This document shows, piece by piece, positions 1-64,000 of a DNA stretch of 64,000 nt. Source of the stretch: Candidatus Phyllobacterium onerii (lineage in GTDB: Bacteria > Pseudomonadota > Alphaproteobacteria > Rhizobiales > Rhizobiaceae); assembly GCF_028331445.1 (NCBI RefSeq), contig NZ_JAQMHX010000001.1:186001-250000 (forward strand). The letters are read 5' to 3'. The notes beneath the pieces were generated by a model. That model had not been told where the DNA came from. It was given only the letters and a program-made list of their open reading frames with translations, and did no database searches. The translations under genes and the position numbers were made by a program. Every line of letters starts with the position of its first letter. The first letter of the stretch is position 1.

Positions 1-1085
1 ATCACATCGATGCGATCGTTCAGACGAACGCCTACAGTGATACAGATACCTTCGAAAATGGCTTCGCAGGGATGCAATCCCTTTCCCTGCCATCGACAAA
101 TGCCATGAACGTCGCGAGTTTCGCCCATCATTTAGATAGTGCGCAACCAGCCGACGCATCAGGTGAAGCACCGGTGTTTCCACAGAACTGGCAGATCACC
201 GTCGTTAGTGGCGATCTGATCCAGATGAACTGGATCTCCCAGTACAATTTCATGTCGGACAATGACACGCATGTGCTCACGTCCAGCGGTGTCTATACGT
301 CCATCGTCACCGGCGGCAATATGCAGGCGAATTCGGCATCCTTTGCCGATCTTTGCAAGTCTTACGACCTGGTGATGATCGGCGGCCATCTTTACGATGG
401 CAACTTCATTTTCCAGACGAACATTCTGTACGACAATGACAAATTCACCACGGGCGGCGGCGCTGGCGAATATAACGGGGCTTTATCCTCGAGTGATAAC
501 CTGTTGTGGAACTCCGCCAGCATCGAAAGTGGCGATACCACCAACTGGGTTACCGGTCTTCCGTCGCATTATCTGGAGGCCATGAACGGGTTTGCCAATG
601 GTCACTACAACATGCCGGACGGATTTCACGGGGATCAGATCCTGGAGGGAATCGAAGGTCTGCGTGTCCTCTATATCTCCGGCAATGTCTACGATCTCAA
701 CTACGTCCAGCAGGTGAACGTCCTCGGTGATGCCGATTATGTGGCGCATTACGAAGATGCGTTGACCGGCTCATCGGATACCGTCTGGGATATCAGCACC
801 GGCTCGAATGCCTTGATTAATGCCGCCACGATCGTTGACAACGATACCCACGGCGGCAGTTCCTATGTTGGCGGTGGTGTATATTCGGACGCAATCCTCA
901 TCCAGGCCGAGCTCGTCGATTCGCATCCAGCACCCGCTCCTGGCCAAGGTCAGCCCTTGGCCAATGAAGTTGTGGCATTTCTCGATAATGACGCAGATGC
1001 GCCGACCAACGATGGTCACGGTTCGACCCTTCATGTTCCGGACACGTCCCACTCGGTCGATGTCATGCAAACGGTTCTCGCATAA
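1..1085 (+). CDS. Repeat-rich probable type I secretion substrate (5' partial)
   Basis: The frame is open from the window edge to a tandem TAA stop, so the start lies upstream; an internal ATG at 72 is not needed. Visible in the protein are at least four copies of a motif of the form G-x-(L/V)-Y-D-x-N-(Y/F/W)-(I/V)-x-Q-x-N-x-L-x-D-x-D, for example near GHLYDGNFIFQTN and GNVYDLNYVQQVN, spaced unevenly. The chain is acidic, rich in Asn, Asp, Ser and Gly, and has no Cys-rich or catalytic motif that I recognise. It ends 30 bp before a type I exporter ABC gene and adaptor gene, so the inference is that it is their cargo. Function beyond secretion is unknown. Confidence 0.7.
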   Translation, partial: HIDAIVQTNAYSDTDTFENGFAGMQSLSLPSTNAMNVASFAHHLDSAQPADASGEAPVFPQNWQITVVSGDLIQMNWISQYNFMSDNDTHVLTSSGVYTSIVTGGNMQANSASFADLCKSYDLVMIGGHLYDGNFIFQTNILYDNDKFTTGGGAGEYNGALSSSDNLLWNSASIESGDTTNWVTGLPSHYLEAMNGFANGHYNMPDGFHGDQILEGIEGLRVLYISGNVYDLNYVQQVNVLGDADYVAHYEDALTGSSDTVWDISTGSNALINAATIVDNDTHGGSSYVGGGVYSDAILIQAELVDSHPAPAPGQGQPLANEVVAFLDNDADAPTNDGHGSTLHVPDTSHSVDVMQTVLA

Positions 1086-1115
1086 TAAGAAGAATGCTCG
1101 GGGAGCGAGAGTATT

Positions 1116-3272
1116 ATGAAATATGATGAACAGGCGGACTTGCGGGTCATCTCTCAACACTCACGTCAAGCCTTGGTCGGGCGAGAGCAAGAACGGGCTC
1201 AGTTCGACGATCTGCTCGCGGAGATGGAAAACACGATCTCTTCGCTCTTCCGGCGGGAAGTCGAGACAGCACCTTCATCCGAGGTTGTCGAACCCGCCGA
1301 GATCAATCCGCGGCACACCGCGCAACCCGGTACCGCTCCCATGGAGATCATTGAACCTGTCACTGAGCCCGTCGTGGAAGTGCGTCAGGAGAGCCCATTG
1401 TCTCCCCCTCCCGCGAGCGCTGAAGTTGGGAAGATAATCGAAGGGGACAGGGGGCCGGTTAAGGCGCGCGCGCCCGTGTCTGGCGGAAATGGTTCGGGAA
1501 ACGGTGTAGCCGTCAATGATAATGGCGGTGGTGGTGGCTTCCACCAGCGTGTCACCGCGGTCAGTTTCAGCGACAGCTTCAAGAATGGCGTCAATGCGGT
1601 TCGCCGCAACCTCATGATCGCCATGGGGTTCACTATTTTTCTCAACATACTTGTCCTGGCCATTCCAATCTATCTCTTCCAGATATCGGACCGCGTGCTC
1701 ACCAGCCGATCGACAGATACGCTCGTCATGCTGACACTGGTGATCGTCGGTGCAGTCATAGTCCAGGTGATTCTCGATGCGATACGGCGCTTCATCCTGA
1801 TGCGAACCGCCGTGGAAGTCGCCGTCCAGCTTGGTGCACCGATCCTTAGCGCTGCAGCGCGTGCATCCCTGCACGGCAACGGCAAGGACTATCAGGTGCT
1901 GGGCGATCTTCAGCAGCTCCGTGCGTTCCTCACTTCGGGCACGCTGCTATCTTTCTTCGACGCGCCGATTGCCCCCCTGTTCGTTCTGGCGGTCTTCCTT
2001 GTCCACCCGCACCTTGGTTATATCGTCGTTGTTTCGTCGCTGCTCCTCGTCGGCATTGCCTTCATTAACCAGCGCGCAACCGCCGCCTCCTTTGCCGAGG
2101 CCACCAGCTACCAAAGCCGCGCGATGCTTCATCTCGATTCAATGTCGCGCAATTCGCAGATCATCAACGCCCTCGCCATGATCCCGGAAGCGGTGCGTAT
2201 CTGGGGACGCGACATGGCCGGGTCCTTGCGCTCGCAAGTCAAAGCGCAAGACCGAAATATCGTGTTTGCCACCCTGTCGAAATGCTCGCGTTTGTTGACG
2301 CAGGTGACAATGCTCGGGTGGGGCGCGCATCTTGCCATCGACGGCCAGATGACCGGCGGCATGGTCGTGGCAGCGTCGATCATTGCCGGCCGTGCATTGG
2401 CGCCAATTGAAGGCGCAATCGAAGGTTGGAACAGCTTCATACAGTTCCGTTCGGCCTTTGGCCGGATCCGCAACCTTCTGCAAAACTCTCCGTTGAATTT
2501 CGAACGGCTGCGACTGCCTGACCCTCAGGGGCGTCTCGACGTCGAGCGCATCCTTTACGTTCCGCCTCCCAATAAGAAGGTCATCCTCAACGGTATTTCC
2601 TTTACCTTGATGCCAGGCGAATCCATGGCTGTCATTGGAAATTCGGGTGCAGGTAAAACCACGCTCGGAAAAATGCTGGTTGGCTCTATTTTGCCTACAT
2701 CGGGAAGTGTCCGCCTCGACCTGATGGACCTTCGCAATTGGGATCAGCGCCAGTTCGGTGAAAACATCGGCTATCTGCCGCAGGATGTGCAGCTGTTCCC
2801 CGGGACCATCAAGGCCAATATCGCTCGTATGCGCGAAGACGTCAGCGATCAATCGATCTTCGACGCTGCCGTTCTCGCTGATGTCCACGAGTTGATTGCC
2901 AGCTTTCCGCAGGGCTATGAGACCATGGTCGCCGCAGACGGTGCTCCGCTATCCGGTGGGCAGAAACAGCGCATTGCGCTTGCACGGGCTTTCTTCGGCA
3001 ATCCGACGCTTGTCGTTCTGGACGAGCCGAACTCCAACCTGGACTCACAAGGCGACGCGGCTCTCACCAAAGCGCTGTACCACGCCAAGAAACACAACAT
3101 TACCGTTGTCACGATCACACAGCGTCCGGCACTCCTCAGCTGTGTCGACAAAATCATGGTCTTGAACAATGGGACTGTCACCATGTTCGGCACGCGCGCC
3201 ATGGTGATGGAAGCTCTTTCACGCAAGAACAAACCTCAAGCGCCGGTTCAAAACATCCAGGCGGCTGAATAG
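1116..3272 (+). CDS. Type I secretion permease/ATPase (PrsD-like ABC exporter)
   Basis: Fused ABC exporter, 718 residues, predicted to power export of a C-terminally targeted protein across the inner membrane. Residues 1-160 are a hydrophilic, Pro/Glu- and Gly-rich extension not needed for the core. Membrane segments run from about 165 to 425. The ATPase follows with Walker A GNSGAGKTT (508-516), signature LSGGQKQR (612-619) and Walker B LVVLDEP (632-638). The switch position where a His is expected reads TITQRP (Gln669), which is odd. GGGGAG upstream supports the ATG at 1116. It is followed 21 bp later by the HlyD-type adaptor. No TolC-like outer membrane partner is in the window. Confidence 0.88.
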   Translation: MKYDEQADLRVISQHSRQALVGREQERAQFDDLLAEMENTISSLFRREVETAPSSEVVEPAEINPRHTAQPGTAPMEIIEPVTEPVVEVRQESPLSPPPASAEVGKIIEGDRGPVKARAPVSGGNGSGNGVAVNDNGGGGGFHQRVTAVSFSDSFKNGVNAVRRNLMIAMGFTIFLNILVLAIPIYLFQISDRVLTSRSTDTLVMLTLVIVGAVIVQVILDAIRRFILMRTAVEVAVQLGAPILSAAARASLHGNGKDYQVLGDLQQLRAFLTSGTLLSFFDAPIAPLFVLAVFLVHPHLGYIVVVSSLLLVGIAFINQRATAASFAEATSYQSRAMLHLDSMSRNSQIINALAMIPEAVRIWGRDMAGSLRSQVKAQDRNIVFATLSKCSRLLTQVTMLGWGAHLAIDGQMTGGMVVAASIIAGRALAPIEGAIEGWNSFIQFRSAFGRIRNLLQNSPLNFERLRLPDPQGRLDVERILYVPPPNKKVILNGISFTLMPGESMAVIGNSGAGKTTLGKMLVGSILPTSGSVRLDLMDLRNWDQRQFGENIGYLPQDVQLFPGTIKANIARMREDVSDQSIFDAAVLADVHELIASFPQGYETMVAADGAPLSGGQKQRIALARAFFGNPTLVVLDEPNSNLDSQGDAALTKALYHAKKHNITVVTITQRPALLSCVDKIMVLNNGTVTMFGTRAMVMEALSRKNKPQAPVQNIQAAE

Positions 3273-3293
3273 AATTAACGAGAGGGCTTGAGT

Positions 3294-4628
3294 ATGGCCA
3301 CCACCGTATTGAACGATCTTAACTGGTATGACGATGTTCCACGATCGATCAAGCCTTACAGCAAGTTTGGAGCCGTCTTGATCCTTGTCTGCTTCGGCGG
3401 ATTCGGAACATGGGCTGCCACCGCGCCGCTCGCCGCAGCAGTTATTGCGCCCGGTAGTTTCGTCGCTACTGGCAAGAACAAAGTCGTGCAGCATCTCGAA
3501 GGCGGAATCATCAAGGACCTTCTGGTTCGGGAAGGCGATCACGTGAAGGAGGGGGACGAACTCGTCCATCTCGATGAAACGGCGGCGCGTGCGAACTCAC
3601 AGCAGCTGTTCCTGCGGCAGGCGCGCCTCGAGGCGATACTGGCCCGGCTCCATGCCGTCGTTAAGGGTGAGGCGCGCTATCAACCGCCACAGATAATTCT
3701 GGATAACCTGGCCAATCCAGAGATCCGCGCGGTCAACGACAGTCAGGACGATAATTTTGATGCCGCCCATGCAAAATACGCCAATGAACTGGAAATGATG
3801 GAGCGAAACATTTCGGCTCTGGAATTTCGCCGGATCGGACGTAACGCCCAGATTGACGCCACCAAGACTCAGGTCGAGCTGCTGAAGAATGAGTACAAGG
3901 CGAAATACTCGCTGTTCAAAAAGGGTCTGATGGCTCGCTCCGAGGTGAGCGTGCTCGAGCGTGCCGTCGCTGATGGAATAGGCACCATGGCGCGGCTTGA
4001 TGCCGAGATCATGGAGGTCAACGCCCAGATCGAGAAATTTCAAAAGGAAATGATCCAGACGAAGGATACGGAAAAACAGGCGGCGCTCGATGAAATTCAA
4101 AGTGCAGAAGCCGAGCTCGACACGATACGTGAACAGACGCGGCAAGCCGCCAGCGTTTTGGACCGCACGGTGGTGAAGGCGCCCGTATCCGGTACCGTCA
4201 TTCGATTGTATTACCACACGTCCGGCGGCGTCATCGAAACCGGCAAACCGATTGTCGAGATATTGCCTACAGGTGTCCCGTTGATCATCGAAGCGCAGAT
4301 TCCTCGCATGCAGATCGATGAGGTAAAGGAAGGCCAGGAAGCTCACGTGCGACTAAGTGGGCTAAACCAGCGCACCACACCTATCATCAATGGCCGTGTC
4401 GACTATGTGTCGGCCGATTCCATGGCAGATACCACGAGCGCGCAGAAGCAGGACATCTATCTGGCGCGCATCAGCATCCCCGCCAACGAACTCGCCCGCA
4501 TCCGTGGCTTTACCCCGACACCGGGCATGCCCGCGGATATTCTTATTCAAACGCACGAGCGCACTTTCTTCGAATACCTGGCCAAGCCGGTTATCGACAG
4601 CATGTCACGCGCGTTCCGGGAATACTGA
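3294..4628 (+). CDS. HlyD family type I secretion periplasmic adaptor
   Basis: Membrane fusion protein of 444 residues that would link the inner-membrane exporter to an outer-membrane channel. One N-terminal membrane anchor (about residues 22-45) is followed by the first half of a lipoyl-like domain (HLEGGIIKDLLVREGD), a long charged coiled-coil region (about 100-285), the second lipoyl half (VVKAPVSGTVIRL) and a beta-rich C-terminus ending in the family's usual 'DSMSRAFREY'-type tail. The ATG at 3294 is preferred over an in-frame TTG at 3288 because GAGAGGG lies at a good distance. Operon with the upstream ABC gene. Confidence 0.9.
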   Translation: MATTVLNDLNWYDDVPRSIKPYSKFGAVLILVCFGGFGTWAATAPLAAAVIAPGSFVATGKNKVVQHLEGGIIKDLLVREGDHVKEGDELVHLDETAARANSQQLFLRQARLEAILARLHAVVKGEARYQPPQIILDNLANPEIRAVNDSQDDNFDAAHAKYANELEMMERNISALEFRRIGRNAQIDATKTQVELLKNEYKAKYSLFKKGLMARSEVSVLERAVADGIGTMARLDAEIMEVNAQIEKFQKEMIQTKDTEKQAALDEIQSAEAELDTIREQTRQAASVLDRTVVKAPVSGTVIRLYYHTSGGVIETGKPIVEILPTGVPLIIEAQIPRMQIDEVKEGQEAHVRLSGLNQRTTPIINGRVDYVSADSMADTTSAQKQDIYLARISIPANELARIRGFTPTPGMPADILIQTHERTFFEYLAKPVIDSMSRAFREY

Positions 4629-4640
4629 GTGCTAATGAAA

Positions 4641-4677
4641 ACAGCGCCGGCAGCTATGGGCTGCGGCGCTGTCAATT
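4641..4677. terminator. Bidirectional hairpin terminator between hlyD-like gene and DUF1127 gene
   Basis: ACAGCGCC (4641-4648) pairs with GGCGCTGT (4665-4672) and an inner GCAGC/GCTGC pair extends the stem. On the minus strand the stem is followed by TTTTC, on the plus strand by only a weak CAATTC. It sits between two convergent genes. Confidence 0.6.
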
Positions 4678-4696
4678 CAACGGCACGAATGTCTGA

Positions 4697-4840
4697 TCAG
4701 ATGCAGGCCATCCAGGCAATACGGCGAATGTCGGTGCGTGCGATGCCAAGATCAGCAAGGTTGCGATCGGTGCACGAACGCAGTTCGTGAAGGTTCTGCC
4801 GGTACTGACGATATTTGTGAATACGGTTGCGAAGGCTCAT
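4697..4840 (-). CDS. DUF1127 small basic protein (47 aa)
   Basis: Forty-seven residues, read on the minus strand, starting MSLRNRIHKYRQYRQ and containing LHELRS, DRNLADLGI and RTDIRRIAW, the hallmark of DUF1127. GGGGTAAG precedes the ATG. DUF1127 proteins are small, Arg-rich and in Rhodobacter have been tied to RNA turnover and to CCUCCUCCC small RNAs; in Brucella several are activated by the LysR regulator VtlR. Here the promoter region carries a 31-bp element also found upstream of the structured RNA at 8511-8658. Family assignment is firm, molecular role is inferred. Confidence 0.9.
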   Translation of the reverse strand: MSLRNRIHKYRQYRQNLHELRSCTDRNLADLGIARTDIRRIAWMACI

Positions 4841-4898
4841 TGGTCTTACCCCTTTTATTGCCCTCCCTGAGAACAACTATGCTTCGATTTGTATCGAT

Positions 4899-4940
4899 TT
4901 AAAACTGCAAATGTTGCAGAGCAGCATTGCTTATGGTGCA
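4899..4940 (-). promoter_or_regulatory. Promoter and shared 31-bp element of the DUF1127 gene
   Basis: Read on the minus strand, 4940-4910 is TGCAC-N5-GCAATGCTGCT followed by C-TGCAACATT. It matches 25 of 31 positions of 8706-8676 in front of the minus-strand RNA. An ATGCTG/TTTTAA pair (4922-4927 and 4899-4904) with 17-bp spacing occupies the same place as TTGCTG/TATTAA at the RNA. The TGCA half-sites would suit a LysR-type regulator; this is inference. Confidence 0.6.
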
Positions 4941-4958
4941 TAGCGGTAAAGGGCCGAT

Positions 4959-6359
4959 ATGAGCGCTCGCTGTCAGCCGTCGATGCGGGGCTTTTCATCG
5001 ACAGATACTTGCGGCTATACACAGAAGAGCACAATCCTTCTGTCTGTTCAGGATAAACCATTGTCACAGCCGGTAACGACCACTCGAGACAGACTTGAGA
5101 AAAGACTGGCGCGTCTGACGGCACGCGACAAAGATGAGCGCGTCTTCGTCAAGCTCTACCCTGAGACTGCCCGCCGCGAGGCTGATGCTGCCGATCGACG
5201 CTGGCGCGAAGGCGCGGTTCTCGGACCGCTCGACGGGCGGATCGTGTCGATCAAGGATCTTTTCGACGTCGCCGGCGAGCCGACCCTGGCCGGTTCGGTC
5301 ATCCGGCGTACCGCCAATCCAGCAATTGCCGACGCTCTCATCGTTGAAAGACTACGTGCTGCCGGGGCGGTGATCATCGGCAAGACGATCATGACCGAAT
5401 TTGCCTTCACTGCTGTCGGCCTGAATCCGCACTATCCGATAGCGCCGAATGCCGTCGATCCGGATCGCGTAGCAGGCGGATCGTCCACTGGTGCAGGCAT
5501 AACGGTTGTGGAGGATACCAGCGAAATCTCCATAGGTTCGGATACTGGTGGTTCGGTTCGTATTCCCGCAGCGCTGAATGGAGTCGTTGGATTTAAACCG
5601 ACAACCAAGCGTGTGCCGCTGCAAGGTGCTTTCCCGCTATCGCCAAGTCTCGATTCCGTCGGGCCATTGGCGCGGTCGGTTGCTGATTGTGCGATTGCCG
5701 ATGCAGTTATGACCGAGGAGGCCGTTCCGGTCCCCGAGCCAATTTCCCTGAAAAGACTTCGGATAGGTGTGCCGCGAGGGCGGCTGTTTGCGGAGACGGA
5801 AAAGCCAATTGCCGATGCCTTCGAACAATGCCTGCAGGCTTGCGCAAAAGCGGGAGCGATCATTGTCGATTGTTCGGTTGATGATCTGATCGATGCGTTG
5901 GCCCAGGCGACGTCGATCGGTTCCATCGCTGGCATTGAAGCCAGCCGGATTCATGCTGAGTGGCTGCATGATGAGACACTCGACGTTGATCAGCGCGTCC
6001 AGCGTCCGCTCATGCGTCGTCTTGGTGTTTCCGAATCCAAATATATCAAGTTGATGCAGAAGCGGCAGGCGCTCGTGCGGCAGATGGATCAACGAATCTC
6101 CGCCTATGATCTGTTCGCCCTTCCGACGACACCTATTGCCGCGCCGACGATCGCCTCGGTCAGGGACGACGCCGTTTACAAGCGGGCTGAGACGCTGCTC
6201 CTGCGCAATACGCAGATCGCCAATCAGTTCGATCTGACGGCGATCAGTCTGCCGATGCCGGGCCTGACCTTGCCGGGCGGACTGATGCTTGTCGCTCAAC
6301 ATGGTGCGGACAGACGGCTGCTGGCCATGGCTCTGTCCGTGGAACAGCTTCTATCCTGA
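4959..6359 (+). CDS. Amidase signature family hydrolase
   Basis: Amidase-signature enzyme hydrolysing an amide, substrate unknown. The Ser-cisSer-Lys triad is visible: Lys in VSIKDLFD (residue 99 from the longest start), Ser in AGGSSTGAG (about 176) and the nucleophile Ser in GSDTGGSVR (about 199). The first 34 residues look non-conserved; a TTG at 5061 preceded by CAGGA would give a 432-residue protein closer to the family and may be the true start. Divergent from the DUF1127 gene. The genes downstream (Dabb protein, glycerate kinase) run the same way but with a 113-bp gap. It is not the GatA subunit as far as context shows, since no gatB or gatC is adjacent. Confidence 0.85.
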   Translation: MSARCQPSMRGFSSTDTCGYTQKSTILLSVQDKPLSQPVTTTRDRLEKRLARLTARDKDERVFVKLYPETARREADAADRRWREGAVLGPLDGRIVSIKDLFDVAGEPTLAGSVIRRTANPAIADALIVERLRAAGAVIIGKTIMTEFAFTAVGLNPHYPIAPNAVDPDRVAGGSSTGAGITVVEDTSEISIGSDTGGSVRIPAALNGVVGFKPTTKRVPLQGAFPLSPSLDSVGPLARSVADCAIADAVMTEEAVPVPEPISLKRLRIGVPRGRLFAETEKPIADAFEQCLQACAKAGAIIVDCSVDDLIDALAQATSIGSIAGIEASRIHAEWLHDETLDVDQRVQRPLMRRLGVSESKYIKLMQKRQALVRQMDQRISAYDLFALPTTPIAAPTIASVRDDAVYKRAETLLLRNTQIANQFDLTAISLPMPGLTLPGGLMLVAQHGADRRLLAMALSVEQLLS

Positions 6360-6472
6360 GCTATATAGTCGACCCCCATTTGAAATGATAATCATGAAAC
6401 AACTCGAAATAGCACTCGCAATTTCCGGGAATCTCGTCAGGATGCGCCACGCCTTCAAGGAAAGTTACTTCT

Positions 6473-6784
6473 ATGATCCGACATTGTGTGTTTCTGCGTT
6501 TTCGTGACGACGTGTCGTCGTTGAACCGCCAATCCATCTACCGTGATCTCCAAACTTTGTGTGCAAAGCTGCCGGGCGCGCTGACGATCACGTCCGGGGC
6601 GAATTTCAGCCCTGAGGAGGGTATGGACAAGGGTTTTTCTGAAGGCTTTATCCTCGATTTTGCCGATGCGGCAGTGCGAGACGCCTATCTTGTTCATGCG
6701 GAACATCAGGAAATCGCCGGGCGGATCGTTGCTTCGGCCGCGGGTGGCACTGACGGTGTTTTCGTTTTCGATATGGAAGTTTGA
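6473..6784 (+). CDS. Dabb (stress-responsive A/B barrel) family protein
   Basis: A 103-residue single-domain protein beginning MIRHCVFLRF, with the ferredoxin-like Dabb pattern: beta strand RHCVFLRF, a helix with LCAKLPG, then FILDFADAAVRDAYLVHAEHQ near residues 60-82. The His of the YLVHAEHQ segment is typical. Family members include stress proteins and small aromatic-polyketide enzymes; the substrate here is unknown. GGAAAG precedes the ATG. The stop overlaps the leader of the glycerate kinase gene, so the two are probably co-transcribed and may share a sugar-acid pathway. Confidence 0.82.
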   Translation: MIRHCVFLRFRDDVSSLNRQSIYRDLQTLCAKLPGALTITSGANFSPEEGMDKGFSEGFILDFADAAVRDAYLVHAEHQEIAGRIVASAAGGTDGVFVFDMEV

Positions 6785-6789
6785 GACCG

Positions 6790-8061
6790 ATGCAGGACAA
6801 GGAATTCTTCACAAAGCTGTTTCAGGCTGCAGTCGAAGCGGCGGATCCGGAGCGAACCATTACGGAGCATCTCCCGCCGAAGCCAAGAGGACGGACCATC
6901 GTCATTGGCGCAGGCAAGGGCTCGGCGCAAATGGCCAGCGCTTTCGAGAAAGCGTGGGCCGCGAAACATGGAGATACTCCGCTCGAAGGTCTTGTCGTCA
7001 CGCGATATGGATTCGGTGCGCCGTGTAAACATATTGAGATCATCGAAGCGTCGCACCCGGTTCCGGACGCTGCAGGTCTGGTGGCTTCCAAGCGCCTGCT
7101 TGAAATAGTGTCGGGGCTGACAGAAGACGATCTCGTGGTCGCGTTGATCTCTGGCGGTGGTTCTGCGCTGTTGCCGTCTCCGCCGCAAGGCATGACGCTT
7201 GATGATGAAATCGCCGTCAACAAGATGCTCCTTGCATCTGGCGCGCCTATCGCGGCCATGAATGCCGTACGCAAGCATCTATCGACCATAAAAGGCGGGC
7301 GTCTGGCAGCGGCGGCTCATCCGGCGCGTGTCTATTCGCTCATCGTATCGGACATTCCCGGCGACAATCCCGCCTTCGTGGCTTCCGGCCCCACCGTGAC
7401 CGATGCAACAACGCGGGAGGATGCCTTGAAGATCGTCGAGCGCTACAGTCTTGACCTGCCAGCAGCAGCCCTCGCGCATCTACACTCCGCAAAGGCCGAT
7501 GCGCCCAAACCCTCCGATGCGGTTTTTGCCGGCCACGAGCATCATGTGATTGCCTCGGCCGGCGTGTCGCTTGAGGCAGCTGCGAAGGCTGCTCGCAATT
7601 TAGGCGTCGAGGCAGTCATACTCTCCGATGCAATCGAGGGCGAAGCACGTGAAGTCGCACACGTCCATGCGGCAATGGCGAAACAGGTCCTTGTCAAGAA
7701 TCAGCCTTTCAAAAAGCCCGTCGTCATACTCTCCGGCGGAGAGACGACTGTGACAGTGCGGGGCAAGGGCAAGGGTGGTCGCAACAGCGAATTCCTTCTA
7801 TCGCTCGCGATCGATATTGATGGAGCAGAGGGGATCACCGCCTTTGCGGCCGACACCGATGGCATCGACGGTTCCGAAGACAATGCCGGTGGATTTGCCG
7901 ATAGCACCAGCATTGCGCGGTTATTTGCCAAAGGGCATGACGCATCGTCCTTGCTCAACAAAAACGATGCCTGGACAGCATTTGATGCGATCGGCGATTT
8001 GTACGTCCCCGGTCCTACCGGCACCAATGTCAATGATCTGCGGGCCATTCTCATTCGCTGA
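6790..8061 (+). CDS. Glycerate 2-kinase / hydroxypyruvate reductase-like (TtuD, MOFRL)
   Basis: A 423-residue member of the DUF4147-MOFRL family. Such proteins were named hydroxypyruvate reductase (ttuD) but characterised members phosphorylate glycerate to 2-phosphoglycerate. The N-terminal domain shows GAGKGSAQMA with the conserved Lys, then SGGGSALLPSP and ISDIPGD-type motifs; the C-terminal MOFRL half shows LSGGETTVTVRGKGKGGRN and AADTDGIDG. The ATG at 6790 follows GGAAG; a TTG at 6781 is the only alternative. It begins 5 bp after the Dabb gene stop. Cytoplasmic enzyme of glycerate, tartrate or serine-cycle carbon use. Confidence 0.87.
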   Translation: MQDKEFFTKLFQAAVEAADPERTITEHLPPKPRGRTIVIGAGKGSAQMASAFEKAWAAKHGDTPLEGLVVTRYGFGAPCKHIEIIEASHPVPDAAGLVASKRLLEIVSGLTEDDLVVALISGGGSALLPSPPQGMTLDDEIAVNKMLLASGAPIAAMNAVRKHLSTIKGGRLAAAAHPARVYSLIVSDIPGDNPAFVASGPTVTDATTREDALKIVERYSLDLPAAALAHLHSAKADAPKPSDAVFAGHEHHVIASAGVSLEAAAKAARNLGVEAVILSDAIEGEAREVAHVHAAMAKQVLVKNQPFKKPVVILSGGETTVTVRGKGKGGRNSEFLLSLAIDIDGAEGITAFAADTDGIDGSEDNAGGFADSTSIARLFAKGHDASSLLNKNDAWTAFDAIGDLYVPGPTGTNVNDLRAILIR

Positions 8062-8194
8062 ATGTCACTGATGGACGCTTAATCGCCATCTTTGGGTGGT
8101 CAACAGTGGCCGATTCGTGCCAGCGTGAGCTTGCTCTAGCATGCAATACAACGATCCGCGCCATCGCCCGGCGCAACATCCAAAGGAAAGTCGA

Positions 8195-8413
8195 ATGCGG
8201 ATAGCACTGTCCCTGATCGCTCTGTCTCTCATGATCGTCACGGGTTGTACAACGACACCAAAGACGACCACTCCCGCGGGGCCTTCACCTGCCAAGGATA
8301 CGCATTTTGTCCCGCCACCCAAATCCCTGACACAGCGCGCAACTCCCTCCAAGGAGCCCAGCCTGAGTGAGTCTGCCACCGCGGCTGCAGCTAAGCCTAC
8401 TGCCGCGCAGTAA
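8195..8413 (+). CDS. Small lipoprotein (72 aa)
   Basis: The ATG at 8195 follows AAAGGAAAG. Residues 1-17 are a lipoprotein signal ending in the lipobox VTGC, then a low-complexity Thr/Pro/Ala tail (CTTTPKTTTPAGPSP) with no folded domain. A longer frame from 8141 adds a non-signal leader and is less likely. Probably an outer-membrane or periplasm-facing lipoprotein of unknown function. A hairpin terminator follows at 8430. Confidence 0.7.
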   Translation: MRIALSLIALSLMIVTGCTTTPKTTTPAGPSPAKDTHFVPPPKSLTQRATPSKEPSLSESATAAAAKPTAAQ

Positions 8414-8429
8414 CCACTTTTTGCCCACC

Positions 8430-8467
8430 GACGCCGTCTCCGACTACATGCGTCGGGGCGGCGTTTT
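8430..8467 (+). terminator. Likely terminator of the small lipoprotein gene
   Basis: Outer arms ACGCCG and CGGCGT and inner arms CCGAC and GTCGG form a hairpin that ends in TTTTGC on the plus strand. It lies 17 bp after the lipoprotein stop. Confidence 0.5.
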
Positions 8468-8510
8468 GCATTTATACGGCAGGTCAATTCTGGAGAAGAG
8501 AATAGGGCTT

Positions 8511-8658
8511 AAAACAACAAAACCCACCGCGGGAGGAGGTGCGGTGGGTTTCGTTGGTTATGGAGGGCCTTCTGGGAGGAGAAGAGGCCATCCGTTTCGA
8601 CAGGGCCGGGAGGAGGTGGCGCTGTCGAAAATTCCTGATTTGAGAGTAACTCAACTGT
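8511..8658 (-). ncRNA. CCUCCUCCC ('cuckoo'/CcsR-type) small RNA with three hairpins
   Basis: Read on the minus strand, three hairpins follow one another. Hairpin 1 (8630-8595) has arms TTTCGACAG/CTGTCGAAA and loop motif CCTCCTCCC (8616-8608). Hairpin 2 (8589-8566) has arms around GGCC-TCTTCT and AGAAGGCC with TCTCCTCCC (8582-8574). Hairpin 3 (8550-8521) has perfect 10-bp arms AACCCACCGC/GCGGTGGGTT, loop ACCTCCTCCC, and is followed by TTGTTGTTTT, a complete intrinsic terminator. A TTGCTG-N17-TATTAA promoter (8693-8665) puts the start near 8658, giving about 148 nt. Unpaired anti-Shine-Dalgarno CCUCCUCCC loops are the hallmark of the cuckoo RNA family (CcsR1-4 in Rhodobacter). No open reading frame with a ribosome site lies within it. 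The exact 5' end is inferred. Confidence 0.78.
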
Positions 8659-8664
8659 CCTGAT

Positions 8665-8706
8665 TTAATACAGACAATATTGCATAGCAGCAATGCATTT
8701 TGTGCA
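8665..8706 (-). promoter_or_regulatory. Promoter and shared 31-bp element of the CCUCCUCCC RNA
   Basis: On the minus strand TTGCTG (8693-8688) and TATTAA (8670-8665) are 17 bp apart. The overlapping stretch 8706-8676 reads TGCAC-N5-GCATTGCTGCT then A-TGCAATATT and matches the DUF1127 promoter at 25 of 31 positions. A further ATTGCTGC half lies just upstream, within 8707-8716. Confidence 0.62.
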
Positions 8707-8861
8707 ACGCAGCAATCTCATCGTCGAAGCGTCACGCTCCGATCACGGCCAATTGACTATCTATTAGGAACGGAACCAGTCCCCATCCGTTAATAATCCA
8801 TGAACGAGGCTTATATGGCGATAAACGCTGGCCTCCAGATGTGGTTGGAAGGGGCAGGAAA

Positions 8862-9218
8862 ATGCGCTTCTACAAATCATCGATACCCATTCTCGCAGCG
8901 GCGCTGTTTGCGTCGGCTGCCGTATTGCCGGCCAATGCGTTCAATATCAAAAATCAGACAGAAGTGCCGGAGGATGTTAGCGAGGTCAGCAACAGACAAT
9001 TCGAACGGGCTGCCTTGCTTGAGGCCAGAGCGTATATTTGCGGAACCGACGAAGCCAGCGAAGCGGCGATGAAAGCAGGGATGCGGGAAACCGGACTGCC
9101 GGAAGATATAGCGGTCGAAATCGTTTCTGATCTCGCTTCTGGCCACATCGACAAGGCAGAAGAGTCCGGATCGAAAGAAATATGCGGCAAAGCCAAAGTG
9201 CAACTTTCTGGTTTTTAG
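8862..9218 (+). CDS. Exported protein of unknown function (118 aa)
   Basis: The ATG at 8862 follows GGGGCAGGA. A signal peptide covers about residues 1-25 (ALFASAAVLPANAFN), so the mature protein would be periplasmic, about 93 residues, acidic, with two Cys (in YICGT and EICGK) that could form a disulfide. I do not recognise the family. It stands alone: upstream is the minus-strand RNA promoter, downstream an AT-rich gap. Confidence 0.68.
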   Translation: MRFYKSSIPILAAALFASAAVLPANAFNIKNQTEVPEDVSEVSNRQFERAALLEARAYICGTDEASEAAMKAGMRETGLPEDIAVEIVSDLASGHIDKAEESGSKEICGKAKVQLSGF

Positions 9219-9561
9219 CCGAGATTATTTGGTGGTCGAATAAAATAGCTCAATGCATTCATTTGCTTGTAAATCGATCGGTAAAATTTTAGAATAAATT
9301 TATAGATTAACGCCATTTATTCACGAATATTTGTAGTAATTAAAGGGCTTTTCAATTCGCGTATTTTGAGATTAATGTCATTAGCGCAGTCTTGGTGGAA
9401 TCAACAAACACAATTAACCATCGCTGGAAATTTCTTCGGAAGTATCGGGGAATTTGTTGATAAGCACATTGGTCGCATGGCTTTTGTCCTTGCACTAATG
9501 CGAGAAGATTTTAGTGGGATACAACTCACTATTGCGGTTCACGGGATATGGAGAGAACAGC
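9219..9561 (+). other. AT-rich intergenic stretch
   Basis: These 343 bases are clearly more AT-rich than their neighbours and hold only stop-rich frames. No hairpin terminator or repeated element was seen. It probably contains the promoter of the small gene at 9562. Confidence 0.4.
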
Positions 9562-9765
9562 ATGAACAAGAGAGCACAAACACTCGAAGTATTAAAAACA
9601 GAACTCTCAAAATTGTGCACCTTGGCGGACAATGCAGGTTTCGAGATGATTGCCTATTTCATCGAAACTGCGATCCGTGAATCCGATGAGCAGTTGTCGC
9701 AGGAAACCCGCGCCGTGGTCGGCATGGAACTACGCCTGGAATCGTCCCGCTCCCGCCACCTCTGA
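9562..9765 (+). CDS. Small conserved-type hypothetical protein (67 aa)
   Basis: The ATG at 9562 follows GGAGAG with good spacing. The product is a mostly helical, charged protein ([17 protein letters not shown] then [14 protein letters not shown]) without a signal peptide or membrane segment. I do not recognise a named family. Codon use is ordinary. A longer start at 9514 lacks a ribosome site. Confidence 0.6.
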
Positions 9766-9851
9766 ATCTCACCCCCTTATTCAATCAAGCTTCAATTTTT
9801 GTGAATCACGAAATCGCACCCTGTTATTGTGCGCTTTCGCCGATCGCCTAT

Positions 9852-10880
9852 ATGAAGGCAATGACCCCGCTATCTGTCCTTGACCTTTCACCGATTGTCG
9901 CCGGCAGCGATGCCGCACAGTCCCTTCGCAATTCGCTGGATCTTGCGCAAAACGCCGAGCGACTAGGCTATAACCGCCTTTGGCTTGCCGAGCATCATAG
10001 CATGCGCGGTATTGCCAGCGCGGCGACAGCCGTTGTCATCGCGCATGTTGCGGCTGGCACGTCGAAAATCCGGCTTGGCGCCGGTGGTATCATGCTGCCG
10101 AACCACTCACCTTTGATGGTGGCAGAAGCCTTCGGCACGCTGGCTTCCTTGCATCCGGGCCGTATCGATCTCGGCGTCGGCCGTGCACCGGGCACGGATC
10201 AGATTACCGCCCAGGCATTGCGCCGCAATCTTGATCAGGACATAAACGGCTTTCCACAGGATGTGGTTGAGTTGATGGGATATTTCCGCGATCCCGAGCC
10301 GGGCCAGCGCGTCATAGCTGTTCCGGGCGCTGGGACGAAAGTGCCTGTGTGGATTTTGGGCTCCAGCCTCTTCGGCGCGCAGCTCGCGGCGGCACTCGGC
10401 CTGCCCTACGCTTTCGCATCGCATTTTGCACCGGCTGAAATGGAGCGGGCGATCGAGATCTATCGCGCCCGGTTCGAACCATCCGAATATCTCGACAAAC
10501 CTTATGTGATGCTGGGCCTCAATGTTTTCGCCGCAGAAACCGATGACGAGGCAAAGCTTCTGCAAACCTCACAGCAGCAGGCCTTCGTCAATCTACGTAC
10601 CGGTAATCCCGGACCATTGCCCGCGCCAGTACGAGGCTATGAGGAAACGCTCGACCTCCACGCGAAGGCGATTTTGCGTCAGGCTCTATCCTGCTCGGTC
10701 GTCGGGTCGCCGGAGACCGTCAAAGCCGGCGTTCAGGATTTCATTGTGCGCACGGGCGCAGATGAGATTATGGTGACAGGCCAGATCTTCGATCATCCAG
10801 CGAGAATCCGCTCTTACGAGATTCTCGCTGGAACCATGATCAAGCGACCTGAAGCTGCGCGGCTAAGCCGCCTCGCGTAG
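9852..10880 (+). CDS. LLM class flavin-dependent oxidoreductase (luciferase-like, YhbW type)
   Basis: About 342 residues in a TIM-barrel luciferase-like fold using reduced FMN. Visible marks are [10 protein letters not shown] at the start, [41 protein letters not shown] and VVGSPETV near the C-terminus, all typical of the MsnO8/YhbW group. Candidate starts are GTG 9801, ATG 9852 and ATG 9861; the family usually begins at the [11 protein letters not shown] segment, so 9852 or 9861 is favoured and neither has a strong ribosome site. The last 18 bases overlap the convergent ureG stop. Substrate unknown. Confidence 0.86.
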
Positions 10881-11486
10881 ACCGCCTGCGGCTTCGATAA
10901 AGGCGATCACGTCGTCGAGGCCGTTTCTACGCAGCATGTCCGTGAACACATAGGGTTTGGCTCCACGCTGAACCTTGGTATCCGCATCCATCACATCGAG
11001 ATCAGCGCCGACATAGGGAGCAAGGTCCTTTTTGTTGATGATCAGCAAATCCGAGCGCGTGATGCCCGGCCCGCCCTTGCGCGGTATTTTTTCCCCTTGG
11101 CAAACCGAAATCACGTAGATGGTCAGGTCGGCGAGATCAGGTGAGAAAGTCGCGGCCAGATTGTCCCCGCCAGACTCGATAAAGACGATGTCGAGATCGG
11201 GATGGCGCTTGTTCATCTCGGCGATGGCTTGCAGATTGATTGTCGCGTCTTCACGGATGGCCGTGTGCGGGCAACCGCCTGTCTCGACACCCATGATCCG
11301 GTCTTCGGGCAGGGCTTGCAGCCGGTTGAGTATCAGCGCGTCTTCCTTCGTGTAGATATCATTGGTGACCACAGCGATGGAATAGCGGTGACGCAGCGCT
11401 TTGCACAGCATTTCGGTGACGGTGGTCTTGCCGGAGCCAACCGGCCCGCCAATCCCGATGCGAAGCGGTCCGTTTTGCGAAATCAT
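10863..11486 (-). CDS. ureG: Urease accessory GTPase UreG
   Basis: GTP-dependent nickel-insertion factor of 207 residues. P-loop GPVGSGKTT (about 14-22), EDALIL and the nickel-site [11 protein letters not shown] motif with Cys and His, then [10 protein letters not shown] and [11 protein letters not shown] (NKxD guanine specificity) are all present. Its ATG overlaps the ureF stop by 4 bp (ATGA), so it is the last gene of the operon. The 3' end overlaps the convergent LLM gene by 18 bp. Confidence 0.97.
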
Positions 11487-12145
11487 GAGCGAAATACCCT
11501 CGAATATTGTGTTTCATGTTGCATGGCCATGATGTCGGACATGATGGCAGCCGAGCCCAGATCATCAAGGCTGGAACGCGCGGCACGCTCGGTGACCGCC
11601 AGGATTTGCGTTTCCATTGCCGCCATCAACGATACGCCATGGCTCTGTCCGAGCGGTACCAACCGGACGGCGCCTTGAATGAGGTTGGAAACGACGGCGT
11701 GAAGATAGGCGGCAAGCGCTGGCTCACATGCAACCTTGTTCCGGGCCGCAACCATGGCGACGGCGACAGGATAGGGCATTTCTCTCGCCACGCTTGATTC
11801 TGCGTTGCTCCAATGTTCAACGGCCTGCAGGAAAGCATTGCCTTGCAGCATGGTTTCCATGTGCCGCTCTTTCGAACCTGCCATCGCCTCTCCGAGCTCT
11901 GATTCTTCCACGCATCTGCCGCCCGTATCCCTCCAGCTTGCGGCAAATAAAACCGCATCGTTCCAGACCGAACCGTGGTTCATGAGATCAACAAGCCAGT
12001 CCTGCAATGACGTCTTGTCGTTGATCAAACCATCATGCACGGCCCGCTCGATGCCATGACTGTAGGAAAACGCCCCGACAGGAAAAGCAGGAGAAAGCCA
12101 TGTCATTAGGCGCACAAGCGCGGTGTTTGGGGCAAGGTCAGCCAT
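11483..12145 (-). CDS. ureF: Urease accessory protein UreF
   Basis: All-helical chaperone of 220 residues that gates GTP hydrolysis by UreG in the UreDFG complex. Motifs [17 protein letters not shown] near the N-terminus and [18 protein letters not shown] in the C-terminal half are diagnostic. The frame can extend upstream, but ATG at 12145 ([13 protein letters not shown]) fits the family start; it lies inside the last codons of ureE, an 8-bp overlap that suggests translational coupling. Confidence 0.94.
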
Positions 12146-12638
12146 GGGCGTGATCGAGGTGTTGATGATCATGGCCATGGTCATGCGCGTGCGAATGGCC
12201 ATGTCCGCTATGATACGCGCCGTGCAATGGATGGAACGGCGCAGTGATCTCGGTAACCTTCGCCCCAAGACCTTGCAACATCGCCTTGATCACGTGATCG
12301 CGCAGGATGACGATGCGGCTTTCTTCGAGTTGCGCCGGCAAATGACGATTGCCAAGATGCCAGGCGAGTTCCGACAGATGCGGGCGATCCCGTGGCGTGA
12401 TCGCGTAGAGCGCTTCATCCGCAGCAACGATCTCGGCCATCCTCCCATCCTCAAGAATAAGCACGTCGCCATGCTCGAACGCGATAGCCTCGGGCAGATC
12501 GACAAGGATTTGTTCACCCTGCTCTAGTGTCAGCACTTTGCGCCGCAAATGCCGTTCGTCATGGGCCAGTACAATGCGATCGAACGGCGTGCCATGATAA
12601 TGCCCGGCGTGGTTGTGGTTGGTAACACGCTTCATCAC
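12138..12638 (-). CDS. ureE: Urease accessory protein UreE (nickel metallochaperone)
   Basis: Delivers nickel to the UreDFG-apoenzyme complex. The 166-residue chain has the N-terminal UreE domain ([16 protein letters not shown]) and the C-terminal metal domain with [13 protein letters not shown] [11 protein letters not shown]. It ends in a His tail with 13 His in the last 31 residues ([15 protein letters not shown]), the nickel-storage form of UreE. The start overlaps the upstream DinB gene stop by 4 bp, the end overlaps the ureF start. Confidence 0.96.
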
Positions 12639-13147
12639 GCTTGGCCTTTCTCATGAAAATCATCGTTCATGCACAGGAAGAAGTCGATCGGCGGCGCGTC
12701 GCCGGTCATTTGCGAAAGCAGCGTATGTACCTGACCACGATGATGCGTCTGGTGGTTGAAGATTTGCGTCAAAGCACGATCCAAGGTCGAGGTATATGGC
12801 TGGCCTTCGGTGGTGATCCAGTGAAGGACGCCATTGATCGATGCTTCATCCATATTGTTGACCACATCGATAATGTGATCGTCCAGGGCGGTGCGCGCTG
12901 TGTGCAAGTCATTGAAATTATCGTGCAGAACGACATCCAGGGAAGGGATGGCATAAAGGTTCCCCGTGAAGCGACCGAACCATAGCTTGTCGATAGCCAG
13001 GATATGGTTGAGTGTCCCATGCACCGATTTGAAGAACGCACGTCTGTCTGCGAAATAGTCTTCGCGGTCGAGGGCGCCGGCTGCCGCGTAAATCCGCCCA
13101 TTGGCCCATTTGTTGTAATGGGCGAGCCGCCTGAATTGATCCTTCAT
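12635..13147 (-). CDS. DinB family protein inside the urease operon
   Basis: A 170-residue four-helix DinB/YfiT-fold protein. The expected metal-site His are present: [14 protein letters not shown] near residue 45 and [13 protein letters not shown] near 135. Family members use bound metal in thiol-dependent transferase or unknown roles. It lies 13 bp after ureC and overlaps ureE by 4 bp, so it is co-transcribed with urease. Whether it helps metallocentre assembly or thiol stress is not known; the family call is firm, the link to urease is from position only. Confidence 0.86.
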
Positions 13148-13160
13148 CGTGTTCTCCCCC

Positions 13161-14873
13161 TCAGAACAGAAAGTAGCGCTGTGCCATCGGTAGCAGCGTT
13201 GCCGGCTCGCACGTCAACAATTCGCCATCCGCCCGAACCTCATAGGTCTCCGGATCGACCTCCACATGCGGTGTGGCATCATTGTGGATCATGGAAGCCT
13301 TGGAAATGCCGCTGCGTGTGTTTTCGACGGCGACCAGTTGTTTGTCGATACCGAGCGACTGGCGCAAGCCTGCCTCGACCGAAGCCTTGCTGGCAAACAC
13401 GACCGACGAGTTGCTGACATTCTTGCCATAGCCGCCGAACATATAGCGATAATGGACCGGCTGCGGTGTCGGGATCGAGGCATTGGGATCGCCCATCGGT
13501 GCGGCAACAATCGAGCCGCCAAGCAGGACCATGTCAGGCTTGACGCCGAAGAAGGCCGGGTTCCACAGAACGAGATCGGCACGCTTGCCTACCTCGATTG
13601 ACCCCACGTGCCGGGAAACACCCTGTGCAATCGCCGGGTTGATCGTATATTTCGCGATGTAGCGTTTGACGCGAAAATTATCGTTGTCGCCGGTCTCCTG
13701 CGGCAGGCTCCCGCGCTGGCGCTTCATTTTATCGGCGGTCTGCCAGGTGCGTATCAGCACTTCGCCAACACGGCCCATGGCCTGGCTGTCCGAGGAAATG
13801 ATCGAAAACGCGCCGATATCATGCAGAATATCTTCCGCCGCGATCGTTTCCTTGCGGATACGGCTTTCGGCAAACGCCACATCTTCCGGGATCGATGATG
13901 AGAGATGATGGCACACCATCAGCATATCGAGATGTTCGGCTATGGTATTTTTCGTATAGGGCCGCGTCGGATTGGTCGAAGATGGAATAACGTTGGGAAG
14001 CCCGCAAATCTTGATGATGTCCGGGGCGTGTCCACCGCCAGCGCCTTCCGTATGAAAAGCGTGAACTGTGCGACCCTTGAAGGCGGCGACCGTGTCCTCG
14101 ACAAAGCCGCTCTCGTTCAGCGTGTCGGTGTGGATCATCACCTGCACATCGTACTGATCGGCAACCGAGAGGCAATTGTCGATCGTCGCCGGTGTCGTAC
14201 CCCAATCCTCATGCAGTTTCAGCGAGCACGCCCCGCCAAGGATCATCTCCTCCAGAGCTTTCGGCAGCGATGTGTTGCCCTTGCCTGAAAGGCCGATGTT
14301 CATGGGTATGGCGTCGAAAGACTGAATCATCCGGCCCAAGTGCCATGGCCCTGGCGTACAGGTGGTCGCCAGTGTCCCATGGGCTGGTCCTGTGCCGCCG
14401 CCAAACATTGTTGTAACGCCTGACATCAGCGCTTCCTCGATCTGCTGCGGGCAGATGAAATGGATATGGGCATCCATACCGCCGGCCGTCAGGATTTTGC
14501 CTTCGCCCGCGATGATTTCCGTGCCAGGACCAATGATGATCGTCACGCCGGATTGCGTATCGGGATTGCCGGCCTTGCCGATTTCAGCAATCAGCCCATC
14601 CTTCAAACCGACATCGGCTTTATAAATACCACTGTGGTCAACAACCAGCGCATTGGTGATCACCGTGTCGACGGCACCATCTGCACGGGCAATCTGGCTC
14701 TGGCCCATACCGTCGCGAATGACCTTGCCCCCGCCGAATTTCACCTCTTCGCCATAGATGGTGAAGTCCTTCTCCACCTCGATGAAGAGTTCGGTGTCGG
14801 CCAGGCGCACCTTGTCGCCGGTCGTTGGCCCGAACATGCGGGCATAGGCCGCGCGGGTGATTTTAGCGGGCAT
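13161..14873 (-). CDS. ureC: Urease subunit alpha UreC
   Basis: Catalytic subunit of nickel urease, 570 residues, full length for the family (about 567-570). Nickel ligands and active-site residues are visible: MDAHIHF (two His), the carbamylated Lys in [20 protein letters not shown] and [15 protein letters not shown] (His ligands and substrate His), [21 protein letters not shown] flap with the mobile Cys-His, and SSDSQAMGR (Asp ligand). GAGGGAAA precedes the ATG. Upstream 657 bp separate it from ureB, so it may use its own promoter. Confidence 0.98.
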
Positions 14874-15051
14874 GGAATTTCCCTCTTGTATGAATAGTCG
14901 AATAGGCGACAGCGGGTGCCTGCTGCCACATTTCTGCCGCGATATTGCCTTGGAAAAACCCGATCAGCGACCGCTTGAGATCGAATTCCGCATGTGAAGT
15001 GCGCGCGTCATCAGTAGATGATCGTTCGCCAATCTCGTGAAAGGAAAAACG

Positions 15052-15435
15052 ATGCGAAAGATGATAGCCCTCGCGCTCTGTGCGGCATTCCCGCTTGCGA
15101 CTTCGGCTGCCTATGCGCAGTCCGCGGCGCCGCAGACTCCGAGCGCCGAGCAGCCCGCTCCAAAGAGCGAGACTCCAGCCAAGCCTGGTGCCACGGCCAT
15201 TACCACCATCAATATCGTGGATATCAACGAACTGCCGGATGCGACCAAGACTCAAGTCAACGACGCCCTTGCCAAGCGTAGCGACGCCGACATGCAGAAA
15301 TTGCGCACGTCGATCGACAAGTCGCCACAAGTCTCCGCCGCCCTGAAGGAAAAGGGGCTGACATCCGCAGCGGTGGTCATTGCCAGTCTCGATTCCAAAG
15401 GCCTGCTGACCCTCGTGACCAAGAAGCCAAGCTGA
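15052..15435 (+). CDS. Exported protein of unknown function between ureC and ureB (127 aa)
   Basis: Reads opposite to urease. ATG at 15052 follows GTGAAAGGAAAAACG. A clear signal peptide (MRKMIALALCAAFPLATSAAYAQ) is followed by a Pro/Ser/Ala linker and a small domain with NIVDINELPDATKTQVND and LTSAAVVIASLDSKG. Mature protein about 105 residues, periplasmic. I do not recognise a characterised family. A minus-strand frame opposite it has no ribosome site and an un-protein-like composition, so the plus gene is preferred. Confidence 0.75.
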   Translation: MRKMIALALCAAFPLATSAAYAQSAAPQTPSAEQPAPKSETPAKPGATAITTINIVDINELPDATKTQVNDALAKRSDADMQKLRTSIDKSPQVSAALKEKGLTSAAVVIASLDSKGLLTLVTKKPS

Positions 15436-15530
15436 CAGGCAAGCCCTACCTGACCCATATCTGGGATATGCGCAGCGATCGGTGTTTCTCCGGTCGCTTG
15501 TTGTCGTGGAAATGAGGTCAAGCGGAGCGG

Positions 15531-15836
15531 TCACAGCTTTCCCATGATCTTCTGCTGAAACCCGTAAACGGTCCGGTTCCCGCTGAGCGGCACGAGCGTA
15601 ATATCACGCTCCTGCCCTGGCTCGAACCGGACCGCCGTTCCGGCAGCAATATCGAGACGCATGCCGCGCGCTTGATCGCGGTCGAATACCAGCGCCGAGT
15701 TGGCTTCGAAGAAATGATAGTGCGACCCGACCTGCACCGGACGGTCGCCGGTATTTGCCACCTTCAGCATAATGTTGATGGCACCGGCATTCAGTTCGAT
15801 TTCGCCTTTGGCCGTAATGATTTCGCCGGGGATCAT
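15531..15836 (-). CDS. ureB: Urease subunit beta UreB
   Basis: Structural beta subunit, 101 residues (usual length), beta-sandwich. Family markers are MIPGEI at the start, [26 protein letters not shown] and [18 protein letters not shown], then [12 protein letters not shown] at the end. It starts 10 bp after ureA and no ureC follows directly, since the plus-strand exported gene intervenes. Confidence 0.97.
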
Positions 15837-15846
15837 CTGCGGTTTC

Positions 15847-16149
15847 CTATCTTATCGGTTCGTGCACGGTAACGAGCTTTGTGCCGTCCGGAAATGTCGC
15901 CTCGACTTGTATGTCGTGGATCATCTCTGGAATGCCTTCCATCACCTGTTCCCGGGTGATGACATGTGCCCCTGCCTGCATCAGATCGGCGACTGACCGG
16001 CCGTCACGGGCGCCCTCGACGACGAAATCGCTAATCAATGCAATGGCTTCCGGATGATTGAGCTTGACGCCGCGTTCGAGTCGGCGGCGGGCGACCATCG
16101 CCGCCATAGAGATGAGAAGTTTGTCCTTCTCGCGTGGTGTCAGGTTCAT
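15847..16149 (-). CDS. ureA: Urease subunit gamma UreA
   Basis: Structural gamma subunit of urease, 100 residues, the standard length. [36 protein letters not shown] and the [11 protein letters not shown] and [19 protein letters not shown] segments are diagnostic. AAGGAAAA precedes the ATG. It lies 31 bp downstream of ureD in the same operon. Confidence 0.97.
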
Positions 16150-16180
16150 GCTTTTCCTTCAGTCATACTCAGTTTTGCGT

Positions 16181-17014
16181 CTAGATTGACCAGACTTTAG
16201 GCACGCCTGCCTTTTCATTGAGCAGTTCTATCAATGGCACCAGCCGTTTCCTCAATGAATAGGCGTCGCCATCGACGAGCCTCGCAAGAAGCTTGCCAGA
16301 CCAGAAGGAAACACCCCCTTTTGTGCCAACTATTTCTCGGCTCGGCTCAAGATGACGTTCGGCGTCGGCATCGAGCAGTAGGACAGTGGCCATGGTGCGC
16401 ATCCCTCCGAGCAGTGCAGGGCGGCTCAGCATCGATGCCGTGTCGGGTCCGATTGTGAAATCTTCCGCATGGATCAGTCTGCCTTCGCGGCGAATGCGCC
16501 AGCGATCCCGGAACAGACAGTTCTGCACGTCCTCACCCATCGCTTTGCGACCGAACACGACTGGCTCCACGATCAAGGCACGGCTAGTCTCGGCAAGATC
16601 GACGGTAAGGGTTCGCTTCAGTGCCGAGCCCTCGAACAAAATCGTCTCCTGCGGCAACCATGCGAGCGAGGCCCGCTCCCCCACCTCCAAGATGCTTGCT
16701 ACGTCAGCGGTGCCGGCAGACGCCTTGTAGATGCGCTCGCATGCCTGAGTGGTGACCTGCGCCCGGCAGTCGTCCGCGACGTCAAACCTCCAGCGCATCT
16801 CGTCGCCCCCCGTCAGTCCACCTGATGTGTTGATCATCACCGCCTCAAGCGACCGATCATCAATCTCGGGCAACAGAATCTTGGCGCAGCCTTCCTGATA
16901 GAGTGTGTCGATACGCGTACGGCCATTGCCGGTTTTTACAGCGAGATGCGCCGAGCCAAAGGCACGTTGCGGTTTTGCTTCGACGGCTCGATCAGAAGAT
17001 GGGGGCACGCTCAT
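16181..17014 (-). CDS. ureD: Urease accessory protein UreD (UreH)
   Basis: Scaffold of the UreDFG activation complex, 277 residues, which binds apo-urease and channels nickel. Conserved segments seen are LNTSGGLTGGDEM-like INTSGGLTGGDEMRWRF, TTQACERIYKA, WLPQETILFEGSALKRT and FGRKAMGE. First gene of the minus-strand urease run, 37 bp downstream of proC, with no obvious terminator between them, so read-through from proC is possible. Confidence 0.95.
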   Translation of the reverse strand: MSVPPSSDRAVEAKPQRAFGSAHLAVKTGNGRTRIDTLYQEGCAKILLPEIDDRSLEAVMINTSGGLTGGDEMRWRFDVADDCRAQVTTQACERIYKASAGTADVASILEVGERASLAWLPQETILFEGSALKRTLTVDLAETSRALIVEPVVFGRKAMGEDVQNCLFRDRWRIRREGRLIHAEDFTIGPDTASMLSRPALLGGMRTMATVLLLDADAERHLEPSREIVGTKGGVSFWSGKLLARLVDGDAYSLRKRLVPLIELLNEKAGVPKVWSI

Positions 17015-17051
17015 TGCGGCACGCTATCGCAATGATCCAGCTTGCGGAAGC

Positions 17052-17864
17052 TCAATAGGTGCCAAGTTCTATAGCGCGCTGGTGTGCCTTGAAAACAGCC
17101 CGGATCATAAGCCGCTTGAGTTTGTCATGGCCCATCAACACGTCGAGCGCGGCGGCGGTGGTACCCTTCGGGCTCGTCACCTGTTCGCGCAGCGTCGTTG
17201 GCGTGTCTTCGCTCGAAGCGGCGAGGACGCCAGCGCCGTAGACGGTCTGCATTGCCAGCAGCTCCGCGGTCTTTCGTTCGAGGCCAGCCACAACAGCCGC
17301 TTCGGTCAGGCACTCGATGAAATGGAAAACATAGGCAGGTCCGGATCCCGAAACCGCGGTTGCCACGTCGATCAGTTTTTCATCGTCTACGGCTGCAACT
17401 TTTCCGCTGGTTTTCAACAAGGTATCGACAAATTCGGCGTCCTCGTCGCTCACGTTCGAATTGCGGAATGTGACGATCATGCCTTTACCGATCGCTGCAG
17501 GCGTATTCGGGATGGTGCGGATAATCGCGGTCTTTTCACCTAAGAATTCCTCGAACAACGCGACCTTGACGCCGGCGGCGACACTGACGAACGTTGACCC
17601 GGCGGCGAACCGCTCATAGGCGGGCAGCACGTCGCGCATCACCTGCGGCTTGACCGCGATGAGGATAATGCGCGGCGACAGATCGTCTTCGAGCCGGCTT
17701 GCATTGGCATGCGCATGAACACCAAGCGTTGCCGCCCGTTCACGCAGCGCATCGGTTGGCTCGACCACCGTGACCTGATCCGGCTGCAATATTCCTGCGT
17801 CCAGCCAGCCCTTGAGCATGGCAAAGCCCATATTGCCGCAACCGACCAGAACCACGTTATCCAT
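17052..17864 (-). CDS. proC: Pyrroline-5-carboxylate reductase
   Basis: Last step of proline synthesis: NAD(P)H-dependent reduction of pyrroline-5-carboxylate. At 270 residues it has the usual length. N-terminal Rossmann motif VGCGNMGFAMLKGW, then VKPQVM, FVSVAAGV, IRTIPNTPAAIGKGM and the C-terminal ATAVSGSGPAYVFHFIE and EQVTSPKGTTAAALDVL motifs are all typical. Cytoplasmic decamer in known members. It lies between the polysaccharide ligase gene and urease, all on the minus strand. Confidence 0.95.
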   Translation of the reverse strand: MDNVVLVGCGNMGFAMLKGWLDAGILQPDQVTVVEPTDALRERAATLGVHAHANASRLEDDLSPRIILIAVKPQVMRDVLPAYERFAAGSTFVSVAAGVKVALFEEFLGEKTAIIRTIPNTPAAIGKGMIVTFRNSNVSDEDAEFVDTLLKTSGKVAAVDDEKLIDVATAVSGSGPAYVFHFIECLTEAAVVAGLERKTAELLAMQTVYGAGVLAASSEDTPTTLREQVTSPKGTTAAALDVLMGHDKLKRLMIRAVFKAHQRAIELGTY

Positions 17865-17915
17865 TTCATTCTCCCGCTAATGTCGCGGCACTTTGATCTG
17901 GCCCGGTGCGCCCGG

Positions 17916-19241
17916 TCAACTGGTCTTGTGGGAATTTATGCGCGTGAGCATGGGAACGCGGGCGGTCATGCGTAGACCGAAACATGCCATGACCACGAGC
18001 AGCCACACGGGATCTGCACGCCGGAAGAAGAAGCTCTCAAGAAAAGCGTTCATCAGCGAAAATGTCAGGCACATCATGAAAAAGTCGGCCATGAACACGT
18101 TCTCGCGCTTTTTCAGGCAGCGCGCATAGTCGACAAGTGGCAGTACGATCAAGACGATGAGCGCGCAGATCATAGCGGGATAACCCATGGCGATGGCGAT
18201 ATCGAGATAGCCGTTATGCGCATGCACAATGCCGCGTACGTCCCAGTCGAGGTAGTAGCTCGGATTTTCCGCCTGCCGCACGACCGGCGCTTCCCAGAAA
18301 CTTTCAAAACCATATCCGCGCCACGGTGTTGCGGCGAGCTTTTCCAGCCCGAACTGCCAGATGGATGTGCGGCCGGTAAACGTGGTGTCCGCACTGAGCT
18401 GAACGAGGAGATCGTGCGTTGCCGGGAAGAAGAGTGTTCCTATGGTAAAGAAAAAGAATCCGATCAAAGCTGCGGCGATCAGCACGGCAGTCACTATACG
18501 AAAGCCGAAGATTCCGGGGAACATGACGAGGAAAATCACGATTGGCACCAGCGCCGTCGCGGTCTTCGAACCTGTGTGCGCAACGAACCAGAGCGCGAGC
18601 ACCAGCAGAACAATGCCGGTCCCGCGCCAGCCGCGACGGATCAGGTAGATACCGCCGAAAGAGAACGCCGCCATGACCGGTCCGGCAATATTCTTATGCG
18701 CGAAGATACCGCGCCAAAGTCCCGCATGTTCGGCTTCGATCTCATTGGCGGTATGCTTGGCAAGGTCCGGAACGAGAACCAGACCGGCATAGGAGAGTGT
18801 CAGCACGGCAAAAGCTGCGATCACCAGCGCCAGCGAAAATCCATCGGCATCGCGTGGCAGCGCCAGCACCGCGATCATGCATATCGCGGCGATCACAGTG
18901 AAGAGTACAGCGCGTTGAGCGGCTCCGGGATCGATGGCAACAAATGTCGACAGGAAAAGAAAGCCGAACATGACGATCCACATCGGGCTGATGAGGGCAA
19001 CAAGCGTACGCGGGTTGGCAAGCACTATCATCGCAAGCACAGAGATGCCGCCCAAGGCACCGAAACCGAGCTGATTGACGAGATCGCCGCCGCTCCCGGC
19101 GATTGCTGTGCTCGCCGGTTGGAATGGGCGAAACGAGATCAGCAGCACGCAAAGGATGATCGCCGCAACAAGACCGGCGACCAGTCGCATTGGGATCGCG
19201 GATACCGCGTCAGTTCTTTTCAGGTTGTCGATACTGCTCAT
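17916..19241 (-). CDS. O-antigen ligase / polymerase family membrane protein
   Basis: About 441 residues with roughly 10-12 membrane segments. The periplasmic loop typical of the Wzy_C/WaaL family is seen as TFTGRTSIWQFGLEKL followed by the HAHNGYLDIAIAMG segment with its conserved His. Such proteins either ligate O-antigen to lipid A-core or polymerise exopolysaccharide. ATG at 19241 (MSSIDNLKRT) is chosen over 19283. It overlaps the end of the upstream glycosyltransferase gene by 32 bp. With Wzx- and Wzz-like proteins nearby it may be the polymerase of the cluster. Confidence 0.86.
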   Translation of the reverse strand: MSSIDNLKRTDAVSAIPMRLVAGLVAAIILCVLLISFRPFQPASTAIAGSGGDLVNQLGFGALGGISVLAMIVLANPRTLVALISPMWIVMFGFLFLSTFVAIDPGAAQRAVLFTVIAAICMIAVLALPRDADGFSLALVIAAFAVLTLSYAGLVLVPDLAKHTANEIEAEHAGLWRGIFAHKNIAGPVMAAFSFGGIYLIRRGWRGTGIVLLVLALWFVAHTGSKTATALVPIVIFLVMFPGIFGFRIVTAVLIAAALIGFFFFTIGTLFFPATHDLLVQLSADTTFTGRTSIWQFGLEKLAATPWRGYGFESFWEAPVVRQAENPSYYLDWDVRGIVHAHNGYLDIAIAMGYPAMICALIVLIVLPLVDYARCLKKRENVFMADFFMMCLTFSLMNAFLESFFFRRADPVWLLVVMACFGLRMTARVPMLTRINSHKTS

Positions 19242-20205
19242 TCGAATATCCGAATTCCGCCAGAATGCGGCCAACACCAACATAGATCTGATAAGTGCCG
19301 ATGGACAGAGAGCCTGTCTGCATCACCTTGATCACGGCCCGTAGCGGCGAGACGGCGAGAAGTGCCAGACTCTTCAGGACTGTCTTCGCTGCGCCAAAAG
19401 GTTCACCGCCACGCTTGCGCTTTTCAATCAAGGTAGAGATCACGCCATTGCGCAGTGCCCGTGCCCGGATCCAGTCAGCCTCGACGCGCCTCGCCGGGAT
19501 GGTTTCGTAAACGGGTGCTTCCGCGCACCAGGCGATGGTGAAGCCTTTGACCACACTACGGCTGATGAAATCCGAATCTCCGCCGCCCATGAAGTTGAAA
19601 GCGAGATCGAGAAACGGAAACGGCATGGTCTCAAGCACGTTGCGCCCGACCAGCAGATTTCCGGACGAATAAATGATCGGCACGCGACCTGTGCGGGTAT
19701 GATGGGGGCTGAAAACCGGGTGTGTCGACCATTTCGTGTGTTCCGGCTTGGCGAAGACCGGAAGTTGCGGCCCGCCGACAAAATCGACACCATAGGCCTC
19801 GCGCGTCTTGCACATGTTCTCCAGCCAATTCGGATCGGCGATCTCATCATCGTCGATAACCAGCAGTGACGTGAAATTTGGAAAGGCCTTCAGCGCGGTC
19901 AGCCATCCTGCGTTGTAGGCATTACAATTGCCGCGATCATGCGCGATGATCAGCAGGCCCGGAAGTTCGCCACTCTCGAACAGCGGTTTTGCTGCTTCCG
20001 CTCCCTCACGTTTTTCGGTTTCGTTCTCCATGACGACGATGGCAAAGCGCCGCGCGGTCACCTGGGCTTTGAGCGACAGCAGGGTTTTCAACAGATGTTC
20101 CGGACGTTTGAACGTCGGCAACGTCACCACGACATCGATCGTTTCCGGCTTGAGGCCGGGCGACTGCGCCGCAACGGTGATATTTTCTGGAAGGTCAAGA
20201 TTCAT
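19210..20205 (-). CDS. Family 2 glycosyltransferase
   Basis: GT-A fold inverting transferase, 331 residues. Visible: VVVTLPTFKRPEHLLKTL at the start, AYNAGWLTAL, the DxD-like LLVIDDDEIAD metal motif near 115-125, and a GGGDSDFISR acceptor-loop motif near 220. One hydrophobic stretch near the C-terminus (LKSLALLAVSPLRAV) may attach it to the membrane. It would add a sugar to a lipid-linked polysaccharide intermediate; donor and acceptor unknown. Divergent from the plus-strand transferases starting at 20311. Confidence 0.88.
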   Translation of the reverse strand: MNLDLPENITVAAQSPGLKPETIDVVVTLPTFKRPEHLLKTLLSLKAQVTARRFAIVVMENETEKREGAEAAKPLFESGELPGLLIIAHDRGNCNAYNAGWLTALKAFPNFTSLLVIDDDEIADPNWLENMCKTREAYGVDFVGGPQLPVFAKPEHTKWSTHPVFSPHHTRTGRVPIIYSSGNLLVGRNVLETMPFPFLDLAFNFMGGGDSDFISRSVVKGFTIAWCAEAPVYETIPARRVEADWIRARALRNGVISTLIEKRKRGGEPFGAAKTVLKSLALLAVSPLRAVIKVMQTGSLSIGTYQIYVGVGRILAEFGYSNEQYRQPEKN

Positions 20206-20310
20206 TGCCGGAGTATTTATCCGTTATCCATGGTGACAACTTATAAGAGTTGGTTATTCAACATTTCATTACATTCTGCGATCAAATCAAATATTGAGAA
20301 ATAAATCGTC

Positions 20311-21519
20311 GTGGAGAGCTTCAAGCCTTTGCATCTGCTGTTCGTAACATCGCTGGTACCGGATGGTAAGCCGACGACCGGCTATGAGATTGCCAACAAA
20401 GCGATCATCGATGGCCTTGTGCGTGCCGGCGCCCGCGTCACCGTGATCGGATTTGTCTGGCCCGGGAGCAAGCCGCTCGATCCGGACAACACAATCGTCC
20501 TCGGTGAAGTAGATGTGCGCAACGACACCGCGAACTTTGCGCAGAAGTTGCTTTGGTTCGGCAAAGCAATGATGTCGGGCCTCACGGTTTCCTCAGTAAA
20601 GCTGCGCGTCGTCACGAAGGAAACGTTCCGTACCGCAATCGCCTCGGTGGAGCCCTTCGACGCTTACGTGCTGAACGGCGTGCCACTGCCCGGGGCATTT
20701 GAGGACTGTTTCGACGACAAGCCGCAAATCTTCATCGCACACAATGTCGAACATCGCTCGGCGCGCGAGAATGCCGAAGCGGCCACTAGTCCGGTACAAA
20801 AATATCTGTTCAGCCGGGAGTCCCGGCTTCTGATGGGCCTTGAGAAGCGACTGTGCGGCCGGGCATCGTTCGTCTTCGCGCTCGCCGATGATGATATCGA
20901 TGCGCTGGGTCTATCCGGAACCGGACGTGCCGCGGCACTTCCTCTCGTGACCGGCGCCGATACGGCGAAGAGCAAAGGACGCAAGATAGAACGCGATCTT
21001 GGCTTGATAGGGACTTGGACATGGCAGCCGAACCGTATTGGCCTTGAATGGTTCCTTCGCGAGGTCGCACCGCACCTTGACGAAGACATCGGCGTTACCG
21101 TTGCTGGAAGTACCCCGGCCGATCTCAAAGCTGCATGGCCTGATGTTAATTTCGCCGGTCGTGTGGCGGACGCTACGGATTTCGTCTGCGGCTGTGCCGT
21201 GATCCCGTTGATCAGCCGCGCCGGGAGCGGCGTCCAGCTCAAGACGATCGAAACATTCGAATTGGGTCTGCCTAGCGTCGCCACCGCGCTTTCTGTACGG
21301 GGCATCGCAGATATTCCGGATAATTGCATTGTCACCGATGATCCCGTCGGCTTTGCCAAGGCGGTAAACGCCATGGTGCCACGCGTGCGCGCAGGTGAGG
21401 ATTTGACACGCGAGGGGGACGCCTTCCGCGCCGCGCAGTTGGCACGCTTCGACCAGCAGATAAGATTGGGACTGGACCGGCTTGAAACCCGGATTGCGAA
21501 TGGGCGCGAAGCCGCATGA
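20311..21519 (+). CDS. Glycosyltransferase (GT-B type)
   Basis: A 402-residue protein with the GT-B two-Rossmann layout: N-terminal LLFVTSLVPDGKPTTGYEIANKAI, mid-chain FIAHNVEHRSARENA, and a C-terminal donor domain with LIGTWTWQPNRIGLEWFL, FAGRV, CAVIPLISRAGSGVQLKTIETFELGLPSVAT. That last stretch matches the nucleotide-sugar site of the GT1/GT4 clan. The start is a GTG; no ATG lies nearby. It overlaps the next gene by 4 bp, so the three plus-strand genes here form an operon. Confidence 0.85.
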   Translation: MESFKPLHLLFVTSLVPDGKPTTGYEIANKAIIDGLVRAGARVTVIGFVWPGSKPLDPDNTIVLGEVDVRNDTANFAQKLLWFGKAMMSGLTVSSVKLRVVTKETFRTAIASVEPFDAYVLNGVPLPGAFEDCFDDKPQIFIAHNVEHRSARENAEAATSPVQKYLFSRESRLLMGLEKRLCGRASFVFALADDDIDALGLSGTGRAAALPLVTGADTAKSKGRKIERDLGLIGTWTWQPNRIGLEWFLREVAPHLDEDIGVTVAGSTPADLKAAWPDVNFAGRVADATDFVCGCAVIPLISRAGSGVQLKTIETFELGLPSVATALSVRGIADIPDNCIVTDDPVGFAKAVNAMVPRVRAGEDLTREGDAFRAAQLARFDQQIRLGLDRLETRIANGREAA

Positions 21520-22280
21520 GTTTGGGCGAAACGGATATTCCACGTCGTTCTATCCTTGGTGTAGACGTTGTCGCGTTGCCTTGGGCGGACGCCATCGAAG
21601 TCATGCGGGAGCGTATCGCACAGCAACGCTTCGCGCTGGTCACCTGGCTCAATGCCCACAACGCCAATCTTGCGCAGGAGAATGTTGATTTCCGTCAGGC
21701 TTTGAACCAATTCCTCGTTCTCCCCGATGGCTTCGGGGTCGATATTGCCTCGAAACTCCTGCATGGCGCACCTTTTCCGGCGAATCTCAACGGTACGGAT
21801 TTCACGCCCGCCCTACTTGAGGCAGAAACCAACCCTCTGCGTGTCGGCCTCATTGGCGCCCGCCGTGAAGTGGTCGAAAAGGCTGCGGAGAGCTTCAGGC
21901 AACTTACGCCCCAGCATGAAATCCGCGTGATCAGTGATGGCTTCTTTAAAAGCGAGCATCAGCCATACATTCTGCGTGTCTTGAAAGAATATCATCCGCA
22001 TATCCTGCTCGTCGCTATGGGTGTACCGCGGCAGGAGATGTTCATGGCGAAGAACTTGACGGCCGAACATTGCACCTTGGCCTTTGGCGTTGGCGCGCTG
22101 TTTGATTTCATGGCTGGTGCTGTGCCACGGGCTCCCTTGATCGTGCAGAAGCTGCGCTTTGAATGGCTCTATCGCCTTGCTCAAGAACCCGGCCGGTTGT
22201 GGTATCGGTACATTGTCGGCAATCCACTTTTTCTGCTACGCGTCATACGGGCGAAATTCAAAGTCGGCGGGGGCGCATGA
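21516..22280 (+). CDS. WecG/TagA/CpsF family glycosyltransferase
   Basis: A 254-residue member of the GT26 family that adds ManNAc(A) or glucuronic acid-like sugars to lipid-linked intermediates. Motifs TWLNAHNANLAQEN, LPDGFGVDIASKLL, LNGTDFTPALLE, HILLVAMGVPRQEMFM and FGVGALFDFMAGAVPRAP are those of the family, and RLAQEPGRLWYRYIVGNP closes the domain. No membrane span is evident; members sit peripherally on the inner membrane. Start and stop overlap both neighbours. Confidence 0.93.
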   Translation: MSLGETDIPRRSILGVDVVALPWADAIEVMRERIAQQRFALVTWLNAHNANLAQENVDFRQALNQFLVLPDGFGVDIASKLLHGAPFPANLNGTDFTPALLEAETNPLRVGLIGARREVVEKAAESFRQLTPQHEIRVISDGFFKSEHQPYILRVLKEYHPHILLVAMGVPRQEMFMAKNLTAEHCTLAFGVGALFDFMAGAVPRAPLIVQKLRFEWLYRLAQEPGRLWYRYIVGNPLFLLRVIRAKFKVGGGA

Positions 22281-23140
22281 CGAAAACGGCACTCGTTACG
22301 GCGAGTTATGCGCCCGATTTTGAGCGCTGCAGATTGCTCTGCGAAACAATTGATCGTTTCGTCACCGGCTACACCAGACACTATATTTTGGTCGAGCACC
22401 GCGACGTTGCACTGTTCAAGCAGCTGGAAAACCCGCGTCGTATTGTGATCGACGAGAACGATCTATTGCCCCGCTGGATCAGGCCGTTTCCCGATCCGAG
22501 CAATTTCGGTCGCCGCCGCATTTGGCTATCGCCGAGGACGATGCCATTGCGCGGCTGGCACGTGCAGCAGTTTCGCCGTATCGCCATTGCAGCACACACG
22601 GATGAGGACGCTTTCTTCTACATCGATTCCGATGTCGCTTTCCTGAAGCCTTTCGATTGTGCCTCGGTATGGCGTGGCAAAGATCTGAGGCTGTTCCGCC
22701 GCGATGGCGATCTGTTGCGTCCTGTGCCCGGTGATCAACTCATCTGGTCTGAACATGCGGGCCAGGTTCTCGGGCTTATCCCGGTGAGCCTAGCAGGACA
22801 CGACTATATCGGCACTTTGATCGCCTGGCGGCGGGAAGCCTTGCTGACCATGTGCAACCACATCGAGAGGATCACCGGCCGCCATTGGATCGCGGCGATC
22901 GGGCGGTCGCGCCGGTTTTCCGAATGCATGATCTACGGCCGCTATGCCGATGAAGTGCTGATGGCCGAAGGGCACTATCATGACGCCGCTGAATTCTGCC
23001 GGGTCTACTGGTTTGCGCCTGCGCCAACGGACGCGGAGTTCCTTGCGTTCGTTGAAGCGATGACACCGGAACAGATCGCGATCGGCATGCAATCCTTCAT
23101 CGGCGACGATACGGCCCGCATCCGGAAATTATTGACGTAG
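22277..23140 (+). CDS. DUF6492-type protein of the polysaccharide cluster
   Basis: ATG at 22277 overlaps the previous stop (ATGA). The 287-residue protein opens MTKTALVTASYAPDFERCRLLCETIDRF and holds a YIDSDVAFL motif near residue 115 that resembles the DxD metal site of GT-A glycosyltransferases, plus LIWSEHAGQVLGL. I take it for a DUF6492-like putative transferase; the reaction is unknown. Last gene of the plus-strand operon; a palindromic repeat follows it. Confidence 0.75.
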   Translation: MTKTALVTASYAPDFERCRLLCETIDRFVTGYTRHYILVEHRDVALFKQLENPRRIVIDENDLLPRWIRPFPDPSNFGRRRIWLSPRTMPLRGWHVQQFRRIAIAAHTDEDAFFYIDSDVAFLKPFDCASVWRGKDLRLFRRDGDLLRPVPGDQLIWSEHAGQVLGLIPVSLAGHDYIGTLIAWRREALLTMCNHIERITGRHWIAAIGRSRRFSECMIYGRYADEVLMAEGHYHDAAEFCRVYWFAPAPTDAEFLAFVEAMTPEQIAIGMQSFIGDDTARIRKLLT

Positions 23141-23149
23141 AAGGTCTCT

Positions 23150-23272
23150 GGAAGAACTGATCCTGATGAGGGATATGGTGGGGCTTTCGAGAACCGGAGC
23201 GCAGTGGACATTTTCGTCCATGAGCACCGGAAGCGCAGAAAGTCGCATCAGATAGCCATCAGGATCAATTCT
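23150..23272. repeat. Palindromic intergenic repeat, copy 1
   Basis: Shares the core CGAGAACCGGAGCGCAG and GAGCACCGGAAGCGCAGAA with copies at 29284-29408 and 52438-52545. Inner hairpin here is TGGAC-N6-GTCCA. Outer arms TGATCCTGATG (near 23159) and CATCAGGATCA (near 23257) are complementary. It sits between two convergent gene ends. Confidence 0.8.
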
Positions 23273-24531
23273 CAGACGCGTCGGGCCGGCTTCTTGATGG
23301 CTCGATAGGTCAGGTATGCCGATAGCAGATACAGCACGGCGAACATGGCATTCAGCCAGATCATCCAGTCGTGGGTATCGAGAAACACGACAAGAATCCA
23401 CGAAAGCAGTGCAGCCTTGGCGATGCCGAGCAACGCGAGATTAAGCGCACGCAAGCCAGATTGGCCACGCGCATAAAGGATTTCCGCCTGATACTCGATG
23501 AGATTGCGCAGTCCCGGTACGAGCAGGACCAAGGGCAGCAGCGAAACGACCGAGGCAACATTCGCTCCAAGCGCTCGCGGGAAAATGGCAAGGAAGATTG
23601 CAAGCGCCGCCAGACCGAGTGTCGAAACCAAAAATACTCCAAGCTCCAGGCCGCCCCGTATTTTGAGCGATTTCAGCATGTCCGGTGTTCGCATCAACTT
23701 TTGTACCAGCATCATGTTGAATGAGCGGACGGGGAGGGCGGTCAAATCGACGAGCCGCATGATGATCGCATAGACACCCGCCGTCTGTGGTCCGCCGACT
23801 GCAAGCACCAGCAGCTTGTCCATTTCGGACTGGACGTAGAACAGTACCTCGGCACCTGTGACGGCAAAGGAATCCGCCAGCCTGCGACGGTAGAGTTTGG
23901 GAATAAGCCGCAGCCGCACGCGCGGGTAGAAGAAGATGATTGCGACAAGAAGCGCAACGCCGTTCGCCCCCGCATACCACCAGCTCCATATTGCGAGGTT
24001 GGTCACGCTTGAGAACGCGAACAGCACTGCCGCTGCTGCCCGCAATGCCGTACCGATAATGACCAGCAATGCTGCCCGACCAAAGCGGTTCATGCCGTTA
24101 TTGACGATGACCACGACTTCCAGCGACCGCCAAAGCAATGCTTCCGCTGCAACGATCACTGCAAAGGTGCCAAGCGCGAGATCTGCACCGAAGAAGACCA
24201 GATGCATCAGATAGGCCGCAAGAATGAAGATCGGCAACGACACGACGACCGCCGCGAGAAAGCCACCCGTATAGGCGCCAATCAATTGCGGCTTCACGGT
24301 GGAAATCCGGTAAAGCGGTGAAACAAAGCCGAAGGAGACGAGGCGTGATAGCACGACACCGGTTGCTGATGCCGTGGCAAACAGACCGAACTCCGCAATC
24401 GAAAGTGTATTGGCAAGGGCCACGAAATAGGCGAGCGAAATGACGAGCCGTCCCGCCGATCCACTGATCACGGAGAAATAATCGCGGATAAGCCCCGCAT
24501 TGGCTTTCAGATGGCGTGCAACCAATTCCAT
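23272..24531 (-). CDS. Polysaccharide flippase (Wzx-like, oligosaccharide translocase)
   Basis: A 419-residue membrane protein with about 12 hydrophobic segments in the arrangement of the MOP/Wzx superfamily. The N-terminal segment SGSAGRLVISLAYFVALANTLSIAEFGLFATASATG, given here by its ends SGSAGRL and ATASATG, is typical, and charged loops separate paired helices. It would move lipid-linked oligosaccharide units across the inner membrane for the polymerase and GumC-like protein in this cluster. It is convergent with the DUF6492 gene across a palindromic repeat. No partner overlaps its start. Confidence 0.84.
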   Translation of the reverse strand: MELVARHLKANAGLIRDYFSVISGSAGRLVISLAYFVALANTLSIAEFGLFATASATGVVLSRLVSFGFVSPLYRISTVKPQLIGAYTGGFLAAVVVSLPIFILAAYLMHLVFFGADLALGTFAVIVAAEALLWRSLEVVVIVNNGMNRFGRAALLVIIGTALRAAAAVLFAFSSVTNLAIWSWWYAGANGVALLVAIIFFYPRVRLRLIPKLYRRRLADSFAVTGAEVLFYVQSEMDKLLVLAVGGPQTAGVYAIIMRLVDLTALPVRSFNMMLVQKLMRTPDMLKSLKIRGGLELGVFLVSTLGLAALAIFLAIFPRALGANVASVVSLLPLVLLVPGLRNLIEYQAEILYARGQSGLRALNLALLGIAKAALLSWILVVFLDTHDWMIWLNAMFAVLYLLSAYLTYRAIKKPARRV

Positions 24532-24734
24532 GTCCTGCCGGATATGCCTGAATCAAGGCTGCGGGGAAAGCACTGTCTCAAGCGTGACTTCGCCGGATTT
24601 CTACATCAAAAGACTTAACGGCTTGTATTCTCAGGTCGAGGGCGTGCTATGAAGGACTTCATTGCACGACTTCTAACAATCATTGCATTTCACAGAATCG
24701 TATTTTCAAATTATATCATTTAGGCTATATTTAT

Positions 24735-25061
24735 ATGAATTGGATGGTGGAAACGCTTGATACAACTGTCGATGCCGAGATTGAGGAATTGCCTCCAGCA
24801 CTACGATCAAGGCTCGTTCGTCTCATGGAAACAATCGAAAACGTTGGTCTTGAAAGGTTGCGGGAGCCGCACGTCAAACACTTGAGTGGTAAATTGTGGG
24901 AGTTGCGGGTGAAAGCGTCGGAGGGCATCGCTCGAGGTCTGTATGTGACGGTAAAGGGGAGGAAAGTCGTTATCCACCATGTTTTCGTTAAAAAGTCACA
25001 AAAAATACCAACCAAAGCGCTTGCCATGGCACAGGAACGAATGAAAAGAGTGATCTTATGA
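24735..25061 (+). CDS. HigB/RelE-type toxin (Gp49 family)
   Basis: A 108-residue ribosome-dependent mRNA interferase candidate. Seen: EIEELPPALRSRLVRLM, then LREPHVKHLSGKLWELRVKASEGIARGLYVTVKGRKVVIHHVFVKKSQK in the usual order (quoted by its parts), ending with a basic helix. This is the phage-derived Gp49-like/HigB architecture. It precedes its antitoxin and overlaps it by 4 bp, the HigBA order. The upstream 200 bases are AT-rich and probably hold the operator. The pair interrupts a polysaccharide cluster. Confidence 0.85.
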   Translation: MNWMVETLDTTVDAEIEELPPALRSRLVRLMETIENVGLERLREPHVKHLSGKLWELRVKASEGIARGLYVTVKGRKVVIHHVFVKKSQKIPTKALAMAQERMKRVIL

Positions 25062-25336
25062 CCAAGCTTGCAGAACTGAAAAAGAAATACATGAACGATC
25101 CGGAATTCCGCAAAGAGTATGATAAAGCGGATCTGGAATATTCGATAATTGAACTCTTGATACGTGCCCGTACCCAAGCAAAAATGTCACAAGAAGAGCT
25201 TGCGAAGCGAATGAATACTACACAATCCGCTATAGCGCGACTAGAAGGTGGTAAGGTTTCACCCTCAATTGCTACATTGCGACGCTATGCGGAAGCGACC
25301 GGGTCGAGACTGCATGTTGAGATTACACGGATGTAA
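25058..25336 (+). CDS. HigA-type antitoxin (XRE helix-turn-helix)
   Basis: A 92-residue antitoxin. The C-terminal half is an XRE domain: ARTQAKMSQEELAKRMNTT then QSAIARLEGGKVSPSIATL, residues about 42-80. The N-terminal helix (LAELKKKYMNDPEFRKEYD) probably covers the toxin. ATG overlaps the toxin stop (ATGA). It would repress its own operon and neutralise HigB. Confidence 0.87.
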   Translation: MTKLAELKKKYMNDPEFRKEYDKADLEYSIIELLIRARTQAKMSQEELAKRMNTTQSAIARLEGGKVSPSIATLRRYAEATGSRLHVEITRM

Positions 25337-25453
25337 GGGCATGGCTCTGATAATTAACGTTTTATTTTCCATAGAACTTTAGGTTGAATTAACTGTGGGT
25401 GTGGTGCCGCAATTGAATCGCGTTGGTTGGGCGATCGTGGAGTTGAAGTGGGA

Positions 25454-27745
25454 ATGAGTAATCGCGAAAACGAGACGGCAAAGCGGCCGCGGCGCTCGCT
25501 TCTCTCGTTTGCCAGTCAGCCGGAATCGGCGGGAGAGACTCATGTCGATCCCGAACCCTTAATCACATCCATTCGCGGCGAAGACAATCTCGATCACTAT
25601 CATCGCATGCGCGCTTTGCGCCTGGCAGCCGGCAGCGAAATCTCGCAACCATCATTGAGTGATATTACGGAGGACCTCAGTTCCGAAGAAGCCGAGCAAG
25701 ATGCCGTTAATCGCATGCGTGCCGACATGGCCGCGATCAAGGCAGAGCTCAACCGCCGCGTCGATGCGGCCGAGCAAATTACGCCCCAGCGCGAAGAATC
25801 TTTGCCGTTGGTTGAAGAACCAGTCCGTGCCGAGCTGGAAACTCCAATCGCCACAGCACGATCTGAACCCGAGCCGATAGAGCAGTTTCAAGAAGAATTG
25901 GAACCGGTTTTCCGTCCGGAATTGCGTAAAAACAAAGAGGTGGAGCCGGACCCTGAACCTGCTGTCATACCGACGCCGGTGCACCGGCCTGCTCCGCGCA
26001 AAGTACAGTCGGTCGAATATCAAAGCGATGAATGGCGGCCACTCGTTGACCCGCGTATCGTTCTCAATCGCGTTGGCCGTTCCAAGGGACTGATTATCGC
26101 AACCACAATCATCGGTACGCTCCTTGGCGTTGGCTATGCGATGACATTGCCGAAGCTTTACGCGTCGACCGTTGAAGTGCTTGTCGATCCGCGGGATCTC
26201 AAGATCGTCGACAAGGAAATTTCGTCGAGCCAGCTGCCCGTCGACGCTTCGCTGGCTATCGCCGAAAGCCAATTGCGCGTCATTCAGTCGAGCAGTGTGT
26301 TGACCAAGGTGATCGATCGCACAGGACTTGCCAAAGATCCGGAATTCAATGGTGACCTCAAGGAGCGAGGCCTTTTTGCGTCGATCCAGGAGCTTTTTTC
26401 TACCGATAGCACGCCAGATGAGACAACGCGTGAAACCGTTCTCCTGCGCAATCTCTACGACCATCTTGAGGTGGAGCGAAGCACCAAAAATTTCATCTTC
26501 AATATCACTGTGAAATCAAGGGATCCGCAAAAGGCGGCCTTGATTGCCAATACCGTATCCGATGTTTTCCGCGAAGAGCAGGGCAACATTCAGTCCGATA
26601 CTGCACGGCAGGCCACTGAGTCGCTGACAGCGCGCCTCAACGATCTGCGCGCAGGCGTTCAGGATGCCGAGAATGCCGTGCAGAAGTTCAAGGCGGAAAA
26701 TGACCTTGTCGACGTACAGGGCAGGTTGATCAGCGATGATGAAATCACGCGCACAAATGACGAACTCACGCAGGCGCGCAACCAGACAATCCGCCTTAAG
26801 GCGCAGGCCGACTCTATCCGCAATACTTCCGTCGAAGGCGTCCTCGGCAACACACTGCCGGAAGAATTCCGCTCCGGTGTCATCGTCGCCCTTCGCTCGC
26901 AATATGGCGCACTGAAGCAACAGGCGGATGGCCTCGCCACCAAGCTTGGACCGCGCCATCCGCAACTCATTCAGGCCCAGTCCCAAGCGACCGGTGTTCG
27001 CAACGAAATCCGTCACGAGCTTGGCCGTATTGCATCTTCGGTGCAGGTGGAACTACAGCGTGCCACCCAGCAGGAACAGGACCTGTCGTCACGGCTGGCG
27101 CAGCTGAAAACGCGTACCGCCACCAACAACGAAGACATGGTCAAGCTGCGCGAGCTCGAACGGGAAGTTACCGCCAAGCGCGAAGTCTATGAAGCCTTCC
27201 TGTTGCGCGCAAAAGAAACTGGCGAACTCGAAGGCATGAACACCACCAATATCCGCGTCATTTCCCCGGCGCGTCCGGCGCTTGAAAGCACAGGCGGTTC
27301 GCGCAAGCTCGTTGCAATTGGCGGCCTGCTCGGCGGACTTTTGGCCGGTCTCGGTATCGCCGTGTTGCTCGGCATGATCGAAAGCTTCCGTGCCGGAAAT
27401 CGCACGCCTGTTTATGTCGAAGATGAACCGCCAGTCGATCCGGTGCCGCCATCCGGTACGAAGCGTACCGTTTCGCCGGAAAGCGCCGGTCCTGTGTCCG
27501 CAGTGCCTGCTGAATCGCGGCTTGGCGCAGCAATCCGGCGCGCACAAACACGGTCCATGATGTCGGATAAATCCGAAATCGAGAATTCAGCGCATTCCGC
27601 TGATGACGAGGCGGCAATTGCCGAGTTTCTCTACGAACATGCTGACGCGCTGACCGAGCCACGCCATCATGACAATTCGAACATCGAGGAAATGTTGGCC
27701 GAGATCGCCAAGTTGCGCGAAGTCCTGAATCGACGTGCCGGCTGA
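25454..27745 (+). CDS. GumC/Wzz-type polysaccharide chain-length protein
   Basis: About 763 residues. Residues 1-195 are a cytoplasmic, Glu/Pro-rich disordered region; a first membrane span follows (LIIATTIIGTLLGVGYAM), then the Wzz domain (YASTVEVLVDPRDLKI), a long periplasmic coiled coil with LGPRHPQLIQAQ, and a second span (LVAIGGLLGGLLAGLGIAVLLGM, by its ends). There is no BY-kinase domain, so it is GumC- not ExoP-like. ATG at 25454 is favoured over TTG 25427. Within the disordered part, 25880-25946 is homologous to the intergenic repeat at 38722-38788. It controls export or length of the polysaccharide from this cluster. Confidence 0.88.
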   Translation: MSNRENETAKRPRRSLLSFASQPESAGETHVDPEPLITSIRGEDNLDHYHRMRALRLAAGSEISQPSLSDITEDLSSEEAEQDAVNRMRADMAAIKAELNRRVDAAEQITPQREESLPLVEEPVRAELETPIATARSEPEPIEQFQEELEPVFRPELRKNKEVEPDPEPAVIPTPVHRPAPRKVQSVEYQSDEWRPLVDPRIVLNRVGRSKGLIIATTIIGTLLGVGYAMTLPKLYASTVEVLVDPRDLKIVDKEISSSQLPVDASLAIAESQLRVIQSSSVLTKVIDRTGLAKDPEFNGDLKERGLFASIQELFSTDSTPDETTRETVLLRNLYDHLEVERSTKNFIFNITVKSRDPQKAALIANTVSDVFREEQGNIQSDTARQATESLTARLNDLRAGVQDAENAVQKFKAENDLVDVQGRLISDDEITRTNDELTQARNQTIRLKAQADSIRNTSVEGVLGNTLPEEFRSGVIVALRSQYGALKQQADGLATKLGPRHPQLIQAQSQATGVRNEIRHELGRIASSVQVELQRATQQEQDLSSRLAQLKTRTATNNEDMVKLRELEREVTAKREVYEAFLLRAKETGELEGMNTTNIRVISPARPALESTGGSRKLVAIGGLLGGLLAGLGIAVLLGMIESFRAGNRTPVYVEDEPPVDPVPPSGTKRTVSPESAGPVSAVPAESRLGAAIRRAQTRSMMSDKSEIENSAHSADDEAAIAEFLYEHADALTEPRHHDNSNIEEMLAEIAKLREVLNRRAG
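25880..25946. repeat. Rhizobial intergenic-type repeat inside the gumC-like gene
   Basis: Positions 25905-25926 are identical over 22 bases to 38746-38767, and similarity extends to about 67 bases. Here it is read in frame and encodes PVFRPELRKNKE in the disordered N-terminal region. Confidence 0.72.
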
Positions 27746-27749
27746 GTTC

Positions 27750-27929
27750 TTATCTCCCCCCTTGCGGGGGAGAAAGCGATTTCAGCATCTTAGCCTCTTT
27801 GCTAAGTGCTAGAAATCGCAAGAGAGGGGATTTGCTTCACTGAACTACCCCCTCACTTGGATTTTCCAAGGATTTAGCGAAGAGGCTAAATCCAGGAAAA
27901 TCCTTTCTCTCCCACAAGGGGAGAGATAA
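27750..27929. repeat. Nested palindromic intergenic element (180 bp)
   Basis: Terminal 27-bp imperfect inverted arms at 27750-27776 and 27903-27929, each containing a CTCCCC-TTG-GGGGAG-like palindrome. Inside are two further hairpins, one around GCGATTTC/GAAATCGC and one around GGATTTAGC/GCTAAATCC. Same style of ends as 50785-50898. It lies between the convergent gumC-like and soxB-like genes. Confidence 0.7.
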
Positions 27930-27953
27930 TCGCCATCAGCCGTTGCGCATTAC

Positions 27954-29267
27954 TTAATGCAATCTTGGTGTCGGGCCTTGCCCTTTGTCATCAATGACAT
28001 AGCCGCGATAAAACCGGTCCAGCGTAAAGGGTGCAGACAGCGGATGCGGCTCATCCTTGGCGATTGTCCAGGCGAAGCATTTTCCTGAGATCGGCGTCGC
28101 CTTGAAGCCGCCGTAGCACCAGCCGGTGTTGAGATACATGCCCGGCAGCGGGCCCGTCGTGATGATGGGCGAGCCGTCCATGGTCATGTCCATGATCCCG
28201 CCCCATGAGCGTAGCAGCTTGACGCGCGCCAGCGCCGGGATAAGGGCAACGAACTCGCTCATCACATCCTCCACCACCGGCAGGTTGCCGCGCTGCGCGT
28301 AGGAATTATAGCCGTCGATGTCGCCGCCAAAGACAAGGCCACCCTTGTCCGACTGGCTGAAATAGAGATGACCCCCACCGAACGTCGCCACTGTATCGAC
28401 CACAGGCTTCAGCGCTTCCGAGACGAAAGCCTGCAGCACATGCGATTCAAGTGGCAGGCGGTCGACACCAGCGCGCCGCATGAGCTCGCTGGTATGCCCG
28501 GCGACGGCACACCCAACCTTCTTGGCATTGATCGGCCCGCGTGTTGTCATGACGCCTGTGACCGTATCGCCGTCCTTCAGGAAGCTTGTGACCTCGCAAT
28601 TCTCGATGATGTCGACGCCGAGCTGGTCAGCGGCGCGCGCGTAACCCCATACGACCGCATCGTGCCGTGCAGTTCCGGCACTACGCTGCATCAATCCGCC
28701 AAGAATGGGGAAGCGCACGTTGCTGCTGATGTCCAGTCCGGGGATAAGCTTCTTGATTTGCGCCGGATTCATCAATTCGCAATCGATGCCGTTGAGCCGC
28801 ATCTGGTTGCCGCGCCGTGCGTAGACATCGAGCTGCGGCAGTGTGTGGGCGAGATTCACCACGCCGCGCTGCGAGAACATCACATTGTAGTTGAGGTCGT
28901 GCGACATGGTTTCCCATAGTTTCATCGACGCTTCGTAGAAATGCTGGTTCTCTGAAAGAAGATAGTTGGAACGGATGGCCGTGGTGTTACGGCCGATATT
29001 TCCGGATCCGAGCCAACCCTTTTCAACGACGGCGATATTGCGCATGCCGTGTTCCTTGGCCAAATAGTAGGCGGTAGCAAGCCCATGGCCGCCCCCGATG
29101 ATCACCACGTCATAGGCTGGTTTCGGCTCGGGCTTGCGCCAGGCGGGTTTCCAGTCCTTGTTGCCGTTGAGGGCATTTTTCAAAAGGCTGAAAGCTGAAT
29201 AGCGCATCATGAATTCCGGATTCGAATAAGATTTCGCGATCATGCTCGGATTCATCGCGTTCGCCAA
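27954..29267 (-). CDS. Sarcosine oxidase beta subunit-like FAD oxidoreductase (orphan)
   Basis: A 437-residue DAO-superfamily flavoprotein. Strong SoxB marks: MRYSAFSLLKNALNGNKDWKPAW near the N-terminus (given by its parts MRYSAFSLLKNAL and DWKPAW), VVIIGGGHGLATAYYLA, GNIGRNTTAIRSNYLL and NTGWCYGGFKATPISG near the end. The FAD Rossmann motif is one Gly shorter than the GGGGHG of typical SoxB. No soxD, soxA or soxG is nearby, so it may act alone on an N-methylated or secondary amine. Some 25 extra N-terminal residues precede the usual start; ATG 29208 is an alternative. Confidence 0.82.
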   Translation of the reverse strand: MANAMNPSMIAKSYSNPEFMMRYSAFSLLKNALNGNKDWKPAWRKPEPKPAYDVVIIGGGHGLATAYYLAKEHGMRNIAVVEKGWLGSGNIGRNTTAIRSNYLLSENQHFYEASMKLWETMSHDLNYNVMFSQRGVVNLAHTLPQLDVYARRGNQMRLNGIDCELMNPAQIKKLIPGLDISSNVRFPILGGLMQRSAGTARHDAVVWGYARAADQLGVDIIENCEVTSFLKDGDTVTGVMTTRGPINAKKVGCAVAGHTSELMRRAGVDRLPLESHVLQAFVSEALKPVVDTVATFGGGHLYFSQSDKGGLVFGGDIDGYNSYAQRGNLPVVEDVMSEFVALIPALARVKLLRSWGGIMDMTMDGSPIITTGPLPGMYLNTGWCYGGFKATPISGKCFAWTIAKDEPHPLSAPFTLDRFYRGYVIDDKGQGPTPRLH

Positions 29268-29283
29268 GCCCTAAGAGCCCGTT

Positions 29284-29408
29284 TGGAAAGTCGCTGCGGC
29301 GAGGCACATGGCGTGGTTTTCGAGAACCGGAGCGCAGCGTACGTTAAGGTACGTGAGCACCGGAAGCGCAGAAAATCACATCAGATGACCGCCGCAGTAG
29401 ATTTTCCA
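29284..29408. repeat. Palindromic intergenic repeat, copy 2
   Basis: Core as copy 1, inner hairpin CGTAC-N6-GTACG (29338-29353). Outer arms GGAAAGTCGCTGCGGCG-like (29285-29301) and CGCCGCAGTAGATTTTCC-like (29390-29407) are complementary. It separates the divergent soxB-like and folD genes. Confidence 0.8.
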
Positions 29409-29550
29409 CATGGGCTCCGAGCGTCGTATCATCGCATTGCTCTATAGAGACGCTTTCGCTATTGCGTCAGTGAACGCCGTTATGACGGTATTGTTGGCGC
29501 GTAAAATCAACAGAATGGCGCTCAAAACCGTGAACTTCCAGGAGCAGCAC

Positions 29551-30450
29551 ATGGCAGTGACGATCAATGGCAAGGAAATTGCCGAGGACGTGGTTTCGAA
29601 GGTCAAAGCTTCTGCCGCCGATCTGATCGAAACCAGCGGGATCACACCCGGCATCGCCGTTGTTATCGTTGGCGAGGACCCGGCCAGTCAGGTCTATGTT
29701 GCGTCAAAGGGCAGGAAGGCGCGTGAATGCGGTTTTCACTCCGTTCAATACACTTTGTCGGAAGATACTTCAGAGGACGAGCTCGTCGCGCTGGTTGAAA
29801 AGCTCAATGCCGACCAGTTGATTCATGGCATCCTCGTCCAGCTTCCTTTGCCGAAACATATCGATTCCGGCCGTATCATCCAGACCATCTCGCCAGACAA
29901 GGATGTTGACGGCTTCCATTTCGTCAACGTCGGCAAGCTGGGCACCGGCGAAATCGAGACGGCTTTCGTTCCCTGCACCCCCGCCGGATCGATGCTGTTG
30001 ATCGAGCGTATCCTGGGACGCGATCTTTCCGGCCTCAATGCGGTGGTCATCGGCCGTTCCAACATCGTCGGCAAGCCGATGTTCAACCTTTTGCTCGCCC
30101 ATAATGCCACCGTGACCATTGCCCATAGCAAGACCGAGGATCTGGCCGCCCTTTGCCGCACTGCCGATATTCTGGTTGCTGCCGTCGGCAGGCCGCAAAT
30201 GGTCAAGGCCGATTGGGTCAAGCCCGGCGCAACAGTCATCGACGTCGGTATCAACCGCATTCCAGCCCCCGAAAAAGGCGAGGGCAAGACCCGCCTCGTT
30301 GGTGATGTGGACTTTGCCGACGTGTCAACGGTCGCTGGTGCTGTTACGCCAGTTCCGGGCGGTGTCGGGCCTATGACTATCGCCATGTTGATGGCCAACA
30401 CGCTTGTCGCCGCCTATCGCTCGGTCGGCGAAGTGCCGCCGCGCTTCTGA
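29551..30450 (+). CDS. folD: Bifunctional methylenetetrahydrofolate dehydrogenase/cyclohydrolase
   Basis: Interconverts 5,10-methylene-, 5,10-methenyl- and 10-formyl-tetrahydrofolate. From ATG 29551 (AGGAG upstream) the protein has 299 residues, the family length. Motifs: [13 protein letters not shown] (catalytic Tyr/Lys), [41 protein letters not shown] (NADP site) and [17 protein letters not shown] longer frame from 29410 crosses the palindromic repeat boundary and is rejected. One-carbon units released by the neighbouring SoxB-like enzyme would feed this enzyme, which is suggestive only. Confidence 0.96.
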
Positions 30451-30488
30451 TCCATTTGCTCTTACAGGGAATCCGGTTAGAACAACGC

Positions 30489-31451
30489 ATGCCAGAAGCC
30501 CTCAAAGTCACCAGAACCTTTGCCTTTCTGCTCGTCGACAGATTCCCGATGTTCAGCCTTGCAGCGGCCATCGATACCATGCGCACGGCCAATCGCATGT
30601 CGGAGGAGGCGTTCTATTCCTGGACTACCGTCTCCGCCAATGGTGCAGCGGTGACCGCTTCGAACGGACTGCAGATCAATGTGCAATATGCGCTGGCGGA
30701 TTTGCCCAGCGCCGACATCACCTTCATTTGTGCCGGGCTGACGACCGAGTTTGACGACAAGGCCAAGGTCATCGCCACCTTGCGCACTCTGGGACGTCGC
30801 GGTGCCGTGCTCGGCGGACTGAATGTAGGTAGCTACATTCTGGCGGAGGCGGGGCAGTTGGAAGGGCATCGCTGCACCATACACTGGGAAAATCGCGCTG
30901 GTTTTCAGGAGCGATTTCCGCAGATCGAGTGCACCGGTAATGTCTTCGAAATCGATCGAAAGCGCTACACCTGCGCCGGAGGCACGACTTCGATAGATTT
31001 GATGCTGGAGATCATCAAGCAGGACTTCAGCCCGGCTCTTGCCAATGAAGTGGCGAACCAGTTCCATCATGAACGCATTCGCTCGCAGACCGACCGCCAG
31101 CGCGTCGGCCCCGAACGTGATCTCACCGGCAAGTCGGAAAAGCTGCGCAAGATCGTCGAACTCATGGCGGACAATCTCGAACAACCGAAATCAGCTGTGC
31201 GTCTTGCCAAGGCTGTTGGCCTGTCGGTCCGGCAGGTGGAGCGGTTGTTCCTGCGCCATCTCAACATGACGCCGGGGCGCTACTATATGAGCCTGCGCCT
31301 CGAGCGGGCGCGCGAACTGTTGCGCCAGACCCATTCGCCTATCCTGGATGTGGCGCTGGCGACGGGCTTCACGTCGCATTCCTATTTTGCCCAAAGCTAC
31401 CGGGCACAATTCGGCCGCTCACCCTCGGACGAGCGCCGCACAACCTATTGA
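30489..31451 (+). CDS. GlxA family AraC-type transcriptional regulator
   Basis: A 320-residue regulator with an N-terminal DJ-1/PfpI-like domain (FAFLLVDRFPMFSLAAAIDTMR, by its start; GGTTSIDLMLEII near 170) and a C-terminal double helix-turn-helix AraC domain: SAVRLAKAVGLSVRQVERLF, then ILDVALATGFTSHSYFAQSYRAQFGRSPS. GlxA-type regulators in this order often control glycine betaine, carnitine or choline breakdown, which would fit the SoxB-like gene 1.2 kb away. It starts 38 bp after folD. The 3' end overlaps the convergent vapC gene by 7 bp. Confidence 0.88.
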   Translation: MPEALKVTRTFAFLLVDRFPMFSLAAAIDTMRTANRMSEEAFYSWTTVSANGAAVTASNGLQINVQYALADLPSADITFICAGLTTEFDDKAKVIATLRTLGRRGAVLGGLNVGSYILAEAGQLEGHRCTIHWENRAGFQERFPQIECTGNVFEIDRKRYTCAGGTTSIDLMLEIIKQDFSPALANEVANQFHHERIRSQTDRQRVGPERDLTGKSEKLRKIVELMADNLEQPKSAVRLAKAVGLSVRQVERLFLRHLNMTPGRYYMSLRLERARELLRQTHSPILDVALATGFTSHSYFAQSYRAQFGRSPSDERRTTY

Positions 31452-31876
31452 TCCTTGGCGGGGCCGATGGCTTCGAGATCGGTGAGGGCAAAGCCGGCAT
31501 CCTTTGTCAGGATCGGCGCACGATGCGATTTTGCAGATGCATAATGGAAGCAATCGGCAAGGTTCAACGCGCTGTTGCGATTGGTGGCTGGGTTATGGTG
31601 TCGCCCATAACGCTCGAATGCTTGTAACGCGGATGACAAGTCGTCATTTGAGACAGCAACAACCTCGATGTTCGTTTCATTGATAAATACTGTTACCAGC
31701 GATTGAGCTTGCGACATGGCGATGCCCTTCTTGCCGAAGAGGGCAGCAGTGGTTTCCCACACCGCTATAACCGATGTGATGAGCTGTGAGTCTGTATCTT
31801 TAAGACGTCCCGTATACGTTTCCGCCCCCGGCTCGTTCAGCAAGATAGCGACCATAACCGATGCATCGACAAACAT
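31445..31876 (-). CDS. vapC: VapC-type PIN-domain toxin
   Basis: A 143-residue PIN ribonuclease. Acidic metal residues are in the expected places: MFVDASVMVAIL (Asp4), WETTAALF (Glu), LNLADCFHYASAK (Asp) and LTKDAGFALTDL (Asp). Its ATG overlaps the vapB stop by one base (TAATG). Full length, so likely active. Part of an autoregulated pair with the upstream antitoxin. Confidence 0.9.
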   Translation of the reverse strand: MFVDASVMVAILLNEPGAETYTGRLKDTDSQLITSVIAVWETTAALFGKKGIAMSQAQSLVTVFINETNIEVVAVSNDDLSSALQAFERYGRHHNPATNRNSALNLADCFHYASAKSHRAPILTKDAGFALTDLEAIGPAKDQ

Positions 31877-32118
31877 TAATAATCGCCGCTGAGTTCGTCA
31901 AAAAATGCCTTGTCGATGACAACCCCATCCCTGTCAGGGTAGGCCGCTATCTTGTCTTGTATTACTTTTATACGCTCCAAAAGCGGAACTTCCTTGTCGG
32001 TAAGCCGCAGTTCCCTTTCCAGCGCGAGCTTCACGGCTTCGGTTTTGGTGATGTGCTTACGGGCCGCGAGCTTTGCCGCAAGCTGGTTCACCTCTTCGTT
32101 GCGAATATTCAATGGCAT
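31876..32118 (-). CDS. vapB: VapB-type antitoxin
   Basis: Eighty residues from ATG 32118, which has GAGGG at good distance; the longer frame upstream runs into edd and is rejected. N-terminal ribbon-helix-helix MPLNIRNEEVNQLAAKLA with KTEAVKLALERELR, then a flexible C-terminus (KIAAYPDRDG, FFDELSGDY) that would wrap the toxin. Belongs to the PSK/VapB type. The promoter holds a perfect 13-bp inverted repeat. Confidence 0.9.
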   Translation of the reverse strand: MPLNIRNEEVNQLAAKLAARKHITKTEAVKLALERELRLTDKEVPLLERIKVIQDKIAAYPDRDGVVIDKAFFDELSGDY

Positions 32119-32126
32119 GACAAACC

Positions 32127-32171
32127 CTCGTGTGTAGACAGCAATATAGGAGCGTCTACACACGAGTACAA
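32127..32171 (-). promoter_or_regulatory. vapBC promoter with a perfect operator palindrome
   Basis: On the minus strand TTGTAC (32171-32166) and TATATT (32148-32143) are spaced by 17 bp, a good sigma70 promoter. Arms CTCGTGTGTAGAC (32127-32139) and GTCTACACACGAG (32154-32166) are perfectly complementary with a 14-bp spacer that holds the -10 box. One arm fills the -35/-10 spacer, the other covers the start region and the vapB ribosome site. Strong candidate for VapBC binding. Confidence 0.85.
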
Positions 32172-32176
32172 TACGA

Positions 32177-34003
32177 CTAAAGGCCAAACACCGAAGCGCC
32201 GTTTTCCGCCTTTCCAACAACATTGCGGAAGGCTGCGAATAACTCGCGCCCCATGCCGTAGCTGTTGTGGCTGATATCAACGTCCGGCGTCGGGCGCGCT
32301 GCGAGGACCTCCGGATCCTCCAGCACGTCGAGCGTACCGATTTCCGCATCGAGCCGAACAACATCGCCATCCCGGATCTTGCCGATGATGCCGCCATCGA
32401 GCGCTTCAGGCGTCACATGAATTGCCGCCGGAACCTTGCCGGATGCGCCGGACATGCGTCCGTCCGTCACCAGGGCAACCATATGGCCGCGATCCTGCAG
32501 CACGCCGAGGGCAGGGGTGAGCTTGTGCAGTTCAGGCATGCCATTGGCGCGAGGCCCCTGGAACCGCACGATCGCAACGAAATCGCGGTCGAGCTTCCCG
32601 GCCTTGAAGGCATCCTGCAGCGCTGCCTGGCTATCGAAGACGATTGCTGGCGCTTCAATGATGTGCCGGTCGGCTTTGACGGCGGAGGTCTTTATCACCG
32701 CCGTGCCGAGGTTGCCCTTGAGCATCTTGAGACCACCCGTAACCTGGAACGGCTGCTTGCAGGTCGACAGCACTTTTTTGTCGGCGCTTTCCGCGGCGAC
32801 CGGCTCGCGCACGACCGTACCGTTTTCACCGAGCTTCGGCTCGATCGTATAGGCGCGCAAACCCTCTGTTCCGCCCCAGACCGTCTTGACGTCCTCGTGC
32901 AAGAGGCCGCCATCAAGCAACTCACGTATGATATAACCCATGCCACCGGCGGCATGAAAATGGTTCACGTCGGCCAAACCATTGGGATAAACGCGCGCCA
33001 GCAACGGCACAACGTCGGAAAGGTCGGAAATGTCCTGCCAGGTCAGCTTGATGCCGGCAGCGGCAGCCATGGCGACAAGATGCATCGTATGATTGGTCGA
33101 GCCACCCGTGGCGTGCAGACCGACAACGCCATTGACGATACTGCGCTCATCGATCATTTCACCGACCGGCGTGTATTCATTGCCAAGCGCCGTGATCGCA
33201 AGTGCCCGCTTTGCGGCTTCACGCGTCAGTGCGTCGCGCAAGGGCGTGCCTGGATTGATGAAGGACGAACCCGGCATATGCAGGCCCATGATCTCCATCA
33301 GCATCTGGTTGGAATTGGCTGTGCCGTAAAACGTGCAGGTGCCGGGTCCATGATAGGACTTGGATTCGGATTCGAGCAGCTCTTCGCGGCCGACCTTGCC
33401 TTCCGCATAGAGCTGGCGCGTCTTGGCCTTCTCGTCATTGGGGAGGCCGGTGGTCATCGGGCCTGCAGGAATGAACACTGCTGGCAGATGGCCGAACGTC
33501 AGCGCACCGATCACGAGGCCCGGCACGATCTTGTCGCAGACGCCGAGATAGACCGCCGCGTCAAACATGTCGTGCGACAGTCCAATGGCGGTTGCCATGG
33601 CGATGACATCGCGTGAGAACAGCGACAGCTCCATGCCAGGCTGGCCTTGCGTCACGCCATCGCACATGGCGGGAACGCCGCCCGCAACCTGCGCTACGCC
33701 GCCAGCTTCCTTCGCTGCGGCCTTGATCAGGTTGGGATAGGTCTCAAACGGCTGATGCGCCGAGAGCATGTCATTATAGGAGGTGATGATGCCAAGATTG
33801 GCTATTACATCGCCAGCGAGCGCCGCCTTGTCGGAAGGGCTGCAGGCCGCAAACCCATGGGCGAGATTGGCGCAGGCGAGTGCCGAACGCTTTGGCTTGC
33901 GCGATGCAGCTTCGCGAAGATGATCGAGATAGACATCACGCGTCGGCCTCGACTGCTCACAAATGCGGTTGGTAATGCTTTTCACCCGCTGAAGAACGGT
34001 CAT
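32177..34003 (-). CDS. edd: Phosphogluconate dehydratase
   Basis: Entner-Doudoroff enzyme converting 6-phosphogluconate to 2-keto-3-deoxy-6-phosphogluconate. 608 residues from ATG 34003 ([10 protein letters not shown]), the length of known Edd. IlvD/Edd iron-sulfur cluster motifs are visible: [22 protein letters not shown] (by its parts [10 protein letters not shown] and ELSLFSRD), [24 protein letters not shown], and [22 protein letters not shown] near the end. Third gene of zwf-pgl-edd. No eda lies in the window. Its stop is 6 bp from the vapB -35 box. Confidence 0.96.
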
Positions 34004-34070
34004 ATCATGTCTCCTTATGGCGTTTGCCAGGAAGTTTGGGAGCCTTCCCGGCAATCACACGCTCCGAGCC

Positions 34071-34775
34071 TCAGGGAGCCCAGAAAATCTCGAGCTCGAT
34101 CGGCTCGTATCGCAATATCGCACGTATCGGCATATCGGTTGTCGCGCCACGTCCGAGAGCCGCCTCAAGGGTCGTACGCTTGCCCGCACCTTCAATATGC
34201 AGCGCCACGAAGCGTGCATTGACGATCACCGGTAGCGTCAGCGTCAGCCTTGGCTCGCCTGCGCCTTCCGCATGCATCGGCAGCACCAGCGCCGGCTGAT
34301 CCGGCGAAATCGCGTCGCTCAACTGGTCTCCACCAGGAAAGAACGACGCGGTGTGACCATCGCCACCCATGCCGAGAATGACGACATCGAATGGCTGTCC
34401 AAGCTTGGCGATCGCCTCTGCTGCTATTTTAGCACCTTCTTCGGCATCCGGCGCCTCATTGTAGAGACTGGTGAAATTCGCCTGGGCGGCTTTGTTTTGC
34501 AGAAGCATTTCGGTCACGAGCTTCTGGTTTGAACGGTCGCTGGTCGGCGGTACGAAGCGCTCGTCCACCAGCGTGATCGTGATCTTGTCCCACCGCAAAT
34601 CCTTGAGTGACAGCGCCTTGAAAAAGCGGGCAGGGGTTGTGCCGCCCGATACGGCCAGCACAGCCTTGCCGCGCGCTTCCACTGCGTCCACCAGCCGTGC
34701 CGCGACGGTCGAAGCGAGGGCTTCGGCAAGCGCATTGCCATCGGCAAAACTGTTCAGTCGCGGATCTGCTGTCAT
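34071..34775 (-). CDS. pgl: 6-phosphogluconolactonase
   Basis: Hydrolyses 6-phosphogluconolactone, second step after Zwf. 234 residues of the DevB/SOL type: AVSGGTTPARFFKAL, ITLVDERFVPP, SNQKLVTEMLL, VVILGMGGDGHTASFFPGG and LTLTLPVIVNAR are all family motifs. It starts 10 bp after zwf and ends 68 bp before the edd start, so the three form one operon. Confidence 0.95.
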   Translation of the reverse strand: MTADPRLNSFADGNALAEALASTVAARLVDAVEARGKAVLAVSGGTTPARFFKALSLKDLRWDKITITLVDERFVPPTSDRSNQKLVTEMLLQNKAAQANFTSLYNEAPDAEEGAKIAAEAIAKLGQPFDVVILGMGGDGHTASFFPGGDQLSDAISPDQPALVLPMHAEGAGEPRLTLTLPVIVNARFVALHIEGAGKRTTLEAALGRGATTDMPIRAILRYEPIELEIFWAP

Positions 34776-34784
34776 TGAATCATT

Positions 34785-36257
34785 TTACTCAGGTTCATGC
34801 CATGTGCGATTGTCGCGTTCGATTAGAGCGATGGCCGCCGATGGGCCCCATGTGCCGGCGGTATAGCCTGCCGGCGGCTGTTCGGTTTCGGCCCACGCCT
34901 TCAGGATCGGGTCGACCCATTGCCACGCCGCGACCACTTCGTCGCGCCGCATGAACAGTGTCTGGTTGCCGCGCACCACGTCCATGATCAGCCGTTCATA
35001 GGCATCGGGGCTACGCGCGGTGAAGGATTCGGCAAAGGTCATGTCCAGAGGAACGTGACGCAGGCGCATGCCACCCGGACCAGGGTCCTTGATCATCATC
35101 CACTGCTTGACGCCCTCGTCCGGCTGCAAGCGGATGACGAGCTGGTTGGCGACAACGCGGCCGGCACCCTCACCGAAGATCGAATGCGGGATTGGCTTGA
35201 ACGACACGACGATTTCGGAAGCACGTGATGCCAGGCGCTTGCCCGTACGCAGATAAAACGGCACCCCGGCCCAGCGCCAGTTGGCGATTTCGGCCTTGAT
35301 GGCGACAAATGTTTCGGTGTTGCTGGGGTGTTCCAGCTCTTGTATGTAGCCCTTCACCGCGCCGCCGGAAGAAGCGCCAGCGCGATATTGGCCGCGGACA
35401 GTAAGCTCGTCGGCGTTCTTCGACGTTATCGGGCTCAGCGAACGCAGCACCTTCAACTTTTCATCGCGCACCGCATCCGCATCCATAGATGCCGGCGGCT
35501 CCATCGCTACGAGGCAGAGCAGCTGCATGATGTGATTTTGCACCATGTCGCGAAGTGCACCCGCCGTATCGTAATAGCCAGCACGATTTTCCAGCCCGAC
35601 AGATTCAGCAACGGTAATCTGCACGTGGTCGATATGAGCGGAATTCCAAAGAGGTTCATACAGCGCATTGGCAAAACGCAGCGCCATCAGGTTCTGCACG
35701 GTCTCCTTGCCGAGATAATGATCGATGCGGAAAATCTGCTGTTCGTGAAAAACGTGGCCGATCGTATCATTGAGTGCGATGGCTGACTGAAGGTCGCGGC
35801 CAATCGGCTTCTCGACGATAATACGCGTATGGTCATGGACCAGCTTGTAGCTTTTCAGGCGGCTCGAGATATCGGCGAAGAGGGATGGGCTGACGGCAAG
35901 ATAAAAGGCGCGGACGCGTTTGGTATCATTGCCGATTTCAGTCTTCAGCTCTTCCCAGCCATTGTCGGAAGTGGCATCGACCGCGACATACGACAAGCGT
36001 GCCAGGAACTGATCGACCTGCTTCTGGTCGAATTCGGTCGGCTTCACGAATTCCTTGATCGCGTTTTCCGCGAACTTGCGGTAGTCGTCGTCTGACATGG
36101 GCGAACGGGAGGCGCCGATGATGCGGGTCGGTTCTGAAAGCTGGCCACCGCGCTGGCGTTGATAAAGCGCCGGGATCAGCTTGCGCTCGGCAAGGTCGCC
36201 GGTACCTCCGAACACGATGCAATCAAAGGGGTCAACCGGGATGATCTGACTTGTCAT
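34785..36257 (-). CDS. zwf: Glucose-6-phosphate 1-dehydrogenase
   Basis: NADP-dependent oxidation of glucose-6-phosphate, 490 residues. N-terminal FGGTGDLAERKLIPALYQ nucleotide motif, EKPIGRDL, the active-site RIDHYLGKETVQNLMALRFAN (His and Lys; by its parts RIDHYLGKE and NLMALRFAN) and VPFYLRTGKRL are present. First gene of zwf-pgl-edd. The 155-bp region to the divergent aldehyde dehydrogenase gene holds the promoters. Confidence 0.96.
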   Translation of the reverse strand: MTSQIIPVDPFDCIVFGGTGDLAERKLIPALYQRQRGGQLSEPTRIIGASRSPMSDDDYRKFAENAIKEFVKPTEFDQKQVDQFLARLSYVAVDATSDNGWEELKTEIGNDTKRVRAFYLAVSPSLFADISSRLKSYKLVHDHTRIIVEKPIGRDLQSAIALNDTIGHVFHEQQIFRIDHYLGKETVQNLMALRFANALYEPLWNSAHIDHVQITVAESVGLENRAGYYDTAGALRDMVQNHIMQLLCLVAMEPPASMDADAVRDEKLKVLRSLSPITSKNADELTVRGQYRAGASSGGAVKGYIQELEHPSNTETFVAIKAEIANWRWAGVPFYLRTGKRLASRASEIVVSFKPIPHSIFGEGAGRVVANQLVIRLQPDEGVKQWMMIKDPGPGGMRLRHVPLDMTFAESFTARSPDAYERLIMDVVRGNQTLFMRRDEVVAAWQWVDPILKAWAETEQPPAGYTAGTWGPSAAIALIERDNRTWHEPE

Positions 36258-36412
36258 GGGAGAGTCTCGCTATGCCTGACTTTGCGCATTCGTAAATGCG
36301 GGTTGTATAATCTAATCGATTTAAAATGACCAGTCCTGAAGCACAAACTGCGTCAAAATGCATTTCCAATTCGTGTCCTTTCCAATAGTCTTGCAACGAA
36401 TGGGATGTCATC

Positions 36413-37888
36413 ATGGTACATAATCTATCCAGAGTTGTCGCACAGGATAAGACCTTCCTGAATATCATAAATGGCAGACCTGTCGCCGCATTAAGCCAGG
36501 AAACAATCACTGTTTTGTGTCCGTCCGATGGCTTGCCCTTCGCGACCATCCCGGCTGACGATGCCGAGGATGTGGATCGTGCCGTACGCGCCGCGCGCGA
36601 GGCCTTCGATCATGGTCCCTGGTCAAGGATGCCAGCCTTCGAGCGCGGCAGGCTTTTGACCAGGCTTGGACAGTTGATCGAACAGCACGGTGATGAACTT
36701 GCCGCGCTCGAATCGCGCGATACCGGCAAGCCAATTCGCCAAGGCAAAGCCGATGTTGCTGCTGCCATGCGTTACTATGAATTCTATGGCGGTGCGGCCG
36801 ACAAGATCCATGGCGATACGATCCCGTTTCTCGATGGCTACACGGCGCTGACCCTGCGCGAACCGCACGGCGTCGTTGCCGGGATCATTCCGTGGAACTA
36901 TCCGATGCAGATCATGGCACGGGTGGTTGGCGCGGCGCTTGCCATGGGCAACACGCTGGTCATCAAGCCAGCCGAAGACGCATCGCTCTCGACGATCCGT
37001 ATCGGCGAACTTGCCATCGAGGCGGGTTTCCCGGATGGCGTCCTCAATGTCATCACCGGCTATGGCCGCGAAGCCGGTGCAGCTCTTTCAGCACATCCCG
37101 ATGTTGACTATGTGACATTCACCGGTTCTCCCGCAACTGGCACAGCCATCCAGCAGGCCGCTGCCGCGAACAATCGCGGCATTACGATGGAACTTGGCGG
37201 CAAGTCACCGCAGATTGTCTTTGCCGACGCGGATATTGAAAAGGCGCTCCCGGTTCTCGTCAATGCAATCATCCAGAACGGTGGGCAGACCTGTTCGGCC
37301 GGTAGCCGCATTCTTATCGAGCGTCCGATCTATGATCAGGTCGCCGCAGCGCTGGGCGAGCGTTTCGGCAGGCTCGTTGCCGGCCCGCACGATGCCGATC
37401 TCGACCTTGGGGCGATGATCAATCCGGCACAGAAACGCAGGGTTGAAAATTACGTCACGTCGGCTGCCGAAGCAGGCATCGATGTCATTGCGCAAGGTTC
37501 TATCGACGTCCACGCCCCGGCAACGGGCTACTATGTGGCACCAGTACTGTTCGGTGCCGTCGATCCGACGGCCATTATCGCCCAGGAGGAGGTTTTCGGC
37601 CCGGTGCTCACGCTGTTCGCGTTTGACGACGAGCAGGAGGCCATAAGGCTCGCCAACCACACGGACTATGGCCTCGTCGCCGGAATCTGGACCAAGGATG
37701 GCGCGCGCCAGCATCGCGTTGCCAAGCGCGTGCGTGCGGGTCAGGTCTTCGTCAATGCCTACGGCGCGGGCGGTGGCGTCGAACTACCATTTGGCGGCTT
37801 CAAGAAATCCGGTCATGGTCGAGAAAAGGGTTTCGAGGCCCTCTACGACATGTCCGCGACCAAGACGATCATCTTCCGTCACGATTGA
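36413..37888 (+). CDS. NAD-dependent aldehyde dehydrogenase
   Basis: A 491-residue ALDH-superfamily enzyme. Catalytic residues are visible: Asn162 in IIPWNYPMQI, Glu260 in TMELGGKSPQIVF, Cys294 in GGQTCSAGSR and the EEVFGPVLTLF motif near 395. The C-terminal GGFKKSGHGREKGFEALY tail is typical. Substrate cannot be read from sequence; betaine aldehyde, gamma-aminobutyraldehyde or sugar-derived aldehydes are possible. It is followed 36 bp later by a short-chain dehydrogenase, likely the same operon. Confidence 0.9.
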   Translation: MVHNLSRVVAQDKTFLNIINGRPVAALSQETITVLCPSDGLPFATIPADDAEDVDRAVRAAREAFDHGPWSRMPAFERGRLLTRLGQLIEQHGDELAALESRDTGKPIRQGKADVAAAMRYYEFYGGAADKIHGDTIPFLDGYTALTLREPHGVVAGIIPWNYPMQIMARVVGAALAMGNTLVIKPAEDASLSTIRIGELAIEAGFPDGVLNVITGYGREAGAALSAHPDVDYVTFTGSPATGTAIQQAAAANNRGITMELGGKSPQIVFADADIEKALPVLVNAIIQNGGQTCSAGSRILIERPIYDQVAAALGERFGRLVAGPHDADLDLGAMINPAQKRRVENYVTSAAEAGIDVIAQGSIDVHAPATGYYVAPVLFGAVDPTAIIAQEEVFGPVLTLFAFDDEQEAIRLANHTDYGLVAGIWTKDGARQHRVAKRVRAGQVFVNAYGAGGGVELPFGGFKKSGHGREKGFEALYDMSATKTIIFRHD

Positions 37889-37924
37889 TCAAATCCACCT
37901 ATGAAGCATGTATGAGGAGAAGAC

Positions 37925-38674
37925 ATGAAGCGTTTGGCAGGCAAGACAGCAATCATCACCGGAGGAGCATCCGGCTTTGGCGAGGCAATGGCCAAGCGCT
38001 TTGCCGGGGAAGGGGCCAATGTCGTTGTTGCTGATCTGAACCTTGTGGGTGCCGAAAAGGTCGCCGCGGATATCGGCAAGACCTCCGTTGCCGTTCATGC
38101 CGACGTGACGCGCAAGGAAGAGGTGGACACCATGGTAAATGCCGCGATGGACGCGTTTGGCCGGATCGACATTATGGTGAACAATGCCGGCTTCACCCAT
38201 CGCAATGGCTCGATGCTCGGCGTCGACGAGGCAACGTTCGATCTCATCACCGGTGTCAATATGAAAGCGATTTACTACGCGGCGCTCGCCGTGGTGCCTA
38301 TCATGGAAAGGCAGGGCGGTGGCTCTATCATCACGACCGCCTCGACAGCGGGCCTGCGCCCGCGTCCTGGTCTCACCTGGTACAATGCGTCGAAGGGCTG
38401 GGCGATCAGCGCCACCAAATCCATGGCGATCGAACTTGCACCGAAGAATATCCGGGTCAATTGCCTCTGCCCGGTCGCGGGCGAAACCCCGATGCTCGGC
38501 CTGTTCATGGGTGAAGACACGCCGGAAAAGCGTGCGCAGTTCAAGGCGACGGTTCCGCTTGGCCGCCTGTCCACCCCGCTCGACGTCGCCAATGCCGCAT
38601 TGTGGCTTGCCTCGAGCGAGGCAGACTTTATTACCGGTGTTGCACTGGAAGTTGATGGCGGGCGCTGCATCTGA
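37925..38674 (+). CDS. Short-chain dehydrogenase/reductase (FabG-like, SDR)
   Basis: Classical SDR of 249 residues. TGGASGFGEAMA (NAD(P) site, about 12-23), VVADLN (acidic residue after beta-2 suggests NAD), NNAGF (about 86), catalytic Ser near 140, Tyr153 and Lys157 in YNASKGW, and the FITGVALEVDGGRCI end. AGGAG precedes the ATG. Co-directional with the aldehyde dehydrogenase, so it may provide an aldehyde from an alcohol or sugar. Substrate unknown. Confidence 0.9.
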   Translation: MKRLAGKTAIITGGASGFGEAMAKRFAGEGANVVVADLNLVGAEKVAADIGKTSVAVHADVTRKEEVDTMVNAAMDAFGRIDIMVNNAGFTHRNGSMLGVDEATFDLITGVNMKAIYYAALAVVPIMERQGGGSIITTASTAGLRPRPGLTWYNASKGWAISATKSMAIELAPKNIRVNCLCPVAGETPMLGLFMGEDTPEKRAQFKATVPLGRLSTPLDVANAALWLASSEADFITGVALEVDGGRCI

Positions 38675-38721
38675 TCGAACGATAAACCTTGAAACATGGG
38701 CTAGGTGGGCTACATTATCAA

Positions 38722-38821
38722 AGCAAGTCCAGGAAAAGTGCGAAGCGGTTTTCCGTCCGGAATTGCGCAAAACAAAGGACTAGAGCAATTCCGTGTTTCG
38801 AAGAAAAACGAAATTGCTCCA
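38722..38821. repeat. Rhizobial intergenic-type repeat with a stem-loop
   Basis: 38722-38788 matches 25880-25946 inside the gumC-like gene, with 22 identical bases at 38746-38767. Directly downstream GAGCAATTCCGTGTTT (38784-38799) pairs with AAAAACGAAATTGCTC across a short loop with two mismatches. It resembles dispersed rhizobial mosaic (RIME-like) elements; the class is inferred. Confidence 0.68.
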
Positions 38822-38898
38822 GTGTAGCCGAATTTCCCCCTGTGCTGCCCTGGCCCCCTCGGACCCCCGTGGCGCTTCCATCTTTCAAGGACATCAAC

Positions 38899-39741
38899 AT
38901 GACATCGAAACCTGTCTGGTTCATCACTGGCTGTTCAACCGGCTTTGGCCGCGAACTTGCGCGCCATACGCTTGAGCTTGGTTATCCGACCGTTGTCACC
39001 GCCCGCAACGTTTCACAGATCGAAGACATTGCCAAAGGCCATGAGGACAACGCGCTGTTGCTGAAGCTCGACGTGACCAAGCCTGAGGATATTGAAAACG
39101 CCGTCAAGGCCGCGACAGAGCGTTTTGGCCGCATCGACGTGCTCGTCAACAATGCGGGCATCGGCTATTTTGCCTCCTTCGAGGAGAGCGAGATGGAAGA
39201 AGTGCGTCAGATGTTCGAGATCAACGTCTGGGGTCTTGCCAACATGACGCGAGCAGTCCTGCCGACCCTGCGCAAACAGCGCTCGGGCACTGTCGTGAAT
39301 ATCTCTTCGCAAGGCGGGTTGGTGGCCAACCCAGCTGTCAGCTTCTACACTGCGACCAAATTCGCCGTAGAAGCTCTGTCGGAAGCTCTTTCAAAGGAAA
39401 TCGCGCCCCTCGGGCTCAAGGTGCTTATCGTCGAGCCAGGTCCATTCCGCACCGATTGGGCCGGCCGCTCCGCCAATGAAGCCAAACACACGATTGAAGA
39501 TTATCGCGCCACCTCCGGTCAGCGTGCCGAGATGATCCGCAACATCAGCGGCAATCAGCCGGGTGATCCGGTCCGTGCAGCCAAGGCGATCGTCCAGGCG
39601 GTCGAAGCCAAGGATCCGCCGTTGCGCCTGCTGCTCGGCAAACAGGCTTTCCAGAACGCCCATGCCAAGATTGCCGACCTTCAGAAGGATTTCGGCGCTT
39701 GGGAAAAGGTGACCTTGGGTGCGGATTATCCGGACGCTTGA
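38899..39741 (+). CDS. Short-chain dehydrogenase/reductase (SDR family)
   Basis: SDR of 280 residues from ATG 38899, which follows CAAGGACATC; the frame upstream is repeat sequence. Motifs: WFITGCSTGFGRELA (cofactor), LLLKLDVTKPEDI, NNAGIGY, VVNISSQGG (catalytic Ser), Tyr150 and Lys154 in YTATKFAVEAL, and a C-terminal extension with PLRLLLGKQAF. The extended form is common in oxidoreductases of unknown substrate. It may have its own promoter, since a repeat separates it from the upstream SDR. Confidence 0.88.
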   Translation: MTSKPVWFITGCSTGFGRELARHTLELGYPTVVTARNVSQIEDIAKGHEDNALLLKLDVTKPEDIENAVKAATERFGRIDVLVNNAGIGYFASFEESEMEEVRQMFEINVWGLANMTRAVLPTLRKQRSGTVVNISSQGGLVANPAVSFYTATKFAVEALSEALSKEIAPLGLKVLIVEPGPFRTDWAGRSANEAKHTIEDYRATSGQRAEMIRNISGNQPGDPVRAAKAIVQAVEAKDPPLRLLLGKQAFQNAHAKIADLQKDFGAWEKVTLGADYPDA

Positions 39742-39765
39742 GCCACGACCGGGTAGGCAAAAAAA

Positions 39766-39795
39766 TGGCCGGCGAAAGCCGGCCAGTTTGTTTTA
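39766..39795. terminator. Bidirectional terminator between SDR and phosphate transporter genes
   Basis: TGGCCGGC (39766-39773), a GAAA loop and GCCGGCCA (39778-39785), flanked by a run of A on the left and GTTTGTTTT on the right. It lies between convergent gene ends. Confidence 0.85.
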
Positions 39796-39838
39796 ATGCC
39801 TGCTTCTTGGGTGTGTTGAAACTCCTGTCAGCGCGAGC

Positions 39839-41440
39839 CTAGATTAGATGCCGCAAAATCAGGAACAGCGTGAACGACAGCGCGATCGAGACCGGCAAGG
39901 TCAAGATCCACGCCATCGCCAGGTTTCGCACGGTTGACATCTGCAACCCTGAACCATTGGCGACCATCGTACCGGCAACGCCCGACGACAGGATGTGTGT
40001 CGTACTCACCGGCAAGCCCAGACTATCCGCGGTAAAGATCGTCCCCATCGCCACGAGTTCTGCCGATGCGCCTTGCCCATAGGTCAGGTGCGTCTTGCCG
40101 ATCTTTTCACCGACAGTGACGACGATGCGCTTCCAGCCGACCATGGTGCCAAGACCGAGAGCTAGCGCCACGGCAACCTTCACCCATGTCGGAATGAACT
40201 TCGTCGCGTTGTCGATGGCCTTGTGATAGGACTTCACGGCCGTCATTTCTGCATCCTGCAGCGGCAGGGGCTTCTGTTTCTCGACCAGTTTCAGCGCCTC
40301 GCCGATCAGGTACATGTCATTGCGCGTGTTGCTGACCATGCCGTTTGGCACGTTGGCGGCCGAACCGTAGGGCGAGATCGACGCGCTCGTCTCATCGATG
40401 AAGCGCGGCAATGCGGCGGACATCTCGTCGCTCCATGTCTTGGTGCGAACCGCATTGTTGACCACCTCTCGGGCATCGGTCACTGCAATTTCCGGCTTGG
40501 CGTACTTGTGTAACGCCGTGCTCGCCGCTGTGGAAGCGGCCTTATAGGCTTCAAGATAATTGACGTCCGGCGTGCGGTTCAGGGCAAAGGCGGTCGGAAC
40601 GACGCCGATCAGGATCAGCATGATCAGCCCCATGCCCTTCTGGCCGTCGTTCGAGCCATGGGCAAAGGAAACGCCTGTGCAGGTGAAGATGAGCAGAGCC
40701 CGGATCCACAGGGGCGGCGGGGTGTTGCCCTTCGGCGCCTCATAAAGCGCCTTGCTCTTGACGAGGACCTTCATCACCAGCAGAAGCAGCGCGGCGACGC
40801 CAAAGCCAACGAGCGGTGATATCAAAAGAGACATGCCGACTTCGGTCGCCTTGGACCAGTCGACGCCGCTCGTCACGGTGCCAGCCGGAGCCAGAAACTG
40901 GTTGGCAAGACCCACGCCGACGATGGATCCGACCAGGGTGTGCGAGCTTGAAGAAGGAATGCCCAGATACCAGGTGCCGAGGTTCCACAGGATCGCAGCG
41001 ATCAGCAGCGAGAACACCATCGCGAGACCGGCGCTGGAGCCGACCTGCATGATCAGTTCCACCGGCAGCAGCGAAATGATACCGAAAGCGACAGCGCCGC
41101 TCGCCGTCATCACGCCGAGGAAATTGAAGAAACCAGACCAGATCACAGCAAGTTCGGCGGGCAGCGAATTGGTGTAAATCACCGTCGCCACGGCGTTTGC
41201 CGTATCGTGGAAGCCGTTGACGAACTCGAAGCCGAGCGCGATGAGCAGCGCCAGACCGAGAAGTATCCACGGCACCGCAACCGAGCTCGTCAACTCATTG
41301 GTGAGGGAATAACCGACATAGACAAGCCCGGCGAGGAGGATGGCAACTACAGCATAATTCGGCCATTGACCGAGACTGCTTGGTTTGTCGAGTGGATGCT
41401 CAGCGCGCAGACCGGCATCAGTTGCGTTACTTACCGTCAT
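39839..41440 (-). CDS. pit: Inorganic phosphate transporter (PiT family)
   Basis: Low-affinity, cation-coupled phosphate permease of 533 residues. The two inverted PiT signatures are present: GFEFVNGFHDTANAVATVIYT near residue 70 (quoted by its ends GFEFVNGFHD and NAVATVIYT) and FTADSLGLPVSTTHILSSGVAGTM near 490 (ends SLGLPVSTTH and SSGVAG). SFAHGSNDGQKGMG marks the central domain. About 10-12 membrane segments with a soluble, charged insert at about 290-400. GGGGATC precedes the ATG. No phoU-like gene is next to it. Confidence 0.93.
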   Translation of the reverse strand: MTVSNATDAGLRAEHPLDKPSSLGQWPNYAVVAILLAGLVYVGYSLTNELTSSVAVPWILLGLALLIALGFEFVNGFHDTANAVATVIYTNSLPAELAVIWSGFFNFLGVMTASGAVAFGIISLLPVELIMQVGSSAGLAMVFSLLIAAILWNLGTWYLGIPSSSSHTLVGSIVGVGLANQFLAPAGTVTSGVDWSKATEVGMSLLISPLVGFGVAALLLLVMKVLVKSKALYEAPKGNTPPPLWIRALLIFTCTGVSFAHGSNDGQKGMGLIMLILIGVVPTAFALNRTPDVNYLEAYKAASTAASTALHKYAKPEIAVTDAREVVNNAVRTKTWSDEMSAALPRFIDETSASISPYGSAANVPNGMVSNTRNDMYLIGEALKLVEKQKPLPLQDAEMTAVKSYHKAIDNATKFIPTWVKVAVALALGLGTMVGWKRIVVTVGEKIGKTHLTYGQGASAELVAMGTIFTADSLGLPVSTTHILSSGVAGTMVANGSGLQMSTVRNLAMAWILTLPVSIALSFTLFLILRHLI

Positions 41441-41640
41441 GACCAGATCCCCAAATGGTTAATGACGAAAGGCTATGACCCTCACGTGAACCCTTGATGA
41501 CAAGACGAGGCTCAATTCGGACTACCTTCGTTGTAGACCGCCTACTCCTCCGTCATGACGGAGAGGGGGAGCGCTATGACAACTTGCGCGAAACGCCCGG
41601 AAACACTATCGCTTTTCAAACACAAAATTTTGGAAGCGCC

Positions 41641-42765
41641 ATGCATAAAGTCGTCATCAGCGGTACGGGCGTTTTCACGCCGGAACAGTCGATCAGCAAT
41701 GCCGAACTGGTGGAGGCGTTCAACACCTATGCCACGCGGCAGAATGAGCTCTACGCCGACGAGATCACCGCAGGAACACGCGCGCCGATAACCATGTCAG
41801 CGGAGGATTTCATCGTCCGCGCGTCCGGTATCGAAAACCGCTATGTCCTCAATAAATCCGGCATCCTCGATCCGGAGATCATGCACCCGGTCCTGCCCGA
41901 GCGCGCAGACGAGGATCTGTCTGTCATGGCACAGATCGCCGTACATGCCGCCAGTCTTGCCCTCGCCAAAGCCGGGCGGGATGTGTCGGACGTCGATGCG
42001 GTGATCTGCGCCGCTTCCAATCACGAACGCCCCTATCCGGCCATTGCCATCGAGGTGCAGCAGGCGCTGGGCATAGAAGGCTTCGGCTTTGACATGAATG
42101 TCGCCTGCTCGTCGGCCACCTTCGGTATCCAGGCGGCCGCTGACATGATCCGTTCCGGTTCGGCCCGCGCGATCCTCATGGTCAACCCGGAGATTTGCTC
42201 GGCGCATCTCGAATGGCGTGACCGCGACTGTCATTTCATCTTTGGCGATGTCTGCACCGCCGTGCTGCTCGAGCGCGATGATCTGGCCACCGCCAAGGAC
42301 CGCTTCGAGATCGTCTCGACCCGCTGCCTGACGCAGTTCTCCAACAACATCCGCAACAATAATGGCTTCCTGCGCCGCACGCGAGAAGGCCACATGACCG
42401 ACCGGCGCGACATGCTGTTCAAGCAGGAAGGGCGCAAGGTATTCAAGCAGGTGGTGCCGATCGTCTCCGATCTGATCCTCACCCATCTCGCCGACGAAAA
42501 CATCGCGCCCGCGCACCTGTCGCGGCTCTGGCTGCACCAGGCCAACAAGGGCATGAATGACCTGATCGGCGTCAAGGTGCTCGGCCGCGAGCCCGAACCG
42601 GGCGAGCAGCCCAACATCCTGCAGGACTACGCCAATACATCATCGGCCGGCTCGATCATCGCCTTCTCGAAATATTCCGACGATCTGGCTCCCGGCAGCC
42701 TCGGCGTCATCTGCTCGTTCGGCGCGGGGTATTCGGTGGGCAGTGTGATTGTGCGGAAGGTTTAG
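41641..42765 (+). CDS. Beta-ketoacyl-ACP synthase III-like (FabH family)
   Basis: A 374-residue thiolase-fold condensing enzyme. The Cys-His-Asn triad is intact: Cys156 in MNVACSSATFG, His299 in LWLHQANKG and Asn332 in YANTSSAGSII. Longer than housekeeping FabH (about 320), with an insert around residues 35-95, which suggests a specialised or secondary starter-unit synthase. ATG 41641 follows GGAAG; an upstream extension of 49 residues is unlikely. No other fatty acid gene is nearby, so the acyl substrate is unknown. Confidence 0.88.
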   Translation: MHKVVISGTGVFTPEQSISNAELVEAFNTYATRQNELYADEITAGTRAPITMSAEDFIVRASGIENRYVLNKSGILDPEIMHPVLPERADEDLSVMAQIAVHAASLALAKAGRDVSDVDAVICAASNHERPYPAIAIEVQQALGIEGFGFDMNVACSSATFGIQAAADMIRSGSARAILMVNPEICSAHLEWRDRDCHFIFGDVCTAVLLERDDLATAKDRFEIVSTRCLTQFSNNIRNNNGFLRRTREGHMTDRRDMLFKQEGRKVFKQVVPIVSDLILTHLADENIAPAHLSRLWLHQANKGMNDLIGVKVLGREPEPGEQPNILQDYANTSSAGSIIAFSKYSDDLAPGSLGVICSFGAGYSVGSVIVRKV

Positions 42766-42783
42766 GAGACAGGGCACGATAGA

Positions 42784-42816
42784 AACCAGGAGAGATCCTT
42801 GATGGCTCTCCTGGTT
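42784..42816. terminator. Terminator-like hairpin
   Basis: Perfect 11-bp arms AACCAGGAGAG (42784-42794) and CTCTCCTGGTT (42806-42816) with an 11-base loop. No long T run on either side, so it may act as a weak bidirectional end between the converging FabH-like and RTX genes. Confidence 0.5.
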
Positions 42817-42834
42817 ATCGTTCGTGGTGAAATG

Positions 42835-43896
42835 CTAAAGGTCAAATACTTGGTGAGTACCCGGGACACCAACGCCCAAAAATTGCACAGTTAAGAAGCC
42901 AGTCTGGCCATCGTCGGTTATAGTGTATACTACACTATTGTCGCCAGACGTATTAGCTGCTTGGATGTTGCCAAACCCAATATGCAATTCGCGCAGGTCG
43001 ATTTTATCACCTTGGTTGTCGGAGAATGCGTTTATCCTGTCACCGTTCAGATCGGCCACGGATGCGTAGAAGAACGTGTCGCGTCCACCCTTTCCATCCA
43101 TGGTATTTGCCGAGGCATTACCCCAAATGTGGTCATTGAACTCTGTGCCGAACACATTCTCGATGCTATCATATTCATCTCCGAGCGCATCATGGTCACC
43201 CTTTCCCGTTTTGAGATTGATCGTAGCGCCGCCATGGTCGCCAGGACTAGCGGAATAGTCGACGGTATCAGTTCCATTTCCGCCAAACATCTTGTTGAAC
43301 CCGCGGCTGTAGTAGAACGTATCGTTGCCGTCGTCCCCGAAGAGCTTATCGTCGCCGGCCTCGCCATAAATCTTGTCGTCTCCTGCATCGCCGTGAATGG
43401 TGTCGACACCGTCGCCGCCATACAGCACATCGTTGCCGCCGCCGCCGTTTATGGTGTCATCACCGCCCATACCGAGAAGCTTGTTGGCGCCGGCATTACC
43501 TGTCAGCGTATCGTTGAACTCCGAGCCGACGAGATTTTCGAAGCCCACTAGCAGAGTTCCAACTGACACGTCACCCGTAGCATGACCACCCTGCGCCACG
43601 CTGAGCCCTCCAAGGTTATTGAGCGTGACTGTGACACCGGCATCCGAGTTGAGATAGCCGAGCGTGTCATTCACGCCGAGACCGAGTTCGACGAATGTGT
43701 CGGCTCCCGCGCCACCCTCAATGTAGTCGTCGGCGAGCGTGCCGGTGATAGTGTCATTGCCTCCCAGCCCCTCGTAGTAATGATCACTGAGAGTTGTAGT
43801 AAGAAATGTTTGGGTGTCATTACGACCCGTTCCGATCGTCCCCGTCACGCCGCCTACGCCAAGAATAACTTTATAAGTTTCGGATAATGTTGCCAT
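42835..43896 (-). CDS. RTX-type calcium-binding protein, probable type I secretion substrate
   Basis: 353 residues from ATG 43896, which has GAGGATTTA before it. The centre carries nine or more GGxGxDxLx nonapeptides, such as GGGGNDVLYGG and GEAGDDKLFG, which form calcium beta-rolls. The N-terminal part has GLGGNDTITG and a beta-rich segment; the C-terminal 60 residues (KIDLRELHIGFG onward, ending HQVFDL) resemble a secretion signal. No enzymatic domain is seen. No exporter is adjacent, so it may use the 1.1-4.6 kb system. Confidence 0.87.
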   Translation of the reverse strand: MATLSETYKVILGVGGVTGTIGTGRNDTQTFLTTTLSDHYYEGLGGNDTITGTLADDYIEGGAGADTFVELGLGVNDTLGYLNSDAGVTVTLNNLGGLSVAQGGHATGDVSVGTLLVGFENLVGSEFNDTLTGNAGANKLLGMGGDDTINGGGGNDVLYGGDGVDTIHGDAGDDKIYGEAGDDKLFGDDGNDTFYYSRGFNKMFGGNGTDTVDYSASPGDHGGATINLKTGKGDHDALGDEYDSIENVFGTEFNDHIWGNASANTMDGKGGRDTFFYASVADLNGDRINAFSDNQGDKIDLRELHIGFGNIQAANTSGDNSVVYTITDDGQTGFLTVQFLGVGVPGTHQVFDL

Positions 43897-44117
43897 AATT
43901 AAATCCTCCCCGTTGGTGAGAGGGCAAGCGCTGCCCTCTCGGGCTGCGGGGCGGTCAACCATTATGGGGCCTTGAACCCCACAGTCGCAGTATAAGAGTA
44001 TATACCTATATTTAGTTACATCCAAGTATAATCCTTAATATCTAATGCATAATTCAGAATAACTACCGAAAACATATACTTAGACGCAAGAATTGTTCAT
44101 TTTTTATTTGGAAAAAG

Positions 44118-45404
44118 CTAAATTCTGTCCATCAGTGCGTACCAACTCAGCGCCAGAAACAACAGCGGCGCCCTGAAGGTTCGTCCGCCCGGAAAGGCCG
44201 GCACTTTCAGCTCCTCCAGCAGTTTCAGCCGGTCACGGTTGCCGGCGATGGTCTCGGCATAAAGCTTGCCGACGAAATTCGACAGCATCACCCCATGCCC
44301 CGAGTAGCCGCCCGCCGAGATCACGTTCGGCATGACCTCGCGCACAAAGGGCTGGCGCGGCAGGGTAATGCCCACCGATCCGCCCCAGGCCTGCGTGATT
44401 TCGACGTCGGCGAGCGCCGGGTAAATCTCGGCGATCTGGCGGCGGATATGCGTGCTGATGTCAAGCGGGTTGTCCGCCGTATAGGCCTCGCGCCCGCCAA
44501 ACAGGAGCCGCCCATCTTTCGAGCGGCGGAAATAGCGCACGACGAAGCGGGAATCGTCGACACTCTCGCCGCCCGGCAGCACCGGACTATCGGACCCGAG
44601 CGGCACCGTCGCGCCGATGAACGAGCGGATCGGCATCACATGCGAGGCGCTGATGGGTTCGAGATTGCCGCCATAGGCATTGACGGCGATCAGGCACTTC
44701 GCCGCCGTCACATTGCCGAAGGGCGTCGTGACAGTCACGCGGCCGTTTTCGGATTTGATCCCGGTTACCTTGCTGTTCTCGTAGAGATGCGCGCCGGCCT
44801 GCGCCGCGGCCTTGGCCGTGCCGATCACCAGCTTCATCGGCTGGATATGGCCGGTGCCCTTGTCGTATGTTCCGCCGAGATAGCGCGTCGAACCAAGCCG
44901 TTCCGCGGTTTCCGCGGCATCCATGTAGTGGATGTGCGGATAGCCGAAGCGCGTCGCCATCAGTTCCGCGTGCGCCCGATAGTCCTTCAGGTAGCGCTTC
45001 TTGTGCACGACGGACATTTGTCCCGGCACATATTCGATGTCTATCTTGTGCGTCTCGGCAAATTGCAGAAGATGGCTTTTCGCCTCTTCGGCAAGATCGA
45101 AGAGCGCCTTGGCGCGGGTGAAACCATATTGCGCCTCGAGCTCTTCTGCCCAGGCGCGCTGGCCGGTACCGAGTTGGCCGCCATTGCGCCCCGATGCGCC
45201 ATCGCCGAAGCGCCAGGCCTCGAGCAAAACCACGTCGACACCCGCCGACGCCAGATGCACGGCGGCGGAGAGGCCGGTAAAGCCGCCGCCAATGATCACG
45301 ACATCGGCACTGCGCGATCCATCCAGCGCCGGATATTCGATTCGGTCATCGATCGCGGTTTCGTACCAGGAGATGCCGGGGGAAATGGGTGATTGGTAGG
45401 GCAT
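44118..45404 (-). CDS. puuB: Gamma-glutamylputrescine oxidase-like FAD oxidoreductase (PuuB)
   Basis: A 428-residue DAO-family flavoenzyme. N-terminal WYETA then DVVIIGGGFTGLSAAVHLA (FAD Rossmann, about 34-52), EAWRFGDGASGRNGGQL, and C-terminal GGYSGHGVMLSNFVGKL are PuuB features. It would oxidise gamma-glutamylputrescine to the aldehyde with release of ammonia and H2O2. ATG 45404 lies 2 bp after the glutamine-synthetase-like gene, so the pair is co-translated and PuuA makes its substrate. Last 40 residues have a hydrophobic tail (LLFLALSWYALM). Confidence 0.88.
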   Translation of the reverse strand: MPYQSPISPGISWYETAIDDRIEYPALDGSRSADVVIIGGGFTGLSAAVHLASAGVDVVLLEAWRFGDGASGRNGGQLGTGQRAWAEELEAQYGFTRAKALFDLAEEAKSHLLQFAETHKIDIEYVPGQMSVVHKKRYLKDYRAHAELMATRFGYPHIHYMDAAETAERLGSTRYLGGTYDKGTGHIQPMKLVIGTAKAAAQAGAHLYENSKVTGIKSENGRVTVTTPFGNVTAAKCLIAVNAYGGNLEPISASHVMPIRSFIGATVPLGSDSPVLPGGESVDDSRFVVRYFRRSKDGRLLFGGREAYTADNPLDISTHIRRQIAEIYPALADVEITQAWGGSVGITLPRQPFVREVMPNVISAGGYSGHGVMLSNFVGKLYAETIAGNRDRLKLLEELKVPAFPGGRTFRAPLLFLALSWYALMDRI

Positions 45405-45406
45405 GC

Positions 45407-46840
45407 TCAAACGTTCAGCAGCAAGAACTCGCGTTCCCACGGGCTGATGACCTCCATGAAGGTCTCGAACTCGGCGCGTTTGATTGCGGCGTAGGTGATT
45501 GCGAAGGATTCGCCGAGCATGGCCACCAGTTCCCTGTCCTGCTCGAACAGGATTGTCGCCTCGATCAACCCGCGCGGCAATTCGATCAGATTGTCGTTGA
45601 CCGTCGTGGAGGCAGGCTCGTCCGGCTCGATCTTGTTGTTCATGCCGATCAAGCCGCAGGCGAGCGATGCCGCCAGTGCCAGATATGGGTTGGCATCGGA
45701 GGAGGGGATACGGTTTTCGACACGTCGCGCCGCAGGGTCCGAGCGCGGCACGCGAAAGGCCGTGGTACGGTTGTCATAGCCCCATTTGACATTGACGGGC
45801 GCGGAGGCCGCCGGTGTCAACCGCCGGTAGGAATTCACGTAAGGCGCAAACATCACGAGCGAAGCCGGGACATGTTTCTGCATGCCGCCAATAAAATGCC
45901 GGAACGCCGGGCTTTCCGTGCCATCCGGGTTGGAGAAAACATTGCGCCCGGTTTTCTTGTCGATGATCGACTGGTGGATATGCATCGCGGAACCCGGCTG
46001 GCCCTGAATGGGCTTCGCCATGAACGTCGCATACATGTCGTGCTTCAATGCGGCTTCACGAATGGTGCGCTTGAACAGGAACACCTGATCGGCAAGCTCG
46101 ATCGGATCGCCGTGTCGCAAATTGATTTCCAGCTGCGCCGCGCCTTCCTCATGGATCAGCGTGTCGATCTCGAGGCCCTGACTTTCGGAGAAATGATAGA
46201 TATCGTCGATGAGTTCGTCGAACTCGTTGACGCCGGCGATTGAATAACCTTGTCCACCACCGATCGCCCTGCCAGAGCGTCCGACAGGCGGGGTCAGGGG
46301 ATAATCCGGATCGGGGTTTTTCTTGACGAGGTAGAATTCGATTTCCGGCGCGACGACCGCCTTCAGGCCCTTCTTGGCATAAGCGGCCATGACGCGCTTC
46401 AACACATTGCGCGGGGTAAATTCCACCGCTTCCCCGTCCTTGTTGACGAGATCACAAATGACCTGCGCCGTCGGATCGCTTTCCCACGGTACTTCCGAGA
46501 GCGTGGAAAGATCCGGCATCAGTTTCAGATCGCCATCATCCTCAGGATAGGAAAATCCATGCCCATCTTCCGGATAGGAACCCGAGATCGTCGCCATGAA
46601 TACGGCGGATGGCAGAGCCAACGAGGTATTGGACGTGAATTTCTTCGACGGCATCATTTTGCCGCGCGCCACACCGGCCTGATCCGGGGTAATGCATTCG
46701 ATGTCCTCGATATCCCGCCAGGCCAGCCACTCGGAAGCTTCGCGCCAGTTCTTCACGCCGCGCGTGGCTTTGACATAGGCGGGTGTACGCCGCCGCGTTG
46801 TCGTCCGTGCGGGTTTTTTCTCGGGAGTTTCGGGAGGCAT
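45407..46840 (-). CDS. puuA: Gamma-glutamylputrescine synthetase (glutamine synthetase family, PuuA)
   Basis: ATP-dependent ligation of glutamate to putrescine, first step of the Puu route. 477 residues. GS-fold motifs: ITPDQAGVARGKMMP near the N-terminus, APEIEFYLV (metal Glu), EEGAAQLEINLRHGDP, MHIHQSI and NRTTAFRVPRSDPAARRVENRIPS (ATP/glutamate site; by its parts). The basic N-terminal 30 residues (RTTTRRRTP) are extra. ATG 46840 is chosen; the preceding TTG is possible. Operon with puuB. Confidence 0.9.
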   Translation of the reverse strand: MPPETPEKKPARTTTRRRTPAYVKATRGVKNWREASEWLAWRDIEDIECITPDQAGVARGKMMPSKKFTSNTSLALPSAVFMATISGSYPEDGHGFSYPEDDGDLKLMPDLSTLSEVPWESDPTAQVICDLVNKDGEAVEFTPRNVLKRVMAAYAKKGLKAVVAPEIEFYLVKKNPDPDYPLTPPVGRSGRAIGGGQGYSIAGVNEFDELIDDIYHFSESQGLEIDTLIHEEGAAQLEINLRHGDPIELADQVFLFKRTIREAALKHDMYATFMAKPIQGQPGSAMHIHQSIIDKKTGRNVFSNPDGTESPAFRHFIGGMQKHVPASLVMFAPYVNSYRRLTPAASAPVNVKWGYDNRTTAFRVPRSDPAARRVENRIPSSDANPYLALAASLACGLIGMNNKIEPDEPASTTVNDNLIELPRGLIEATILFEQDRELVAMLGESFAITYAAIKRAEFETFMEVISPWEREFLLLNV

Positions 46841-46939
46841 CAATCACCAGAATGAGTTGCGATGACAAGATGATAGAACAAAATATGACGGGATGGGAGG
46901 CGGGGACGAGAAAATTGTCGCTCCACTCGTTTCTAGGGA

Positions 46940-47659
46940 TTATCGGGCGAGATTTATCCCGAGAAGCCGTTTGTACTCGTTTTCGGCTACCCCGTAGAAA
47001 CCATTGGCCTCGACCATGAGTCCGGTACGATCGACAATGGTTATCTGTCCTCGCTTTGCCCGGATCAACCGTTTGTCTTCCAGTATATGCAAGACTTCCG
47101 TCACCCATGGCCGCCGCACTCCAAGCATGACCGACAGGAATTCGTGCGTCAGCACAATATCTGGACCGTGGGTTCGGTCATGCACCATCAGCAGCCAACG
47201 AGCCATTCTGGATGAGACGTCCGCCTGACTATTCGCCAATGCGGTCGAGGCTGTCTGGATGACCATGGTTTGGACAAAAAGGAGCAGGTAGTTGCGCAGC
47301 GTGGTGCTTGTTTCCATAGCACGTTGAAGATGCACGGTGGCGATACTGTAGCCGAGGCCGGCTATTTGCATGTAGCTGTCGTGCGGCGATTGCATCCCGC
47401 CAAGCACGACCGAGGACCCCGTCATCCCCTCGCTGCCGGACACCCCAACTTCGATCTCGCGGCCACTGGGCATTTTTGAGACGATCGAGGCAAGACCCGT
47501 TTCAAGAAAGTAAACATCCGTGACCGGCGTTTGTGCTTGCTCGATTATGAGCCTCAGCGGCAACTTTCTTGCCTCAAGGTGGGGAGCCAGCAATTCAAAA
47601 TCGTTCGCGCGCATATGCCTGAGAAGCTTGTTCTCAAACGCAAATTGTGAAGCTGACAT
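46940..47659 (-). CDS. Crp/Fnr family transcriptional regulator
   Basis: A 239-residue regulator: cyclic-nucleotide-type beta barrel (about 20-140; TDVYFLETGLASIV, GREIEVGVSGSEGMTG) and winged helix with LTHEFLSVMLGVRRPWVTEVLHIL (about 170-193; by its ends). The N-terminal Cys cluster of oxygen-sensing Fnr is absent. ACGAGG precedes the ATG. An 8-bp palindrome ATTGTCCA/TGGACAAT lies about 80-100 bp upstream. It stands next to puuA but faces the same way, with a 96-bp gap; whether it controls polyamine genes is unknown. Confidence 0.87.
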   Translation of the reverse strand: MSASQFAFENKLLRHMRANDFELLAPHLEARKLPLRLIIEQAQTPVTDVYFLETGLASIVSKMPSGREIEVGVSGSEGMTGSSVVLGGMQSPHDSYMQIAGLGYSIATVHLQRAMETSTTLRNYLLLFVQTMVIQTASTALANSQADVSSRMARWLLMVHDRTHGPDIVLTHEFLSVMLGVRRPWVTEVLHILEDKRLIRAKRGQITIVDRTGLMVEANGFYGVAENEYKRLLGINLAR

Positions 47660-48146
47660 CCTCGTCCCTTCTCGCGGGAACAGAGAATCCTGCGTGATGA
47701 AATGCTATAAATATCGAAATAAAAAGATGACACAATGCATTGTCCACCAATGGACAATTGTCGAATCGCCTGTCATTATTTGACCGGGTAGCCGGTTATA
47801 TTTTCTCTGGATTGTATTATGACACAAATTGTAAAATATATAAAGGATTGCTTTACATCAGAAGACCCGATCGATGCTTTGAATCATTTCTGTGGAGGAA
47901 ATTAGCCAAAGTTATGGCGCATATTTTCTGAAACGAAAACCTAAAGGGATCACGTGACCATGTTCACACTCTCGGGTGCCATCCGCGGCACTCGAAGTGA
48001 AAAAAAACGTGCAGCAGAGGCGAAGTTTGATCGAAGACGATTATCGCGTGTAAGCCTGTCTTGAGCAAATGACCAATCAAAATTAACGCACACAATGTTT
48101 TATCAGCTTGAACATATCCCTTTGGTAAAGTTTTATTTCAAAAACG
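47660..48146. other. Intergenic stretch with an operator-like palindrome
   Basis: This AT-rich stretch upstream of the Crp/Fnr gene holds no convincing gene. ATTGTCCA (47739-47746) and TGGACAAT (47751-47758) form a palindrome of the form TTGTC-N8-GACAA. The same form recurs at 48148-48165. Confidence 0.45.
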
Positions 48147-48182
48147 TTTGTCCATTGACAGACAAAATTTGCAGTATATATT
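48147..48182 (+). promoter_or_regulatory. Candidate promoter with TTGTC-N8-GACAA operator
   Basis: TTGACA (48155-48160) and TATATT (48177-48182) are 16 bp apart, close to consensus. TTTGTC (48147-48152) and GACAAA (48161-48166) flank the -35 box as an inverted repeat. It would drive the small genes at 48250 and 48514. Confidence 0.6.
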
Positions 48183-48249
48183 TTCTATAGTCTGAAATAA
48201 CTATTTTATTGATAAATTTGTTTAGCTCTTTCTGGAGGGGAAGACTTGA

Positions 48250-48456
48250 ATGAATAATGTCTACTATTTTGCGGGGGATAACATTCTACCTTTTTGCCAA
48301 AAACGCTACGTCGGGCAATCAGGTTCGGATGTTGAAGAGCGCAATCCGAAGTTTTTGGTGTCAGTGCTGACCGAGAGGACGCTGGTTGGGAAGTATGCTC
48401 TGCGTAAGGCAAAAAGGCGCGAGCGCATGCATTTGAGGTTTCTGAGATGCCACTAG
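48250..48456 (+). CDS. Possible small hypothetical protein (68 aa)
   Basis: The ATG follows GGAGGGG by 10 bases and lies about 65 bp after a good promoter. The product starts MNNVYYFAGDNILPF and ends in a basic stretch (ALRKAKRRERMHLRFLRC). No family recognised, no signal peptide. Base composition is lower in GC than the neighbours. It could be the leader of the gene at 48514 or spurious. Confidence 0.35.
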   Translation: MNNVYYFAGDNILPFCQKRYVGQSGSDVEERNPKFLVSVLTERTLVGKYALRKAKRRERMHLRFLRCH

Positions 48457-48513
48457 ACACTTTGGCGTCCGTCGCATTTCCCGAGAGTTCGTGCATGGCA
48501 TAGGGAGGAGAAC

Positions 48514-48759
48514 ATGCGTATCCAGAAACCGATGCGTCCAACCGACTACCCAAGCCGGAGCTTCGATTGTCAGATGGCCCTGGGAGCGGAGTTCCGGCGT
48601 GCGATCGACATGCTTGCATGTGAGGCAGGAGAAGCAGGATGGTCGACGAATGAAACCACTCGAGCCATTGTCGGCCTTGCTCTTGCCTATGCGGCGGACC
48701 AGCATATGGATCGAACACCTGAGTCAACCAAGAACATAAAACGCCTCTTCTTGAACTGA
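48514..48759 (+). CDS. Small hypothetical protein (81 aa)
   Basis: The ATG at 48514 follows GGGAGGAG, a strong ribosome site. The product is mostly helical: GAEFRRAIDMLACEAGEAGW, then TRAIVGLALAYAADQ, with a basic C-terminus. No signal peptide, no family recognised. An intrinsic terminator lies 70 bp downstream. A long minus-strand frame covering it lacks a ribosome site and crosses the terminator, so the plus reading is preferred. Confidence 0.62.
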   Translation: MRIQKPMRPTDYPSRSFDCQMALGAEFRRAIDMLACEAGEAGWSTNETTRAIVGLALAYAADQHMDRTPESTKNIKRLFLN

Positions 48760-48828
48760 GCAGGTGATTGGGTGGTTTGAAGCGAATTTCCTTCGTTCGC
48801 TGTGGGGTCAGACAGCTCCAGTCATCCG

Positions 48829-48866
48829 GTGCGTGGTTCGATGGCAAATCGAACCACGCACTTTTT
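48829..48866 (+). terminator. Strong intrinsic terminator
   Basis: Perfect 13-bp arms GTGCGTGGTTCGA (48829-48841) and TCGAACCACGCAC (48849-48861), 7-base loop, then TTTTT. It ends the plus-strand unit that contains 48514-48759. Confidence 0.88.
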
Positions 48867-48960
48867 GCGACTTGGCCCAAAAACCGCCCGCAATTGCTTG
48901 CGAGCGGTTCTGCGCACCGTGCTGGCTCCAGACCGAAGCCAGAGAAGGCCACGGGCGAAA

Positions 48961-49194
48961 TTACTGCCTTGTTACAACAACCGGGATAAGAAGATCGCCC
49001 CAGTTGCCGTCGCCGCCATGGTGACGGGCGGAGCGGACCAGTTCCACGGACACGCCGGCGTCAACCGCCTTCATAACGGATTGGTTGAGGCGATGCAGGT
49101 CATTGGCGACCATGCGAATGACAGCCTGCTGGTCTGTATTCATGGCCGATGATTGCTCCTCGGCCCGTTCCTTGACGCGTGTCTGCGGTGCCAT
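48961..49194 (-). CDS. Small hypothetical protein downstream of aceA (77 aa)
   Basis: ATG at 49194 follows AAGGAG. The product has an amphipathic helical region (VIRMVANDLHRLNQSVMKAVDAG) and ends LLIPVVVTRQ. No signal or membrane segment. I do not recognise a characterised family. It lies 27 bp after aceA and is probably its operon partner. Confidence 0.66.
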   Translation of the reverse strand: MAPQTRVKERAEEQSSAMNTDQQAVIRMVANDLHRLNQSVMKAVDAGVSVELVRSARHHGGDGNWGDLLIPVVVTRQ

Positions 49195-49221
49195 GATTTT
49201 TCTCCTTGGCGTTTTGTTGTT

Positions 49222-50511
49222 TTACTCTGCAGCCGGACGGAACTGCGCCGTCTCGGTGGATTCCTTCATTGCCGTCGTCGATGACTTGCCGCCGGTGATT
49301 GCCAGCGAAACCGCATCGAAATAGCCGGTGCCGACTTCGCGCTGGTGCTTGGTCGCTGTGTAACCATTGGTCTCGGCCGCAAACTCAGCTTCCTGCAGCT
49401 CCGAATAGGCCGACATCTGCCGGTCCTTGTAACCGCGGGCGAGTTCGAACATGCCGAAGTTGAGCTGATGGAAGCCGGCCAGCGTGATGAACTGGAACTT
49501 ATAGCCCATCGCCCCGAGCTCGCGCTGGAACTTGGCAATCGTCGCTTCGTCCAGATGCTTCTTCCAATTGAAGGAAGGCGAGCAATTATAGGCGAGCAGC
49601 TTGTTCGGATGCTCCTTGCGCACACCTTCGGCAAAGCGTCTGGCCTGCTCAAGGTCCGGCTTCGAGGTCTCGCACCAGATCATGTCGCAGTGCGGCGCAT
49701 AGGCGATGGCCCGGGCGATGCAAGGCTCCAGCCCGTTCTTGACCTGATAGAAGCCTTCGGTCGTCCGTCCGGCATCGTAGTCGACAAAGGGCTGATCGCG
49801 TTCATCGATGTCCGATGTCAAGAGCTTGGCAGCCTCCGCATCGGTGCGGGCGATGACCAGTGTCGGCGTTCCCATGACGTCGGCAGCGAGCCGCGCGGCG
49901 TTGAGGTTGCGAATATGCGCCGCCGTCGGGATCAGGACCTTGCCGCCAAGATGGCCGCACTTCTTTTCGGAAGCGAGCTGGTCTTCGTAATGAACGCCGG
50001 CGGCGCCAGCTTCGATGAAGGCCTTCATAATCTCGAAGGCATTCAGCGGTCCGCCAAATCCTGCCTCCGCATCGGCAACGATCGGTGCAAACCAGGTCTC
50101 GACAGAAAGGCCCTTGCCCTCCGCAGTCTCGATCTGGTCGGCGCGCTGCAGCGTCTTGTTTATGCGTTTGGCCAGTTCCGGCGCGGCATTCGCCGGGTAG
50201 AGCGACTGGTCAGGGTACATGGCTGAAGCTGTGTTTGCGTCTGCAGCCACCTGCCATCCGGAAAGATAGATTGCCTTGAGACCTGCGCGAACCATCTGCA
50301 TAGCCTGGTTGCCCGAGAGAGCGCCCAGCGCATTGACGAAACCTTCTTCGTGGATGAGCTTCCAGAGCCGGTTGGCACCGTTTTCAGCGAGAGTATGCTT
50401 GATCTGAACCGAGCCTCTGAGGCGCTGGACATCGTCAGGTGTATAGGGGCGTTCGATACCGTCATAGCGGCCCTCCGGTGCGTTTGGTACAAGGTTGTAA
50501 AAATCAGTCAT
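49222..50511 (-). CDS. aceA: Isocitrate lyase
   Basis: Glyoxylate-shunt enzyme splitting isocitrate into glyoxylate and succinate. 429 residues from ATG 50511, with GGAG six bases before it; a GTG 12 bases upstream is less likely. The catalytic signature [11 protein letters not shown] (Cys185) is intact, with [15 protein letters not shown] metal region before it and [12 protein letters not shown] after it. It is divergent from a ScfR/RamB-type regulator gene, and candidate operators lie between them. Malate synthase is not in the window. Confidence 0.97.
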
Positions 50512-50599
50512 TATTATCTCCACAAAGAGTTTTATCCCGCCGCAGCCTGTCCGATAGGAGGTTTGACGACCGCGTTGATATGACTAGATTTACATTGCA

Positions 50600-50626
50600 G
50601 CGCGATATGATCCAGAAATATCGCGC
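50600..50626. promoter_or_regulatory. Palindrome upstream of aceA
   Basis: Perfect 9-bp arms GCGCGATAT (50600-50608) and ATATCGCGC (50618-50626) with a 9-base spacer, about 90-115 bp upstream of the aceA start. Likely an operator; the binding protein is not known. Confidence 0.55.
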
Positions 50627-50675
50627 GTTTTGATGGTTTTATCGAGTTATGCTGTTGTGTGTTTGACAAATCTGG

Positions 50676-50700
50676 TTTGTAAATTTGTAAAGTTTGTAAT
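50676..50700. promoter_or_regulatory. Three tandem TTTGTAA(A/T) boxes between aceA and its putative regulator
   Basis: TTTGTAAA at 50676-50683, TTTGTAAA at 50684-50691 and TTTGTAAT at 50693-50700. They resemble the AAAGTTTGCAAA-type sites of the actinobacterial regulator RamB. The adjacent gene encodes a RamB-like protein, so this is a candidate binding site. Confidence 0.5.
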
Positions 50701-50784
50701 ATTCTGATTTGGGTAAATGACGTGTAAAAACTTGTCATAGTGCAGGAGGGTTAGCTGATCATGCGCAAAGATCGCCACTTCTCA

Positions 50785-50898
50785 CCCTCCCCCTTGTGGG
50801 GAGGGGCGGAGCGAAGCGACGGGGAGGGGTCTTTCTTGCCACAGTCGAAAAGACCCCTCCCTGCTGCTGCGCAGCCTCCCTCCCCACAAGGGGGAGGG
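50785..50898. repeat. Nested palindromic element upstream of the ScfR-type gene
   Basis: Terminal 21-bp perfect inverted arms (50785-50805 and 50878-50898), each itself a CTCCCC-TTGTG-GGGAG palindrome; inner arms GGAGGGGTCTTT and AAAGACCCCTCC. It ends 20 bp before the regulator start codon, so transcripts would carry the structure in their leader. Confidence 0.8.
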
Positions 50899-50917
50899 CA
50901 AAACTTGGTGCACCTCC

Positions 50918-52360
50918 ATGGCTGAAGGCAAGATATTCGCCGGACCGCGCATCAGGCGTATCCGCAACGAACGCGGTCTGACACAGACCTCGATGGCCGA
51001 GGCGTTGGGCATTTCGCCGTCGTATCTCAATCTCATCGAGCGCAATCAGCGGCCGCTCACGGTCCAGCTCCTGCTCAAGCTCTCCTCGACCTACAAGATC
51101 GAGCTCGACACGCTGCAGATGGAGACGGGCTCCTCCATGGCCGTGCTCAAGGAAGTGTTTTCCGATCCGCTGCTCAATGGCGAATTGCCGGGCGATCAGG
51201 AGCTGATCGAAATCAGCGATGCTGCGCCCAATGCCGCCACTGGCGTCATCAAGCTTTATCGCGCGTACCGGGAATCGCTCGAGCGTCTTTCTGATCTGTC
51301 GCAACTTCTGGCGAAGGACGGCCGCGCGCCGTCGCTTGTCGCCACACGCATGCCGCTGAATGAGGTACGCGAAACGCTGGAGCGCCGCGCCAATCATTTT
51401 CCCCGCATTGAGGGGGAGGTCGACAGCTTTGCCGGTCTGCTCAAGCCCGGCGATGATCTGCTTGGCGCCCTGAAGGCCTGGCTCAAGGCAGAGCACGGTA
51501 TAACGGTGCGCATCCTTCCCGTCGCAACCATGCCCAACTGGCGCCGGCGTTATGATCGTCATTCGCAGCGGCTGTTCGTCTCCGAGCGGCTGTCACCCTT
51601 CGACCAGTTACGCGAAGTGGCGATGGAGGCTGCTCTCATGCGCATGCAGGTGGTCATTGCCGCCGAAATACAGGATCTGAAGCTCTCCTCGGATGAAGCG
51701 CGGCGCATCGCCCGTTTCGAGTTCGGCCGCTACGCGGCGCATGCACTCATGATGCCGTATCAGGCTTTCCAGAGTGCCGCTGTCCGCGCTCGCTATGACA
51801 TTGACGTCCTCCGTTCGCGCTTCCATGTCTCGTTCGAACAGGCAGCCAACCGCCTGACGACACTCACCGGCAGACAAGACATTCCATTCTTCATGCTGGA
51901 GGTCGATCACGCCGGAAACCGCTTCCGCCGCGCCGGGGCGCAAGGGTTTCCGCAGTCCCGTTTCGGCGGCGAGTGCCCGAAGCTGCCTGTCTATGCCGCC
52001 TTCGCTCAACCCGGCCAGATCCTCGTCGAGGCTGTGGAGATGCCCGATGGCACCGAGTTCATGACCATTGCCCGCACATTGGAGGGGCCGCAAGGCGCCT
52101 TCAACGAACGGCCGCGCCGCACCGCCATCCTGCTTGGCTGCGACATCGAATTTGCTGACCAGACGGTCTATGGCAGCGCCATCGGCAACCACAGCATCAG
52201 TGCCCCACCACTTGGAAAATTCGTCGGCTCAACGCCCGTCGGCCCGGCCTGCCGCCTGTGCGAGCGCTCGGCCTGCCTCTCCCGGGCCGAACCACCCGTG
52301 ACGCGGCCAGTGGGACTGGACGAGATGGTGACTGGGCTCAGCGCATTCGATTTTCAGTAG
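50918..52360 (+). CDS. ScfR/RamB-type XRE transcriptional regulator
   Basis: A 480-residue regulator: XRE helix-turn-helix at about 8-65 (IRRIRNERGLTQTSMAEAL, GISPSYLNLIERNQRPL), a linker, an IrrE/ImmA-like (DUF955) region around 200-290 and a C-terminal DUF2083 domain that ends with CRLCERSACLSRA, a Cys-rich motif of the family. Such proteins (RamB, PrpC-type activator ScfR) sense acyl-CoA or acetate metabolism and control aceA. Divergence from aceA supports that role. The nested palindrome sits just before its start. Confidence 0.88.
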   Translation: MAEGKIFAGPRIRRIRNERGLTQTSMAEALGISPSYLNLIERNQRPLTVQLLLKLSSTYKIELDTLQMETGSSMAVLKEVFSDPLLNGELPGDQELIEISDAAPNAATGVIKLYRAYRESLERLSDLSQLLAKDGRAPSLVATRMPLNEVRETLERRANHFPRIEGEVDSFAGLLKPGDDLLGALKAWLKAEHGITVRILPVATMPNWRRRYDRHSQRLFVSERLSPFDQLREVAMEAALMRMQVVIAAEIQDLKLSSDEARRIARFEFGRYAAHALMMPYQAFQSAAVRARYDIDVLRSRFHVSFEQAANRLTTLTGRQDIPFFMLEVDHAGNRFRRAGAQGFPQSRFGGECPKLPVYAAFAQPGQILVEAVEMPDGTEFMTIARTLEGPQGAFNERPRRTAILLGCDIEFADQTVYGSAIGNHSISAPPLGKFVGSTPVGPACRLCERSACLSRAEPPVTRPVGLDEMVTGLSAFDFQ

Positions 52361-52437
52361 GGCGAGATTCTCCCTACGGGAAACAGAACTGTGTTTATTT
52401 GATCGGAAATGCGCCAGAGGCTGTTGAGATTCGCGCT

Positions 52438-52545
52438 ATGACGCGACGAAAATGGTGGGTTTCGAGCACCGGAGCGGAGCGTACTTTAGGGTACGTGAGC
52501 ACCGGAGCACAGAAAAGTGCCATTTGCAGGCCGTCAGAGTGTGAA
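52438..52545. repeat. Palindromic intergenic repeat, copy 3
   Basis: Core TTTCGAGCACCGGAGCGGAG, inner hairpin CGTAC-N6-GTACG (52490-52495 to 52496 region), then GAGCACCGGAGCACAGAAAA. Outer arms TATGACG...AAAATGG and GCCATTTGC...CGTCAGA pair imperfectly. More diverged than copies 1 and 2. Confidence 0.7.
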
Positions 52546-52548
52546 TGC

Positions 52549-53178
52549 CTAGCCTGGAGGGCCGGTATACCCGACCGCGTTGGGCCCGCCGTTCATCTCC
52601 CGAAGCTTGACGATGTAATGCTGCGGACGCAGCAAATGGCCGGGTGCTTTATATCCCATGGACCGCGCGATCTCGCCCACGAAGGCATTGCAGTTGAACG
52701 TCGTTGCTTGCCAGAAGCGCGACCTGGCTTGCAGTTTGCGTATGTAGGCGACGACTTTATTGTACTCGGCTTCGTTCAAGGTGACGCGCCAGGTTGCCGA
52801 CCTGTACCTGTCGTCCGTATCACCGTCGCTCTCGCCGGTCTCGGCTGGAACGGGTATGTAATGGCCAAGAATATAGGGAACCACGCTGTTCGTAGCCGGG
52901 TGGAGGCCGGCAACTTCGCGATCAACTATATTGCCCGCCTTATCCAGACGCCCGAACATCACATAGGTGTGGCCGTAGGTAAGGGCATAGCGCGAGCGAA
53001 ATTCGATATAATAACGCCCGTTTTTTTGCTCGGGCTGGGCTGCTGTCGCGGAGGTCACCTGAACGGCCGCCGCGTTATCGCCGGTACCGGCTACGGAACC
53101 CGACTTGCTCGCATCACTCGTTTGGCATCCCGCCACTGCGAGCCCAAGCGCGATCACAGATAACAGACGAACACTCAT
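52549..53178 (-). CDS. Lipoprotein of unknown function (209 aa)
   Basis: ATG 53178 or the ATG three codons upstream begins a lipoprotein signal with lipobox VAGC (SVRLLSVIALGLAVAGC). The body contains YYIEFRSRYALTYGHTYVMFGRLD, with a conserved-looking His, and TTFNCNAFVGEIARSMGY, whose Cys within NCNAFVGEIA and an earlier His would suit a papain/NlpC-like fold. The catalytic reading is speculative. A palindromic repeat borders its 3' end. Confidence 0.7.
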   Translation of the reverse strand: MSVRLLSVIALGLAVAGCQTSDASKSGSVAGTGDNAAAVQVTSATAAQPEQKNGRYYIEFRSRYALTYGHTYVMFGRLDKAGNIVDREVAGLHPATNSVVPYILGHYIPVPAETGESDGDTDDRYRSATWRVTLNEAEYNKVVAYIRKLQARSRFWQATTFNCNAFVGEIARSMGYKAPGHLLRPQHYIVKLREMNGGPNAVGYTGPPG

Positions 53179-53299
53179 GAGCGTCATCCCATCCCAGAAT
53201 TCATCAAAACGCAATCCCCAAGCCCGGCCATACCCGCTATAAACCACCGGGGGCCGCACAGCCGCCTGTTAGGCCGGCATTTTGCGAATCACATGATGC

Positions 53300-53330
53300 T
53301 GGAAGGGTCGGGCGACCCTTCCATTTTTTT
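53300..53330 (+). terminator. Strong plus-strand intrinsic terminator without an assigned gene
   Basis: TGGAAGGGTCG (53300-53310) pairs with CGACCCTTCCA (53313-53323), then seven T. Only minus-strand genes flank it, so it may end an unannotated plus-strand RNA in 53180-53300. Confidence 0.8.
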
Positions 53331-53341
53331 GACGAAACTTC

Positions 53342-53473
53342 TTATTTATAAACTGGTGCTGCTGCGGGCTCTTCAGCGACTGGCGGCGGAGCTTTCCCCT
53401 TACCTATCGTCCCACACGCGCTTAGGCTTGCAATGGTTAGAGTGGCTACTACAGCGAATAGAATCCTGCTCAT
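53342..53473 (-). CDS. Very small lipoprotein (43 aa)
   Basis: ATG 53473 follows AAAGGAAAT. Residues 1-18 are a signal ending in LSAC, then GTIGKGKAPPPV and an Ala/Pro tail ending PVYK. It fits the group of tiny Pro-rich alphaproteobacterial lipoproteins. Too short for domain search; confidence rests on the ribosome site and lipobox. Upstream are tandem GGTAGAGTA repeats. Confidence 0.68.
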   Translation of the reverse strand: MSRILFAVVATLTIASLSACGTIGKGKAPPPVAEEPAAAPVYK

Positions 53474-53511
53474 CAGATTTCCTTTCCCTCAAAGGCGAGT
53501 AGGTGACCGAC

Positions 53512-53549
53512 GGTAGAGTACTACCAATGGTAGAGTAGCACAAATCATT
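53512..53549. promoter_or_regulatory. Operator-like repeats upstream of the 43-aa lipoprotein
   Basis: GGTAGAGTA at 53512-53520 and again at 53529-53537; between them CTACCAATGGTAG (53521-53533) is a palindrome, and CACAA-N4-TTGTG follows. No regulator is known for it. Confidence 0.4.
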
Positions 53550-53625
53550 GTGATGACTAGAGCTTGGTAAGGTAAACGCACAACAAGTGTGTCCAGTTTG
53601 CAACAGGGGCAGCCCAGCGGGATAT

Positions 53626-54222
53626 TCAGATGATCAACACCGGCGTTCCCAAGGGCGTATTGTCGTAGAGATGGAGGATGTCCTCGTTCGTCAGGCGAAT
53701 GCACCCGTTCGACACGGCTTGTCCGATCAGCCAAGGTTCATTTGTGCCGTGCAGACGAAAATAGGTGTCGCGTCCGCCGCGATAGAGATAAAGCGCCCGC
53801 GCACCAAGCGGGTTGTTTGGCCCGCCTGGGACCCCGCCGGCATATTGGGCAAGTCGCGGCTTGCGCTTGATCATGCTTGCGGTGGGCATCCACGATGGCC
53901 ATTCCTCTTTGCGCTCGATCGTCGCTCTGCCCTTGAGCGTCAGTCCCTCCTCGCCGACGGCGATACCGTAGCGCGTGGCCGACCCGCCATCCTGGACTGC
54001 ATAGAGGAAACGCTCATAGGTGTTGACGACGAGCGTCCCGGGCGCCTCGCTGCCTTGATACGCCACCTCCTGCCGTCTCAGACGGGGATCCATGCCCTGA
54101 GGTATGGCAAAGGCAGACGAAATGGGTGACATTGCCTGGCGCATCCCGGACCCGCATCCGGAGGTCAGCATTGCCAGCCCGCCAAGCATCAGCCCCCGGC
54201 GCGTAACTTTTCCATTGATCAT
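53626..54222 (-). CDS. L,D-transpeptidase (YkuD family) lipoprotein
   Basis: About 198 residues from ATG 54222. The N-terminus RRGLMLGGLAMLTSGC has an RR pair and a lipobox ending TSGC. The YkuD active site is intact: HGTNEPWLIG (His) and VSNGCIRLTNEDILHLYD (Ser-x-Gly-Cys-x-Arg, catalytic Cys). It would form or modify peptidoglycan 3-3 crosslinks or anchor lipoproteins. TTG 54234 is an alternative start. It stands alone on the minus strand. Confidence 0.88.
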   Translation of the reverse strand: MINGKVTRRGLMLGGLAMLTSGCGSGMRQAMSPISSAFAIPQGMDPRLRRQEVAYQGSEAPGTLVVNTYERFLYAVQDGGSATRYGIAVGEEGLTLKGRATIERKEEWPSWMPTASMIKRKPRLAQYAGGVPGGPNNPLGARALYLYRGGRDTYFRLHGTNEPWLIGQAVSNGCIRLTNEDILHLYDNTPLGTPVLII

Positions 54223-54469
54223 TTGTTGCCCCAACCAGTCGACACATTACGGCCACCCTAACATCGCAGCAGTTGATGGCCAAGTCTCACGCATCGCAGC
54301 GATAGACTATGAACAACAACCTGGAATATCTGCGGCTCACGCGCTATTGAAAAAGCCGAAGCTGAAAAGGCACTATTAGAGCTGAACACCTGTGCCGGTG
54401 CCGTTAAACCGACAATCAACAGTCGTTTTCCAGACTTAACCTTTGCCACAGGCTTGGCATTGTCGGTGC

Positions 54470-55411
54470 ATGAGTATCTCCGCCGTGCCCCTGCCGCCCG
54501 TCGCCGGGCCAGACCCTGCCAAGACCTCTTCGGAGGCTGCGATCGGCTGTCTGCTGGTGGCGGGCGCCGCGATCGCCTGGAGCACCGGCGGCGCGCTCAC
54601 GCGCTTCGTCGAAGCCAATGACAACTGGACGATCGTCTTCTGGCGCTCCGTCTTCGCCGCTCTGTTTCTCCTTTGCTTCATGCTGGTGCGCGACGGGCCG
54701 CGCGGCACATGGCGGCTTTTTCAACATATGGGGCTGGCCGGCCTCGGCGTCGCAATTTGCTTCGCCATCGCCTCATCCTGCTTCATCATCGCGTTGTCCT
54801 ATACGACGGTCGCCAATGTGCTCCTGCTGCAGGCGGGCGTACCGTTGTTCGCGGCTTTGATCTCGTGGATATTGTTCCGCGAGCGCATCAGTTCCGCCAC
54901 ATGGATCGCTATTGCCGTGGTCATTGCCGGCGTCGCCATCATGGTCTCGGATTCGCTCGATGGGGAGGTTTCGCCCATCGGCGATATGCTGGCGCTGTTG
55001 ATCGCCATCTCGTTCGCCATCGCCACTGTCATCACCCGTCGCAAGGCGCATCTGCGCATGACGCCGGCGGTTTTTCTCGGCGTGGTCATTGCTGCCTGCG
55101 TGGCATCGACGATGGCCGGCCAGTTCAGCACGAGCGTGCGGGATTTCGGCCTGCTCTTTGCACTCGGCGCGGTCAATCTCGGTCTCGGCCTCGCATTCTT
55201 CGTCAGCGGCGCCCGGCTCATTCCCTCGGCGCTGGCCGCGCTGATCGGCACTCTCGAACCAGTGCTCGGCCCCGTCTGGGTCTGGCTCCTGCACAACGAG
55301 GTCCCGGCTCCGCGCACCATCATCGGCGGCGCCGTCATTCTCGCCGCGCTTCTCATGCATCTCGGCTGGGAATATCGGCGTCAAAAGCGCGTGGCGGCGG
55401 TCGTCCGCTAG
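54470..55411 (+). CDS. DMT superfamily (EamA) transporter
   Basis: About 313 residues with ten membrane segments in two EamA repeats: first GCLLVAGAAIAWSTGGALTRF, second MLALLIAISFAIATVITRR, each followed by four spans, ending GGAVILAALLMHLGW. Such exporters move amino acids, metabolites or drugs. ATG 54470 is used; a start at 54443 adds nine residues. It precedes the putrescine operon but a 12-bp palindrome and 178 bp separate them. Substrate unknown. Confidence 0.86.
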   Translation: MSISAVPLPPVAGPDPAKTSSEAAIGCLLVAGAAIAWSTGGALTRFVEANDNWTIVFWRSVFAALFLLCFMLVRDGPRGTWRLFQHMGLAGLGVAICFAIASSCFIIALSYTTVANVLLLQAGVPLFAALISWILFRERISSATWIAIAVVIAGVAIMVSDSLDGEVSPIGDMLALLIAISFAIATVITRRKAHLRMTPAVFLGVVIAACVASTMAGQFSTSVRDFGLLFALGAVNLGLGLAFFVSGARLIPSALAALIGTLEPVLGPVWVWLLHNEVPAPRTIIGGAVILAALLMHLGWEYRRQKRVAAVVR

Positions 55412-55442
55412 TCGCAATTCTCCACACGACCACTGCGCTGCA

Positions 55443-55478
55443 TCATTGAAAATTTCGCACTTGCGCAATTTTCAATGA
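55443..55478. promoter_or_regulatory. Large palindrome between the EamA gene and potF
   Basis: Perfect 12-bp arms TCATTGAAAATT (55443-55454) and AATTTTCAATGA (55467-55478) with a 12-base spacer TCGCACTTGCGC. No T run follows on the plus strand, so an operator for the pot operon or a weak end for the upstream gene are both possible. Confidence 0.5.
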
Positions 55479-55589
55479 AAGTGTTGCCTGAAGCCAGTTG
55501 ACGAACCCTTCGCAATCTAAAAAGGTAGGGCTAATCACGGGAACCTCGGCACAATTCAAAGTATTAGTGCCAGCATCATGGAGAACTAA

Positions 55590-56681
55590 ATGGGTATCAA
55601 AACCGCTCTGTTGACGGCCACTCTCGCGCTCGGAATTTCCAGTTCCGCTTGGGCGGCGGACCGCGTCGTCAATATCTACAACTGGTCTGACTATATCGAT
55701 CCGGCGATCCTTGAAGAATTCACCAAGGAGACCGGCATCAAGGTCGTCTACGATACCTTCGACTCCAATGAGATTCTTGAAACCAAGCTTCTCGCCGGCG
55801 GTACCGGTTATGACGTGGTGGTCCCCACCGCCAACTTCCTGCAGCGCCAGATTGCGGCGGGTGTGTTCCAGAAGCTCGACAAATCCAAGCTTCCGAATCT
55901 TTCCAACACGTGGGATATGATCAACGAGCGCATCGCCACCTACGATCCCGGCAACGAGTATTCGGTTGACTACATGTGGGGTACGACAGGTATCGGCTAT
56001 AATGTTGACAAGATGAAAGCCATTCTCGGCTCAGACGAGAAGCCGACATGGGACGTGCTGTTCAAGCCTGAAGTGGCGGCGAAATTCAAGGATTGCGGTA
56101 TTCACATCCTTGATTCGGCCTCCGACGTCATGCCTTCTGCCCTTGCCTATCTCGGTCTCAACCCCGACAGCAAGGATCCGGATGAATTGGCCAAGGCGGG
56201 CGCGCTGCTTGAGTCAATCCGCCCTTATGTCCGCAAGTTCCATTCTTCCGAATATATCAACGCCCTTGCCAATGGTGATATCTGCCTCGCGCTCGGCTAT
56301 TCTGGCGATATACTCCAGGCCAAGACACGCGCCGAAGAAGCCAAGGCCGGAGTCAATGTAGCCTATGCAATTCCGGCTGCGGGTGCCCAGATGTGGTTTG
56401 ACCTGATGGCGATCCCCGCCGATGCGCCCCACGTTGCGGAAGCGCACGAATTCATCAACTACATGCTCAAGCCGGATGTTGCGGCAAAGGCCTCGAATTT
56501 CGTGTCCTATGCCAACGGCAACAAGGCGTCTCAAGCGGTGATGGACAAGGCGGTCCTCGAGAATCCGGAAGTGTATCCGGATGAAGCGACGCTCAAGAAG
56601 CTGTTCACCGTCACGCCTTACGATACGAAAATTCAGCGCGTGGTGACGCGGCTCTGGACGAAGGTGGTCACAGGGCAGTAA
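55590..56681 (+). CDS. potF: Putrescine-binding periplasmic protein (PotF-like)
   Basis: A 363-residue solute-binding protein. Signal peptide MGIKTALLTATLALGISSSAWA (given by its ends MGIKTALL and SSSAWA) then VVNIYNWSDYIDPAIL, the signature of PotD/PotF proteins, with EETGIKVVYDTFDSNE-like and GTTGIGYNVDKM segments. GGAGAACT precedes the ATG. It feeds PotGHI downstream; PuuA/PuuB nearby suggest putrescine as ligand, though spermidine is possible. A terminator follows. Confidence 0.92.
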   Translation: MGIKTALLTATLALGISSSAWAADRVVNIYNWSDYIDPAILEEFTKETGIKVVYDTFDSNEILETKLLAGGTGYDVVVPTANFLQRQIAAGVFQKLDKSKLPNLSNTWDMINERIATYDPGNEYSVDYMWGTTGIGYNVDKMKAILGSDEKPTWDVLFKPEVAAKFKDCGIHILDSASDVMPSALAYLGLNPDSKDPDELAKAGALLESIRPYVRKFHSSEYINALANGDICLALGYSGDILQAKTRAEEAKAGVNVAYAIPAAGAQMWFDLMAIPADAPHVAEAHEFINYMLKPDVAAKASNFVSYANGNKASQAVMDKAVLENPEVYPDEATLKKLFTVTPYDTKIQRVVTRLWTKVVTGQ

Positions 56682-56688
56682 ATCCTGC

Positions 56689-56721
56689 AAAGACCCCGGC
56701 AGCCGATGCCGGGGTCTTTTT
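56689..56721 (+). terminator. Intercistronic terminator between potF and potG
   Basis: AAAGACCCCGGCA (56689-56701) pairs with TGCCGGGGTCTTT (56707-56719) across GCCGA, followed by TT. Probably attenuates the permease genes and keeps the binding protein in excess. Confidence 0.88.
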
Positions 56722-56753
56722 AAATCTAAGAACAGAAAAGTCCGGGGCAAATC

Positions 56754-57902
56754 ATGAAATCATTGGGAAGTTTCCGCCGCACATTCGCACCTTGGAACGA
56801 TCCTGCAGCGAAGCCCTTTATCGCCATCGAAAACGTCACCAAGAAGTTCGGTGATTTCGCGGCCGTCAATGATTTGTCCCTCAACATCTATAATCGTGAA
56901 TTTTTTGCGCTGCTCGGTGCTTCCGGTTGTGGCAAGTCGACCCTCTTGCGCATGCTTGCCGGCTTCGAAGAGCCTACCGCCGGGCGCATTCTCATCGACG
57001 GTCAGGATATGCGCGGCATTCCGCCCTACAAGCGCCCGGTCAACATGATGTTCCAGTCCTATGCCCTTTTTCCGCACATGACGGTCGAAGGTAACATCGC
57101 TTTTGGTCTGAAGCAGGAGGGCATGCCCAAGGGCGATATCGAGGCGCGTGTCGCCGAAATGCTCAAGCTTGTGAAGCTCGAGCGGTTCGCCAAGCGCAAG
57201 CCGCACCAGCTCTCCGGCGGTCAGCGCCAGCGCGTGGCGCTGGCGCGTTGCGTTGCAAAGCGTCCGAAGGTTTTGCTGCTCGACGAGCCACTTGGTGCGC
57301 TCGACAAGAAACTGCGCGAGGAAACGCAGTTTGAGCTCATGGACCTGCAGATGAAACTTGGCCTGACATTCGTTGTCGTTACACACGATCAGGAAGAAGC
57401 GATGACCATGGCCGACCGCATCGCCGTCATGGACAAGGGCAAGGTCATGCAGGTGGCAACGCCGGCGGAAGTCTATGAAGCCCCAAACTCGAAGTTCGTC
57501 GCCGACTTCATCGGCAATGTAAACATGTTCGAAGGTACCGCCGCCGCAGTCGCCAATGGCAAGATCGACATTGCTGTCGCACCTGAAAACCTGACGATCC
57601 GCACCGATGCCGCTTCGAAAAGCTGCACTGTCGGCCAGCCGGTTGGGTTTGCCATCAGGCCGGAGAAAATCAGGGTCAGCCGCAAGCAGCCCGCCGATCC
57701 GTCAATCAATTCCGCGCACGGGGAGCTTTATGACATCGCCTACTTCGGCGACATGACGGTCTTCCATGTGAAGCTTGAAAGCGGCCGGATCATCAAGGCT
57801 GCGAGCCTCAACGCTGTGCGCACGGTCGAAGACCCGCTCGGCTATGACGATATGGTCTGGGTCAATTTCGATGCCGATGCCGGTATCGTTCTGACCGCTT
57901 GA
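56754..57902 (+). CDS. potG: Putrescine ABC transporter ATPase (PotG-like)
   Basis: A 382-residue ABC subunit. Walker A GASGCGKSTLL (about 54-64), Q-loop MFQSYALFPHM, signature LSGGQRQRVALARC, Walker B VLLLDEPLGALD and the switch His in VTHDQEEAM are all present, followed by a TOBE regulatory domain (about 300-370; VGFAIRPEKIRVS). The stop lies 14 bp before the potH start. Inner-membrane-associated, energises PotHI. Confidence 0.93.
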   Translation: MKSLGSFRRTFAPWNDPAAKPFIAIENVTKKFGDFAAVNDLSLNIYNREFFALLGASGCGKSTLLRMLAGFEEPTAGRILIDGQDMRGIPPYKRPVNMMFQSYALFPHMTVEGNIAFGLKQEGMPKGDIEARVAEMLKLVKLERFAKRKPHQLSGGQRQRVALARCVAKRPKVLLLDEPLGALDKKLREETQFELMDLQMKLGLTFVVVTHDQEEAMTMADRIAVMDKGKVMQVATPAEVYEAPNSKFVADFIGNVNMFEGTAAAVANGKIDIAVAPENLTIRTDAASKSCTVGQPVGFAIRPEKIRVSRKQPADPSINSAHGELYDIAYFGDMTVFHVKLESGRIIKAASLNAVRTVEDPLGYDDMVWVNFDADAGIVLTA

Positions 57903-57916
57903 GAAGGGGCGATATC

Positions 57917-58828
57917 ATGCAGAACTTGATATCCTCCATCGCAAGCCGGCTGGTCATAGCCGTTCCTTATCTATGGCTACTGATTTTCTTTCTCATCCCC
58001 TTCGTCATCGTCTTCAAGATATCGCTTTCGGAAGTCGCGATGGCCATCCCGCCCTATACGCCGGTGTTCAACCTCTCGGCCGGCTGGCAAGCCTTTGCGG
58101 ATAATTTCTCCCAGTTTTCATGGGACAACTACATTTGGCTGTTGGAAGACCCGCTTTATTACAAAGCCTATATCTCCAGCGTGATCATCGCCGCGGTTTC
58201 GACCGTTCTGACGCTTATCGTCGGCTATCCCATCGCCTACGGCATGGCGCGCGCGCCCGCGACGATCCGGCCAACACTGCTGATGCTGGTCATCCTGCCG
58301 TTCTGGACCAGTTTCCTGATTCGCGTCTATGCGTGGATAGGCATCTTGAAGCCCGAGGGCCTGCTCAACCAGTTCCTGATGTGGGCGCATGTGATCGACA
58401 CACCACTCAACATCCTCAACACCAATACAGCCGTCTTTATCGGTATCGTTTATTCCTACCTGCCATTTCTGGTTCTGCCGATTTATTCGGCGCTGGAAAA
58501 GATGGACTACTCACTGGTCGAAGCAGCTGAGGATCTTGGCTGTCCGCCCATACTCGCCTTCTGGAAAATCACCTTTCGTCTGTCGATGCCGGGCGTCATA
58601 GCCGGGTGTTTCCTGGTTTTCATTCCTGCGGTTGGTGAATTCGTCATTCCTGACCTCCTCGGCGGATCGCAGACCCTGATGATTGGCAAGACGCTGTGGA
58701 ACGAGTTCTTCTCCAACCGCGATTGGCCGGTTTCCTCCGCCGTCGCTGTTATCCTTCTGCTGTTGCTGGTCGTGCCGATCGTTCTGTTCCAGCGTGCGGA
58801 AGCACGGGCCCAGGAAAGCGAGAAATAA
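57917..58828 (+). CDS. potH: Putrescine ABC transporter permease (PotH-like)
   Basis: About 303 residues from ATG 57917, preceded by GAAGGGG. Six membrane segments with the permease EAA loop LVEAAEDLGCPPILAFWKITF near residue 205 (given by its parts VEAAEDLG and FWKITF). It pairs with PotI to form the channel. The start is 14 bp after potG; a TTG 18 bases upstream is unlikely. Confidence 0.92.
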   Translation: MQNLISSIASRLVIAVPYLWLLIFFLIPFVIVFKISLSEVAMAIPPYTPVFNLSAGWQAFADNFSQFSWDNYIWLLEDPLYYKAYISSVIIAAVSTVLTLIVGYPIAYGMARAPATIRPTLLMLVILPFWTSFLIRVYAWIGILKPEGLLNQFLMWAHVIDTPLNILNTNTAVFIGIVYSYLPFLVLPIYSALEKMDYSLVEAAEDLGCPPILAFWKITFRLSMPGVIAGCFLVFIPAVGEFVIPDLLGGSQTLMIGKTLWNEFFSNRDWPVSSAVAVILLLLLVVPIVLFQRAEARAQESEK

Positions 58829-58829
58829 A

Positions 58830-59648
58830 ATGAACACCACCTGGTCCCGCTTCAACATTGCCTCCCTGGTTTTCGGTTTCGCCTTCCTTTATTTGCCGAT
58901 CGTCCTTCTGGTCGTCTTTTCGTTCAACGAATCCCGGCTCGTCACCGTGTGGGCAGGGTTCTCGACCAAATGGTACGTGTCCCTGTTTCACAACCAGAGC
59001 TTCATCGATGCGGCTTGGGTGACGATCCGCGTCGGGCTGGTCTCGGCCACCGTCGCGACGATTCTTGGAACACTCGGTGCCTTGGCTATGACCCGCTATA
59101 CGCGCTTTCGCGGGCGCTTGCTGTTTTCAGCAATGATCTACGCACCGCTGGTCATGCCGGAAGTCATCACGGGATTGTCGATGCTTCTGCTCTTCGTTGC
59201 CATCGGCTTCGACCGCGGCCTGTGGACCATGATCCTCGCGCATATCACGTTTTCCATGTGCTTTGTCGCCGTCGTCGTGCAGTCGCGACTGGTGACATTC
59301 GACCGCTCGCTGGAAGAAGCGGCAATGGACCTTGGGGCAACGCCGGTCACGACCTTCTTCAAGGTAACGCTGCCGGTGATCCTCCCGGCGGTGGTCTCTG
59401 GCTGGATGCTTGCCTTCACCCTTTCGTTGGACGATCTGGTCATTTCCAGCTTCACCTCAGGGCCGGGCGCGACCACGCTGCCAATGCGCATCTACTCGCA
59501 GGTCCGGCTTGGCGTGACGCCGGAAATCAACGCCGCTTGTACCATCCTGATTGCCATCGTCGCAGTCGGAGTGATCATTGCTTCGATCGCCAACAAGCGC
59601 CGCGAGGTTCAGAAGGCACGCGACGAACAGGCCGCTGCACGGAACTGA
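58830..59648 (+). CDS. potI: Putrescine ABC transporter permease (PotI-like)
   Basis: A 272-residue permease, six membrane segments, with the EAA loop SLEEAAMDLGATPVTTFFKVTLP near residue 165 (parts EEAAMDLG and FFKVTLP). ATG 58830 lies two bases after the potH stop, with AGGAAAGCGAG before it. Completes potFGHI. The C-terminus is basic and cytoplasmic. A hairpin follows at 59904. Confidence 0.92.
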   Translation: MNTTWSRFNIASLVFGFAFLYLPIVLLVVFSFNESRLVTVWAGFSTKWYVSLFHNQSFIDAAWVTIRVGLVSATVATILGTLGALAMTRYTRFRGRLLFSAMIYAPLVMPEVITGLSMLLLFVAIGFDRGLWTMILAHITFSMCFVAVVVQSRLVTFDRSLEEAAMDLGATPVTTFFKVTLPVILPAVVSGWMLAFTLSLDDLVISSFTSGPGATTLPMRIYSQVRLGVTPEINAACTILIAIVAVGVIIASIANKRREVQKARDEQAAARN

Positions 59649-60044
59649 CAACCCTGGACAACTTCCGAGCCTGAGATAGCGCCTCGAATGCAACTCTGCG
59701 TTCGTTGTTGCGCGCTTCAAACCAAGCAATAGATGAGAAATGGCGCTCACGCGCTAACGGTTTGACGGCAAAGCAGCAACACCGGGGCCAGCGGTGTATC
59801 GGGGAAGACAGGCTCCCCCGACTGCGGCAAGAGCCTTGCCTCAAACTTGGAGGTGAAACTAGTGCGGTACATGCCGTTTAGCGTAACCCTCATCTTGAAG
59901 AAGACCCGGACGAGCTGGTTCATAACCGTCCGGGTTCAATTCTTCAGATAAGGAACGGAGGGTGGGCGAGAGCTCATCCTCTGCTCCAAGACATCATACC
60001 ATGTTCCGAACAGTTGCCAAGCATCATACCCAAGCGACTTTCGT
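59649..60044. other. Intergenic stretch with hairpins, no gene seen
   Basis: It holds ACCCGGACG/CGTCCGGGT (59904-59912 with 59927-59935) and TCGGGG/CCCCGA near 59801-59820, but no T run strong enough for a clear terminator. Frames here lack ribosome sites. A small RNA is possible, not shown. Confidence 0.4.
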
Positions 60045-61961
60045 CTACTGGGAAATGATCGGGGAGATAAATGGGTTGTCCCAGGAACCCCCTATGAAAA
60101 AGCGTGTGTGATTGACTGTCGGTGCCGGTTTGGGTGCATCCGGCGTGGCGTCTGCCGCAGGTGCAGAAGCAGAAACTGGGGCCGCGAAGTCACCTGTGAG
60201 CGCCAGGCTTTTACCGATCAGCGTCACGATACCGGCAAAACTCAGCGTGCCGGACTTGGTTTGGATTTGCGCCGTTTCCAGTGCCGCCACGCCATCCATG
60301 ATATTCGCCTTGGCCTCGAATTTGTCGAAGGCCAGCCAGGCATCTGTCTTTTCGTTGAGGCTGAAGAAACGGTCCGTCTTGGCCTTGCTCAGGAGGCCAT
60401 TGAAGTCCAGGCTGCGAATCTGCCCGCTACCGAAGCGCATGGACAGCGTTCCCTTGGCATTGCCGAGCGCTGTTGACCAACGCGATATCGGACCCTTCAA
60501 GACAAGGGACATCGTTCCCTTGCCAAGTTGAAAGCGATCGCCAAATCCAAGCAGGGAGGCAATGGAAGCACTGTTCACATCGGTGCCGTTGAGACGCAAT
60601 TCACCCGTCGTTGCGCCATCCCCCTCATCCGCAAGCTGAAAACTGGCGGCAACAGAACCATCGAACGCCGAGGCCTCGCCGATGTCGAACATGGCGCGCC
60701 CATTGCGGATTTGGGCCGTTGCCGCGACCTTCGAGAGATCGATCGTCCCGATGGTCGCTTTCTGTGTGGAGACACGCAGGTCGAGATTGAGCAGCTTCAG
60801 GAAACCACTGTCGATCACCGCGTCAGCGTTCGTGGAACCATCCGGCAAGGGCATGAAACCTGAGAACACCGAATGAATGTCGAGCGTTTCGAAGGCGAGC
60901 GTGCCGGTAACGCTGGGTATTCCCTGATTAAGCACGACTTCGATGACACCCTTGGCGGGGTTGTCGTTCAATGTTGCCGTCAGCCCGTCCAGCTTCATGC
61001 GCGTAGCGGAACCTGAGACGGATGCATCCAGTGCGAAACTGCCGATGGGCGCGCCGGGAATTGTCGCCATTCTCGACCATTCAAGCGTGCGTCTCAGGGA
61101 TGGCGAGGTCAGTGAAAGCGTGCCTTCGAAGAACTGGCCCTTGGAGACATTGGCCGATCCGTTGAATGACAGCGTCAAGGGCGTCGAGCTGAGATTGACC
61201 TGCAGAGGGCTGGTGCCTCCAGCCAGAAGCAACAACGCCCGCGTCGCAGAACTGTCGATCTCCGTTTCTTCGCCGTGCCAGATGGCCTTGCCCTGGAAAC
61301 TGGCAACACCCGAAGTCTGCGGCCAGTCGAAAACGCCGCTGATACTTGAGATCTGTTCTTCGGCACCGTTGATTGGCCGCTTGAAGGTGACCGTCGCGTC
61401 TTCGAGCCGCACGCGCCCGAACGGTTGCGACGATACGGTGCTCATATCCGGCTTGGCGGGATTGGCTTCAACAGCAACGCGCGCTTCCCGGACGACATCG
61501 CCGATCCGGCCATCACTCTTGGCAAGGGCTTCGCCAATCTCCGACAGGCTTTTGATCGGTTCGTCGATGACGAATTTTGGCCGCACGATTTTGGTTTCGG
61601 TGAATTCGATATTGCCCATCAGCGCGGAAAGTAACGACAGATCGACGTCGATGCGCTCCGCCTGCATGAACGGTGCGGCGCCTTCGCTCTGCCACGGATT
61701 GCGGATGGTCACATCACCGAGTGAAGCGGCGAAAACGGGGAAAAACGATATCTGTGGCGACTGGCGAGACTCGACGGTATAGCCGGTCCAGTTGCTGATT
61801 TCCTGAATGAGCCTCGCCCGGATCAGATCCGTGCTGACAAGGTAGGGCAGGGCCGCCAGAACTCCCACGGCAACGAGAGCCAACATCAAGACCGTGGCGA
61901 GAAGGTTCCTTGGCCTGTACCAGGACATGAGCGTTTCCGATTTCAGTCCCTTCAGCTGCAT
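60045..61961 (-). CDS. AsmA family outer-membrane biogenesis protein
   Basis: A 638-residue envelope protein. One N-terminal membrane anchor (LATVLMLALVAVGVLAALPYLV; by its ends) follows a short cytoplasmic start, then a long beta-rich periplasmic body with an N-terminal AsmA domain (ISNWTGYTVESRQSPQISFFP) and a C-terminal AsmA_2 region (AFDGSVAASFQLADEG, ALGNAKGTLSMRFGSGQI, as parts). Members influence phospholipid transport or outer-membrane assembly. ATG 61961 is taken; ATG 61928 is possible. It lies 116 bp downstream of the kinase gene. Confidence 0.87.
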   Translation of the reverse strand: MQLKGLKSETLMSWYRPRNLLATVLMLALVAVGVLAALPYLVSTDLIRARLIQEISNWTGYTVESRQSPQISFFPVFAASLGDVTIRNPWQSEGAAPFMQAERIDVDLSLLSALMGNIEFTETKIVRPKFVIDEPIKSLSEIGEALAKSDGRIGDVVREARVAVEANPAKPDMSTVSSQPFGRVRLEDATVTFKRPINGAEEQISSISGVFDWPQTSGVASFQGKAIWHGEETEIDSSATRALLLLAGGTSPLQVNLSSTPLTLSFNGSANVSKGQFFEGTLSLTSPSLRRTLEWSRMATIPGAPIGSFALDASVSGSATRMKLDGLTATLNDNPAKGVIEVVLNQGIPSVTGTLAFETLDIHSVFSGFMPLPDGSTNADAVIDSGFLKLLNLDLRVSTQKATIGTIDLSKVAATAQIRNGRAMFDIGEASAFDGSVAASFQLADEGDGATTGELRLNGTDVNSASIASLLGFGDRFQLGKGTMSLVLKGPISRWSTALGNAKGTLSMRFGSGQIRSLDFNGLLSKAKTDRFFSLNEKTDAWLAFDKFEAKANIMDGVAALETAQIQTKSGTLSFAGIVTLIGKSLALTGDFAAPVSASAPAADATPDAPKPAPTVNHTRFFIGGSWDNPFISPIISQ

Positions 61962-62077
61962 GCTGTAAGGATTTTTGCATTGCCTTCCACGGTTTAGCGA
62001 TCATGTGGGGCAATTCAAGCCGGTATAGACCTTTTGCGATCGATTTGTTGGAAATGACCCGTTTGTGAATTGGCCGT

Positions 62078-64000
62078 CTATTCAGCAAGAACACGCGTGG
62101 AAGGAAATGTTATCTCGACCATTGTCCCGCGACCGGGATTGGAGTCGATCGTGAAATTGGCGCGGTTTGCTTCAGCCATTGCCTTGGTCAACGGCAGGCC
62201 AAGGCCGGTGCCATCGCTGCGAGAATGCTTCGGCGTGGTGATCTGCTTGTAGGGCCGCAGGGCCTGTTCGACCTCCTGTCGCGTCATGCCGATTCCCGTG
62301 TCGCGCACGCGCAGAAGCACATCGCCGCTGGCCTCATAACTCGTAGAAACGATGACCTGGCCGCCGGGCCCCGTAAATCGGATGGCATTTGACAAGAGGT
62401 TCAACGCGATCTGGGTGATCGAACGATGGTCTGCGACAATGTCGGGCAGCCGTGATGTCAGGCTGGAGCGGATGATGACACGCTCGCGGTTCGCCTGCGG
62501 CTGCATGATCGCGACGGCTTCCGTCAGCGCTTCGTTGAGAGACACCGCCTCGAAATCCATCTCGACCGCACCGGCCTCGATCTTCGAAATATCGAGAAGA
62601 TCGTTGACCAGCGACAGGACATGATTGCCGGAGCGGCTGATATCGTTCAGATAGTCGCGGTAGCGTTCGCTGCCGATGGGGCCGAACTTCTCGTCCGCCA
62701 TCAATTCGGAAAAGCCGATGATGGCATTGAGCGGTGTGCGGATTTCATGGCTGATGCGTGCCAGAAATTCACTCTTCTGGGCCGACGTGCGTTCGGCCTC
62801 CCGCCGGGCGCTGACCAACTCTTCCTCGGCGCGCTTCCAGTGGGTGATGTCGCGAAGGACAACACAATATCCCTTGGAGGCGTCCAGCTTGCCTATCGTC
62901 ATGAACAGGGGGATGAAGCGGCCTTGGGCTTCACGGCCGATCACCTCGCGCCCGTCATTGAGCAGACTGGCGACGCCATTTTCCGAAAGGCCGCTCAGAT
63001 AATCCATCGCCGCGCGCTGGCTTTCGATGGCGAAGAGCATGGAGAAGGCTTTGCCGGTCAATTCCTCCGGCTCGTAGCCGAAGAGCGCAGCGGCGGAATG
63101 GTTGACGGAGCGGATCGAACCGGCTGAATCGAGCAGGATCACGCCGTCCGTCGCCGTATCGAGAATAGCGCTGAGCTCATCGATGCGTGTCTGCAGGATC
63201 TGGCGTTCGCTCACCTCGAAATGGTCGGCAGCCGGGGCTTGCGGCGACAACGCAAGCAGCAGCGCCCGCTCGCCATTCTCGGTTGCTTCGTCCCAGCGGA
63301 CCGCCTGCAGGTGCGCTTGCACCCGCATCACCGAACCATCGCTGCGCCGCAGGTTCATGCCAGCCTCGTCGTCATCGCCGCTATCGCCAGTTTCATCGGC
63401 AAAGAGGATGCTCAAGCCGCCCGCATCGTTGATCGCTTCGGCAGACGCATACAATATGCTCTCCAGCAGGGCGGGATTTGCATAGAGTATCTGGCCCTGG
63501 CGGTGAATCAGGACCGGCAAGGGCAGGGCTGCTAGAATGGACGTGTCGACACCCTGCCGAGCCTGTTCGCGAATGTTTACCGCAAAATCCTCAGGCCGGG
63601 AGAGCTCGTCCCTGCTATCGCCATCCGCAACGGCATAGCCCGGACCGACCACTTCCGCGTCCGGAACCTTGGGCTTCGTCGTTGAAGCGGGAGCTGCGAC
63701 AGGCGCGGGTTCTGCGTCGCTATTGCTCTTCGGGCCGTCACCCAGCACTTCACGGCGCAGCCTTTCGGCAATTTCGCGAAATGCATTGCGTTCGGCATCG
63801 TTGAGCCGGCCGTCGTCGCGCGAGGGCCGCTGCGTCTTGAGCGGAATGATGTTGTCTGCCGTATCCGGTGTGATCTCCAGCGCGGGTTTTTCCCCGTTGA
63901 ACACGTCGACGGCGGCATTTCGCCCCTCGGTACCTCCGTCGTTCAATGTCTTGCCGTCGGCTTTCGGATCGGCTGTGACGTCGCCCATGCGGGCTACGCC
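62078..64000 (-). CDS. PAS-domain sensor histidine kinase (PdhS-like), probably 5' partial
   Basis: The frame is open to the window end; the first in-window ATG is at 63988 but the protein probably extends upstream, because PdhS kinases are about 1000 residues. From that ATG: acidic linker (1-145), PAS (about 148-250), PAS (about 265-380), HisKA with phospho-His414 in ARISHEIRTPLNAIIGF, then HATPase with Asn534 (LLSNAIRF), DTGIGM and GTGLGLPLTKAM. The KFGPIGSERYRDYL-NDI segment after the His box marks the PleC/DivJ/PdhS group that acts on DivK and controls the cell cycle. No response regulator is adjacent. Which member it is stays open. Confidence 0.85.
   Translation of the reverse strand, partial: GVARMGDVTADPKADGKTLNDGGTEGRNAAVDVFNGEKPALEITPDTADNIIPLKTQRPSRDDGRLNDAERNAFREIAERLRREVLGDGPKSNSDAEPAPVAAPASTTKPKVPDAEVVGPGYAVADGDSRDELSRPEDFAVNIREQARQGVDTSILAALPLPVLIHRQGQILYANPALLESILYASAEAINDAGGLSILFADETGDSGDDDEAGMNLRRSDGSVMRVQAHLQAVRWDEATENGERALLLALSPQAPAADHFEVSERQILQTRIDELSAILDTATDGVILLDSAGSIRSVNHSAAALFGYEPEELTGKAFSMLFAIESQRAAMDYLSGLSENGVASLLNDGREVIGREAQGRFIPLFMTIGKLDASKGYCVVLRDITHWKRAEEELVSARREAERTSAQKSEFLARISHEIRTPLNAIIGFSELMADEKFGPIGSERYRDYLNDISRSGNHVLSLVNDLLDISKIEAGAVEMDFEAVSLNEALTEAVAIMQPQANRERVIIRSSLTSRLPDIVADHRSITQIALNLLSNAIRFTGPGGQVIVSTSYEASGDVLLRVRDTGIGMTRQEVEQALRPYKQITTPKHSRSDGTGLGLPLTKAMAEANRANFTIDSNPGRGTMVEITFPSTRVLAE

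Follow-up and report, generated by a model that had tools for sequence, protein, structure and literature searches.

A conserved, stand-alone alpha-r14 small RNA gene identified by sequence in Phyllobacterium, with a probable LsrB/VtlR box

The minus strand between positions 8511 and 8658 of the window, which is the whole 64,000-nucleotide stretch of Candidatus Phyllobacterium onerii DNA analysed here, was originally predicted to encode a cuckoo/CcsR-type RNA, and this raises the question to which family such an RNA belongs, where it starts and by what it might be regulated. The covariance-model search proposed for the locus gave a match to the alpha-r14 (ar14) family of Rfam (RF02344) at 8515-8634 (-), which spans model positions 1-123 of 123 and scores 82.9 bits against a gathering score of 58.8. 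Membership in the CCUCCUCCC ('cuckoo') group is thereby borne out. The CcsR part of the assignment did not stand, as the CcsR1 model (RF02791) reached 25.1 bits at the locus where 65.3 are needed and the alpha-r14/NfeR1 family scores instead; filing the RNA as CcsR was rejected because of this score. The ar7 model likewise stayed below its gathering score (25 bits against 60). Judged by its sequence, the region listed first in Table 1 is indeed an alpha-r14 small RNA gene, both conserved and stand-alone, and represents an extra copy of a known family. The RNA had been considered easily missed, but Rfam detects it at its curated score.

As predicted, three consecutive hairpins are formed. The minus-strand fold of 8505-8665 has an energy of -63.7 kcal/mol, whereas shuffled sequences gave -37.65 +/- 3.62 kcal/mol (z -7.2), and none of 200 shuffles was equally stable. 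The terminator, predicted as a 10-bp stem with a T-rich tail, is present and extends to 16 pairs in the fold; a consensus terminator scan did not list hairpin 3 on the minus strand. The notion that the RNA has no reading frame also agrees with the data. A coding gene was rejected as an explanation for the region: one frame across it, which may differ from the frame of a 69-aa ORF, is open in 14 orthologues and interrupted by stops in the other 6 of 20, and two orthologues carry a 1-base length change inside the RNA body.

Table 1. Features of the alpha-r14 locus and its upstream region in the window
Feature	Position	Strand	Basis
Alpha-r14 small RNA, best-supported extent (5' end probably ~8636-8639, 3' end ~8511-8515)	8511..8639	-	RF02344 match, fold, promoter spacing
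Hairpin 1, 12 pairs, full CCUCCUCCC in loop	8595..8630	-	Fold; 100% of pair cells kept across the 17 distinct orthologues
Anti-Shine-Dalgarno motif 1, CCTCCTCCC	8608..8616	-	Invariant in 20/20 orthologues
Hairpin 2, 11 pairs	8562..8593	-	Fold; 97.3% of cells paired
Anti-Shine-Dalgarno motif 2, one-base variant TCTCCTCCC	8574..8582	-	Partly paired in minimum-energy fold; invariant in 20/20 orthologues
Hairpin 3, terminator-like stem, 16 pairs, then T-rich tail to ~8511	8515..8556	-	Fold; 99.3% of cells paired
Anti-Shine-Dalgarno motif 3, CCTCCTCCC, in loop of hairpin 3	8531..8539	-	Invariant in 20/20 orthologues
Probable -10 element TACTCT (remaining 19 orthologues: TATnnT)	8643..8648	-	Box spacing
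Originally predicted promoter TTGCTG-N17-TATTAA	8665..8693	-	Present; probably not the promoter used
VtlR-type box GCAT-N3-TG-N3-T, overlaps LsrB box	8684..8696	-	Published motif; sequence match
Probable LsrB box TGCA-N6-GCAT (T-N11-A type)	8693..8706	-	Published motif; sequence match

The expectation that every hairpin exposes the anti-Shine-Dalgarno motif or a close variant holds for hairpins 1 and 3, whose loops carry CCUCCUCCC in perfect form, and holds in part for hairpin 2, in which the core reads UCUCCUCCC where perfect copies have CCUCCUCCC and the variant is partly paired. The middle motif is one base off in all 20 orthologues, so that two of the three loops are perfect. In the cited account of alpha-r14, CCUCCUCCC is described as identical in the loops of three hairpins (PMC10746234). 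Other copies of the same genome that score above the Rfam cut-off depart from it as well, two having two perfect loops (L003, L004) and one having none (L005), so that strictly identical loops are apparently not what defines the Rfam family. The longer motif CCTCCTCCC occurs twice in the window, both times within the locus on the minus strand, where 0.38 occurrences are expected; since 10 of 100 shuffles had at least two, this count is by itself weak and not decisive, and the case rests on structure and conservation.

An orthologous locus is present in 20 of 20 Phyllobacterium genomes, own genome counted, and in all of them it is flanked by the same neighbours, a MOFRL/DUF4147 (glycerate-kinase-like) gene and a 90-aa gene on one side and a 125-aa gene on the other. 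Loss of the hairpins in related genomes had been named as an outcome that would speak against the RNA; the comparison shows them to be conserved in the genus. Over 17 distinct aligned sequences, standard pairs fill 98.9% of the pair cells. One pair in each helix, three in all, has changed on both sides, while controls with slid partners gave 0 or 1. Hairpins 1 and 3 contribute one such pair each; in hairpin 2 a C-G pair is replaced by U-A in 4 of the 17 distinct rows, and another pair is broken in 5. Further pair types are not more frequent than in shuffles (334 of 500 as high). A pattern derived from the locus found 17 stretches in named genomes, 15 of them titled Phyllobacterium and 2 'Rhizobiales bacterium', a bias that is partly built in because the pattern was constructed from orthologues of the genus.

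It could be argued that an extra copy with a variant middle motif is silent or decaying and has no function. In S. meliloti one copy of six was reliably detected by Northern blot under the conditions tested, according to the cited review (PMC7143759), and for this reason any given alpha-r14 copy may be silent. Against such a fate stand the genus-wide conservation of the RNA body, the terminator stem and the box region, the pairs changed on both sides, and the fact that none of the three anti-Shine-Dalgarno stretches varies among the 20 orthologues, not even the variant middle one. We therefore regard a functionless copy as very improbable.

Several copies per genome are the rule in the genus. 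In the own genome seven ar14 matches were found at E <= 1, five of them above the cut-off, with the sixth at 58.7 bits and the seventh and weakest at 26.8 bits, and the other 19 genomes of the genus have between four and seven matches each. A match at E <= 0.001 was obtained in 43 of 59 relatives, and in 35 of the 59 at least one match exceeds the cut-off. The cited review places the alpha-r14 family in Rhizobiaceae, Brucellaceae and Phyllobacteriaceae and gives six copies of NfeR1 for S. meliloti (PMC7143759).

The locus indeed stands alone, as had been proposed. A DUF1127 gene directly upstream, the arrangement of CIN1 loci, is absent here and present for two of the seven ar14 matches of the own genome (L001, L005). 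The nearest of eight DUF1127 matches in the genome is a small gene on the downstream side of the locus (window 4724-4834 (-), 40.7 bits). The lack of a DUF1127 gene, originally regarded as the usual companion, is not surprising, since alpha-r14 copies often stand alone (PMC10746234). From the matches listed outside the genus, 47 copies of 18 genomes were compared and divide into 30 stand-alone and 17 DUF1127-linked ones by a rough home-made protein pattern; five genomes with one weak match each (G038, G039, G043, G046, G050) were left out, and the third L135 copy counts as stand-alone despite a preceding DUF1127-like sequence. Furthermore, the founding member of alpha-r14, S. meliloti NfeR1, is reported to have its own promoter (PMC10746234).

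With NfeR1 (Smr14C2, SmelC397), the founder of RF02344, the locus shares three hairpins with anti-Shine-Dalgarno loops, a terminator-like last hairpin and the stand-alone position in a genome with several copies. The two differ in the middle motif (UCUCCUCCC here, CCUCCUCCC in NfeR1) and in the NfeR1 core promoter CTTAGAC-N17-CTATAT, which is absent here. In its family features the locus also resembles SmelA075 and SmelA099 of S. meliloti, multicopy families whose RNAs have three or four hairpins and carry CCUCCUCCC in the loops; they were described in 2011 and the cited text mentions members in Phyllobacteriaceae among others (PMC3927594). CcsR1-4 from the CIN1 loci of Rhodobacter sphaeroides also expose CCUCCUCCC in hairpin loops, but these RNAs are described as having two stem-loops and as being co-transcribed with, and processed from, the transcript of a DUF1127 gene, ccaF1 (PMC10253847, PMC3927594). 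The shared loop motif and the two DUF1127-linked copies in the own genome would agree with a CcsR/CIN1-type RNA whose partner is a DUF1127 RNA-binding protein and whose own DUF1127 gene has been lost. We hold this to be very improbable in view of the CcsR1 score given above and of an upstream region that lacks a DUF1127 gene directly before the RNA and is conserved in 20 of 20 orthologues.

Upstream of the alpha-r14 gene two overlapping boxes of published type are found, as would be expected for a member of an LsrB/VtlR regulon (Table 1). For NfeR1, activation by LsrB is reported to depend on a TGCA-N6-GCAT element that lies roughly between -72 and -57 relative to the NfeR1 start (PMC10746234); counted from where the Rfam match begins, the box observed here is at -72. 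For VtlR, the published box reads GCAT-N3-TG-N3-T (PMC7486931). Strict forms of the box occur in 10 of the 20 orthologues, the remainder mostly having GCAA, and the T-N11-A core is present in all 20; a variant box in L040 was missed by two search patterns and counted by a third. A search of 151 family genomes for the exact NfeR1 core promoter together with the box gave 0 matches, and the comparison with NfeR1 rests for this reason on the box and its spacing.

The position of the box bears directly on the 5' end. In the 19 orthologues that entered the count, a -10-like hexamer (defined as TA...T or TATA..) lies at a distance of 48 bases from the box, and TA[TC]NNT occupies this position in 20 of 20. 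In other genera the distance is 47-50 in seven of eight boxed stand-alone copies, the exception being L106, which has no such hexamer in range; shuffles, which as in the box searches keep base content only, gave a mean of 0.53, and 0 of 2000 reached seven. Since this spacing is conserved and TATTAA does not lie at the matching offset in other genera, the 5' end is probably at ~8636-8639, which would give a length of ~126-129 nt. Between the box and the proposed -10 element, TATTAAATCA at ~8661-8670 (-) is conserved in 19 of 20 orthologues.

The original prediction had the same RNA start near 8658 from TTGCTG-N17-TATTAA, with a transcript of ~148 nt. The promoter sequence is indeed present and has a 17-base spacing; its TATTAA (offset 26 from the box) lies within a well-conserved block and is kept in 19 of 20 orthologues. 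It is probably not used, as the spacing favours the -10 element further downstream. TATTAA lacks the last T of TATAAT, is lost in L056, where the downstream hexamer is kept, and was seen by eye at an offset of ~26 in 0 of 8 boxed copies of other genera; moreover, the LsrB box would overlap the -35 element. A consensus promoter scan did not list this promoter. On the other hand, by eye no convincing -35 element is present for the start that we propose, and because of this the start near 8658 is kept as an alternative. An activator-dependent promoter may tolerate a missing -35. All in all, a transcript of 148 nt is doubtful and the upstream start rather unlikely, related copies placing the 5' end ~20 nt further downstream.

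The box is not confined to this locus. In the own genome the composite form occurs nine times, as opposed to two occurrences in a reversed control. Four of the nine belong to the locus studied here, to the upstream region of the DUF1127-ar14 locus L001, to the upstream region of an ar15 (AbcR-type) RNA and to the vicinity of a DUF1127 match just under the cut-off, the last box being divergently oriented. The ar15 RNA is adjoined by a LysR gene, on whose other side lies a frame that resembles thioredoxin reductase (named by eye), and this neighbourhood is the one published for vtlR of A. tumefaciens (PMC7486931). In other genera, a search of 130 upstream bases found a box at 11 of 30 stand-alone copies, and one of 450 bases found a box at 8 of 17 DUF1127-linked copies, while reversed sequence gave 0 and shuffles gave means of 0.2 and 0.3, respectively. 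As tandem copies share upstream DNA and are not independent, they were merged, upon which a box remained at 7 of 11 DUF1127-linked loci. For the Brucella VtlR 15-mer with up to three mismatches, the window shows no enrichment (5 sites against an expected 3.64). One such site, at 4915-4929 (-) and with three mismatches, lies ~80 bases upstream of the small DUF1127 gene mentioned above.

These observations bear the possibility, to which we give about an even chance, that the cuckoo RNAs of Rhizobiaceae, both stand-alone and DUF1127-linked, the AbcR RNAs and the DUF1127 proteins form a single LsrB/VtlR regulon characterized by a shared distance of 47-50 from box to -10. Individual cases have been published for LsrB or VtlR, namely NfeR1, AbcR1 and DUF1127 genes of Brucella. 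A rule spanning genera was not found in the literature searched; to judge from its subject, LsrB and small RNAs in A. tumefaciens, the work of Eisfeld et al. (2021) may cover part of the idea. If a single regulator controls the RNAs with anti-Shine-Dalgarno loops as well as the DUF1127 proteins that may accompany them, this would help to explain why many copies are kept per genome.

With regard to function, we consider it highly probable that the locus encodes an LsrB/VtlR-activated, NfeR1-like stand-alone alpha-r14 RNA that acts in trans by blocking Shine-Dalgarno sites. What can be read from the DNA itself, i.e. family membership, structure, conservation, a regulator-type box and promoter spacing, forms the basis of this reading; transcription, LsrB binding, the inducing conditions and the silencing of targets we infer. 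Under stress or nutrient limitation, the LysR-type regulator LsrB/VtlR would bind the boxes and activate the promoter with the proposed -10 element. The resulting transcript of the length given above would end at hairpin 3, and its CCUCCUCCC loops, two perfect and one variant, would stop the translation of several mRNAs by pairing with their GGAGG-type ribosome-binding sites. The locus itself is unsurprising; with it, a known family of riboregulators gains a conserved and probably stress-regulated copy in a plant-associated genus, and the likely promoter, with a box that matches the binding site of a known stress regulator, is a modest addition.

The loops contain CCUCC, which we take to be the core of the anti-Shine-Dalgarno end of 16S rRNA, and an RNA of this kind could conceivably serve as a general decoy that acts on ribosome availability and not on particular mRNAs. 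We consider such a role quite unlikely, given that NfeR1 is reported to repress defined mRNAs in S. meliloti, those of two transporters and ntrB, by pairing at their translation start regions (PMC10746234). A pattern for the 3' end of 16S rRNA had 0 matches in the draft genome. In the present genome, GGAGG is absent before the start of the frame behind dusB, which was taken as ntrB by its position and by eye, and in this respect the locus differs from NfeR1; as a consequence, the target site known from NfeR1 has no evident counterpart in this genome. A search for GGGAGGAGG-N4-9-ATG returned eight sites, compared with one in a reversed control, and no clear target set. Three of the eight frames behind these sites were compared with Pfam and proved to be an ATP-grasp/CoA-ligase, a GAF/Fis-type regulator and a frame without family; the five others comprise two of 21 aa and one each of 65, 135 and 175 aa.

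Elsewhere in the window, the Rfam model 5_ureB_sRNA matches at 14432-14721 (+) with 111.2 bits, antisense within a frame at 13161-14873 (-) that by eye resembles the urease alpha subunit; this match may be no more than a by-product of the conserved coding strand.

Further forms of ar14 were encountered in the course of the comparison. Six copies of other genera (L100, L101, L106, L107, L108, L109) carry an extra CTCCTCCC stretch before the Rfam match, similar to the four-hairpin form of SmelA099. About 2 kb past the window, an ar14-like match one tenth of a bit below the cut-off (L006, G000:C1:251949-252064 (+), 58.7 against 58.8 bits) has a phasin gene (PF09361, 60.1 bits) ~55 bases before it, and three genomes of other genera each contain an ar14 copy (L112, L118, L122) that follows a frame which by eye is similarly phasin-like. 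A phasin-linked form of ar14 appears to stand beside the DUF1127-linked and the stand-alone forms.
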